From contig JAQGDQ010000199.1 in the NCBI GenBank assembly GCA_030141605.1, positions 1 through 64,000 of the forward strand: DNA of 64,000 nt, read 5' to 3'. The notes beneath the pieces were generated by a model, which saw only the letters and a program-made list of their open reading frames with translations, was not told the DNA's origin and made no database searches. A program made the translations under genes and the position numbers. The DNA comes from Tubiluchus corallicola (taxonomy: Eukaryota; Priapulida; Priapulimorpha; Priapulimorphida; Tubiluchidae). Shown piece by piece: positions 1 through 64,000 of the stretch (its first letter is position 1; each line of letters opens with the position of its first letter).

Positions 1-999
1 TGTTCAGTCTAGTTTGAGTCATCGTACTCCGCAAATAAGTTTTTACTCTACGATAATCACAGAGTTTGATAGGCGTCTAGTATTTCAGCTTTGAGAATGA
101 GTAACAAAAACGAGTGCGTTATTCTGTTTGCTGATTGGATATAATAATGAAGTCTAAACCAAAATTGCTTCTTTTAGCTTCGAATAGAAACGATTTATGT
201 GCTTTATTGTTGTCTTTATAAATAATGAAGGGGAGATGTCTAGGCACGTACGGCAGAAAAAGTGGTCCGGCCATGGCCGGACCGGCCGGACCGCCGACTA
301 TGGCCTTGATTATTTCACAATTTAAAACTAATTGGAATGACATCAGTTTTATAGTAACGAAACGCCAACGATAAACGCCTCGTTAAAAATGGCACGAAAT
401 TTTATGTAAACAATGTGTTATAAGCTTGCAGTTACAAACGTAATTATAAATGTATACTTCACAATTAATTAAATACATGTGACACATAGCTAGCAATATA
501 ACCAACTCAGCTAGTTAACCTGACAAAGTAACAGAATAATTATTTTAACAAACTAAAACTGAACTGTATGAACTACGCAACTTGCCCGGTGTGTTGACAG
601 ACTTCCCAGAATTCCATGCTCAGCTGTAGCTATATTGTCTACAGCTAAACACGAAGATTTATTCAGGCAGATTGGTGAAACTTCTGAGTGAACTGCAGAA
701 GATTTTTTTAAACTTGCTTTCGTGCTGTCCACCAGCTAAAGCCATTTTTTTACATTGCCGTAGCAAGGTTTGTTTGGCGGCAAATAAGAATGATTTAAAT
801 TTCTTTTGGATTTTTAGCAAGACATGTTTGCGCCTGTATTGTGTGTGGAAATTTCAATATAAAAATTGAATACTAAAATACAATGAATGTTTGTTCGATG
901 GTCGGTTTTTCTTTCAAGTTTATATTTTTGTCCAAGTTATAATTAACTTTTACGTAAAGTACATGATTTCCATTGCCAGATTCTTATTTTTTCTTTCAG
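1..999. other. Upstream region of Rab7, no coding gene seen
   Basis: A+T-rich sequence without a convincing open frame. A pyrimidine tract and AG at 998-999 sit ten bases before the Rab7 start codon, so the coding start probably lies in a second exon and an untranslated first exon is somewhere upstream in this stretch; I cannot fix it. The only compositional oddity is the GC-rich palindrome listed separately. Confidence 0.5.
264..283. repeat. Perfect 20-bp GC-rich palindrome
   Basis: GGTCCGGCCATGGCCGGACC reads the same on both strands and is followed directly by further CCGG/GGCC units to about 295. It lies about 730 bp before the Rab7 start codon in otherwise A+T-rich DNA. It could be a hairpin, a CpG-rich promoter fragment or the tip of a small mobile element; nothing in the sequence decides. 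Confidence 0.7.
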
Positions 1000-1008
1000 A
1001 ATAGCATA

Positions 1009-4649
<3,641 letters not shown>

Positions 4650-7600
4650 GGGGGTCGTCGTTGTCACGGTAACGCACGCGCTGCTCGAGATGTACAGATA
4701 TTGAACGTTGATTGCTTGCGTTGGCCGTTACATTATCTTCTCTCTTTGTTGCTTAGTTCACAAACTCATCAGCATTGTTAACCTATTTTCATTTATCCAT
4801 TAAATCTGCATTGTTTCAATTGATATTATCCCATTGTGCATTGCTTTCTTCAAAAAATGCATATCAGAAGTCCTGCTAGTACATAAATAAGCAGTGACTC
4901 TTGTAGAAATGGTCTTAATTTCATTGCATCGGAACAAAAGCCATTGTTTGCATTATTGTCAAGGTTGTACATGCTTGTGTCTATGCTTCGCTAAGTTTGC
5001 AGATTTCTTGGTAGTAACAGTCAAGTACCATATGTCTAATCCTTGGTACCATGATGTAGTAATTCAGTATGTTTAATGGACCCCAATGTTTGTGCTTTCT
5101 GTTTTTGGACTGGCTTCTTTCCTGTTGCTTAAAAGTAATGTTGCTTCGTTAAATAGCATCTTGGCAACTTTTCTAATTTTCATTCGGGTAAGTGATGCTA
5201 AATACTATATGAACAGGCAGAAGTGTTGAAGTAGGATACGTGGTCAAAAACCACTAGTGTCACCTATGATCAGGATTACAAATTAAATTTGGGAAAACTT
5301 GGTATTTAGATAGACGAACTTCTGATAACAGAAGTGAAACATTTTTTTCGATTTCCTTGAATGCACTAACTCAGCTTCACAATTAGAATTTTTTAATTAG
5401 TACAATGCACCAACGATAGAGATAATAGCATATCATTGTTCCCGTCTTGTATTGTTTTCTTGTTTCTTGGTACCATTGTTTCTGAAAATCGCCTCACTGT
5501 TTGTTAGTAGCCTGATTGTTGCTTTAGAATAGTAAGTATTGTTCCATCATAGCTTCTCAGTATTTCGCAGGTGACAAAGCTACATCTTTTGTACATCCCT
5601 AGTCCATACTCACTCCACAGGCATTCTTGTTGTTAAACCTCCATTTTGTAAAAATTGCTGTGGCGAAAAATTGTACAACTAAATTTGGATGAAATATGAC
5701 TGTTAAAAAGTGATAACTTTCGCTTAAACAGTATCCCAACAAGCACGAAATATTCCGCCCGCAAGGAAAAAAGCAAGATCTCATTTAAGTTTATAGTTAT
5801 TTTTGAGCAAAATAAACACTTCTCTCAAGCATTAGGCATCCTGGTTCAAGTCTGCAGAAAGAATTTGGTGAAGTTAAAATCCTGCATTCCCTATTATGCT
5901 GTAGTTCATAGATTCACAGATTTATATTCAAATTTAGCTTGCCCTTTCAGTAGCTTTCATACGTTTGAATGTTGGCCAAAAAATGAACACATCACAGATC
6001 GAACAACTTTATACCGTCATTGTTAAATTTCAACTTTTCTAGAAACACGTTTTCACTTTATTTTCTGTTTGTCACGAATGTTAAATTTTTAATTGGTAGC
6101 TGCACTGTAGTAGCATAATTGTATATAATGTGCACTCAAAATTAAATGTTCATATTTAAATTGTTTAGATCATGGTCTTTACTGTCACAAACTTAAAAAA
6201 AATTAACGGATTCCCAATGTGAACTCACCAAAAATCGAAGCTGTGGTAGTAGCGTGTTTACGTGTTTTTGTACTGTGCTGCTATCGTGGTTAAGTCGCCG
6301 TCATTCCATACTAACACCGGTCACTAACTGTATTCAACATACTCGGTACACAGATACAGTATTAGACTGTTTACTTGTAAAGTAGCATATGTATACTTTT
6401 GTCACCATTTTTGGAGCGACATTGCTAGTAATGAACTGTAAAAACATGTATTATGCCTTTGCTGATATAATAATAATAAAGCTTTGCTTATCTGTGACGA
6501 TGTAGCTTACTTGTGTTAAATGTAAAGGTGTTCACTCTTGCTTTGCTGATAGTATTATAGTTGTAAACTAAGTTTGCTAGAAACTACTAAATTTCTACGA
6601 TGCTGCGACTAAAAGCATTTCTTAAAACCAAGTCAACAAAATTCTTAAAGCAAGAAATTTGTGCTTATTTGTCACAATTTCTAAGCCTTCTGGTTTACTT
6701 GGTACTGACTAACTGGTCTACCAAGCTCAGCAATGTTATGATATCTTTCAAAATCACAATTTAGGTGACTCTAGGAAGACTTTGTGCCTGTCAACTCACA
6801 AAAAAGTTGACAAAACTTCTTCGCTTCAAACTGCCAGTCAAATCCTACACTCTATTTATACTTTTTGCCCAATATCCAGACGCTCGCACAACAAACAGAT
6901 GGGTAATGCTAGAGGATCTTGAATTCTAGCAGCTCAAGGTTAACACGTATGCTCGACTGTTTAAAACTTTTTGTCGGAAAACTGTCTGGGTAAAAAAACT
7001 CGTTTTCCATGTCTGGATTTCCGAAAAGCACTTCAGATAGATTCACAATCTACTGTTTGGCCCTGTCTGCTCCTGTTTAGCACTGTCTACTCCGCTCATT
7101 ACACTGTAAAATGTTGTAAAAATTATTGCAGCGGTAGTGTAGCTGAATGACTCAACAAGTACTGGTTCTTGGTGTACTGTCAAATGATGCTGTTGGAAAA
7201 TGTTATTGTTACAAATTCGTTAAAGATCAGCGATGACAACAATGCTCTGCAAATGTAACTAGTTGAAAAAATAGTTCTAAAATTTTGGAACTGTAGCTAG
7301 TTTCAGTTTTTTAGAGGTAACTGCAAGTTGTTCCTTTCTGTTGTAATTTTTCGGGGAAATTTGGTTACGGTTACTTTTCTGTCTCATTTGTCTGGAATCA
7401 AACCAGAAGCCCATTAACTACACGTGATATAAATATTATATCCATGCTCGTTCCACCATTTCTTTTACTACTACATTCTTTCAGTACTATGCAGTCGTTT
7501 GTTGTTATACAATAGTTTCTGCTGTACGAGTCATTGAGTATTTCAACAAATAGTTTTCTTCAAATTTCTTTTTAAGGTTAGTTCCCATCATAACATTGAT

Positions 7601-8394
7601 TTACATATACAAATTTGACAAAGTCGTGTGGTTTATTTGTGTACATAGTTAATATGTAACTAAGGGTGTCATGCTTACTGCAAATGCATCCGTATCATTA
7701 CAAAATGTTTATTATAACAATGTAATGTTACTCGATTTATTACTATGTTTATGACTAAATCCGTTATTGGTTCTTGGCCTCCAATATTAAGCTAAATAAT
7801 TACGTGTGAAAAGTCTTTAGACTGTTTGTAAGGTTAAAATAGCAATCCTTCGAACCATTTTAAGATATGAACCAGCTCTCATGTAAGGGGGAGATAATGT
7901 CTTATGCGAATTATTTTGTAACTTTTGATGCTAGTAAGAAGATTGCTGTGTTTCGCTTGCTTACCTATTTGTTTAATTGGCTGTTACATACAGCCACATG
8001 TGTAACATAATCGTACAAGGTTGTTTCGGAATGTACACTTAACCAGCTCAAATAACTATATGTTAATGCATAGATATCCATGCTAAATTGTCAAACTCAT
8101 CAATGCCACGAACGGCTGTGGTTGGCGGAAGTTTGACGTGCGTGTTGTAATTGTGATATACTTTTGAAAATGCAAATAAAAACGTATGAAAGTGATTACC
8201 CGAGGGTGTCCAAAATAATTTCAATGCAATGTTGTATAATACATTTAATTTTAATACATTAAGTATTAAACAATAAGTTTAATACATTACAAATGTGTAA
8301 AAAAATAATTTTGCTGTGCTGTAATTAGTTACTTGCAAAAAAATTTTGCACAGGAAGAGAATCAGGATGATTCCTTTTGGAATGCCGGATTAAC
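4650..8394. other. Rab7 3' untranslated region and gene-free DNA
   Basis: No coding exon is convincing. The Rab7 3' UTR must begin at 4650; candidate poly(A) signals are in TAATAATAAAGC near 6473 and GCAAATAAAAACG near 8175, but neither can be preferred. The remainder is A+T-rich single-copy-looking sequence. Confidence 0.5.
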
Positions 8395-8645
8395 AATATC
8401 CACCAAAATGCTGTTTAAGTGCTGTTATTGGAAACTAATATTTAGTTCATTGCAGTCTTGCTATAGTTATTTATAAGTGCAAATAACACTGGAGTCAGAA
8501 CAGCTCCCTGGAGAACTCCAAGTAGTACTGTAAGGCTAGATTCTGTTTCAGTGCAACCGTGTGAATTAGTTAGTACTAAACTAAAAATTCTCTCTTACTG
8601 CAGTTGTAATTAATTACTGGCCAAGTTTACCTTTATTCTTCTAGT
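8395..8645 (-). mobile_element. Decayed non-LTR reverse transcriptase fragment
   Basis: The minus strand between about 8522 and 8460 reads GVLQGAVLTPVLFALINNYS, which is the conserved GxxQGSxLxPxLF block of non-LTR reverse transcriptases. The preceding frame (8640-8525) carries HGCTETESSLTVLL after several stop codons. The copy is dead: stops interrupt both sides of the motif and no YADD box was found beyond it. Confidence 0.7.
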
Positions 8646-9544
8646 GTTAAATAAGGATAACAACTGCGAAAGGATGTTAATACATGAGATATATATATAT
8701 ATAGGTATTATATACAAACGTATATTATATATATGCCAAGCGATCTTCTTTATTAATAAAATCTTATGATACAAAATGACTTTTCATTCTTTTTGCAAGT
8801 AATCTGTGTAAATTCAATTAAACCAATCATTCCTGACCAGAACTTCAAAAATGTTTAGTATTTGGCAGTATTGCAGATTAGTAATAAGAGATTCTGTATA
8901 AAGTATCCTGAACAACTTGAATCATCAAGTCTGACCTATGAAATGGATATACATTTTAGCGCATGTTGCTGACACTAGTAATATAATACTGATTCAGGCT
9001 CTCAGTAAAAAACGGGGTTATTGACGTAGCTTATGAAAATTTGCAACACATAAAGACAAAATAAATATGCTAACACATATTATTATTAGCAATTCTGAAA
9101 AAATTGTGACTTATTTCCATTGATTTGCACTGATTATCACATTTGTTGGTATCACCCCTATTGATCCTGGCTTATCTAATTATGATCAGATTATCTAATC
9201 TGATTCAGGCTTATTTCATTACCTTTGCTAATTATCATTTTTGTTGATTAGATTCGTGTTTTTGATTATTGTTGTTCCTGATTATCTTCTTCATCAATTA
9301 GACATTTCAGTGATTCAAATCTACAAACTATCATCTTCGTTGGTTGTTCTCAGATGTCTCTATTGATTTATCTTGATACCTTTGTCTTCAGCATCATCTT
9401 TAAGGTCTAAACTTTATTCGGCTCATGTTTATATATCACACTAAAATGCACAAAAATGTGTCTTCACTTGTATTTACATGTATTAATGTCCGAGATGATG
9501 CAGAGATTCGTCTGTTATTCCTCTAAAGCAAGTTACGGTTTAGC

Positions 9545-9625
9545 ATCTTAAAGCCTCCTGAGGTAGCTCATTTCAAATGTTTACCACTCTCTTCGAGAAA
9601 GAGTTTAGTTTCCGCCTGATGACTC
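9545..9625 (-). mobile_element. CR1/L2-type LINE C-terminal fragment
   Basis: The minus strand encodes VIRRKLNSFSKRVVNI, a stop, then NELPQEALRC. This matches the FSxRVVxxWNxLPxxVV signature found at the end of the reverse transcriptase protein of CR1/L2-like elements, with the tryptophan codon turned into a stop. Because it lies to the right of the 8.5-kb fragment although it should follow it on the minus strand, the two come from different copies. Confidence 0.65.
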
Positions 9626-11283
9626 CAAAAACCTGTATTTGTATTTGTTTTTTGTATTCCTTATTCCTTCCATAACATATTCCTCGCAAAATATTATAAC
9701 TATACGTATACAAAATTTCTCTCCATTAATACAAACTATTTTATAATTATAATTACACTCCTGCAAAAATGAGAATATAATCACCTCTCAAAAAACTAAA
9801 ACTATAATATGTAAACCTACTCCCATGACCCTCTTTCTCCAAACTGTTTTTTTAGTGCTATCCTGTTCTTACTGACCTACCTAACTTTTCCTTTTTCACA
9901 TTTATTACATAATTCTTTTCTCTCTAGTACAACTACATATACTAACAATTGCCAGGTGCCACTAGCTGGTCGGCCGCTGCTTAGCGATATACTTCAGTAC
10001 AACCTAAAGACATGTGCTCGCACTCAGCATAACTGCTTTAGTTATCGCATTTCAAGGACCAATTTTTACATTGGTTTTCATAAACAAAAAAGTTCAGTCT
10101 GCTTTGCTTTTTGAATAGTTTTTCGTGTGCTCTTGAGTTCTAGTATATGTGGCTTTTGTGAAGAAATTTTCCACAGCAATTTTATCTATGTTATTTACTG
10201 TACGATACACTACGTTTCAGGTCATCATTCATTTATTAACGATTATCTCTAGCACTGATTTGATCTGCTTATTGTCACGTTTGTTGATTCATATCTCTTG
10301 ACATAGGTCTGTTAACTATAGTCTCTACTGATTATCTTTCCTTTGACCTGAACCTGTTAATAATATCTTTACTATTATATCTATTGATTAGGGTGTATGG
10401 ATTATTAGCATTATTGCTGATACTTATATTATTATGATATTATTGTACTCTTTGATTAGGGATTTTGATTATCCTCTTTGATAATTGATATATAGTTATT
10501 TTCAAGCTATTCCCTATCTTCCTAGTGACGATCAGTGATCTTTCTCTACTTCGTGGATGTATTTTACAATGGCGTCGGTTTTACTATCCTCGACATTATT
10601 ATTGTGTTGCCCAACTTTCGGTGCTGCAATCCAATGATGTCTATGACTGTAAAGCCAAAATGCTGCTGATCTAATTTCTTGCCGTAGGCAGCATGTCATT
10701 GTACCATTTAACTGATTTTGTCTGAGATGATTGACCTTAACACTTAACCACATTTCAGTTCCAGTACAACCACTACATTAAGTAGGTCCTGTCATTAAAT
10801 ACGAGACCTTTGGGTTACCGCCAAACTGCAGTATAAAATTGAAATCCATGGTCTCATCATTTACAATGCTCTGAGCTCCACGCAAATAGACTAACGTAAC
10901 ACGTTTTTGCCAGATCCATTTCCGCTGTTTTTAGTTGCTGCTAATGTCAGAAGATGGACTGTTTGTCAAGCTGTCTAACTGTTTGCAGATAAAAGGAGAA
11001 CGCTGAAAAACAAACATAAACAAACACTGTTACGGAAGTTTACACAAAGCAAGCCAAATAAATTATCACCGTAAATGCTGCTGCAATTATGCTAAAAGCA
11101 TCATTCTGTGCCTGCATTTAGCAAAATGGTTAAACAGTACGAAAACCTCAACATGGGTTTGTAAAATCACAGCAATACTTCTGGCTTTGTCAGTACTTAA
11201 TTTGTTAGCAGTTGAAAGGATTTTATACATAAAACCTGGTAGCAAACTAGAAACACTTGTTGGTTCGCCGTTGCAACCAAATC
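9626..11283. other. Gene-free stretch before GPCR 1
   Basis: A+T-rich sequence with many TGATTA/GATTATC motifs (about 9110-9310 and 10240-10490), which look like a loose cryptic repeat. No exon, RNA gene or element end could be supported. The 5' region of the GPCR must lie in the right part. Confidence 0.4.
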
Positions 11284-12255
11284 ATGTTCTCAAACAACAG
11301 TGGTGCCAGTGCTGCAAACTCAAACTGTACAACAGCTAATTTCACAACAAGTTTTGGGACGGAGTGGATGCAGACCGTAATAATAACTGTGGTGCTACAG
11401 TTACTTGCAGTCACAATAGCCCTTTTTAATGCCATAGTTGTCTGTACGATCATCAAGTATCAGAAACTACACACCACAAGCTACTGGTTCATATGCAACC
11501 TCTCGGTCACGGATCTGTTCATGGGTATCATGCTAAGCATCTTACACTTTGTGTTCTCCGACCAGTTTCTCTCACAATACAGCATTGCCAAACGTTGTCT
11601 CTCAGGCTATGTCATAGTCCAAGTTCTCAGCATTGAATCGCTCTTAATGCTTCTGGTTGTGACTGTGGATCGCTACATAGCTATTGTTCACCCACTTAGG
11701 TACCCCGTCATTGTCAAATTGGGGAGAGTAAAGACGGTAATTGGTGGTACGTGGGTTTGCGCTGTAGTAACAGGCTTGCTCCTGCTGTACATCAATCGCT
11801 CCATGTTGCACGTTCAGACGTGCATGTACTTCACGGCCGTGAATGCCATCACCACCTATACAGCGAATGGATTGTTCCTGTTGATCATTCTGGTAATGTT
11901 GATCGTTTATTTTAAAATAATGTCCATCGTTCGCCGCCACATGGCTCAGATTAACAAGGCTAAGCAGCAGGACGCCACCTTCACACAAAGTGTAAGGCAG
12001 GCAAAGATGATGTTCATCGTAATCGGTGCTTTCGTTGTGTGCTGGTTACCACTGAATGTCACCCCAATGATGACTTCTGAGAAAGTTCACAAGAATGTAC
12101 TTCTTGCATTGCAATCATTCGTGTTCTTCATGCTTTACTTAAATTCGCTGATGAACCCTCTGATTTACGCCTGGAAGAATGAGGACCTCAGACGAGCAAT
12201 TCGACACATGATAACCTGCAAAGCAGGAAGTCCAGTTGATACAGACATTCCATGA
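11284..12255 (+). CDS. Class A (rhodopsin family) GPCR, orphan, copy 1
   Basis: Intronless seven-transmembrane receptor of 323 residues, expected in the plasma membrane and coupled to G proteins. The N terminus has sequons (NNS, NCT, NFT). Visible class A marks: LSVTD with the TM2 aspartate at 77, disulfide cysteines 105 and 180, DRY at 129-131 followed by IAIVHPLRYP, CWLP at 253-256 in TM6 and NPLIY at 291-295 in TM7. The nearest general type is the adenosine/amine-like group of invertebrate intronless receptors; the ligand cannot be read from sequence. I chose the ATG at 11284 rather than 11257 because the paralogue at 36088-37059 also begins MFSNN and then has exactly the same length. Confidence 0.93.
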   Translation: MFSNNSGASAANSNCTTANFTTSFGTEWMQTVIITVVLQLLAVTIALFNAIVVCTIIKYQKLHTTSYWFICNLSVTDLFMGIMLSILHFVFSDQFLSQYSIAKRCLSGYVIVQVLSIESLLMLLVVTVDRYIAIVHPLRYPVIVKLGRVKTVIGGTWVCAVVTGLLLLYINRSMLHVQTCMYFTAVNAITTYTANGLFLLIILVMLIVYFKIMSIVRRHMAQINKAKQQDATFTQSVRQAKMMFIVIGAFVVCWLPLNVTPMMTSEKVHKNVLLALQSFVFFMLYLNSLMNPLIYAWKNEDLRRAIRHMITCKAGSPVDTDIP

Positions 12256-14365
12256 AAGAACTACAGTAAATCGTATAGAGTCTTGTACTCAACTTGTATG
12301 CAAATTTGTTTTGCTCGCTTACTCTACCACGGATAAAATCAGAGTATGTATGTGAAAACATGAAGACAGGTTATAATGTATAGCAGGACAGTTCTTACAG
12401 ACATGCCGTAAAGGCAGTTCAGTAATTCGTATTATGAGTCTTTATCTGCAAACAAAGCTAATGCATATTTTTTGCCTACATTTGTAGAAGAAATCAGTTT
12501 GTCCAGTGGCTTCTCGTGTATAGGCACTATGAAGCTGCAACACCCCCTATTTTCACTCGATATTATCAATAACGTTCAATATAATGAGTCTTTTTTCTTT
12601 AATTCTTATTTATACTTGCACATTTGTAAGCCCTTGTACAGAACCAGAGCACGTGGCGGAACTGTGCACTTCATAGTTCCAGCGATGCGGTGTCTGGCTG
12701 TTGTGCGCATGCGCACATGTCCGAGTTAAGAAGCTGCACGCTAGCTAGAGACGGCACTGTCGCTCACGCAGTACCAACCCTGTTGTGCCAGGAGCGTTTC
12801 TTTTTTATTTTGATTCAGCATCATGTGTTGTGCTCAAAAACCATGTACCATATTCTTGAATGTGATAAACTCTAGAATTAGATGATTATCACGATTTCTG
12901 CTATTTTATTTGGTTCATTTTTTGCAGTTCTTTTTATTTTACAGCAAGTTTCAATACTTTAATCCTTGCCTTCCTTGCACTCCCAAGAAATAAGCTGTGT
13001 CATTGTGAGCATCAAGACTGTTTTACACAATATTAAAACATACGTAATTTTGTTTCTGAAGCAGCACTACCACTAATCCTAGCTACGAGCCGCTACTGCA
13101 TATAACAGCGCTTGTAAAAAGGCAATGCCTTATAACTTCATATAAGTGACGTTGGCATGAATATATAGATCTTGATTTACGCGTATTTTTCTTTTTGAGT
13201 TTCACTAAAGCGCTTTAGACATGGTTTGCTAAAGCACTACTGCAGAAGCAAAATTATTTTTAATTAAATGTATAAAATGAATAAAAACTGATAACCTGAC
13301 TTTTTACTTCTAGGACAAGTAGGGCTACTCTACGTTACTGTACACAAACCGAAAATCTACCTGTACTAAAGGCAATAGGATGAATTTTCATACCCATTTT
13401 GAAGTACGGCAAAAAGTACATCCTATCATAATGCCAAAATGTTTCTTATAATTAAATGATAGATTAAAAACTAAATTAACGGCAAGCGAACGCAATTAGT
13501 GAACCCAATTCTTTAACGCACACTATTGGTTATACAGCTTAGAAGATTATCTTAGATAATAAGTAGGATTCCCGTTCCTCACAACTAGCTACAATCTGGA
13601 TCCTGTCATTGTGTGCAAAATTCCGGCTTACAAGATGCCACATTGTAAAAATAAGAGATATCAAACTTAGTCAAAAATTAATAACTAAATACATTTCTAA
13701 CTGATACGTATTGTAATGCGGACAACGGAAACTCGGATAATGTAGATCAAAATGTGCGTTATACAAAATTGTACAAGTAACCAAGCTCACCAGCAGGTCA
13801 AGAGCACTTAGCATAGCAGTCCATAACAGTTGCATATCTCTGCTACGAAGTGCATGGGCAAACGTTCCACAATTGTGTTTGCGAAAGCGAAAATTGAAGT
13901 TCAGTGTTACCTGTACAACATTCCGTGTGATGCACAAGAACTTGGCAAATTTAAAGTTTAAAATTCAAATTTCAGGTTCTGCTGTGCTCACATGAGCTTT
14001 CGGATGTGTGTAGTACATCACAACCGAACATCTGGGAACTGCAAGGTACGGGACCCGCTTTTTGTGCAATGCGTTTTCGAAATGTACGTGTAACTAGCGA
14101 ATGGCGAAGTGCATGTAACAGCGAAGAACTGGCTTCGCAAACACGAAATTACGTTTGTGTGGTAATAGTTCTTTCACGTAAGTCATTCTTGAAAAAAATA
14201 GCATGTTCCCATTGAATATTTTACGGGGTAAATTGTTTTGAGCTACAGTTTAGGACTGGGCTCGGTTTTCCTTTAACAACAAATGAATAAATGACTATAA
14301 AATAGTTGAAGACCTTATCATTATCCATCAGTTGACTTTACGATGACAGTCGCAAAAACTTCAGG
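12256..14365. other. Gene-free stretch after GPCR 1
   Basis: No supported gene. It contains a 16-bp perfect palindrome TGTGCGCATGCGCACA at 12702-12717, which matches the consensus of the NRF1 transcription factor (TGCGCATGCGCA), and GCGAA/TTCGC-rich segments at 13850-14140 that partly pair with each other. Open frames here have no family resemblance. Confidence 0.4.
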
Positions 14366-16332
14366 TATCTACGTCACGGTATTCTAGTTGGCATGGCAAA
14401 GCTTACACAGTAGAGATAAGAAGTATCTACATCACGGTATTCTAGTTGGCATGGCAAAGCTTACACAGTAGAGATAAGAAGTACCTACATCACGGTATTC
14501 TAGTTGGCATGGCAAAGCTCACACAGTAGAGATAGGAAGTATCTACGTCACGGTATTCTAGTTGGCATGACAAAGCTCACACAGTAGAGATAGGAAGTAT
14601 CTACGTCACGGTATTCTAGTTGGCATGGCAAAGCTCACACAGTAGAGATAAGAAGTATCTACGTCACGGTATTCTAGTTGGCATGGCAAAGCTCACACAG
14701 TAGAGATAAGAAGTATCTACGTCACGGTATTCTAGTTGGCATGGCAAAGCTCACACAGTAGAGATAGAAGTATCTACGTCACGGTATTCTAGTTGGCATG
14801 GCAAAGCTCACAGTAGAGATAAGAAGTATCTACGTCACGGTATTCTAGTTGGCATGCAAAGCTCACACAGTAGAGATAGGAAGTATCTACGTCACGGTAT
14901 TCTAGTTGGCATGGCAAAGCTCACACAGTAGAGATAAGAAGTATCTACGTCACGGTATTCTAGTTGGCATGGCAAAGCTCACACAGTAGAGATAAGAAGT
15001 ATCTACGTCACGGTATTCTAGTTGGCATGGCAAAGCTCACACAGTAGAGATAAGAAGTATCTACGTCACGGTATTCTAGTTGGCATGACAAAGCTCACAC
15101 AGTAGAGATAGGAAGTATCTACGTCACGGTATTCTAGTTGGCATGGCAAAGCTCACACAGTAGAGATAAGAAGTATCTACGTCACGGTATTCTAGTTGGC
15201 ATGGCAAAGCTCACACAGTAGAGATAAGAAGTATCTACATCACGGTATTCTAGTTGGCATGACAAAGCTCACACAGTAGAGATAAGAAGTATCTACGTCA
15301 CGGTATTCTAGTTGGCATGGCAAAGCTCACACAGTAGAGATAAGAAGTATCTACGTCACGGTATTCTAGTTGGCATGGCAAAGCTCACACAGTAGAGATA
15401 GGAAGTATCTACGTCACGGTATTCTAGTTGGCATGGCAAAGCTTACACAGTAGAGATAAGAAGTATCTACGTCACGGTATTCTAGTTGGCATGGCAAAGC
15501 TCACACAGTAGAGATAGGAAGTATCTACGTCACGGTATTCTAGTTGGCATGGCAAAGCTCACACAGTAGAGATAGGAAGTATCTACGTCACAGTATTCTA
15601 GTTGGCATGGCAAAGCTCACACAGTAGAGATAAGAAGTATCTACGTCACGGTATTCTAGTTGGCATGGCAAAGCTCACACAGTAGAGATAAGAAGTATCT
15701 ATGTCACGGTATTCTAGTTGGCATGGCAAAGCCCACACAATAGAGATAAGAAGTATCTACGTCACGGTATTCTAGTTGGCATGGCAAAGCTCACACAGTA
15801 GAGATAAGAAGTATCTACGTCACGGTATTCTAGCTGGCATGGCAAAGCTCACACAGTAGAGATCAGAAGTATCTACATCACGGTATTCTAGTTGGCATGG
15901 CAAAGCTTACACAGTAGAGTTAAGAAGTATCTACATCACGGTATTCTAGTTGGCATGGCAAAGCTTACACAGTAGAGATAAGAAGTATCTACATCACGGT
16001 ATTCTAGTTGGCATGGCAAAGTTCACACAGTAGAGATAAGAAGTATCTACGTCACGGTATTCTAGTTGGCATGGCAAAGCTCACACAGTAGAGATAAGAA
16101 GTGTCTACGTCACGGTATTCTAGTTGGCATGGCAAAGCTCACACAGTAGAGATAAGAAGTATCTACGTCACGGTATTCTAGTTGGCATGGCAAAGCTCAC
16201 ACAGTAGAGATAAGAAATATCTACGTCACGGTATTCTAGTTGGCATGGCAAAGCTTACACAGTAGAGATAAGAAGTATCTATGTCACGGTATTCTAGTTG
16301 GCATGGCAAAGCTTACACAGAAGAGATAAGAA
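14366..16332 (+). repeat. 58-bp satellite array, about 34 copies
   Basis: Head-to-tail copies of a 58-bp unit that includes TATCTACGTCACGGTATTCT, AGTTGGCATGGCAAAGCTCA and CACAGTAGAGATAAGAAG. Copies differ by single bases (CTCAC/CTTAC, AAGAAG/AGGAAG, ACGTC/ACATC) and a few lose 1-2 bases (near 14764, 14811 and 14857). Nearly identical copies imply recent expansion or homogenisation. Each unit carries TACGTCAC, close to a cAMP-response element half site. Variant units cluster at both ends. The array has no spacer-repeat alternation and is not a CRISPR array. Confidence 0.97.
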
Positions 16333-16639
16333 CACAGAAAACATAAACCATCTAGACATAGAAACCATGCATCAATTGTGTTTTTGAAAACGTTCTACAA
16401 GTCGATGTTTAGAACAAGCTGGAACTACAATCGTTTTCAATAGCTTGCAATACTTGTCTGCTTCTTTCAATTCATGGCAATTTGCTTGCATTTATTATTG
16501 CAATTACGTTTTCATTTGCTTCTTTATGTTAATGTTATTTTGATTTGTTGTGATTTTGTTTTGCTTGAAATTCGTTTTAGTTAAGTTTTGTTAAGTATGC
16601 AACTGTTATGAATCTTTTTTTCATTTTGAAGTTTGCTAG

Positions 16640-16803
16640 TTTGCTTTACAGAGTAGCATTAGCCACCTTAACATGAGATAACAGCAGTGATGACTGTATG
16701 GTCTCTCTGTCATTCCGTCTCACAAGTTATATATGAAAGCTATTGTTACTTGTATCTGTTATACAGTATCTAGAGAGACAATAAACTATTATATTCTATT
16801 CTA
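16640..16803 (+). mobile_element. 3' end of a retroelement with TTCTA tail
   Basis: The block TGACTGTATGGTCTCTCTGT... followed by ACAATAAACTATTATATTCTATTCTA resembles 27955-28112 (TGACCGTATGGTCTTTCGTC and an ATTACT-type tail). A shared body plus a short simple-sequence tail is typical of 5'-truncated non-LTR copies. No coding part remains in either copy. Confidence 0.5.
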
Positions 16804-16878
16804 TGGATGTCACCTACTGCTAGCTTTGTGGCAAGTATAACATTTGAAATATATATGCACATGCTTTAAATCAGTAAA

Positions 16879-17038
16879 AGCAGTGCTAGACAAATGTTAG
16901 TCACTGTATTCTACGTTAAAGCAGTGCTAGACAAATGTTAGTCACTGTATTCTACGTTAAAGCAGTGCTAGACAAATGTTAGTCACTGTATTCTACGTTA
17001 AAGCAGTGCTAGACAAATGTTAGTCACTGTACTCTATC
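16879..17038 (+). repeat. 41-bp tandem repeat, four copies
   Basis: Four head-to-tail copies of a unit starting AGCAGTGCTAGACAAATGTT and ending ATTCTACGTTAA. The first three are identical; the fourth differs in ACTCTATC. It shares no sequence with the 58-bp array that ends 550 bp to the left. Confidence 0.95.
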
Positions 17039-17902
17039 AACTGCTACTTAAATAATATCATTGACATTAGAAATACAGCTGTTTTTTGTTAATTACATGT
17101 AGATTATGACTGTGCATTCCAGAAAATACATCCGTTTTAAGGATAATTTCCAAAAGTTTTCACAATTTTATCTCATGTTCGTTTTTGAAATTTTCCTGGT
17201 GCAAGTTTCTGGGCAAATGCCACAGCATGATTTTATTTATTTTTTGTACAAACGAGCAGTCTTACGGAACTATTATACCTACATAAGAAATGAATTTGGG
17301 CAATTTTTAAAGTAGAGAAATATATAAAGTATCTCGGGCAGTGAAGACTCGATTACATCACTTGTTGTAACATTGAATTGCAACAACATACTTGTATCCT
17401 CTACTAATTATACAACTGTAAAACCACAAAATGATATGGTATGTAAAACCACAAAAATTATAACCATAGTAAAGCAGCAATTGCCAGACAAACATTTGCA
17501 ATGCTTTACATTCTATGGTACTTCTGTCCTGGGCATAGACATTAAACTGCATCCAGTGTTGGTGTCACTTAAAAAGCACCAAAATATAAACTGAATTAAC
17601 ATGTTCTAAGAGAACTCATGGTACTTGTTACTCATCCTAGACTTGGAGTTTTTGGCTTGAAGCTCCTGGGCCTGCTGGTCAAGCTACGGACTTCTACCAT
17701 TCTTTTAGAATCTTCTTTTGAATCTTTGTGCAGGAAACTTGAATTTTGTTTGTAACTGAGCTGCATCTGAAGTATGCCTGTAACTTCCAACAATTACATC
17801 CTGCCAAACCTCTCTTATTTAAGAGTATTCTCTTGTTATTTCTATTTTGTGTAAAACATTACCACCTCTGTACTTGGCTCTTGGAATAAACAAGACAAAC
17901 AA
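17039..17902. other. Gene-free stretch
   Basis: Short open frames on both strands between 17106 and 17594 have no family resemblance or splice context. A local duplication of ATGTAAAACCACAAAA lies near 17410-17460. Nothing else is supported. Confidence 0.35.
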
Positions 17903-18126
17903 TTAAACCCTGAACACAATAACAAAATCTGGATTATCGGGTAACCACACTGCCATCAAGATAGTGATGGTCCCAACAACCAGGTTTCTATCATTTGCTG
18001 TGTCAGGTCGCTCTGGTATTGCAAGAACGTCACCGATGAAAGTTGGGTTTGCACCGGCATTTTTATCTGAACAATTCTGGGTGGGGCTTCTGGGTAATTT
18101 TACATCACTTGATTTTAGCCAATAGA
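17903..18126 (-). CDS. Possible terminal exon of an unknown minus-strand gene
   Basis: On the minus strand a good acceptor (CATTTACAG, AG at 18128-18127) opens an uninterrupted frame of 73 codons beginning YWLKSSDVKLPRSPTQ and ending VWLPDNPDFVIVFRV at a stop at 17903-17905. Codon usage and composition look coding, but no family is recognised, no upstream exon was found to the right, and no clear poly(A) signal follows. It may be part of a gene whose other exons I missed, or a chance frame. Confidence 0.25.
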
Positions 18127-18560
18127 CTGTAAATGAATGGACGAGCACCGGAAAAATTGCTTAAAGACAGTTTCGATCATCTGCCATCGGTCATTTAACT
18201 TACCGAGGAAAGATGTTTACAAATTCGAATGTTATGTGAGATGCCTCCACTGGTTAAGTGTAACCGCTTAGAGGATATATTTACAATAAAGTAGATTCCA
18301 GTCCCGCCACAACCATCCAGTTAAACAGGATCTGCCTTTGAGCGCTGGTACCAGTTTGCAAGATGTATAAAAACTGCAACCTCCACAGTAACGTTTGCTA
18401 GCATCTTATTTCTGAGATTATTTCTCACTAGGAATTGCCAAGAAATATCTCTGTGCTACCTGCTTACCAAAGACTACAACGACATCATTGTATAATTTGC
18501 ATCGTTTAATCTGAAAACAGTGATTGCCTTCATATAATTTTGCTCAATTTTTCTGTGAGA

Positions 18561-18868
18561 TCTTCTTCTTCTTCCCAGCTTTTCCCTATTCAGGGTCGCC
18601 GTTGTGAATGAGTCTTCTCCACGCATTCCTGTTGTTGACCATCTCTTCATTTGTCTTCAATTCCCACAAGATCTTCACCGAGTCTTCTTTTCAGGTGTCC
18701 ATACCATCGCAATCTTGCGAGGCTTTCACTACTTTTACTGTTCCTCTGATATTATTATTTCTAATTTTATCTCTTCTTCTTATTCCCACCATTCATCTCA
18801 ACATCCTTATCTCCACCACACCCGTTTTCTTCTCTTCTCTTCTGGCTTGCCCCCCCCCCCCAGTGGCT
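18561..18868 (-). mobile_element. RTE-like LINE, second deletion derivative
   Basis: The right part of the minus-strand reading has lost the reverse transcriptase core but keeps SLARLRWYGHLKR, the block that follows the palm in RTE-type proteins, and then NNRNAWRRLIHNGDP, a stop and a GAA tail. The right border GGCTTGCCCC...CAGTG equals the border of the copy at 3676-4102. The two copies keep different internal pieces, so they are independent deletions. A short TGAGAT flank on both sides may be the target duplication. Confidence 0.75.
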
Positions 18869-19318
18869 GAGATATTTAGACAAATTTGTTCTACCTATCT
18901 TCAAACAGCTTCTTTATGTAAATCAAATTATACAATCTAATAATCTGATTGCTTGAGTCTAGGAAAAAAAGGTTAAACAGATTGATTAATCAAGTAGCAC
19001 TGTGATCCTCTATAAATGTAATTATAAAATTAGAACTAACAGCTTGGCATTTGTGGACAACTTATTGATGCAGTGTGTGAATGCCTGAGTGACCTCTATC
19101 CACAGATAGTGGTTTTTACAGTTAAAAGTGCTGGTCATGATGTGACCGGTGTAAATGGGAAAAACTATAATAATAGAAGAATGAGGGCCTGTATGAATTC
19201 AAGCTTAATCAGCACAATTTCACTTGGCCTTTCCTGCCTTGGAAATCGTCCAAAAGTGCTCAGCCTCATTGATAGCTCAGCCTCGGTTAATTTTTTAAAA
19301 TCTCTTTTTACATTGTAG

Positions 19319-20201
19319 CTTCTTATTCAAAGTAATACCTGCCAAAAGGAAATCCTCGGGAAAACTACTACACTTTTTCAGAAAGCTGCCTCAAACGATG
19401 TCTGCACTACCATCGTACCCTTGGCACTTGGTGAATATCTGGTGGAAATATCGCAGACCTACGACAGATTTCAAAAAGATTGAAGTCGATGTGACCATTG
19501 ATCGAGACATACCAAGCACATACAATTTGTACATTGCTCCAATCAGCAACGCTTATCTAAACGGAATCGGATTTTATGGGGGACTTCAAACCAACATTGA
19601 CGGATGGGAAAGCAGTGAAGACCGCGTTCGAGTTTACCCCGGAAAGGGAGCAATATTCTCCCGTTGGTCCGTCGACGGATGTCCCATATGCCTTGATCAT
19701 GTGAAAGTTGCAGCAGGAGGACTGTGCGAAAGTGCCGGTTACGAGGGTGAATTCTGCAGCGTACGAAGACCATTCAGTTGGTCGAAAGGAGTCTACACTT
19801 TTTGTGTTGAAAAAAGCAAAACGGAAATGGTAGATGATAAACCACAAACTTGGTTCGACTGCCTAGTGAAATGTTGCTCATCGAATATGATCACCCACGT
19901 GGGCAGCTTGCGTTTCGAAGGGAAAGAGTTCGTGCTTGGTGACTCCCATTGCTCTTTTCTAGAGATCTACTCCACGGAAAATGTCAAAAAACCCGACATA
20001 CCAACAGTTCGGGTCACTTTTGGCTATCCTCGTATTAACGGCCAGTGCGTGCCACTTGAAAAAGCTTGGGTGAACTATAATGACAAGGCAAAATCGGCTT
20101 CGCCCTACGAGGCTACCGTGCTGCGCCACCTATCATCTGCTGTTGTAAAGATCGGCAAATCATTCCGTACTAACAATAGTTCACATGCACTGGATTTATA
20201 A
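19319..20201 (+). CDS. DUF3472-like protein, partial 5' end uncertain
   Basis: A single open frame encodes a cysteine-rich, probably secreted protein of unknown function. From the first ATG (19398) it has 267 residues. The frame is open back to an acceptor-like TTACATTGTAG at 19308-19318, so the exon may begin at 19319 and an upstream exon with a signal peptide may exist; none was identified. Conserved blocks are WHLVNIWWKY (9-18), GFYGGLQTN (58-66), GKGAIFSRW (82-90), GYEGEFCSVRRPFSW (114-128) and HVGSLRF (167-173). Their order and spacing resemble the DUF3472 family and a set of secreted bacterial proteins with GxQT...FSRW...GHEGxFxxVRR...W motifs. The C-terminal 60 residues (after VRVTFGYPRINGQC) look like a family-specific extension. 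Poly(A) signal AATAAA at 20469-20474. Confidence 0.7.
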
Positions 20202-21623
20202 GGTCACTTATGTCAGTGGATGGGAATCGTTAATTGCACTGTAGATTATCAAATATCTGTGCATGAATCTGCTCAAATATTACTAAATTTTGTAAATGCT
20301 TCCTTTAATTTCTTCCATTCCAGTGTAACAGCTACAGTGTACTCTACTATGCCATCAAATTACATTTGTTCTCATGTTGATAGAACAAACGAATTCCCCT
20401 GAGTGACACTTCACAAGTTTGTTGGGGTGTTCGTACGTGGTACCATTACCACTTAAATATCCAATAACAATAAATATAATTTATAATAGCCCGTTTAATA
20501 ACAAAAATACGTTAGAGTATCAAATAGAAAATGACATATGATTCATTGTAAACACTAATGAAATAATAACTCTATAGAGTGTCTGCCTAACGATGATGTA
20601 AATGTAAAAGAAAATGATACCTGATTTTATTTTACTTTATGGAGCTCATTAATAATCTTTTGCTAATAATAATTTCTTTTTTAACACGTGTCATCAATTC
20701 CTGACAATAATTCTGTACTAAATATAATACAATAAACTCTGTACATAGTATAATAATAATAAATAAAATTGAAAAATACCTATGATTCTCATAATTGTTC
20801 TTGATTACAAATGCATCTTGCAAGTTGTAACGACTTTTTTCTCTGTGACAGGACTAGATAAGTCAATAGTTATAAAAATAAATGAACGACATGACTGCTC
20901 ACAATTATACAACGTGAACAAAATCTTGGTAATAAAGAATTTCAACATAACATAAGTCTATCAGCAAAATCACTGCAGAGATTATTTACAAAAAAAACCT
21001 AAGAATTTTGGAAACTGTTGTATTAGACACCTCTGGTATGATTTTATACCTTTATGGGTCGTTTACAAAGAAAACGTAATGCACAATTACTTGAGGTGTA
21101 TTAGTAGCAGTATTACATACATGTACTTGGTTGTTACATATGACGCTTATATAAAAGCGGGAACTCAGTAACTGCTTGTTGTGTGTTATAAAATAACGCG
21201 CTTTATATAAATGTGAATATATTTTCCGCGAATAACACTTTTTAACACTAGACCCGTAAAATCTGATGCCTAGGCTATAGCCTAGTTAGCTTATTGGTAA
21301 GTAGGCCCCTGTTAATAGAGGATTATAGTTACGAGTGTTGTTATGTTCAAAACTGTTCATAGAACAAATTGTAAATCAACTGTCATCACTGAGGTAGTTC
21401 AACACACAGTTCAGTACAATTTCTTTTCTACAAATATTTATAATTTTGCACAGTTAACTTGTTAAAGCTAAAATTTCCACAGAATGAATACTTTACTAGA
21501 TGATAAATTGGTCTTTCGCTGCCCTTTCTTCACATTTTTGTCACCAAATTAATTGTATTAATATTACTATGACAATCTCAACACAGTAGTAGTGTTACAC
21601 ATGACTGGAAATTACTACATGTA
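20202..21623. other. 3' flank of the DUF3472-like gene, no gene seen
   Basis: Contains a candidate poly(A) signal at 20469-20474 and A+T-rich DNA beyond. No exon or element end recognised. Confidence 0.4.
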
Positions 21624-22142
21624 CAAGGGCCCAGCGAGAGGAGGATGCAGCCGGTACATTTTGCCCTGGAGCCCATAAATATTAAATTTTGCACTTTGTC
21701 ATGACCAGTACACCTGAATCAGATGCCCTACTTACACGTATGTACTCTTCTTACAATATCTTTTAATGTTGCCTCTGAAAAGTGCTCATTCAGCAAACTA
21801 AAACAGATTAAAATTTGTTTAGACCCACAATGACACAGGGATGGCTTGTAGACCAGGCAGATTGAGCGTTGAAGCTGAACTTGCAAAGAGAGTCAATTCT
21901 GATGAAGTATTTCGTTTGTTTTGCAAGAAAAAAGCGACAAAACCCCATATATTTAGCAAAAAATGAACTGGGACATATTTTGGTTCACTGTGAATCAACA
22001 TATTTCATATATTAAGAAATAAAGACCAACAAACATAAATTACTGTACATGCATTTTATCGTTTCATGCTCTTCGTACAGGTGAGAAAGGGCGCCCAAAA
22101 TTTGTCTTGTTCTGGTAGATAAAAATTCTTTCGCTGGCCCTG
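21624..22142. mobile_element. Non-autonomous hAT-like DNA transposon relic
   Basis: The ends are imperfect inverted repeats: CAAGGGCCCAGCGAGAGG at the left and, inverted, CAGGGCCAGCGAAAGAAT at the right. Just inside, TACATTTTGCCCTGGAGCCC pairs with ACAAATTTTGGGCGCCC. Flanks TACATGTA and CACATACA agree at five of eight positions, as expected for an old 8-bp duplication. No transposase frame is present. Confidence 0.5.
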
Positions 22143-23320
22143 CACATACATTAGTCACAAATTAAACAGACTGCTTTAACGAGATTCATATTAATTACCT
22201 TTAACGGTTTTTTTAATTTCTTTTCTCCATTGTGACTTCAATAATTCGTCTTGTTTTAATTTGTTCAAGAAACATTGCATGTTTACTTCACATACCCATT
22301 TCGGGTATTTTTTATTGCAATAAATTATTATGTTTATGGTGTTCATAAATGATTATATGTGCCTCTAGGGTTATTAGCCCAGTAGTAGAAATAACGCTAA
22401 AATCACGATTTGTGGAAATTGGAACACATTTGCTTTTACCTTTAGTTTTTTCCTGGATCAGTATGTTAATTGTTATGTACTATTCGGCAGAATCGCCCCC
22501 TCATGGGTTGACATTGGCTACTTCAATGAATCATGCCATTTTCAGCAAAGGACAATATTAATAGTGAAAACCAGTAGATTTTTTATGAGGGAAATATTAG
22601 ATTATGCAAACCTGAATAACAGTCATACATAATCAATACTTTGCGCCTGCAAAAAAGTTGGCATTATGATGAGTTTGGCATTACATACATGCGTGTCTAT
22701 GCAAATAGGGATATTTTGTTTTGCTAAAAATTTGTTCATTAAGAGAAGTTGACATTACAAAATGTTATAACGAGGTTTGACTGCAGTGCATAGAGAACAA
22801 ATTGTGTAGAACACAATACATTGTTGTGCGGAATTAAATTCCCTACTAAAATTCAATACCCTCACTGCAACAATCTAACAGCCACAGCTTTAAAATTAAC
22901 AACGAATTTATCCTTACTACAAAAATAATTCATTAATTAAATATGCTTACAGCAATCCGCTGCAGCAAGATGACCTGGAGTATTCTTCTCTCTCTCCTTT
23001 AGTTGCCAAAATGCTGCGTAGATAATACCTATCTAGAATGATCCGGCATGCATTGACAATCACGACATTACCACTACCTTGAAAAAAATAAAACACAAAA
23101 GTCAAGTCCTAAAACATTTTCAGCCGTGCACATCACACTTTTTCCTGTAAAACATACTCACCTTTGTAAAATCATTCTGAATTTTTTTTTGCTGAATTAC
23201 TAATTTGGATATGATTTTCAATAAAGATAGGTGTGTTGTAATTTAGCAGAAGAAAAAATGACCAATAAAATGTCCTTAGTGAGAAGTTAACTCAGTAGCC
23301 AATAAAAACTTGACTCATAA
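22143..23320. other. Gene-free stretch
   Basis: No firm gene. On the minus strand an acceptor-like pyrimidine tract before 23080 is followed by a 42-codon open frame (GNVVIVNACRIILDRYYLRS, ending near 22945), but its phase does not fit the exon at 23984-24133 and it is not annotated as coding. Confidence 0.35.
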
Positions 23321-23775
23321 AAACTTGGATGGGTGACTGCCTAGGAATACCAGGTGCTGTAGGCTTGCAGGATGCCCACACTGTATCTCGACACTAGGCG
23401 GAGGAGCTGCACAAGCAGCCTACGGCTAGAAGGCGGAAGAGGTCAAGTAACCAACGGCCATGTGTGGAGGAGTGGAGCCCCGAAGGCGGACCAGTGCAGC
23501 ATGCTCACTGACTCCAGCAGCTCCTGCAGCCAACCTGGTGCCAAACGTATCGCACCGCTTTCCTTTGGACTACACCAGCAAGGAAGAGAGGGGGGGTTCC
23601 TGTTGTCTGGACAACTCAGGATCTCCATACACCTTGCCCAGGAGTGCGCCCTGGAGACGTTCAAGGATCACACTGCTCAGCCACAGCTGCAGCTCCATCA
23701 ATGTGATCAAAAACTGACTCTCTTGGCACACACTCCATTGTCTTCCGAGACAGAAGGATGCCAACAACTGGTTAG
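23321..23775 (+). mobile_element. 5S-rRNA-derived SINE, 5'-truncated copy
   Basis: The left end ACTTGGATGGGTGACTGCCT and AATACCAGGTGCTGTAGGCTT is the 3' third of 5S rRNA. The body continues with CACTGTATCTCGACACTAGG, AACGGCCATGTGTGGAGG, GCTCCTGCAGCCAACCTGG and GCGCCCTGGAGACGTTCAAG, and ends GACAGAAGGATGCCAACAAC. The complete head and the same body are on the minus strand at 57367-57868. A head from 5S rRNA defines the SINE3 class. GC content is clearly above the surroundings. Confidence 0.88.
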
Positions 23776-23983
23776 TGAGAACAGTTTTTCATGAACCCAT
23801 GCAAAATGCAGCAAACGCTTATGATCCTGAAGGAGTTACCTGCCTAAATCCCACATGAAACCAAGTACGTATGCACGTTTAAATAACATTTCCCTTTAAT
23901 ATGGAAATTCTCGGTGTTCACAGACACGAGTTCCACACCGTGAACTTGATGGGATTGAAGTGATAATTAATATATCGTCGTAC

Positions 23984-24133
23984 CTCCACCAGTCGATCCA
24001 GAAGGTGCTCATTTGCATTCCGACGTGCACTCAACTCGATCAATTTTTCATCTATTGCATTCAATTTTTCCAGAAACTCTGTACTATGTGATTCTAAATC
24101 TTCCGCTGGTACATCATGCAAGTTATCACACAC
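23984..24133 (-). CDS. Orphan internal exon, helical/coiled-coil, unknown gene
   Basis: A 150-nt exon of exactly 50 codons lies between a strong acceptor (TTTTTTTGTGTTCAG) and a donor (GAG|GTACGA). It encodes a charged helical segment including NLHDVPAEDLESHS, EFLEKLNAIDEKLIEL and ANEHLLDRLVE, with heptad-like leucine/isoleucine spacing. I do not recognise the family. No other exon of this gene was found between here and 28.5 kb on the right, so its upstream part would have to span the intronless cGAS-like gene; alternatively it is a relic. Downstream continuation on the left is also unresolved. Confidence 0.55.
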
Positions 24134-24569
24134 CTGAACACAAAAAAATTATCGGTCATAAATACTGTTACGGCACTTATGTGAGTTTTCATAGGAATTG
24201 CTGATTTCAAATGAATCAGTTATCACCTATTAAGATATCACAACACTGTTAAAAATACGTTAATCAATCCTCGAGAAAATAATCGGGGGCATGACTTGTA
24301 AGGCATCGGAATTTTCCCCGAAGACAATACCATTTTTAAGTTGTATGAAGCTTTTAATTTTTCTAGAGCATAAATTGCATTTTTGAGTTAGGCAATGTAA
24401 ATTACATGTATCTAAGGGACCATAATTTTTTATTTAAATTACACGAAATTTTGAAATGTATATTAAGCGATGTTTTTTTGTGAAAAAAATGCAGGATTTC
24501 ATTTTAAATTATTATTTTATATATTATTTCATTATATATATTTTATAAAGAATTTTTTAATAATATATT

Positions 24570-24890
24570 TTAATATATTATTTCTAGTTACATAAGCCTT
24601 TCAGCAGATAAGCGAAATGCTAAGTAAAACAAATTCGCTTGGAAAACCTTATGTGATAATTTAACATTGCCCTTTCTTCCCCTGATTTACATTTTCATAG
24701 GTGACCCTGAAGTCATGTAATGGCGACTTTGCAACAGTGTCATGGGAAATTAAAATGAAAACAAACAAAAAATCCTTTTAACGCGAGTACGATATATGCA
24801 CAAAAATGCTGTAAAACAAGATAATCTTTAAGGCGTTTTTTCTGAAACCTACTTCAGGCATGCCTTTTCTTGCCCTTTAAACGCCAACAT
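24570..24890 (-). repeat. Dispersed repeat R, copy 2 (inverted)
   Basis: Read on the minus strand it matches 1797-2120: CCTGAAGTAGGTTTCAGAAA, ATATCGTACTCGCGTT, CCATTACATGAC, GGGCAATGTTAAATTA and TTATGTAACTAGAAATAATA. It ends in TATA-rich sequence to the left (24480-24590) and lacks the right-end block seen in the other copies. Confidence 0.7.
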
Positions 24891-25015
24891 GCACAGAGAA
24901 TTGCTAGATATCAGCAAATTGTGAGACAAACAATAGGTGCCATGCTCTAATACAATCTCTAATGCAAGTTATACTAAACTACAAAATACGGTAGCTAATA
25001 ACGTCATTTAATCTC

Positions 25016-27349
25016 TCAACTGTGAATGCCGTAAAGGTCTGCACCTAACTTTTTTATATCTACCTGTTCCAGCTTTTTCCAAACGGATACAAAACCACCG
25101 AACCACAGCATTGACGGACGGTTCTTTTCCCAGAGATTACTAGCCATTACCATCTTCATCGCACCCAGGTAGCCCAGCGACAAAACTCCGTTTCTCGTGG
25201 GCACCGAGTCATTTCCAATGCGGCCATCGATTGCTTTGGCACACAGATTAATCAAGTACAGAAGTGGTATGGACTCAATGTCTTTCCTTGAGTGCTCTTT
25301 GAGTACATTTACGTCCCTCAGCAAATTATGTGGCATGCAGCCTTTCTCGGAGCATAAGCTTATGTATTTGAGCATGTTTCGGACTCGCAGAACAACGTTC
25401 TCTTCTGTCCAGCAGCGGTCATCTGAGGCTGTAACCGTCTCACGCAGAAAAGCGGTTTTTACTAAATACGAGTCGATTATTTTATGCGGAGAAACTCGTA
25501 GAGTAACAAAAAGATTTAAAACATCAACATCGGCAGCCATTGCTTTCTGGCGATTCAAATCTTTTGCAACATGCTCTCCAAATACGCCCTCTGGCGGAAA
25601 AGTTTCTGGAGCATACAAATGACTCTTTAGTAAAGCTTTTGCCATTATCATTGCACGTTTTCTTGACTTGGGCTTTTGGCGTATGATGTGACACTCCATC
25701 ACGGCTAGGGAAACTGTCCAAACTACTTCTGGAACATCCAAGTATGACTTGCAGACAACATGATGAGGTATATGAAACGCCATCTCTTGAGGACGAAGAA
25801 AACCTTGCGGTGGTTGTGATACCTCCAATGCAGGGGAAATATCCACCGATATCAGTAAAGACTTGTAATAGTCTCCTTTATAAACCAAATGAAAAGTAGT
25901 ACAGACTTTGTTCCATTCGAGGTCTACTAAAGAAAAACAAGACGTTGTTGAAGTCTTCTCTTCGAACACTGCATTCACTGCTTTGCAGATCAAGGTTACG
26001 AATGCTGCCTTGATTTTAGTTGAAAGAAAACTGGTTTCTACGACAAAGTCTGAAAATCGGTGCCGCGTTGCACCGTCTTGAATCAGAACCGTAGCGAACC
26101 CTGGACTTGCTTCAACGACTTTTACGTGTCCGTCCAAAGCCCGTAAAACTAAGAAAAAGTCAAACTCATCCGGTAATCCACACTTAACTCCGCAGGCGCT
26201 GCTGCCCACCAACTCCGCTGTCGACTCAAATCTGCTGTCGAGTTCTTTCAGTTTGTCGCAAATGCAGTCTACTAACTGCAGCACTTTTTTCTTGATGAAC
26301 TTACTTTCAGTTGTGTTTCGAAGCAGACCGATTGCCGGAATCTCTAGAATGTCTTTCACTGACCCACAATTGGCAATGGATTTTCTCATTTCCTTATCGA
26401 ACAAGTTCTCACAAGCAACATTTTCATCTGCTGTGACATACCGGGACTTCAGCAGATAACCAATCATAGCTCTGATCTTCTTGTTCAGAGCCATATTTGT
26501 TGCCAAAAGTATGTACCATTCCATAGCCGTCTGACCTGCATTGTTCTTCTTGTCAACGTCGATTCCATATTCAACCAACACGTTAACCACACCACTTTTA
26601 AGGCCCAAACCACCATCGTTAACAGAATAATGAAAGGCTGTTTCTCCTTTATCATCGCAAGCATTGACATTTGCACCATTTTCCAATAGCAGCCTGACGG
26701 TGCCTTTACTACCACTACTGGCTGCATAATGCAGAGGTGTACACTTTTTATTATTAGTGCAATCAACAAAAGCACCTCCGTCTATTAATAATTCTACTAC
26801 ATCATAATATCCATGACTGGCAGCACAGTGCAAAGGAGTATTTCCAGCATTGTCAGCAGCATCCATGTGTGCGCTTCGTTCTACCAAAAGCTTTGCAACG
26901 TCTACATGACCACCAGTAGCAGCAGCGTGTAGCAATGTCTTCCCAACAAGCGGTCCATCTTTCGCGTAATAATTAACGTCCATATTTTGTTCCAGCAACA
27001 ACCGAACCATGTTGATGTGCCCGCGGTGAGCAGCAAGAAACAATGCCGTTGCGCCCTGCTTATTAACGACATCAGTATCGGCACCTGCGGCCAGCAACAT
27101 TTCAAAAACATCCGTCTGCCCCAGTCCAACAGCAAGCATTAGAGGGGTGTTGCCTTCGCTGTTTTTAATGTTAATTTTTTCAGAATCACTAATAAGTCGT
27201 TTTAGTTTATTAATGTTGTTAAGGCGGATCGCCCAGTGCATTGACGTCCAACCAAAAATGTTTGATGTTCCTGCCCCCATGGTCCAATCACTAAGCCGCA
27301 GCTGTGTTAGTGAACTTGGTGAAAAGTTCACATCTTGATGATTCTGCAC
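25016..27349 (-). CDS. Ankyrin-repeat cGAS/Mab-21-type nucleotidyltransferase (cGAS-like receptor candidate)
   Basis: Intronless, 777 residues. Residues about 34-271 form seven ankyrin repeats (for example NTPLHCAASHGYYDVVELL at 170-188). A helical linker follows, and from about 345 a Mab-21/cGAS fold. The nucleotidyltransferase signature is complete: GSS at 382-384, then DEFDFF at 394-399 supplying the acidic pair E395/D397, and the third acid D503 in LLISVDISPALEV. In cGAS and animal cGAS-like receptors these three acids bind the metals that join two nucleotides into a cyclic dinucleotide, which activates STING; Mab-21 developmental proteins often lack them. The C-terminal helical half (ENVVLRVRNMLKYIS, SIPLLYLINLCAKAI) fits the Mab-21 C-lobe. 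No zinc-thumb HxCC motif as in vertebrate cGAS is visible. The ankyrin part could sense or localise. Ligand and product are inference. The first ATG of the frame is used. Confidence 0.9.
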   Translation of the reverse strand: MQNHQDVNFSPSSLTQLRLSDWTMGAGTSNIFGWTSMHWAIRLNNINKLKRLISDSEKINIKNSEGNTPLMLAVGLGQTDVFEMLLAAGADTDVVNKQGATALFLAAHRGHINMVRLLLEQNMDVNYYAKDGPLVGKTLLHAAATGGHVDVAKLLVERSAHMDAADNAGNTPLHCAASHGYYDVVELLIDGGAFVDCTNNKKCTPLHYAASSGSKGTVRLLLENGANVNACDDKGETAFHYSVNDGGLGLKSGVVNVLVEYGIDVDKKNNAGQTAMEWYILLATNMALNKKIRAMIGYLLKSRYVTADENVACENLFDKEMRKSIANCGSVKDILEIPAIGLLRNTTESKFIKKKVLQLVDCICDKLKELDSRFESTAELVGSSACGVKCGLPDEFDFFLVLRALDGHVKVVEASPGFATVLIQDGATRHRFSDFVVETSFLSTKIKAAFVTLICKAVNAVFEEKTSTTSCFSLVDLEWNKVCTTFHLVYKGDYYKSLLISVDISPALEVSQPPQGFLRPQEMAFHIPHHVVCKSYLDVPEVVWTVSLAVMECHIIRQKPKSRKRAMIMAKALLKSHLYAPETFPPEGVFGEHVAKDLNRQKAMAADVDVLNLFVTLRVSPHKIIDSYLVKTAFLRETVTASDDRCWTEENVVLRVRNMLKYISLCSEKGCMPHNLLRDVNVLKEHSRKDIESIPLLYLINLCAKAIDGRIGNDSVPTRNGVLSLGYLGAMKMVMASNLWEKNRPSMLWFGGFVSVWKKLEQVDIKKLGADLYGIHS

Positions 27350-28410
27350 ATTCTGACGCTCACATTTTCATAATTCTTTATCCTACTAAAATAAAAAGTG
27401 TTGTTACTGCACAAAACAAAATAATTAAACTAATGACTTTTACTAATTACAGGAAACGGGCTACCCCCCCCCTACATTGCTCTTGGGTTTCTGAAACTAA
27501 AAGATATTTATAAATTATAAATGGCAAAATTCATATATAACTACCACTTGGGAATATAACCTTATTTGTATAGCAACTACTTTACGAAAATATCTGATGT
27601 TCTTAAATACAGCACTAAGGCCTCAGTAAATAGTTACTTATATTCCGTACTAATCAAGGTTCATGCACAATACAACATTGTGGAACTATTTTATGGAATG
27701 CCCTAAGCCCAGGTATAAAACTTTCCACATCCATTTCATTCATTTTGATTCCTTTGAAATCGTTAATCTACCCTCCACAAAAATTTGGCAAGACTGTATT
27801 ACTTTTCTCATTTTGCTTACTATTATCATTCTATTACCTAACCTCACTTTCGTTGTATGTATATATAAGTATGAGTGTAGGTTATGTACGCATATATAGA
27901 CATGTTTACATTTTTATGAATTAACATAATTATGACCTTGACTAATTGCTACTAGGCCACTGTTAATGTTAATAACATCTAATGAGAGGTGACTGACTGG
28001 GTGACCGTATGGTCTTTCGTCACGTCTGCTCATATTTATCTGTATCATATGCACTAACATCTTAACTACCGTATTAAGTTCATGAAGTTAAATAAATATT
28101 TATTACTATTACTATTGGTTTTGCGAACTCGCGCAAATTCATTCATATTCAATACCTTTCATCAACTGTCTTTGTCTAATTGCAGCGAGTTAGACAGCAA
28201 GAGTCAGAATAATGTAACTCGTCTGGGACTAGGCTACTTCACTCAAGACTTCCACTAAAATGGTCAAACAGCATTGTTGTTATTTAATTACAAATCTTAC
28301 TGGTAATTATGAGGCTTGACAATATTTCTCATCTCGGAGACTACAGGCAAAAGGAAAACAGTCAAGACTCCAAGCACACATTCACGAAAATTGCACATCA
28401 ACCAACGTGC
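27350..28410. other. Intergenic region between cGAS-like gene and cathepsin C
   Basis: The two genes are divergent, so this holds both promoters. It also contains the retroelement tail listed at 27955-28112 and a C-run near 27465. No further gene is supported. Confidence 0.4.
27955..28112 (+). mobile_element. 3' end of a retroelement, related to 16640-16803
   Basis: Shares GACTG-rich body TGACCGTATGGTCTTTCGTC with the copy at 16.7 kb and ends AAATAAATATTTATTACTATTACTATT, a simple-sequence tail. No coding sequence remains. Confidence 0.45.
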
Positions 28411-28475
28411 GACGCACGTGTTTGTTTGCAAACACGGGCTTCCGGTGGTAATTGCACGTGCAGTTTCCGGTAGGC
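28411..28475 (+). promoter_or_regulatory. Probable cathepsin C promoter motifs
   Basis: Within 150 bp before the start codon lie two CACGTG E-boxes (28415-28420 and 28455-28460), two ETS-type TTCCGG sites (near 28440 and 28465) and an inverted repeat GTGTTTGTTTGCAAACAC between them. CACGTG is the core of the CLEAR element bound by TFEB-type factors at lysosomal genes; the flanks here (GCACGTGT, GCACGTGC) deviate from the full GTCACGTGAC. No TATA box is obvious. Confidence 0.45.
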
Positions 28476-28562
28476 GTACTGTAGGGGCTGTAGTTTTGCT
28501 GCATTCAAAGTGGCAAATAGATGATCGTTGGCAGTGTTTTTTCTTTTGCAAATTCTTCAATC

Positions 28563-31500
28563 ATGTTGAAAAGTTGCTTGCTTTTCGTTTATTTCCTAGT
28601 CTGTGTTTGGGCTGATACGCCTGCAAATTGCACGTACGATGATATTCTTGGGACGTGGACTATTTTGGAAGGAGACAGAAATCATGATCGTACCATTCCT
28701 TGCGAGTCTGTTTGTGAGTCGAATTTTGATTATGCTTATTGTTTGTAATTCGATGAGCTGCATAGGTCTCTGAATTTTTTTGTTAAAGCGAAGTTGCAAC
28801 TTAGATTTATTTAAATGTATGGTGCGTCTCACAATCAATACTATCATTAGCTTAATTACATGTACTGCGAAATCAAACCGGATTTTTTCCACATCCCTTG
28901 CGTGTATTTTTCCTCCTTTTGCTCTTTTTCTCGTCTTTTCCACAGTGTATATTTTTAGCAAAAACTCAATGGCAAAGTTAACAAGTGTGTAAAAATTATT
29001 TTTTGAACACAAAAACGTTTTTGAAGAAATACGTCAGAGTAGCAATGTACTTTAACGTTTCCTTTACTTAATCTGACGGGTATTTCAACGACGTTTGACT
29101 TTTAGACATCCTACATGCATTGTGTGCTGTAGGTTAAACATTTTAGTCCAGCCAGTTCATTAACCAGCTGCCAAGCTCTTTATGAGGTCATTTGTTTATA
29201 CAATTGCTAAAGTGTAGAAAGAGAATTTAATACTAGAGTTTTATCAAGTTTAGTACAGTGAAATATTCACCTCAAATTACCGTTTTGCACGAGTATGCTA
29301 GCAGTTGGAACTACTGGATTCATTTGGTGAAATATTAGGAATGAATTAATGTCTGCATTGACCAAAAGGCTCTGTGCAATCTAGTGTTAGTGGCATTGAT
29401 TTACACTGCAATTGTCCTTGTCTCAAATTTAGGCTCATCCTCAACTTTCGCACCTTTCGTTTTTGCTCAAGTTTGGTATCAAAGATCTCACAATTATTAT
29501 GAGTTCACCCTATCGTGTCTGCCTTTTACTAGGATTATCCATTCTCATCAGAACATTTTGACTTTTTTAAATGACTGTTCACAACTTTGTGCAATTCTGT
29601 CTACAAAATTAGGGGCATTTCAATTCAATTCAGTTTTATTTGCACAAATGCATACAGTGTGCGTTGGCAAAATAATCTAATATGCATGTCAAATATTACA
29701 TAAACTGAAAATAATAACGCAAAGTTCTTTTATAGACAAATATTAAGATGTAGTATACTGATCCAAATATCGCAGTTAGATATTGCATCATGCAGCAATG
29801 AAAAAAGAAAAACGACTTAAGAGTAGTATCCGTTCCAGCTTTTTAGATGAAAGATTACAAAGATTGAAATGATGAGAGTTGAAAATAGTTGCGGTTAGAG
29901 TCTGCTGCCATAATACTGATTTCTTCTTCCCTAGGGCCAGAGTTATTGCCAAATTAAGTTTCTTGCCTTGATGTCATAAATTTATGCATAAAGTGTAACC
30001 ACAAAGCCTATAAAAAACAGCATTAAAAACAATTAACAACTATACATTATCTAACATTCAGAAGAAAACACTCCCCCAAATTAACTCATAAGTTTATTTC
30101 TGGTAAAAGCATTTGTAATTTTTAGAAACCTAGTGTTGTGTTTTGTTTCTCTTGGAAGGCTCGTAGAGAAAACCAGAGAACACGTCGTCAAATTAAACTA
30201 GTTTATTATGCGAGAATTCTACAACACAAAAGTATGAAGGAACGCGAAATGATTACAGTAAATATGATAATCTGGAAATGTGAACGCGAGAAAGCGTATC
30301 TGAGAACACGAGGAGGATACAAGAGAATAAACTCCAGCGGCCAGCTCTGCCTTATATATCAGGGCAGGGGAACAATCTAGAAATAGAAAGTTCTCGAAAC
30401 TTCTACAAGGTAAGAAGATTGTTCTACTATAGTATGGAATATTCCAGAATAAACTCCACAACACCTAGATCACTGTGAAACCCCCGCTTCTCTTTCCAAG
30501 GAGCTACAAATTTCCTGCTAAGTGCTGCTAAAACACTTTTTCTACATAGTAATACAAATAACAAACTAACATACTATAACAAAAACTGCGATTTTGGGGG
30601 GTATTCCCCCCGCCGTTCTTAGAGGAACGTGTGGTAGTGGCATTTAGTGGAAGGGGTCTAGGAGAGAAATTCGTAGCTGTTTGGAAAGGGGAGAACCTGA
30701 GATACAGGGTGGTGTGAGTTTTCTCTACAAATGCATCTACCAGAATGAAGGATTGTGAGTTAAGTTGGGGGAACATTTTTTCTGAGCAACCCTACATATC
30801 AGTTAAATAATGTTTTTGGAACATTTGCAACATCGAAAGTTGAAATTTGCATAAACTTTTGAATGGAAATAGTGAACCTTACGGTAGTTCCCTATATTAT
30901 TTCAGTTGCAGGGCTCATACTCGTCCTATAATTCATATGTTTTTTGAAAACGTCCTATAATTCCTATAAAACTTGATAAAATTATAAAAATGTCTTATAA
31001 TTCCTATAAAATCATGCATGCTCAATGAAATGAGAATGTTATTGGTATTTTTCATCGCTCATAACCACAATTAGATATTATAAGTGCATATCTTCATGAT
31101 TTGGGCATTTTAGTGAATGTCAATAACAGTTGTCTGTTGCGAAGTATGTATGTTTTTACAGAGTTGGTATTCTCATTGCGTGATTACAGGTAGGAAAAAT
31201 CATTTACTTTTGCAAAGAAATTGTAAAAAGTGTAAGGTTAGAAACGTTCATTTTTAAGGGAAAATCTCCTATAATTCCTATATTTTTTCAAAAAATGTCC
31301 TATATTTTTTTACAATAATGTACTATATTTTTGAAAAGTTGTTTCATTTTTTCTTTCAGCTCCGTTGAGAAAATTTAAGGTCAACTTGCACTTTCCGGAC
31401 TTCGCCGTTGATGAATATGGAAATGAGGGATTTTGGACTCTCATATACAATCAAGGATTTGAAATCGTTATCAATGACAGGAAGTACTTTGCTTTTTCCA

Positions 31501-34500
31501 AATACAGCCAGGTAGATTATTGCTTTCTCTATTTTTTGAAATTGAAAACTTTTTTGACTAACGTTTGCTCTTGTCAGTGTTGAAAGTAGATCTCGTACAA
31601 GCAAAATTGATACAAGCATAAATCAAGCATGTGGGAGAAAACATTCTTGAAATAAACAATTTTATATAATCAATTATGTCTAACCCAACTTTGCTATACC
31701 TTTCATTTTAATGATAAATAAGGAGGCTATCCACAAACCAGTGTAACTCTCAAGCAATTTAAATTGAGCACTGAATGTTGTACTTTAATTTTCACCTTCG
31801 CAAACACGTGCAATACACTCGCGGAAGTTCGTGCTGTTGAAAATTATGTTCATTTGTGACGTCTTAACTAGTTTGGTAATAGCCTTTATAGGCGCTAAAA
31901 TGTATACTTCATACTGTACTTCAAAATGGAGTAGAATAAAAAAATCGCCCTGTTTTCTTTTAAACTCTAATAAAGTTTTACTGTATAAATATAGTAAACG
32001 GTGATAGCGGAGTTATTCTTATTCAGTTTAATGTTCCACAGGATACAGTGACAGGACCAACCTGTTGTAAATGATTGTGGCAAAATCAGAACTAATTTTT
32101 ATGGATAAACATCGGTGATGAAGCCCGGATGTGGCAGCGTTGTTTTAGCTATGTATGCACGTGAATTCTTGTTCAAGGAGAGTAACATATTACATTTGTC
32201 CACTTGTTTTCTTAGGTAGGAGAAAATGTAACAAGTTATTGCGATCAAACTCTACCTGGATGGTCACATGATGTACTAGGTCACAACTGGGCATGCTATT
32301 CTGGTTTAAAGGCTGAATCGGTTGCACCAAAAAAACACTTAGTCAGCATAAAGTGAGTTTGTAACTACAGTTATTCGTGTCCCGTTCACGTTTATCCTAT
32401 AGAAATTTATCCAACTTATATCCACAGTTGTTGCTGTTAGTGTGGCAGTGGTGGCGAGACAGCAAGAGTTTCTCTAGGTAGCTGTAATATTATGATGTGT
32501 CTTGCATTATGTACATCACAAATTCACAGGACAATGTGCAGGAGACTTATGTATCTTTCTGGGACTTTTTGTAACATTGCTTCCGAATTTTGTCTTTCAT
32601 TGCAGTTTTTAATTCAGAGGCAACAATACTTGCTGAACTAAGCAGCATAGCTTCACATGTTGACAGAAGCATAAATCCTTGTTTGCGAAGCGTACTATTT
32701 TAACAAATTACCCGCTCTTTATTCACTGAGCCTGCATATCCTATCAAGTCTAATCTATATCTTCTATATTAGAGTGTTCTGCTATAGTCAAACAGCAAAA
32801 AATTCTGATTCTGAAATCTGAAATGACGTCACTACAGCCACAGTTAGAACCACGTTTTGCTACACTTACTGACTCTACAAACAAATTTTTGAAGAATTCA
32901 AATGATTGAACTTTCTTGACATCATGATGCGACACAAAACGTACAATTACAAACTAAAACTACAAGTGTTAGTGCTACCTTGTTTGAAATTGTGTAAAAC
33001 AGGGGTGTGCAAATTATCTGACTAGCTGGGCCACATTAAACTTTCCCGCAATTCCTGCGGGCCACATGCAGTTTGGTCAAGGAGCCAAGTACAGAAAGAC
33101 CTAATAAAGATTTTTTTTGCATCCGACCTGCGTACATCATTACTACTACACTCAAGAAACTATTTTAGACGTTATTAAAATTTATATTACAAACCATATA
33201 TTTCTACTTTCAGGACAGATAGTGATAATTTCATTACAATGCATATTAGTAATGCGTATCACACAGTCTGTGTAGTACAGTGACATTAAGCTACAACCGT
33301 CTTGTAAAGGTTAATGGCATCCGATCTAGTAGAAAAAATTACCCGCACTATCTTTGGGATCGTGGCACGTACTTCAGCTGGATACACTCACTTAATCGCC
33401 CGGGCCGCACTTTCATTAGGTTGACAAATCTCTTTGCGGGCCGCACGAATTCTCTCGGCGGGCCGCAATTTGCACACCCCTGGTCTACGATGATCGTGAC
33501 TGTAGGATGATGCCAGTTCCGCTCTCACAGTCATGAAAAAGTTTTCCGGGATCGTGGTGGAAACTTTTTATCGAGCAACAGCATCCTGTGATTCTTTGGC
33601 TTTTGGTAATCACCAGCCATTTCAATTGAATTTTGATGTTCACTTCTGCTTACAGTACCTCAGACTTCTACTTACAGTACCTCAGACTTCTACTTACAGT
33701 ACCTCAGACTTCTACTTACAGTACCTCAGACTTCTACTTACAGTACCTCAGACTTCTACTTACAGTACCTCAGACTTCTACTTACAGTACCTCAGACTTC
33801 TACTTACAGTACCTCAGACTTCTACTTACAGTACCTCAGACTTCTACTTACAGTACCTCAGACTTCTACTTACAGTACCTCAGACTTCTACTTACAGTAC
33901 CTCAGACTTCTACTTACAGTACCTCAGACTTCTGCTTACAGTACCTCAGACTTCTACTTACAGTACCTCAGACTTCTACTTACAGTACCTCAGACTTCTA
34001 CTTACAGTACCTCAGACTTCTACTTACAGTACCTCAGACTTCTACTTACAGTACCTCAGACTTCTACTTACAGTACCTCAGACTTCTGCTTACGTTTCCT
34101 CAGATGAAAAAGGCCAGCCCAGTACCTATCTGTACGTGCAATGTGCTTCAATAATTGTGAGTGCAATCACCCTATTGTCATATAATATGATGTATTTACT
34201 AAAGTCTAATATCGTGACATCAGAGTCACGTGATCAAGTAAATTAGGGACCACTCAATCTGGCATGCCTCCTTTTCTTGTTGCTCCTGTCGTGTTTTACC
34301 TTCCCCTTTTAAATATTAAAATAAAGTTTGTAGCCATCTACATTTACCTGTATGCTATTGTGACTGCACTTTCATCACACTTATGGCACATAGGAAAAAC
34401 CATTAATCACCTCTATTACTGACATATGCCCATACAGAACATTTACACACAAAACAGACAGTGTTCAAAATGAAAAATAAATTCATTAAATGCAGTTACT

Positions 34501-37500
34501 TCTATTTGTACCCAAACCCTGCAAATAGGGGGTAACTGTGTTTAATGAATCAATTTTTTATTTTGAAAAGTGTCTGTAGTGTTGTAGAAAACTGTATAGT
34601 AGACAACGTAGGATAATTGAATTTGTACAGAGCTTGAAGTATATTAGACTGAAGTTAGGGTAGACTGTTGTAGACTGGTTCACTCTGGTGGCTGAAACAA
34701 AGAACTTGAAATTGTGTTGAACTATGAAAGACTTTATTTCTATAAAGAATATGAAATTATGTTGAACTGTGAAAGACCTTATTTCTGTCTACACATAGCA
34801 CTATTATTTACAAGAAAGAAGACACATAGTGAACATTCAACAGCTGTGCTCAACCAGGCTGGGGCCTTGACAGAGCTGCCCAAGTCACATGTACCCACCG
34901 AACTTACCTGATTGGCTAATAAAACATACAAGCAGTCAACACTACCATATATGGGAAGCCCAGTGGCCGAGCAGCACTGACCAAGGCCACAATCTGGATT
35001 AAACTTGACTCAATTCAGTAATAAATAATTTTAAATGTAGGTGGCAGCACATATTAAATTATTATAGTAGTACTTTAAATTAATTGCAAATGAAGTGCGC
35101 GACAATTGTATATAAATATTATTTATTATCTGAGTAAAGATTTATAATAATGATAATAAAACCCTTGCTAACAAGATGGCATACTGTTTTTGGCAAGATG
35201 CACAAACATTTTACATGAACGAAAAATGACAAAAAAAACGTTAAAGTCTATTTTAATATTTCTAAATATTTTCAACTAATAAGTTATTGAACCCTAACCC
35301 TAACCATAATCCTATCCCAGCCCTAAACCTAGCCTCAACCCTAACAATAATCCTATCCCAGCCCTAAACCTAACCTCAACCCTAACCATAATCCTATCCC
35401 AACTCTAACCCTAACCTCAACCCTAACCTTAATCCTAATCCGCGGTTCGACTTATTCAAGAACAGGTCTTGAAATGTACAAAATATTAAACTAAAACAAC
35501 AGAAGGGCTGCTGCCATATAAAAAGTGTATCTCCCACAATAAGCCTTTTCACAGTTCCAGCGATCGGTGATGATCGTGAAAAGGTCAAAGGTTAAGTTTA
35601 CCAGACAACATATTTGTGTGTGTACGCTTGATAATACCTTGCAACCCATACTATTGTACTAGTAACAGTTTTAACAGCTAGCTAGAACCTTACCTAGTTC
35701 ATTTTTTCTTTTTCCCAAGCAAGAGCCTGCTAGTAAATCACTCTATGCACAGACTAATGCATAATTAACCAAAGTCCACGTAAAGCAACTGAAGTTACTG
35801 AACTGATTTGGAAGAAGATTTTGTTTTACACACAAGTCACGTGACGGCTGTAGTTAAGACTCATTGCTGTGGTACACTTAACCTTCGACCTGCAGCAACT
35901 GCGCGTGCGCACAATGAAACATGTAAAGACTTATTGCTCCTAACATAGGTTTTTTCATACTTTTTGTTACACTTATTATTTTGATAGGTTTGCAGGGTAG
36001 TGGCTGATGCAGGATGCCTCGTAAAGTGATTACAAATAAAAAGCAAATTTTACATCTAAAATAATTAGATATTGCAATTTAAATGAGCTAAACGACATCA
36101 CTGAAAACCGGAGTTGCCGATCGGCAACTTAGTATATACTGGACTGCCTTCCTTAAATCCTTATTTTTCCATGCATAGATGAAAGGATTAAACAATGAAT
36201 TCAGCATAAACAAAATATAAACTACTGGTCTTGCGTGAGCATCCAGATAAAAAACATCCGTGCTTCGAGCGTACACAATACCGACAATATTGAGAGGTAA
36301 ATAACATACAATAAAAGCTCCAATTATAATAAACATCAACTTTGTCTGCTTTACATTTTGCGCAAATGTAAAATCCTGCTGAGTTGCTTGATTAATTCTA
36401 ATTATATGTTGCCGTATTATCACCATTATTTTCACATAAACAGCAGACATTATTGTCACAATCACTACAAAGTGAATAGTTGATATATATATTAGTGTCT
36501 TATTGTTGTTCATTACTCTCAAATAATCACACGTATAGCTATCGTTTATTCGTTCCACGTCGTTGTCGTATGCTACCAACAGTGCCATAAGAAATGAGTA
36601 ACACCATGACACGGCTATAGCATTTTTCGCCCTCTGTAATTTAACAATTCTGTAATAATGCAATGGATGTATAATTGCTATGTACCTGTCAACTGTCACC
36701 ATCATCAACATAACAAGTGCTTCCACTTGCGCCATTTCCATGACAATCATTAAACATAGACACACCCATTTTGCTTTCGTTTCATTGCTGTCGAAAGCAT
36801 AAACTTTCTCCATATTTACCACAAATCCCACAATTCCTATAATTATATCAGTCGCAGACAAGTTGCAGATGAACAAGTTACTCGTGTTACACAGCTGAGG
36901 ATATCTGAAAAAAGCTCCGACCACAATTGAATTCAAGAAAACTATAATGCTAGGAATTAGGAAAAAAAATGGCCCGTATATGTGATTGTACATATACACT
37001 GTAGAAGCGTTGATACTGTCATCGGTCCGTATTTCATCTGTGGTGTTATTAGAAAACATTTTTACTCTCGGTTTTTATTCCCAAATGCCTTTGATGAGCC
37101 TGCCATCGTGTAAGTTACTCTAGTTTTATTATGCAAACCAAATGCCCACGTACAACCAACAACAAGATGCTGTTTTATTGCCTTGTTAGTTTAGTTTTTA
37201 TTGAAACCTTTCACGTGTATCTCTCCCATGTCATAGTTAACAATGACGTGTTGTTTGCATTCGCGCAGTTTAAACATATGCTGTGATCCGTCACATCTCA
37301 TAATTGATACCTTACTGTTCTTTTGTTTGCGCTATTGTTTACTTTTCATTGAATCCCTTTGCACTTTTATCTCTCATATCATAGTGTACAATGACATGCT
37401 ATTTGTTTTTATGCAAATCAAACAAATTAGCCACTGAATGCTTCTGTGTACTAAATACTGTTATATAGTATTTAGTATATAGTATATACTCATTGGCTGT

Positions 37501-40500
37501 CCCTCATTAAATCGGGAGTGACCAACTATGAGTCCAGGCGCATCCAAGTTAGGCAGGAGAAAAGACAGCTTCGAAAAGACAGAGAACGCAATGCCTATCA
37601 AGGTACACCATTTTCATGTCCTCATTGCAGGAGGTTCTCAGCAAGAATCGGGCTCATAAGCCACCTCCTTACCCGCCCTACGGAGTCATGGTCCTCTTCG
37701 ACTACGAACAACGACAACAACAACTGTTATATAATAATAATATAACAGCATTAATCTTTACTTAAAATCAGCTTTTATTTAAACAATTAACATGATTTCT
37801 GCTAACTGTAAATAACAATAGTACAGCTACATAAGAGAGACTATTATTACCCCATTTTGCCCTAAATACCAGGCACCGGGCAGGACAACAGCAGGTACTG
37901 TTTCTAAAGTCTTGTATGACCCGGAGGCAATATCAAACTCACGACCTCCCAGAGGAAAAGCGGACGCGTTACCACTAGACTATACTCTCTGGTCTACATG
38001 CTCATGTTCATTTGCTTTTTGCTTTTTCTAATGTTTATAGGTAGTTAGTTGCTACAAACCCAGGTTTTCTAAACATTGCTAGATTTGTCGCTACGTATAG
38101 TTTTATATATATAATCTTTATCTGCCACTAAAATACATTGATAATCACTGAAAAAAGACGGTCAATCAGTGTTAGTTACTGAAAACTTACATTGCTAAAG
38201 GTAAATGCATCAGTGCAATCTAAACTACTGTGTAGTAGCAAAAAGTAGTGACGAATAAAAATATAACGTATTTGCACTGTGCGATGCCTGGCTTAGTTTG
38301 ATAATTATTTTAAAGACATTGATTTTCAGGACCTACGACACGAGCCTGCACCGGATCAACGTTGACATGATATCTGAGATCAATTCCATCCAGAAAAGCT
38401 GGAAGGCAGGGATTTATCCTGAATATGCTACGATGACAGTTGAGGACATTTTGCGCCGTTCTGGTGGTCGTAATTCACGCCTGTTTAGGTGATTTAAATG
38501 CGACTTTGGTTAGAACACGTTTCAGTTTTATGCGTTTTTTAGTCCGTCCATTAAGGCAGTCCATAGTGGATTGTCAAAAAGATATGATTCATTGTTTCTA
38601 ATTGTTTGGCTGTACTTGGAACTTTTGTACATTGTTTACTTTTCGTACGTGCAATTTCGCTAATTGTACAACTTTAGTTTTTGTGCAGGTGCACCTTTTG
38701 ATCAATTGCCATGAAAGGTTCTTTGGGCAATTTTTTTTAAAATTGCGCAGTCGACCCTCGTTAAACCGGACCTCGTTAGCCCGGATATCGGATAAGACGG
38801 ACGTCATCCGTGGTAAAGGAAACTGACCGATTTTCGTCCGAGCCGGAGCGCTAAACACAACACGGCCTACCAACTGTACAATAATTTCTTTATCCTCACA
38901 GGTTAACTATTTTAAAGTAATATACAGTATAGTATATAGTGTACAGTATATAGTGCAATGTATATAGGCCTTATTAAGGTGATTTTTCCTGTATAATATA
39001 CACCATATGTAGGCATATCGGATAAATCGGACAATCGGCTAAACCGGACCACCCCCCCCCACCCCCCAATTAGTCCAGTTTAACGAGGGTTGACTGTATA
39101 TTCTTTCTTCCTTTGTTCAATCATTCATTTGTTTACATTGTTTTTCTTTGGTTATTTTTAGCGCGCCGTCACCTGCTCCAGCGACAAAAGAGATAACAAA
39201 GCAAGCGGACGAGCTCCCTCTAGAATGGGACTGGAGAAACATAGACGGGATCAGTTATGTGTCACCTGTACGAAATCAAGGTCCGGTCCAGCGCCACTCA
39301 ATTTTCCACAAACCCTGAATTACATAAACAGTTTTTCTTACTAAACAAAAGATTGACGAATTTAAATTTACTGATTTTTCAATATATACACATGTACACT
39401 TCAGACAGCAAAAAGTTTGAAGTATTTAGTAGAATTTTGCAGTAAAAAAGTATTTGAGTGTTGTGGTCATGTATAGGTGGCCACAGGTGACCCAAACAGG
39501 TGGCTGTTTGGAAATAACACAACCAGAAAAAACAAATTTCAACCTCTTCGACAATTTTTTTTCTTTAAAGCAGTAACATTGACCTTCCAAACCTTGACCA
39601 AGCTGCAACTTCAACAGTGAGTAGCCAGAAATCTTGATTTTCTGGCGCTCTGCCAACATGCTAAATTCTTGCAATCCATTTTCCGTAACAAGTTCTGCAA
39701 AGAAGAGCTGTTTTAGTGAGACTTTTTTGCTTTATTTTTAGAATCTTGCGGCAGCTGCTATGCATTCTCCTCTGTCGGAATGGTCGAGGCTAGATTGCGC
39801 GTCCTCACCAATAACAGTCAGAAGGTTGAGTTGTCGCCACAAGATGTCGTCGAATGCAGTGAATACTCGCAAGGTACTCGGCATTACGTGTGCTCAAAAA
39901 TGGGCAACTGAGTAGCAGCATTGCATAGAAATTTGGCATAAGCTATCTAAAGCTGTAGAGTGTCGTCAGTTTTTTTCCTTATTACTTTTATTTACTTTAT
40001 TAACAACTATTTGTTTAAATTTATTTAAAATTATCCACAATTTTCCCAAACGTTATTAAGTTTCGTGATCGTAGTTAAAACACGGGATTTTATTAATTAT
40101 TTTTTCAATTAAAAAGTGCAGGCAAATGAAACTTTAAAAATTCTCTGCCCCGTCAATTAAATTTGTAGCCATACTGATAAAAATATGAGTTTGCAGGTTA
40201 GAGCAGTACAGAAACTGCAGCTCAGCACGACTTAATTTTTATTGTCGGAAACGATGTTATGTTGTTGAAAGGTGGAAATCTACCATTATAAATTGTAATT
40301 GGTTTATGAATTTATGTATGATTATATCATATGGAAAGCAACACTAAGTTGCACAGTCTGAAAAAAATTTGCACCTCCACTGGGGAGTCGAATCATTGAC
40401 CTTCTGCTTTCCGGACAGCTATGCCAACCAGGCATGTGGCAATATATGTAGCTGTCTGGTAGAGTGGTAATGTACTATGTACAAGTTTCGTAGCGTATCA

Positions 40501-42104
40501 TAAAAATGTTGTACTGTGTATAAACTGAAGTAATCACTATTTCTCATCGTTCCTACTTTAACAAATACGAGGATAACGAGATAACGTGGCGCATATGGCT
40601 GCGTTTGGGTTCCACTTGCCAGTAAACCAGCCACACGGCCTGCTGGAGAATCATTAAAATTTGCGTAGAAGGTCGCGTTCTCTCACTTCTTAAATTGAGT
40701 CTAACCCACTGATGACGCGAAAGTTACGTTTAAATGTGATTTTGACACAATCTGAATACGAGCAAATAGAATTTGTGCACATTGGAGGCATAACCTGTTT
40801 GGAAAATTCTTTCAACATATCAATGGTGTGGCCCGTTTTGTGCAGTAAGTTTTGAGGGTGGTTTAACAAGCAGCATTCATCTTGACGCTTGTTCGACCGC
40901 TTCGCTGTGTCATATTCTGGCAAAGTTTCGCGATTTGGTTGACAGGCGTCGCCACCAGTATGCTGTCAAAATTTCTGCTGATTTTATTCAGAATTTTGTC
41001 CTGTAAATGTGTCCAAAATCGGTTGAATTTTCAGATTGAAACTCCCGATTTTTTCGAAATTTTGGTCAAACAGCCTATAGAGAAAAAACATTCTAGCGGC
41101 ACTTAGTGTGGCTCTAGCAAGGAGATATATAGCTCTTTATAAAGAGGAAGAACAGGGCTGCACGATGATGTGGGCTATATTTTAGTACACATCCACTAAG
41201 AGGAGTATCGAGGAGTTAATTAGATGTTCTATTTTTGGCTATTTTTGCTTGGAAAACTGCTGACGCAAAGCCATTGTTCTGACATCATCCATTATACTCT
41301 GTCTATATGCCATATTGAAATGACTGATGCGACATCTGGCGGCACAGCTGGAACACGATGCGCCGCTTGCTGTGTGGTTATCTCAATATGTGTGCTATAA
41401 TTTGCGATAATGTATAAATGGTCATTTTCGAAATGGGATATCATCTTCATTACATATAATTTAAAATTATAAAATATTTTCGAAAACGGCCATATTCATT
41501 AAGTAAAACAAATTCTAGCAGCACTTTATAAAATTCTTTATATCCAACTTCAAACTATTTACATGCCTTGGGATTTTTGTCAAATGTGACATCATCGTCG
41601 CCATCTTGGAATTGTAATATCCTACCAAAAATGAGCCAATCCGTAGTATGTAGTAGTATCACTATCGCCCTGTATATTGTGTCCTATGACTAAATTGCTT
41701 GCATTGATAAACATATTGTTGGTGTTTAGGGTGTGAAGGCGGGTTCCCATATCTCGTCGCAGGTAAATACACCCAGGATTTCGGAATGGTGGCAGAGGAG
41801 TGCAATCCATATAAGGGATTTGATGACAAATGTCACACCAATCAGACTTGCTACCAACATTACACTGCTGACTATAAATACGTGGGTGGATTCTACGGTG
41901 GGTGAGTGTTGTAGTCACTGTTTTTTTTGTCATATCAGTGTAGAAAAAAATATTTGTATTTCTGAAACTTTTCTTCAAAACACATTTTGTTTGGTTTTGC
42001 CATTAACAAACTGTTAACTCAAATGTTGTGGTGAAAGTGAAATTCAATATTTATCTGATTACAAAATTTTATGTTAAGATAAACTAATAAAACATGAAAT
42101 CGAC

Positions 42105-42150
<46 letters not shown>

Positions 42151-43667
42151 CAGACAGAGAGACAGAGAGAGAGAGAGAGTTTTATGAAAATTGTAGTGTT
42201 TTAACTAGAAATTATTTTTATTTGAAAAACTGAGAGCTAATGCGTTTTATGATCTACATTATTATGTCGTCTTTTTGTACTCAAAGATGACTCCTGCTTA
42301 AATCTTTTGCGTATTTCAGTTGCAATGAAGAACTCATGAAGATACAATTGGTCAAGAATGGCCCAATGTCCATATCATTCGAAGTCTACAGTGATTTTCA
42401 ACAGTACACAGGTGAAATAATAGACATGGATGTACCTAGTATTAAAATCATTTTGGAGATTAGCCACACACACTCTATTGTAAACTTAGATTAGTTTAGT
42501 TTAGTTTAGTTTAGTTTAGTTTAGTTTAGTTTAGTTTAGTTTAGTTTAGTTTAGTTTAGTTTAGTTTAGTTTAGTTTAGTTTAGTTTAGTTTAGTTTAGT
42601 TTAGTTTAGTTTAGTTTAGTTTAGTTTAGTTTAGTTTAGTTTAGTTTAGTTTAGTTTAGTTTAGTTTAGTTTAGTTTAGTTTAGTTTAGTTCAGTTCAGT
42701 TCAGTTCAGTTCAGTTCAGTTCAGTTCAGTTCAGTTCAGTTCAGTTCCGTTCCGTTCCGTTCCGTTCCGTTCAGTTTTAGTTTAGTTTAGTTTAGTTCAG
42801 TTCAGTTCAGTTCAGTTCAGTTCAGTTCAGTTCAGTTCCGTTCCGTTCCGTTCCGTTTTAGTTTAGTTTAGTTTAGTTTAGTTTAGTTTAGTTTAGTTTA
42901 GTTTAGTTTAGTTTAGTTTAGTTTAGTTTAGTTTAGTTTAGTTTAGTTTAGTTTAGTTCAGTTCAGTTCAGTTCAGTTCAATTCAGTTCAGTTCAGCTCA
43001 GCTCAGCTCAGCTCAGTTCAGCTCAGCTCAGCTCAGCTTAGTTTAGTCAGGATCTCCATACATACACCATGCCCTGGCGTTCGCCCTGGAGACGTTCACG
43101 GATCGCACTGCTTAACCACAGTCGATGCTGCAGCTCCTTCAATGTGATCAGTAACAGAAGGATGCCAACCACTTATATATGATGCTTTTAAAATTAGCTC
43201 ATTGGTCAACTAACAAATGATAAATATATAAGCTTAACTCTTGGCAACATATGCTGGTGAATAAATTGATGGACTTCTATACCTTTGCATCATAAAAATA
43301 TCTAATTCTAGGCTTGATCAAGCTTCACTAGTCCTATACTTTTTTTTTATACTGCTTGTAAATAATAATGTTATGGTTTCCCTTTGTATATTTTTGTGAC
43401 AATATACTTAACTAAGCTATGAATATTTTTCCAGGTGGTATCTACCATCACACCGGGGTGGTCGATAAGTTCAACCCTTTCGAAATCACGAATCATGCTG
43501 TGCTGCTAGTGGGCTACGGGCACGATCACGAGACCCTAGAGAAGTTCTGGATTGTCAAAAACAGTTGGGGTGAGTCGTGGGGCGAGCGCGGCTACTTCCG
43601 TATCCGGCGCGGTACCGATGAGTGCTCGATAGAGAGCATCGCCGTGGAAACGTTCCCAATTCCGTGA
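28563..43667 (+). CDS. CTSC: Cathepsin C (dipeptidyl peptidase I)
   Basis: Lysosomal papain-family peptidase that removes dipeptides from protein N termini. Nine coding exons join in frame: 28563-28713, 31360-31511, 32216-32352, 38330-38488, 39162-39280, 39742-39873, 41730-41901, 42320-42411, 43435-43667, giving 448 residues (human 463). A signal peptide ([17 protein letters not shown]) precedes [15 protein letters not shown], so the mature protein starts with the aspartate that in this enzyme binds the substrate amino group. The exclusion domain ([16 protein letters not shown]) and propeptide ([19 protein letters not shown]) precede the peptidase domain. Catalytic residues are Cys245 ([10 protein letters not shown]), His392 ([11 protein letters not shown]) and Asn414 ([11 protein letters not shown]). 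An in-frame ATG 14 codons upstream (28521) is less likely because it would bury the signal peptide. Intron 3 is 6 kb and hosts a GPCR gene. Confidence 0.96.
30134..30463 (-). mobile_element. Solo LTR of an LTR retrotransposon
   Basis: A 330-bp element begins TGTTGTG and ends CACAACA, the TG...CA inverted ends of long terminal repeats, and is flanked by a perfect 5-bp duplication CCTAG (30129-30133 and 30464-30468). On the minus strand it has a TATA box TATATAAG (30358-30351) and about 150 bp later a poly(A) signal AATAAA (30207-30202), which sets the orientation. No internal domain is next to it, so it is the product of LTR-LTR recombination. Five-base duplications fit Gypsy, Copia or BEL types; the superfamily is not decided. 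It lies in cathepsin C intron 1. Confidence 0.88.
30918..31345 (+). repeat. Interspersed TCCTATAATTCCTATA motif cluster
   Basis: The motif TCCTATAATTC(C)TAT occurs at about 30930, 30950, 30990 and 31268, with shorter CCTATATTTTT variants after 31290. The two clusters bracket about 250 bp of unrelated DNA. This may be a degraded A+T-rich element; no inverted termini were found. Confidence 0.35.
33000..33482. mobile_element. Non-autonomous hAT element
   Basis: The left end CAGGGGTGTGCAAATT is matched by AATTTGCACACCCCTG at the right, a perfect 16-bp terminal inverted repeat typical of hAT transposons. Subterminal GGGCCACA/GCGGGCCGC blocks recur on both sides. Flanks GTGTAAAA and GTCTACGA agree at five of eight positions, an eroded 8-bp duplication. 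No transposase is encoded. It lies in cathepsin C intron 3. Confidence 0.85.
33642..34105 (+). repeat. 22-bp tandem array, about 20 copies
   Basis: Near-perfect copies of ACTTCTACTTACAGTACCTC plus AG. Because 22 is not a multiple of three but the unit lacks stops in every + frame, it creates long spurious open frames. Each unit contains a splice-acceptor-like CTACTTACAG. The array lies in cathepsin C intron 3 on the transcribed strand. Confidence 0.97.
34454..34580. repeat. Imperfect inverted repeat (hairpin), arms about 45 bp
   Basis: The left arm (34454-34500, ACAGACAGTGTTCAAAATGA... to AATGCAGTTACT) is complementary to the right arm (34531-34580, GGTAACTGTGTTTAATGAAT... to AAAAGTGTCTGT) with a few mismatches, leaving a loop of about 30 bases. 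It may be a very short inverted-repeat transposon or a structured RNA segment of the cathepsin C intron. Confidence 0.7.
35290..35445 (-). repeat. Degenerate telomere-like repeats (TTAGGG on minus strand)
   Basis: The + strand has ACCCTAACCCTAACC followed by variants such as ATAATCCTATCCCAGCCCTA and CTCAACCCTAAC, ending ACCTTAATCCTAATCC. It contains a roughly 50-bp higher-order unit repeated about three times. This is an eroded interstitial telomeric tract of the animal TTAGGG type, or a TTAGGG-seeded minisatellite. Confidence 0.75.
36088..37059 (-). CDS. Class A (rhodopsin family) GPCR, orphan, copy 2
   Basis: Intronless receptor of 323 residues on the strand opposite to cathepsin C, inside its third intron. 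It shares with the receptor at 11284-12255 the start MFSNN, equal length, [10 protein letters not shown] in TM2 (Asp71), disulfide cysteines 100 and 177, [10 protein letters not shown] (124-133), the third-loop stretch [33 protein letters not shown] (291-305) and a short tail. The TM6 motif is CYLP instead of CWLP, losing the usual toggle tryptophan. Extracellular loops differ strongly, so the ligand may differ. The two genes are an old duplicate pair, probably by retroposition or dispersed duplication. Ligand unknown. Confidence 0.93.
   Translation of the reverse strand: MFSNNTTDEIRTDDSINASTVYMYNHIYGPFFFLIPSIIVFLNSIVVGAFFRYPQLCNTSNLFICNLSATDIIIGIVGFVVNMEKVYAFDSNETKAKWVCLCLMIVMEMAQVEALVMLMMVTVDRYIAIIHPLHYYRIVKLQRAKNAIAVSWCYSFLMALLVAYDNDVERINDSYTCDYLRVMNNNKTLIYISTIHFVVIVTIMSAVYVKIMVIIRQHIIRINQATQQDFTFAQNVKQTKLMFIIIGAFIVCYLPLNIVGIVYARSTDVFYLDAHARPVVYILFMLNSLFNPFIYAWKNKDLRKAVQYILSCRSATPVFSDVV
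37515..37745 (+). mobile_element. 3' end of a LINE with C-terminal zinc finger
   Basis: The frame from 37518 reads [15 protein letters not shown] and then [19 protein letters not shown], the CxxC...H finger with RIGLxSH that closes the reverse-transcriptase protein of many non-LTR elements. A TAATAATATAA tail follows. Only this C-terminal piece remains. It stands about 460 bp upstream of the GPCR 2 start codon, in cathepsin C intron 3. Confidence 0.8.
37918..37994 (-). mobile_element. tRNA-derived SINE head (family S2)
   Basis: The minus strand reads TATAGTCTAGTGGTAACGCG (A-box) followed about 25 bases later by GGTCGTGAGTTTGA (a B-box variant), in the spacing of a tRNA. The surrounding sequence CTCTGGGAGG...ATTGCCTCCGGGTCATAC does not fold into a full cloverleaf, so it is a SINE head and not a functional tRNA gene. 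Confidence 0.65.
38748..39096 (+). mobile_element. pogo/Tigger-like MITE (family A), copy 1
   Basis: The ends are CAGTCGACCCTCGTTAAACC at the left and, inverted, CAGTCAACCCTCGTTAAACT at the right. A second set of GGATATCGGATAAGACGGAC and GGATAAATCGGACAATCGG lies just inside each end. The same 0.35-kb element is inverted at 45507-45822. Right flank TA fits a pogo-type TA target; the left flank (GCG) does not. It contains a C-run near 39050. No transposase. It lies in cathepsin C intron 4. Confidence 0.85.
40345..40450 (-). mobile_element. tRNA-derived SINE (family S3), copy 1
   Basis: The minus strand has TGGTTGGCATAGCTGTCCGG, then AATGATTCGACTCC (B-box) and CCAGTGGAGGTGCAAATTTTTTTCAG. The part after the B-box matches 46738-46812 (CGACTCCCAGTTGAGGTTCA, TATTTTTTCAG). 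Not a functional tRNA: the acceptor stem does not pair. Confidence 0.6.
40960..41110 (-). repeat. Dispersed repeat Q, copy 1
   Basis: On the minus strand the block CGCTAGAATGTTTTTTCTCT, AGGCTGTTTGACCAAAATTT and CGAAAAAATCGGGAGTT corresponds to CGCTAGAACGTTTTTTCCGC, AGGCTGTTTGGTCAAAATTT and TGAAAAAATCGCGAGTT at 60398-60465. The class is unknown. Confidence 0.6.
42108..42179 (+). repeat. GA dinucleotide repeat
   Basis: About 72 bp of GA units with interspersed GACA, in cathepsin C intron 7. Confidence 0.95.
42489..43048 (+). repeat. TTTAG pentanucleotide array with variant blocks
   Basis: About 112 units of GTTTA and its derivatives, arranged in blocks: a long GTTTA block, then GTTCA, GTTCC, GTTCA, a short GTTTA, GTTCA and GTTCC, again GTTTA, GTTCA, and finally GCTCA. 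Block succession shows stepwise substitution followed by local amplification. It starts only about 78 bp after cathepsin C exon 8 and ends directly at a 5S-SINE fragment. Confidence 0.97.
43049..43167 (+). mobile_element. 5S-rRNA-derived SINE, 3' fragment
   Basis: Matches the last 120 bp of the copy at 23321-23775: AGGATCTCCATACA, CGCCCTGGAGACGTTCACGG, CTGCAGCTCC, AATGTGATCA and AGAAGGATGCCAACCAC. The left border is the TTTAG array, so either the array grew from the junction or the SINE inserted at the array edge. Confidence 0.85.
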
Positions 43668-43751
43668 GAGTTATCTGTTGTCTCTTACTACCATGTTGGC
43701 TACACAGTAGAACTCTGCTGCTCACATAGGATACTGTCAAAATTTGCTTAC

Positions 43752-43757
43752 AATAAA
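43752..43757 (+). terminator. Cathepsin C poly(A) signal
   Basis: AATAAA 85 bp after the stop codon, followed by a T-rich segment (GTTTTATGTATGCTTCGTTTG), the usual layout of an animal cleavage site. Confidence 0.75.
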
Positions 43758-45506
43758 GTTTTATGTATGCTTCGTTTGTCTGATTCCAAGATCACGACCT
43801 TCAGTTTTGCTTAAATATAACTGCAAATAAGATCACATTTGTTCAAGTAGCCGGCCAATGAGAACTGCTCTAACAAGGTGCTATGATTTCATGATTTATC
43901 TACATTTATCAAAAACGTTTCAGTATTGAAAAAGATCTGTGATTAACTGTGTTTTCAATGTGCAAAATGAGCACTAGTCTGTATAAGGTGACTGAAGATT
44001 AGTATTAATAAAATTCACATTTTAGTACAACAGGCGTGTGACATATGCAATTGGCCTTATGTGCTATGATACAGTATAAAATCATTATAGGGATCCTGCT
44101 AGGGATTCAGAAAAAATACTGTCAGTTTGGATTAGTGTCTGTGTGTACGCAATAAACCAAGTTTGCCATGGGGGTGTCAAACAGGTCATTTGCCCTCCCC
44201 CTCCTGGACAAGGGGTTTCGAAGTTGAAACTTTATAATTAATTCCCTAAGGAGTGTCGAGTCTTGGACATTTCTATTCTCTGCCTCACTCAGTAGTACGG
44301 TAAATTATCTGATATAAGCTATTGTCACTCTGGCTTAAGAGGCCAGATCCGGGGTTCAGGCGGTCACTACGGACAGTGACAGCTTAGGACAAATCACAGC
44401 CGCCAATACAAAGGGGAGGATTAGGGTCTTCAGCAGCGACAAAACTGTGCAGTCTCAGTCATATCATTTTACGTTTGTGTGGACTGTACGTGGTGAGTGT
44501 TCAGCAAGCAGCGAGGAAACGTTCTTGAATGAAAATGATCAAAAATAATCAGTATAATGTGTATTTACAGTGCTCCAAACCCACCCTCTAGCTACACTTG
44601 CCCGACCCCACCCACACTACTCCATACGGTGGCCCAGAGGTACAATAATTTTAAACAATAATTGTGATAGTACAAGTCCTTTTGTCCCCCCTGGAAACGT
44701 TGCAGAGGACGGCCATGATGTTTGCTATAATGGTGTTATACTGTATGTTGTTTTGCAAATGATTTCCCAGTTCTTAATTTGAATGCATTAGATGTGTATT
44801 AAACTTTGGATAGATTTTAAGTTTGTAATTTCACTCAACTTGCTGTCATACTGAAGTAAACACTGCCAATAATATAAGTGAAAAGTGTTAATCTAAACAC
44901 TTTTTTACTCGATGATGTGTATCACTAAATCAAATATGCGAATTAACAAAACCGTAACTATACGTAATTTCTAATGATTGAGATTTGTGATTATGGTTGT
45001 CCTTATTGTAAATTAAACGTTATTTAATTTAATATTGACTTGTGTAAATAAGTATTTAGCATGTCAAATTTTTTATGCATAATTTCTCAAACGAGTAATC
45101 CTAAGGTATGTGAATAAGAGATGTTGTTCGAGAGTTGAAACTACGATGCAAAGTAGTGCAACTTAGATTAATTTCAGTGCCGTTTTATTTACTACAGTCC
45201 AGCCGCTTGTGATTTACAACACCCATTTATAATGCCAAACTCGCTATAACATCAACTTTTTTTGCAGTCCCAAAGTAGCTGGTATAAAGAAGTTTGACTG
45301 ACTCAGAAATTTAATTTACCAGATGGTCTATACATTTTATAGTGTTTTGCTCACACAGGTAGTAAATATTTACAAAATGGTTATTATAGTCAAAATATGT
45401 TGCACGTTCTTGCCGAAGGAAGTTATAAATTCAATATTGTCATATTACTGCTTGTTAATAGCTCTTTACCAACCCGATTTTGTGTCAAAATTATTACAAA
45501 TACGTA
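43758..45506. other. Gene-free stretch after cathepsin C
   Basis: No supported gene. A GC-richer patch at 44330-44420 (GGCCAGATCCGGGGTTCAGG, GGACAGTGACAGCTTAGGAC) may be part of a repeat with a B-box-like core, but no second copy was seen in the window. Confidence 0.4.
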
Positions 45507-45822
45507 CAGTCAACCCTCGTTAATACGGGGGGTGGTCCGGTTTAGCCAATTGACCGATTTATCCGATATGCCTATATATGGTCTATATTATACAGGAATA
45601 ATCACTTTAATAAGGCCTATATACATTGCACTATATACTGTACTGTATATTACTTTAAAATAGTTAACCTGTGAGGATAAAGAAATTATTGTACAGTTGG
45701 TAGGCCGTGTTGTGTTCAGCGCTCCGGCTCGGGCGGAAATCGGTCAGTGTCCTTTACCACGGATGACGTCCGTCTTATCCGATATCCGTGCTAACGGGGT
45801 CCGGTTTAACGAGGGTCGACTG
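45507..45822 (-). mobile_element. pogo/Tigger-like MITE (family A), copy 2
   Basis: Inverted copy of 38748-39096. It starts CAGTCAACCCTCGTTAATAC after TA and ends GTTTAACGAGGGTCGACTG. The inner part (TAACCTGTGAGGATAAAGAA, TTGTACAGTTGGTAGGCCGT) matches closely. It is about 33 bp shorter, mainly in the TATA-rich middle and the C-run. Confidence 0.85.
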
Positions 45823-48165
45823 TGTATAGGAGCCGTGATTATAGTCAAAATCATTTATTGCCATAGTTATACGCCTACTAGTTATAGTCAAACAGTTTTA
45901 TTGCCTACTGTTTGTTGTTAATTGCACTTGCCTATGTGATTTTATTATTATATGTTATATATGCCATTAAAGAGCAAATTAAAATACTTGAAAGGGATTT
46001 TTATTAGGCATGTCCAAAGTTTTGGCTAATTTTCATGTGCTTTATAAAACTTTGACTACTGTATTTTGCTATTAGACATTTCATCAGGTTTTGTACTTGA
46101 ATTGAAACATTTGTTTATCAGCTCTGCATCATGTGCAGCTGCTGAGAAACAGAATGGTGCAGAAATAAATGAATTGCTAAGGACAATTCACATGACCACC
46201 ACGGAATTTCTTCCAACAGGGATCAAGAAAAGTTTGTTGCAGGAGTCCAAACCACTACTCCATGCAAATCTTTGGTATACTGCGTGGCAAAACCTAGCGT
46301 GTTTCTACATTGGAGGCAAATACGCAAGGCACTTCATAATTTCTTTGCAATTCTTTTGTTTGACTTTTATCATGAACCGGCATGACTGTGATACAAAAGT
46401 ACAAGTATTTTGTAATAAAAAATTATCTTGTTGCACATGGTTGTTGTTCTTATATTAACTCTTTGATATTTATTGGATGAAATTTGTTTATGAGAATCAA
46501 GTCACACTCACAAGACAAACTTTTCCCATGTGAAAGAGTTTACACGTTTCATGCATTTATGTAGTGCTATAGCTCCTGTATTAATTTCTTTGTTTGTCAC
46601 CAGATGGCCACACAAGTTACATTTATAACAGTTGGTATAAATAAATTATTGAACATCTACTACTGTCATATTTAAACTTTTCTTATATGTAAATCTAGAT
46701 TTCATTAAAGTTTGCGTATTTCACGATAAACTAATTTGGCAGATAGGCACAACTGCCAGGAAACCAGAAGGCAAGGTTCGACTCCCAGTTGAGGTTCATA
46801 TTTTTTCAGGCTAACTTAGTCTTGCTTTTGTGCAATTTATTAGTTCATTTGGCCATACACCCTCATTTTTTCAGACTAACTGGCACGAGTCGTAATGACC
46901 AATTCATGCTTTTCGTTTCACAAAAATCCAGCAAACCAGAGAAATTAGCCAAGTGTATCAATCTTAGTTCATACAATATCTTACAATTGAAAATGGAAGA
47001 TGGATTAAAACAGACTTGTAATTTTTGTAACTTACGGGTTAAACAAACCTTGCTCCGTGCCATTATGGAAGGCCTTGATACAAAATGTGAAGTTTCAAAT
47101 AAGGCATATTTTTCTGAATGCCTCTATCGAGAAAGTTAGATATTATAGTAACAGTTAGCTGGTACCTGTTAAATATGTTTTCACTTATGCATGTAATGTT
47201 GTTTTCAAAGCAGTTTGTAAACAAATGTTTGCAGATTGTGTATTCATGGAGCAGTGGCTCACCCGCGTATATCTTGTGCAAGGCTCATGTACTAATTATG
47301 TTGTGATAGTCTTCTGTTACTGTCGTTGAAACTTGGAATTGCTAAAGTACCGCAGCTTAACTGTCTGTAATTCTTGGACAAGCTCTATGCAGATAAATCT
47401 TGAACAACTGACTAAAGAAAAAGCACAAAAACAACCAAAGATGATTTTTCCATTTCTTTTATGTATAAAATACCAAAGATTTCTGATTACAGCAAAATGT
47501 ACACAAAAAATATATTAGAAAGTGTTTTCGTTAGTTTACTTATAGTATGTTCTTATATAATAATCACTTCTCATAATTAGCTTTATTTGCAGCACAAACA
47601 CTAATAAATTCAGCATTTTCAACACTTCCTAAACTCAATTAAATCAGTGGTCACTAAATCCTTATCTATAAGTCTTTTCGCTATCCTTTCTCTAGTTCTA
47701 AGTCTATCTATACATTTTAACCATTCTTCAAAACTTATTAGAGATTCTTTTATTAATCATGTTTTATTGTAGCATTATAAAGAGGTAAATAAATTAAAAT
47801 TGAATTGAATTGAAAAAATATAAGCTATTAATGCCATAATTTGGTTACGGAATCTAACTAAAACAACTGTTTATGACATAAAAAAATGTGGTAGGTTTAG
47901 ACGTAAACGCATGGTTTACACGATAGTAGACCTACGTGTCACAATTTTAGGAAAGTATAGTTATCTATAATGTAGAAAGATTAAATTTTGCAATCTTTCC
48001 AGTGTCGGGAATTTTCCCATTGTCACTACATTTGATAACCAGAAAGTGATCTTACACACAGGATGGTACATTCGTAACAGTGCAAGTCTTTTTACTAATT
48101 TCAATACTGGGCAAGTAAAGTTATAACACTATACAACACATTATTTCTGTTGCCGGCACAGATGC
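45823..48165. other. Gene-poor stretch with two unassigned open frames
   Basis: Two + strand frames look mildly protein-like: one in 46066-46290 (EINELLRTIHMTTTEFLPTG, following an acceptor-like CTATTAG) and one in 46876-47139 (KPEKLAKCINLSSYNILQLK, ending YRES stop). They do not splice to each other in phase, and no family is recognised. A LINE-like tail AAATTGAATTGAATTGAA lies at about 47800-47817. Otherwise A+T-rich DNA. Confidence 0.3.
46738..46812 (+). mobile_element. tRNA-derived SINE (family S3), copy 2
   Basis: TTGGCAGATAGGCACAACTG followed by AAGGTTCGACTCCCAGTTGA (a perfect B-box GGTTCGACTCC) and GGTTCATATTTTTTCAGGCT. The 3' part is shared with the inverted copy at 40345-40450. A second CATTTTTTCAGACTAAC at 46864 looks like a partial duplicate of its end. 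Confidence 0.6.
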
Positions 48166-48167
48166 GC

Positions 48168-48562
48168 ATGCACTACGGGTGAGCATCGAAGTTTCTAATT
48201 CAATTCGAACAAGCTTTTTCTAGTTTGAATTCGATTTGAACCTAAGATTATAGATTCGAATGATTTGACACTTCAACTACATACTTTCTTTACCTATAAA
48301 ACGTGTGAAACATCGTGCAATCGGCATAACTTAGTTGTGGTTTCTACGTACAATTTTTAAACAAATTATTAGTGTTCTTACTGCAGACTAAAATTAAGCA
48401 ATATGCATGATCTTTGTGAAACCATTTTTATTAGTGATTAAAAACCGCCCTCATAGCTAAATTCGACTTGGATTTAAGATCGGTTTAATTACAGTTTGAG
48501 GGTCATAAATTCAATTCGATTTGAATTTACTTTCTGGTAAAGAATGCTCACCTCTACTGTGT
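48168..48562. mobile_element. Non-autonomous hAT-like element
   Basis: The left end CACTACGGGTGAGCAT and the inverted right end CAGTAGAGGTGAGCATTC are similar, and both are followed by repeated TTCGAATT/AATTCGAAT-type motifs, as in hAT relatives with a GGGTGAGCA terminus. No coding sequence. Confidence 0.55.
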
Positions 48563-49258
48563 ACTATACCAGGCATGGAAGATCTTATAACTTCATTATT
48601 TAATGAAAATCAAAAACAACAAACAGTTTTGGTTCTATTTACTCTTGACTAATAATCAATATTTAAAAATGGTTTAGATAAATACCTACAATCCATAATT
48701 ACAACTATTTACAATCATTTTGTGGAATATAACTTATCGTATAATGATAAATAACAAGTATATACACTTTATAATAACAATAGTTATACTACGGGAATAT
48801 GTACTTTCACTCGATATACATAAAAAAGGATTAATACCAACGTGTTAGAAAAAGTAACCGTGATTAAAATACACTAACGAACCAAAATCATATTAAACAT
48901 ATACACGATTGATTGCAAAGGCATTAAATAACAGTCACTGCATGCTACGCGTAATGAAAATGCATTGCATTTGGCACAAAAATATAATATAAAACTATAC
49001 AGAAAGATTTTAATAGATCTGTTATTGAAAATATCAGTAAAACACAAATTTTAAACAGATACATGAATGAACTGATGGAAAAGCATGCTTTTATTTCACT
49101 AACAAAACGGACATTTTGCAACCCATTAACGGGTCGCTTCTATTTGCAACCCATTAACGGGTCGCTTCTTCAGTAAGATCTTGTTAGTAAAGTAAAAGCA
49201 GGATTTTTTATTAATTCACCCACGTATCTGTCTATAATTTGTATTTTATTGAAACTAA

Positions 49259-49725
49259 ACTCATATCTCGGTTTGTTGGATAAAAGCGGGGAGACGTCGG
49301 TCTGAATTTGTCGATTGTCCGTATTTACCGATACTAAGCTAATACAGTAGGTGCCGTGTATTAGACTCACGGTAATGTAGAATCAATCACCTAATTGTCT
49401 TAAAAACGTTAATTACATGTTACAAGTACGGACCGCTTCTATGCAGAAGTATATAAAGACTGTCGGCAATTGACTCAAATAACTCCGTGTAATTGACTCT
49501 AAATCGCTTACACACGCTGATTAAACCACTAAACACACTGGCATACAAGCTACACACGTATGGCTACATGCTGCTCGGATGTAAACAAAGTGACAGCCTG
49601 CCAACTAGCGGTCAGCGCGCGAAACAGCGGACTGTGCCTATAGTATGCGGAACTTTTTAACGGTCCCGATTATGTCTGGTTTTCCGATATCTGTAAAAGC
49701 GAGGTCTGGCAAACCAAGACTTGAG
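49259..49725 (+). mobile_element. MITE family B, copy 1
   Basis: The left end ACTCATATCTCGGTTTGTTG and inverted right end ACTCAAGTCTTGGTTTGCCA form the termini. The inner block GTGTATTAGACTCACGGTAA is shared with 51000-51278 (inverted) and 57901-58244. The sequence to the left (49180-49258) is also shared with 51150-51240, so the terminal repeat is internal to a longer form. Before it, CAACCCATTAACGGGTCGCT occurs twice in tandem (49119-49168). Confidence 0.75.
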
Positions 49726-50104
49726 TATATACGCCTACAAAAGCTTACTAAGTTTAATCAGATCCGAGGAATCAGTTACAAAGCTGTTGTCACATGTAAT
49801 TACTACTACGATCTATTCCAAGCACCCAGCTCTAGAAATGTACGGAGAAACTTTGGAATTTTGCACAAATATTGCAAGGTCAACAATGCCTAAAACTGCA
49901 CTAGAAAACAATAATAATAAAACTGTGACTTGTTTACACACGTCATAGATATTCGCAGTTTTATAACCGCACTTCAATATATTAAGCAGTTACCGCTTCC
50001 ATGACGGTTACAATTACACATCAAGTTACTAGCAGTATCTTATTATAGAAAGATCATTGCTACACATCAATTCCTAGCAGTAACTGGTTTTACATGTTAA
50101 TTTC

Positions 50105-53100
50105 CTAGCAGTAACTGCTGCCGCGATGATTGCCTCTGTGTTCTGCAGCAGCCATGGTGTCAAAGACGTGAGCAAGCTTAGCAGCCAGTTTATGTTTCTT
50201 AGCAAACTCATCTTCTTGTAGAGTGAACAAAATCTAAAAACAAAACACAAAACTAAATTATAAAATTTCAACTTGCACAAATAGGTAGCAAGAGGAGCAA
50301 CCTCTCCTCCAAGCACATTTTTTAAAATTGGCACCTTTTAACAATTTTTTTAACTCTTTAGTTCACTTGTGCAATAAAAGTCAAATCTCCTTTTTTATTT
50401 TTTTAATCACATGGCCTTGGAAGAATCTTCTGGAATCATTACTTTATCTGACCAACCTGCCTCCCGTGTTTTTGAAATGAACACAACTCATTTGTCAAGG
50501 CTGGCTGATTGAGACCGGGTAGCACAGTTCAATGGTAGCGTACTCGCTTACCACCCAGGAGGTCACGGGTTCAAGTCTCGAACGAGTCATACCAAAGACT
50601 TGAAAAATGGTACCGCTGGTTCTTCAATCAAGCATGCGGGTTTAACAAAGCAACATGCAGGACATAATAATCGTGACCACCTTGGAAATAAGTATTGAGT
50701 TACTTAAGGTGTTATCCTTCGACTATGTCCTAAACGAAATTATTATAATTATTATTATTGAGCCAGGGATCAACCTGATCCAAATCTAATTACACTCACA
50801 TCTCTCTGTTTGCCGGATCTCACTTTTATGTATATCAGAAACATCCAACAAAATCTGGACCAATAAATGTCCTGCATACTACGGACACAATCCATGGTTT
50901 CGCAAGCTGACTGTTAGTTGGTTTTGTTTACAACATTACATCACTGTAACCAAGCAGCGTGTAACAACACATGTGTGGCTTTTATATCAGGTGCTAGATG
51001 TTTTTGAGACGATTAGACGATTAATTCTACATTACCATGAGTCTAATACACGGCGCCTAGTGTATTAGCCAAGTATTGGGAAATCTGGACAATCGGCAAA
51101 TTCGGACCGACGTCTCCCCGCTTTTATCCGACAAACCGAGAAATGAGTGTAGTTTCAATAAAATACAAATTATAGACAAATACGTGGGTGAATTAATAAA
51201 AAATCCTGCTTTTACATTACTAACAAGTTTTACTGAAAGTCTCCCCGCTTTTGTCCGGCAAACTGAGATATGAGTGTATTATACTACATTCTTGTCAGAT
51301 TATCTAGCAGTAGGCCTACTGTCAATTACACACAGTACGACTGTCAAAAATTGTTTGTTATGTGTCCAGACTCTTTTGCTGCTCCACCTAACTTTAAAAC
51401 CTGCTTATGCTGCTGAAAAACTTTGGTAAGATTCTGTTCTTAGTTTAAACAGCAGTTTTTGTTTCGTTTTGAAAAATGTTTTTCAAAATAATTAAGAATA
51501 TGTACATAAGTACTGTTGTATTTGACACAAGTTCCCATCAAATCGAAACTCGCCAGTTTTCGACTCACTTTTTGACCAAACACAGGTCAACGTACATCGC
51601 TCACTTTCCCTCATTCAGACCTTTCATTTGATATACTACAAGATATTAAAATTGGAAATTGTCATTTTTCACCCTTGGAGTACGCAATCAACTTCAGTTT
51701 TTCACTCACCTGTTCATTGTACTTTGCAGCGTATCCATACAGCATGAACAAAGCTACGTCACTGTTGAAGTCGTTCTTGTGCTCCTGGGACTCACGGCTC
51801 AACATGGCTGTCATGTCCTGATCACTCACCCCCGGCTGTTGCTTTAACTCATTGTAATACCTGAGCAGAAGAACAAAACCAATTAGAACCATGATCATGG
51901 TGCTCGACTTATAATCGTAAGATCCTTGGTTCGAATCCGGTTTTCAGATTTCTGAGTTCACATCTCTTAATTTTTAGTGAAAAAATTAATAACTGAGGGC
52001 TTTAAATTAGCATTATAAACAATTAAAGGGAAGAAAAAGAAATTTCAAAGTATGTCCCAAAAAAAGTTTTATACAAAGTTATATTACTCGGCATTGTACT
52101 TACCTGTTTCAAAAACATAGTATTATGCGATTCAAAAAAGAAATTCCTAATAATTTAAAGTGTATGCGGCAACTGGTACAACATCACAGTTTCACATATC
52201 CCTATATGCAGCACAAAATGTGACTGGTTCACCAAAAAATATTATTAATCTTACTAATAAAATAAAGTAACTTTCGCTTTTGCTTAGTTAGTGAAGTGTG
52301 TTACGAAAGTTGTAATTATTTTTCAAACTATATGCAATGGTATTTAAATTTAAACTTGTTTCAGTTTTTGGCTCAGTGATCAAATGATCAATGGCTGCAC
52401 CAAACTGTCAGTGCAGAAGTTTAAATTTACGAGTTTTATACGGCATTACTGCTAATAGAAGTTCTGTGTGCAATAAGACAGCATGTGCTAATAGAAGTTC
52501 TGCGTGCAATAAGACAGCATGTGCTAATAGAAGTTCTGCGTGCAATAAGACAGCATGTGCTAATAGAAGTTTTGTGTGCAATAAGACAACATGTGCTAAT
52601 AGAAGTTCTGTGTGCAATAAGACAGCATGTGCTAATAGAAGTTCTGTGTGCAATAAGACAACATGTGCTAGCAATAAGACAGCATGTGCTAATAGAAGTT
52701 CTGCGTGCAATAAGACAGCATGTGCTAATAGAAGTTCTGTGTGCAATAAGACAACATGTGCTAATAAGACAGCATGTGCTAATAGAAGTTCTGTGTGCAA
52801 TAAACACATGTGCTAGCAATAAGACAGCATGTGCTAATAGAAGTTCTGTGTGCAATAAGACAACATGTGCTAATAGAAGTTCTGTGTGCAATAAGACAGC
52901 ATGTGCTAATAGAAGTTCTGTGTGCAATAAGACAACATGTGCTAGCAATAAGACAGCATGTGCTAATAGAAGTTCTGTGTGCAATAAGACAACATGTGCT
53001 AGCAATAAGACAGCATGTGCTAATAGAAGTTCTGTGTGCAATAAGACAGCATGTGCTAATAGAAGTTCTGTGTGCAATAAGACAACATGTGCCAATAGAA

Positions 53101-56100
53101 GTTCTGTGTGCAATAAGACAGCATGTGCTAATAGAAGTTCTGTGTGCAATAAGACAACATGTGCTAGCAATAAGACAGCATGTGCTAATAGAAGTTCTGC
53201 GTGCAATAAGACAGCATGTGCTAATAGAAGTTCTGTGCGCAATAAGACAGCATGTGCTAATAGAAGTTCTGTGTGCAATAAGACAGCATGTGCTAATAGA
53301 AGTTCTGTGTGCAATAACACAGCATGCAATAAGACAGCATGTGCTAATAGAAGTTCTGCGTGCAATAGACACAAATCTGGAATAAGAAGCATGTGCTAAT
53401 AGAAGTTCTGTGCGCAATAACACAGCATGTGCTAATAGAAGTTCTGTATGTAATAAGACAGCATGCGCTAATAGAAGTTCTGCGTGCAATAAGACAACAT
53501 GTGCTAATAGAAGTTCTGCGTGCAATAAGACAACATGTGCTAATAGAAGTTCTGCGTGCAATAAGACAGCACGTGCTAATAGAAGTTCTGTGCGCAATAA
53601 CACAGCATGTGCTAATAGAAGTTCTGTATGTAATAAGACAGCATGCGCTAATAGAAGTTCTGCGTGCAATAAGACAACATGTGCTAATAGAAGTTCTGCG
53701 TGCAATAAGACAACATGTGCTAATAGAAGTTCTGCGTGCAATAAGACAGCACGTGCTAATAGAAGTTCTGTGCGCAATAACACAGCATGTGCTAATAGAA
53801 GTTCTGTATGTAATAAGACAGCATGCGCTAATAGAAGTTCTGCGTGCAATAAGACAACATGTGCTAATAGAAGTTCTGCGTGCAATAAGACAACATGTGC
53901 TAGCAATAAGACAGCACGTGCTAATAGAAGTTCTGTGCGCAATAAGACAGCATGTGCTTATAGAAGTTCTGTGTGTAATAAGATAGCATGTGCTAATAGA
54001 AGTTCTGCGTGCAATAAGACAACATGTGCTAGCAATAAGACAGCATGTGCTAATAGAAGTTCTGCGTGCAATAAGACAGCATGTGCTAATAGAAGTTGTG
54101 CGTGCAATAAGATTGCATGTGCTAATAGAAGTTCTGTGTGCAATAACACAGTATGTGCTAATAGAAGTTCTGTGTGCAATAACACAGCATGTGCTAACAG
54201 AAGTTCTGTGTGCAATAAGACAGCATGTGCTAATAGCAGTTCTGTGTGCAATAACACAGCATGTGCTAATAGGAGTTCTGTGTGCAATAAGACAGCATGT
54301 GCTAATAGAAGTTCTGCATGCAATAAGACAGCATGTGCTAATATAAGTTCAGTGTGCAACAAGACAGCATGTGCTAATAGAAGTTCTGTGTGTAATAAGA
54401 CAGCATGTGCTAATATAAGTTCTGTGTGCAATAAGACAGCATGTGCTAATAGAAGCTCTGCGTGCAATAAGACAGCATGTGCTAATAGAAGCTCTGCGTG
54501 CAATAAGACAGCATGTGCTAAAGCATGTGCTAATAGAAGCTCTGCGTGCAATAAGACAGCATGTGCTAATAGAAGCTCTGCGTACAATAAGACAACATGT
54601 GCTAATAGAAGTTGTGCGTGCAATAAGATTGCATGTGCTAATAGAAGTTCTGTGTGCAATAAGACAGCATGTGCTAATATAAGTTCAGTGTGCAATAAGA
54701 CAGTATGTGCTAATAGAAGTTCTGTGTGTAATAAGACCGTATGTGCTAATAGAAGTTCTGCGTGCAATAAGACAGCATGTGCTGATAGAAGTTCTGTGTG
54801 TAATAAGACAGCATGTGCTAATAGAAGTTCTGTGTGTAATAAGACAGCATGTGCTAATAGAAGTTCTGCATGCAATAAGACAGCATGTGCTAATAGAAGT
54901 TCTCTTTTCTCGTCCTGTAAAAAGGTTAGACATCGTAACTCACCTAGTGACTAGTTGCTTGTATTTGGGAATGTCTTTAGCATACAACAATTTGCTAGTG
55001 GACGAATCTTTGCCCAACTTATGTTCAGTAATTGAACAGCTGTCCATAAAGGTTTGTGCTATCACAGACAGACAGGCGTCGACCGTCTGAGACTTGCCAA
55101 CGTCGAACACAAAGTCCGGGTTCTTGATGAGGTTGACCCAGAAGCGAAGCGGAAGACTGTTATTCTTCCACGTGTAAACAACGTCGGGATCGACAATCTC
55201 GTGCTGAAGCGCTTGATCGTCCAGGAAGTCAAACATGTACTTTATAGGAAGGACAGCAGCATTCTCGCCTTCGCCTGGATCAAATATGGCGTCGATGAGA
55301 TCGTCGACAAACTGCTGAAGCGCACCCTGGTGGAAGAAAATGTTATTGTCAAGAACATAAACAACAAAACTCTATTTGGAGCTACACACTTATCTAGCAT
55401 TAGGTGGTATGCAACATTAGTAATAGCTTTAAAAAATTGGAACAAATTTTTTACCCAGTTCCCGATTTTTATCGAAATCTCTTCAAAACTCCAGTTGCGC
55501 TTTTTAAGAGTCGAATAGTGCAATATTTAGACAAAATGACCTCTGTTGCAACAATATTTAAACAATTTACTGACCACTCTAAGACATCATCTTGAGACAT
55601 TTAGACAAAATGGACAATGTGACAGCAATGCTTAAACAATTAAATGACCACTCTTAAGACATTATCTTACGGTCTTTAGACAAAATGACCACTGTTGCAA
55701 CAATATTTAAACAATTTGCTGACCACTCTAAGACATTATCTTATGATCTTTAGACAAAATGACCAGTGGGACAGCTATATTTAAACAATTTATTGACCTC
55801 TCTAAGACATTAACATCATCTTGCAATATTCAGACAAAATGACCAGTATAGCAGCAATATTTAAACAATTTATTGACCACTCTAAGTTATTAACATCATT
55901 TTTTACATATCTGTGATTCAACAAATGCAAAGCTTACCAGTAGGGCTGGCGGCAGGACTGGAGCTCAGCGCACCTTGAAGAACAAGCCTCTATGAAGAGC
56001 TACCAGAAGTATGCTATATTTGGGCACCCGCTGTTAGGACTATAAACTTACAAAATAACAAAACTGATAATAGTCAAGAAAGCATTAAAAAGCTACTAGC

Positions 56101-59100
56101 TTCATAAAAAAAATAAAAAAATATTTTTAATTTTTACTTACCTTTGTGTACAGTAGCCGGTTCAAGTAGATCTCGGAAACCAGCTTGTTGAGTCTTTGCG
56201 TGGGCGTCTTCTCCGCTGGGGTGTCAGAATCTGCCGGCTTTATCTGCAAAAATAGCCACTTAATTATTTAATCAAAATTAAGTAGTCGAGAATCAATTTA
56301 AAAAAAATTACTCAGCAAAAAATACAGAACAGATGTAATCATTTTTGCAATTACAGGAATTTAGATATGGAAGTTTTACATATATAGCAATTTAACAACA
56401 AAACAACTGCAAGGCTACTTGACAATAATTACTAAACAATTTCCATTTATTTCTGCAATAGTTCTGCTAATTAATTTTTCAATACACATTCTGGGGCACC
56501 AGTTCAATCAATGTCAGCGATTGTCAACATCAGTGTCATGAAATGCTTGGTGTACGGTAGTGTTATCTGTGTGTTATCGTAATTGGACAAAGTTTTTACT
56601 TTGCAATTTGGAGATAAAGTTTAATGTGGTTTTCTTATCGCAGCAGGTATTAAATAAAATGGAGACAAATTTGTTATTCAGTTTTTTGTTCCTTCAATTA
56701 ATGAAAAGGCAAGAATTCTACAGTCTTCCACTGTGAACATCTTTACGGAATCGTACTTAAAAATGATGTCTACTTACCAAATGCCAATATTTGACCCCGC
56801 GCTCTACAGCCGACTGCATGTCCGAAAGACTTGGCTTGTTTGTAATGGGGCTCTGTGGGGGTGTGCACATCTGCAGGGCATGATTCTCTGCTAATTAAAA
56901 TAAAATCAGTTGCAATGTTTAAATGACTGGGCTGTAATGTGTGTGTGTGTGTGCGCGTGTGTGTGGTGTGTGTGTGTGTGTCTGCGTGCGTGCGTGCGTG
57001 CTGCGCGCGTGCGAGTGTGTTTCTAAAAATATTACTGGCTTAGCATAACTGGAATGGCATGACAATTTCTTTATGATAATGAAGTCTGGCAGACATACAT
57101 AGATTTACTTCCCTTGACTTCATCAACTTAATCTCTAAATGATGTTAAGAGCTAAATGAGTTTAATCTCTCAGCAATTTTCAGAATTCAATTTTGCAACT
57201 CCTTAATTAAAAATCAACATTTTAAAACCAACATTATTTCAATTAACTGATTTTGAAATCAACTTATTTATATAATAAAGTCGTTTCTATATAACAGATT
57301 ATAGCAGAATAATTAGTTTGTGAAGTTTTGATAAATTGTCAATCTGTAACATGTAATAGAGCATAGTTGTTGTTGTTGGCATCCTTCTGTCTCGGAAGAC
57401 AATGAAATGTGCGCCAAGAGAGTCTGATCCTTGAACGTCTCCAGGGCGCACGCCTAGGCAAGGTGCATGGAGATCCTGAGTTGTCCAGACTGCAGGAACC
57501 CCCTCTCTTCCTCCCTGGTGTAGTCCTAAGGAAAATGGAGCGATATGTTTGGCACCAGGTTGGCTGCAGGAGCTGCCGTAGTCAGTGAGCATGCTGGACT
57601 GGTCCGCCTTCGGGGTTCCACTCCTGATTTGGAAGGTTTACTCCTCTACACATGGCCGTTGGGTCACTTGACCTCCTCCGCCCTCTAGCCGTTGGCTGCT
57701 TGTACAACTCCTTTGCCTAGTGTCCAGATACAGTGTGGGCATCCCGCAAACCTACAGCACCTGGTATTCCTAGGTGGTCACCCATCCAAGCACTAACCAG
57801 GCTTTACGTTGCTTAACTTCGGTGATCAGACAAGAACTGGTGTTTTCAACGTGATTTGGATGTAGTATAGCGCACAGTAACTCAGCAATTATAGACTATA
57901 CACTCATATCTCGGTTTGCCAGACAAAAGCAGGGAAACGTTGGTCCAAATTTGCCGAATGTCCATATTTATCGATAATAAGCTAATAAAGTAGGCGTCGT
58001 GTATTAAGCTCACGGTAATGTAGAATCATGCTTAATAGTCTCAAAAACGTCTAGTACAGGCCCCACCTGACATACAAGCTACACACGTGTCGTTACACAC
58101 TGCTTGGTTGCACTGATGTAAAAAAAGTGACGGCCCACCAACTAGCAAAACCACAGAATGTGTTCGTAGTATGCGGGGCTTTAGATTTTGTCCGATTTTT
58201 CTGATATGTATATAAGTGAGGTACAGCGAATTGAGATATGAGTGTCATTTTAAAGAACTTAAAAGCATAAGCCCAATTACATGATATCACTAATGAAAGT
58301 TTAACAAATTTTAGGTAGCGTAAAGGAATTATGAAATAGCATAATGCTCACCATATGTAAAAATACTGTGATCCTGAGAGTTGTTTAGAAGGGCTGATTG
58401 CTTTGGCACCAAGTAAAAGGAAGCACCGTCACTGATCTGTGAAAAAGATACAACGCAAAATAATTAAAAATACAATGACTTTGTAAAGGTTTGAAGTTGT
58501 CAAAAGTATACCAGACTCGTAGAAAGAACAAATAAAAGGGGTGACTCAGATGCTAGGACAACACGGCTAAGCACATGGAAGTCTGATTTTGCAAACTTTT
58601 GTGTACCAGTCTATCAAATTGTGAAACCAAGGCAAGCAAAGACAATTCATTGCTCGAACTGTTAGCTAAGCATCATGGGATTTCTCTGATATATTCTGAA
58701 GTACATACAAGTACATGCAAGTACACACAAGAACACAAGTACATACAAGAGCACACAAGTGCATACAAGTACATACAAGAGCATACAAGTACATACAAGT
58801 ACATGCAAGTACATACAAGTACATGCAAGTACATACAAGTACATACAAGTACATAAAGAGCATACAAGTACATGCAAGTACACACAAGTACATACAAGTA
58901 CATGCAAGTACACACAAGTACATACAAGTACACACAAGTACATACAAGTACATGCAAGTACACACAAGCACACAAAAGTACATACAAGCACACACAAGTA
59001 CATACAAGTACATGAATTGTGAGTTGAATGAGTAGATAGAGCAGAGTCAGTAGATATGAGAATTCATTGATTTAGTTAAAATTCTGTAAACTCTGACGCA

Positions 59101-61904
59101 GTTTCAAATATCACATAACGCGTCGAGAACTATTGAGACGGGCTTCTATTAATTTTTTTAGAATGTAACAAAGAAAAGTGTGCAGGTGCATAGGAAAAAT
59201 GCATTATAATCACAGAATTCTTTTTCATGATTGTCATGGGACCTGACGTCATCCTACTGTCACGATGATTGTCATTTGTACTCTAGAGCACATTTACAAT
59301 CACAAGCAGATTGTTGATTTTTTTACAGTCAACGTCCATACTTTCTGCATGATTCCCAGCTAGGCAACACCAACACGCATACTATAGTTTATATTGTGTT
59401 TTTGTCTCGTCTCGCGATGGATAGCTGAAAAATTTAAAGTAAAAGCCCAGCCTCGCCAACATTTTCTAGCAAAAGTTTAAGGAACACCTGTTGAAACGAT
59501 AATCCATTTGCTTTTGTAATATAATTAAGTAATTACATAAATAATTTAGGGATTTTACTTATGCCAATTGCTGTATACATGCAATTCAGTGGTTGGCCGA
59601 CCATTCACTGATGACGTCAAGACAGGAAACTATAACACTTCGTTTACATGCAGGAAACTGTTGCTAGCCCTTTACCGCCTGCTTCCGGGTCAGGAACTCG
59701 GAGTAGTTTACACAAGTATAACGCACAAAAAATTGGCACAACGCAAAATTGAACTTCTGTGTTACCAAACAGTACAACACACGACAACTCATCAGACAAG
59801 TTAGTACAGTAACTAGTGTATCATTTGCTATGTAAATACAGGTACAGACATCCCATAATGCTTTTTGGACAATCCTGCTGTGACGTCGTTCACAATACAC
59901 AGCTGAAGTTTGCTATGAAGAAGTTCTGAGGGTAATTGCTAAGACACTAGAATACAGGTAGAATTCAAGTAGAATACAGGTGAGCTTTATTTATATAAAT
60001 CATTAATAACACTATACATTGCTCTCTCAGTTTAAGTCACATGCTTACTCAATGATCTCTGAAAGCTAACTGCCCGGGTAAGTTTTTTCCATGAAGCAAG
60101 GAAGCCAGCAATTCAATGAAGGTAAATGTTATGCATACTAGTTCAAGGATGAAAGTTTAGACTGTATATAAAGAAATAGACTTATTTTATAGCTAAAATT
60201 TCTTGTGTGGGATTTTTAATGTTTTAACGAGAGAATGTAATAATATAACTAATGATCATAATTAAGAACTAATAAAAAATAAGATAAAGAAATCGTGAGC
60301 TTCACGACATTTGCCGAGTGCAGATGCAGTACCGCAAATGTTGAACAGGTGAGATCTAATGTGTTTTATTAATTCATTCATTCCGAGAGTCCCACCAGGC
60401 GACGCTAGAACGTTTTTTCCGCAGGCTGTTTGGTCAAAATTTTGAAAAAATCGCGAGTTGGGTCCAGGAAAACGCCCGTTGCAGGACGCCGTGATCCTCT
60501 CGGGAATTCTAAATAGGCCTACTACACCCACCGCTGAACGGGCTATCTATCTATACATAGAACCACCCTCGGCCCATTCCCGTTCTCCACATCTCAGGGG
60601 TATAACTTTTGCAAAAAACGACCGAAAAAGGGCCATTTTTGGAGGTTTTTCGCCCCCCTTTCTCCCGGTGGGCCCGATTCGAAAAATAAACCCCCAATGA
60701 GACGACACTAGATCGAGACCTTTCTTTTGATATATAGATCGCCGCAAATCGTGCCCTCGTCCGGGCTGTAGCCTCGAATCTGATATATAAATATATATAT
60801 TAAGATACCAAGAATATTAATATAAGAGATGTAGCTGCACGCATAAAAACTAGGGCATTTGATTATTTTTTTCTGCTTAAGTTCTTGGTTTTCGTAATTA
60901 TAAAAAACTGACCAGGCATTTATTTAAACCATTTAAATTCTTCAGAAATCCATCCATGCAGTCACGGCTGGATGTGATTATGACTATGACTGTAGTGCGC
61001 CATTTCAGAATTCGAATTTTTTCTTGTTCCACTGTAGCACAAACTTTCTAATAACTTTTATGAAAGACTGTAATCCATGATGATAAAGACATGACACAAA
61101 GAATGTAACAGCAAATTTACTATGCGATACAAAAACTTATGAATGCCACGATGAAATGATAAAATATATAGCCATAGACATAGACATTATTTTCTCCAAA
61201 TGTGTCACAAATTTCCATTTTACGAAAAATAACTTTATCCGTAGAGATGGGACGAGGAAGGACCATAGGTCATCTAGTCACTCACCCCTTATAATTTAAT
61301 ATTGATCACAGAAAAAAGAATTGATGACACAGGATGCAATTATTGTTAATTACTTAAATAAACTAATCAAAATAAAGCAATAACAAAAGCAAAAATATAA
61401 AAACAAACATAACAACAATAGCATAAGTGAAAAAGAATAATAATAAATGAAAATGATGAATAAGTATCACAACAATTAGTTACGAATTAAATAAAACGAT
61501 AATAATGCACAGTTGTTTACAAAATTCTCGGCAAGAAAAAATAATGGGAATTTTATATAATGCGAATGATTACATAACAGAAAAAAAGAAATATAAAAGC
61601 AAAGCAGAGCAGGTAATTTATGTCACCGTCCAAACGTAATCGCTAATTGGGTATAGTGCATACACAAAAAATGTGTTCTAGCAGTTTTTCTTAAGTTTTA
61701 GTGCAATGATATCATATGAATAATCAAACCAACTAGTGCAATTTCAAGAAGAAATTTAAATAAAACCTCTCTGTTAAAAGTGACATTCTTTATTACTTAC
61801 CTTATAATCATTTAAGGTATTTAACCGTTTCCACTCTCCATCTGACTCCGTGATCGTGTCTACGTCCTGTAGAATCAACTTGCCCTGATAACCAGCTCTC
61901 CAGA
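50105..61904 (-). CDS. Plexin, C-terminal cytoplasmic part (gene continues beyond right edge)
   Basis: Plexins are semaphorin receptors with an intracellular GAP domain for Rap-type GTPases. Seven exons are visible on the minus strand, all with GT-AG borders and matching phases: 61904-61801, 58436-58352, 56890-56778, 56243-56142, 55326-54944, 51860-51710, 50233-50105. They encode the last 354 residues: end of the Rho-GTPase-binding domain ([19 protein letters not shown]), [37 protein letters not shown], then the second half of the GAP domain with [37 protein letters not shown] (carrying a conserved GAP arginine), [27 protein letters not shown] and GVSDQDM. The tail ends SSYC. The sema, PSI, IPT and membrane parts must lie beyond 64000. 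Several introns contain large tandem arrays. Confidence 0.95.
50512..50762 (+). mobile_element. tRNA-derived SINE (family S1), intact copy
   Basis: Head with A-box GTTCAATGGTAGCGTACTCG and B-box GGTTCAAGTC 30 bases later, a body with TTGAAAAATGGTACCGCTGG and GACCACCTTGGAAATAAGTA, and a tail of ATT units. It is the uninterrupted counterpart of 3511-4232. Its first 35 bases (ACCGGGTAGCACAGTTCAAT onward) equal the core of the satellite at 62251-64000. Confidence 0.88.
51000..51278 (+). mobile_element. MITE family B, copy 2
   Basis: Contains the family B core in inverse orientation (ACATTACCATGAGTCTAATA) and two copies of the terminal sequence: CTCCCCGCTTTTATCCGACA at 51114 and CTCCCCGCTTTTGTCCGGCA at 51241, the latter followed by GAGATATGAGTGTA. 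The segment between them equals the left flank of copy 1, so the longer form had a doubled terminus. Confidence 0.7.
51895..51962 (+). mobile_element. tRNA-derived sequence (family S4)
   Basis: ATGGTGCTCGACTTATAATC followed by TTGGTTCGAATCCGG, with a perfect B-box GGTTCGAATCC; the upstream A-box is weak. It may be a SINE head or a decayed tRNA. It lies immediately 5' of plexin exon 51860-51710 on the opposite strand. Confidence 0.5.
52023..52450 (+). repeat. Dispersed repeat R, copy 3
   Basis: Matches 2035-2380: TATGTCCCAA, AAAATGTGACTG, ATTAATCTTACT, TTAGTTAGTGA and the right end GTTTAAATTTACGAGTTTTATACGGC. The 36-bp minisatellite begins exactly where the similarity to the other copy ends (ATTACTGCTAATAGAAG against TTACTTCTGATGCAAG). 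Confidence 0.75.
52451..54905 (+). repeat. 36-bp minisatellite, about 68 units, with 180-bp higher-order blocks
   Basis: Unit GCTAATAGAAGTTCTGTGTG followed by CAATAAGACAGCATGT. Some units are shortened to a 21-bp form (GCTAGCAATAAGACAGCATG). Between about 53396 and 53935 a five-unit, 180-bp block is repeated three times almost without change. Because 36 is a multiple of three and the unit has no stop in several frames, long artificial open frames (up to 514 codons) run on both strands. The array lies in a plexin intron and stops about 40 bp from the donor site of exon 55326-54944. Confidence 0.97.
55528..55905 (+). repeat. Degenerate tandem repeat of about 80 bp, five copies
   Basis: Copies share TTTAGACAAAATGACC, AATATTTAAACAATTTATTG and ACCACTCTAAGACATTA with many substitutions. 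Older than the neighbouring minisatellite. It lies in the plexin intron before exon 55326-54944. Confidence 0.9.
56937..57025 (+). repeat. GT/GC microsatellite
   Basis: Mixed GTGTGT and GCGTGC repeat of about 90 bp in a plexin intron; alternating purine-pyrimidine sequence able to form Z-DNA. Confidence 0.95.
57367..57868 (-). mobile_element. 5S-rRNA-derived SINE, full-length copy
   Basis: On the minus strand the head starts near 57866 with ACTACATCCAAATCACGTTG, passes CTTGTCTGATCACCGAAGTT and AAGCAACGTAAAGCCTGGTT, then AGTGCTTGGATGGGTGACCA and AATACCAGGTGCTGTAGG, which is a whole 5S rRNA including the internal pol III promoter boxes. The body (about 370 bp) is shared with 23321-23775, and the 3' tail is a short AAC repeat. 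Relative to that copy it contains an extra block near 57620-57650 and lacks the GCTCAGCCACAGCTG segment. Confidence 0.92.
57901..58244 (+). mobile_element. MITE family B, copy 3
   Basis: The left end CACTCATATCTCGGTTTGCC and the inverted right end CACTCATATCTCAATTCGCT are terminal inverted repeats. The inner GTGTATTAAGCTCACGGTAA matches copies 1 and 2. The left flank ends TA. It lies about 30 bp from the head of the 5S-SINE. Confidence 0.8.
58698..59012 (+). repeat. 10-bp tandem array (ACAAGTACAT)
   Basis: About 31 units of ACAAGTACAT with T/C/G variants (ACAAGTGCAT, ACAAGTACAC, ACAAGAGCAT). It gives spurious open frames on both strands. It is in the plexin intron upstream of exon 58436-58352. 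Confidence 0.97.
59030..60384. other. Plexin intron, nothing recognised
   Basis: A+T-rich intronic DNA with several GACGTCA/TGACGTC motifs (59245, 59612, 59880). No exon, RNA gene or element border was supported. Confidence 0.4.
60385..60790 (+). repeat. Anomalous GC-rich block containing dispersed repeat Q
   Basis: The left 80 bp match repeat Q at 40960-41110 (inverted). The rest is markedly GC-richer than the intron around it, with CCCCCCTTTCTCCCGGTGGG, GGCCCATTCCCGTTCTCC and GATCGCCGCAAATCGTGCCC. No frame resembles a known protein and no rRNA segment was recognised. It may be the conserved core of a larger element. Confidence 0.5.
60791..61800. other. Plexin intron, nothing recognised
   Basis: Strongly A+T-rich with AAATAATAA-type simple sequence at 61340-61530. 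No exon or element. Confidence 0.4.
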
Positions 61905-62250
61905 CTGCAACGAACAATGCACAAAATGAATATGCTCCATCTAGTGTCAAAAAACAGAAGCACTCACATATGCACCAGCTTCAAATGCGAACAAGACAAC
62001 TGAAATGTGCTATAAATCATGCATGCCGTACTTAGAATTTTTTGATAGTGATATACAGATATTCATCCACTTACAACCTATGCAACTTACGACTGTGCAC
62101 TGCCATACGTATACAACACCTTACACATAGCTACACTTTTGTCTACACACATGACTTCTTATATGTGTAGAGAATCTCCATTTGATTAAAAGGGTCCGAC
62201 TTGGGTGTAAGTCGCCTCACAACCAATTGTATTCGTAAATCGACGACGAC

Positions 62251-64000
62251 TTGTAATTAATGCAATTTAACTGGGTCCCACAGCTCAATGGTAGCGTGCT
62301 CGCTTACATTTGTAATTAATACAATTTAACCGGGTCCCACAGCTCAATGGTAGCGTGCTCGCTTACACTTGCAATTAATACAATTTAACCGGGTCCCACT
62401 CCTCAATGGTAGCGTGCTCGCTAACACTTGTAATTAATACTATTTAACCGGGTCCCACACCTCAATGGTAGCGTGCTCGCTTACACTTTTAATTAATACA
62501 ATTTAACCGGGTCCCACAGCTCAATGGTAGCGTGCTCGCTTACACTTGTAATTAATGCAATTTAACTGGGTCCCACAGCTCAATGGTAGCGTGCTCGCTT
62601 ACACTTGTAATTAATACAATTTAACCGGGTCCCACAGCTCAATGGTAGCGTGCTCGCTTACACTTGTAATTAATACAATTTAACCGGGTCGCACAGCGCA
62701 ATGGTAGCGTGCTCACTTACACTTGTAATTAATACAATTTAACCGCGTCCCACACCTCAATGGTAGCGTGCTCACTTACACTTGTAATTAATACAATTTA
62801 ACCGGGTCCCACACCTCAATGGTAGCGTGCTCGCTTACACTTGTAATTAATGCAATTTAACCGGGTCCCACACCTCAATGGTAGCGTGCTCGCTTACACT
62901 TGTAATTAATGCAATTTAACCGGGTCCCACACCTCAATGGTAGCGTGCTCGCTTACACTTGTAATTAATGCAATTTAACCGGGTCCCACACCTCAATGGT
63001 AGCGTGCTCGCTTACACTTGTAATTAATGCAATTTAACCGGGTCCCACACCTCAATGGTAGCATGCTCGCTTACACTTGTAATTAATGCAATTTAACCGG
63101 GTCCCACACCTCAATGATAGCGTGCTCGCTTACACTTGTAATTAATGCAATTTAACCGGGTCCCACACCTCAATGGTAGCGTGCTCGCTTACACTTGTAA
63201 TTAATGCAATTTAACCGGGTCCCACACCTCAATGGTAGCGTGCTCGCTTACACTTGTAATCAATGCAATTTAACCGGGTCCCACACCTCAATGGTAGCGT
63301 GCTCGCTTACACTTGTAATTAATGCAATTTAACCGGGTCCCACACCTCAATGGTAGCGTGCTCGCTTACACTTGTAATTAATCCAATTTAACCGGGTCCC
63401 ACAGCTCAATGGTAGCGTGCTCGCTTACACTTGTAATTAATACTATTTAACCGGGTCCCACAGCTCAATGGTAGCGTGCTCGCTTACACTTGTAATTAAT
63501 ACTATTTAACCGGGTCCCACAGCTCAATGGTAGCGTGCTCGCTTACACTTGTAATTAATACAATTTAACCGGGTCCCACACCTCAATGGTAGCGTGCTCG
63601 CTTACACTTGTAATTAATGCAATTTAACCGGGTCCCACACCTCAATGGTAGCGTGCTCGCTTACACTTGTAATTAATGCAATTTAACCGGGTCCCACACC
63701 TCAATGGTAGCGTGCTCGCTTACACTTGTAATTAATGCAATTTAACCGGGTCCCACACCTCAATGGTAGCGTGCTCGCTTACACTTGTAATTAATGCAAT
63801 TTAACCGGGTCCCACACCTCAATGGTAGCATGCTCGCTTACACTTGTAATTAATGCAATTTAACCGGGTCCCACAGCTCAATGGTAGCGTGCTCGCTTAC
63901 ACTTGTAATTAATACAATTTAACCGGGTCCCACAGCTCAATGGTAGCGTGCTCGCTTACACTTGTAATTAATACAATTTAACCGGGTCCCACAGCTCAAT
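62251..64000 (+). repeat. 59-bp satellite with tRNA A-box, about 30 copies, runs off the window
   Basis: Unit TTACACTTGTAATTAATGCA, ATTTAACCGGGTCCCACACC, TCAATGGTAGCGTGCTCGC. Two variant types are arranged in blocks: CACAGCTC with ATACAATTT (both ends) and CACACCTC with ATGCAATTT (middle). The portion ACCGGGTCCCACAGCTCAAT through GGTAGCGTGCTCGCTTAC corresponds to the first 35 bases of SINE S1 (50512), including the pol III A-box; no B-box is present. The array is inside the plexin gene, upstream of the first visible exon. Confidence 0.96.

Follow-up and report, generated by a model that had tools for sequence, protein, structure and literature searches.

The closest described systems come from a study of animal cGAS-like receptors (cGLRs) that appeared on bioRxiv in 2023 and is said to be by Li et al. 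The animal cGLR family has more than 3,000 members, 87% of which are without added signaling domains, and some members bear TPR or ankyrin modules (PMC9980059, bioRxiv 2023). In the excerpts of that paper, cGLRs are defined by a Mab-21/cGAS nucleotidyltransferase domain, a G[S/G] motif and [E/D]h[E/D] ... [E/D] catalytic residues, and further by an X50-90 spacing, predicted structural homology to cGAS and the ligand-triggered production of a nucleotide second messenger. Published animal cGLRs with ankyrin repeats (ANK-cGLRs) resemble the protein described here in joining ankyrins to a cGLR domain with a predicted complete active site, a likeness that is drawn from their description only (PMC9980059). 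In the same excerpts, no cGLR that carries ankyrins is described as active. Excerpts of seven other papers describe no ANK-cGLRs (PMC10732462, PMC12424679, PMC11091121, PMC9334734, PMC8195603, PMC4752248, PMC12928593), although others may exist in the literature.

A second set of related proteins combines similar parts differently. TRADD-N/death-domain proteins with ankyrins are, like cGLRs of this architecture, marine-animal immune proteins that join signaling modules to repeats, and an oyster TRADD-N protein contains a Mab-21-like cGAS domain followed by TPRs (PMC8195603, as excerpted). In contrast, the protein described here has ankyrins, and Pfam finds no death-like domain in it.

We analyzed a stretch of 64,000 nucleotides from Tubiluchus corallicola (the window). 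By its sequence, the product of one gene in this window is a cGLR, a probable innate-immune enzyme, in which an ankyrin array precedes a domain that has both the GS loop and the E-D-D metal triad. The features of this ANK-cGLR gene are as follows.

25016..27280, minus strand: ANK-cGLR coding sequence, a single exon encoding 754 aa plus the stop codon
26456..27253, minus strand: ankyrin-repeat domain, residues 10-275 (Pfam PF00023, 4.2e-51, seven stretches)
26198..26206, minus strand: GSS with the activation-loop GS motif, residues 359-361, G359-S360 aligning on cGAS G212-S213
25811..26191, minus strand: Mab-21/cGAS nucleotidyltransferase domain, residues 364-490 (PF03281, 32.2 bits, cut-off 24.1)
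26159..26167, minus strand: E372-F-D374, the predicted metal-binding pair, aligning on cGAS E225/D227
25841..25843, minus strand: D480, the predicted third catalytic acid, within SVDISPALE, aligning on cGAS D319
25271..25483, minus strand: Mab-21_C helical lobe, residues 600-670, including S604, Y605 and K608 (PF20266, 28.6 bits, cut-off 24.1)
25019..25270, minus strand: C-terminal extension, residues 671-754, without a Pfam match

The reading frame that contains this gene extends from stop to stop over 25016-27367 on the minus strand, a total of 783 codons; the longest stop-free run in 30 random sequences, generated from the window with a first-order Markov model, was 174 codons. A first-pass annotation, made from the DNA letters, had placed the start of the protein at 27349. 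Although the resulting 777-aa frame is open, its start codon would be GTG; an ATG is first encountered at 27280, and we judged its Kozak context by eye to be good (GACCATGG). Starting at this ATG yields the 754-aa protein; residue numbers counted from the GTG are therefore 23 too high. The G+C content of the coding sequence is 0.52, 0.37 and 0.42 at the first, second and third codon positions, respectively. As the annotation had proposed, the coding frame is without an intron, a statement that covers the coding frame and leaves an intron in the 5′ UTR or an upstream exon possible.

The proposed architecture, seven ankyrin repeats and a Mab-21/cGAS fold in one chain, was borne out by Pfam, which found seven Ank stretches and both Mab-21 domains within a single uninterrupted frame. 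In this search, PF03281 and PF20266 both exceeded their curated cut-off of 24.1 bits, and domain matches were repeated on sub-fragments. By eye we count eight ankyrin units, which start at residues 10, 43, 76, 113, 146, 179, 212, and 249, the eighth being degenerate; seven of the eight starts were picked by a pattern as well. The zinc ribbon of vertebrate cGAS has the pattern H-x5-CC-x6-C. This pattern is absent from residues 300-754, and the columns that contain the zinc ligands of human cGAS in a MAFFT alignment hold G, gap, gap, and D in the window protein, which on this point departs from a vertebrate cGAS.

The residues on which catalysis would depend are retained. Both the GSS and the three acids that the first-pass annotation had listed as E395, D397, and D503 are present, the acids as E372, D374, and D480, and MAFFT places them on the cGAS residues given above. 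In a three-way MAFFT alignment of the window protein, human cGAS, and 8gjy (cGAS-like receptor 1), S604, Y605, and K608 fall on human cGAS S435, Y436, and K439, and the G, S, E, D, D, S, Y, and K columns are identical across all three sequences. BLASTP and hhalign likewise pair the window protein's G-S, E, D, and D with their equivalents in 8gjy and cGAS. In a choanoflagellate cGLR, the triad mutation D64N abolishes activity (PMC12424679, as excerpted). Set against the published definition, the window protein has a Mab-21/cGAS domain, a G[S/G] motif (G359-S360), and an [E/D]h[E/D] motif (E372-F-D374) followed by D480, and its ankyrin repeats and cGLR domain are in the same chain, as expected of an ANK-cGLR. 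The spacing between D374 and D480 is 105 residues, where 8gjy has 104 and human cGAS 91, so all three proteins exceed the X50-90 rule as excerpted (PMC9980059), human cGAS by one residue. Since 8gjy and human cGAS also lie outside it, the printed range does not separate members from non-members.

Several methods detect the match to cGAS-like proteins. A sequence search of the entire PDB with residues 300-754 returned two distinct sequences at E <= 10. The best was 8gjy, with an E value of 3.8e-8 for the whole sequence and 0.0024 for the best single stretch; the second was 5eog, MAB21L1 (E = 0.0022), which shares the Mab-21 fold but is a weaker match. Residues 328-560 returned the same 8gjy stretch, which stops before D480, together with one irrelevant weak match. 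With BLASTP, the window protein aligned to residues 38-346 of 8gjy, whose solved chain has 376 aa, over 339 columns at 22% identity (1e-13). The Smith-Waterman score was 127, whereas 500 shuffles averaged 34 and reached at most 57. Using hhalign against a two-sequence profile of cGAS and 8gjy, we obtained a probability of 97.4% (1.3e-11, 270 columns; run without a shuffled control). Human cGAS aligns end to end, and the MAFFT identity of the cGLR domain is 21% to cGAS and 26% to 8gjy. Single-sequence AlphaFold2 models had mean pLDDT values of 41.1 for the full protein and 33.1 for residues 320-672, too low to use. That the three acids align with those of cGAS gives indirect support to their convergence in one pocket. 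We also looked for relatives of the 455-aa cGLR part in viral contigs, where none of 34 pattern stretches was confirmed, and in genome contigs, where none of 46 was confirmed; the two collections comprise viruses and prokaryotes, so neither result says much on animals.

Apart from the lack of a zinc ribbon and the added ankyrins, the window protein departs from human cGAS at several positions. The two tyrosines that follow GS in cGAS and 8gjy are replaced by S361 and A362. Human cGAS R376, S378, S380, K411, and K414 are also unmatched in the window protein, in a stretch where the alignment is weak. In contrast, 8gjy, which shares with the window protein G-S, E-D-D, S-Y-K, and the triad spacing, keeps the tyrosines, both serines (S378/S380), and K414; it has C at R376 and R at K411. 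One explanation of the unmatched tyrosines and guanine-reading residues is that the protein has lost cyclic dinucleotide synthesis, and that its Mab-21 fold and ankyrins form a protein-binding scaffold for, e.g., a TBK1/IKK-like kinase. There is precedent in shrimp, where Mab21 proteins bind and activate IKKε (IKKepsilon) without cGAMP synthesis (PMC12928593, as excerpted). However, G359, S360, E372, D374, D480, S604, Y605, and K608 are all kept, at an identity to cGAS and 8gjy of only 21% and 26%. Some catalytic residues should have disappeared from an inactive protein, so the full retained set speaks for an enzyme. At the activation-loop position, MAB21L1 has DN rather than GS in the printed alignment. 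We therefore regard the loss of synthesis in favor of a purely scaffolding role as unlikely.

If the protein is an active enzyme, the same departures bear on what it makes. Mouse cGAS R364 is, we assume, the counterpart of human R376. Mutation of this mouse residue alters base preference and linkage (PMC11091121, as excerpted). The window protein lacks matches to the guanine-reading residues of cGAS, so its product, should the enzyme work, is probably not strictly 2′3′-cGAMP.

The best explanation of the gene, and one to which we give a fairly good chance, is that it encodes an animal cGLR, a predicted ligand-switched cyclic dinucleotide synthase acting on STING. In a resting cell, the ANK-cGLR would be idle. 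Its ligand may be a nucleic acid, which would bind to the cGLR part, or a protein partner, which the ankyrin repeats would hold, and binding would order the GS loop. The enzyme would then join two NTPs to form a cyclic dinucleotide, and this cyclic dinucleotide would activate STING. The ankyrin array would most likely scaffold or tune the response, through location, oligomers, or partner proteins. Cyclic dinucleotide synthesis and STING signaling by the ANK-cGLR are plausible, and its ankyrins could plausibly serve as a scaffold or sense proteins. In Aplysia, Mab-21-domain proteins are present and STING was not found, according to excerpts of PMC9334734; a Mab-21 gene is thus no guarantee of a STING pathway. 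Within the window, a Pfam scan (E <= 0.01) detected neither STING nor a further Mab-21 domain among 20 of the 63 other listed ORFs, the remaining 43 and any exons under 90 codons being outside its scope.

With regard to the ligand, we calculated isoelectric points for each part of the protein. The pI was 8.66 for the cGLR part (residues 320-754) and 9.24 for its C-terminal half (500-754), and 5.96 for the nucleotidyltransferase half (320-500), 6.35 for the ankyrin part, and 7.97 for the whole protein. Nucleic-acid-sensing cGLRs have pI values >8.5, obtained with a calculator that differs from ours, and acidic, self-active cGLRs have been taken as a hint of non-nucleic-acid ligands (PMC9980059, as excerpted). 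The charge evidence is mixed and speaks neither for nor against a nucleic acid as ligand, although the pI of 5.96 means that nucleic acid binding on the face of the nucleotidyltransferase half is not favored. Possibly, the ankyrin array is itself the sensor, recognizing a protein, either of microbial origin or a modified one from the host, and thereby switching on the fused synthase, with a product other than cGAMP. A parallel comes from the TRADD-N immune proteins, whose ankyrins may, their authors suggest, recognize invader molecules directly (PMC8195603, as excerpted). We consider it improbable that the array acts in this way.

The genes surrounding the ANK-cGLR bear on its origin. Five genes in the window could be named, a Rab-like gene, two GPCR genes, the ANK-cGLR, and a plexin gene, and three of the five have uninterrupted domain-coding frames. 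The GPCR genes are of the rhodopsin family and lie at 11251-12255 (plus strand) and 36088-37074 (minus strand), each matching 7tm_1 positions 2-260 of 260 in one frame. The plexin gene is on the minus strand, where open frames at 54940-55371 and 51662-51943 match profile positions 262-389 and 390-441. These positions are adjacent in the profile, and an intron of about 3 kb separates the two frames. Plexin, Rab-like, and rhodopsin-type GPCR sequences mark an animal genome, and a bacterial origin of the window was set aside on this ground.

The first-pass annotation had suggested, from the absence of introns in a region where other genes have them, that the ANK-cGLR is a retrogene. Of its premise, the part concerning plexin stands, and the contrast between the uninterrupted ANK-cGLR frame and the ~3 kb plexin intron is what one would expect if the gene had recently been retroposed from an ANK-cGLR gene with introns; such an origin would be compatible with either function, catalytic or scaffolding. 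The premise does not extend to the two GPCR genes, whose frames are likewise uninterrupted. Moreover, no bracketing direct repeat of at least 12 nt is listed within 24300-27800, where shorter or decayed duplications would escape, and in the 716 nt downstream of the gene, runs of A reach at most 7 nt, with no poly-A tract. A tblastn search with the protein revealed no second copy and no other Mab-21 or ankyrin stretch in the window; the two other matches were of 14 and 22 residues, with E values of about 3-5. Retroposition is thus not supported, although the traces of an old event could have decayed, and we view a recent one as quite unlikely.

The window also contains several repeats and an additional open frame. 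A blastn search with the ANK-cGLR gene region detected only a dispersed non-coding repeat of 315-352 nt, with one copy just downstream of the gene (24567-24881) and one at 1792-2143; the copies are in opposite orientation and ~69% identical. A minisatellite of ~67 copies of 36-nt units occupies 52450-54903 within the plexin intron, and the long open frames on both of its strands look like products of the repeat. Two satellite-like arrays are very regular: one at 14365-16332 (58-nt unit, 34 copies, 96% matches) and one at 62249-64000 that reaches the window end (59-nt unit, ~30 copies, 97% matches). At 35290-35438 is an interstitial telomere-like AACCCT array, which fits TTAGGG telomeres; these are common in animals. 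An open frame of 300 aa at 19299-20201 (plus strand), without a Pfam match at 0.01, may, to judge from its size, be a protein-coding exon from an unknown family.

As the combination of ankyrins and a cGLR domain has already been published (PMC9980059, as excerpted), the ANK-cGLR adds one well-defined candidate and is not a new system. An ANK-cGLR that retains its catalytic residues is a clean case in which to ask if fusion to a protein-binding domain alters what the enzyme responds to. If the ankyrins were indeed the sensor, a cGAS-like enzyme would answer to a protein instead of a nucleic acid.
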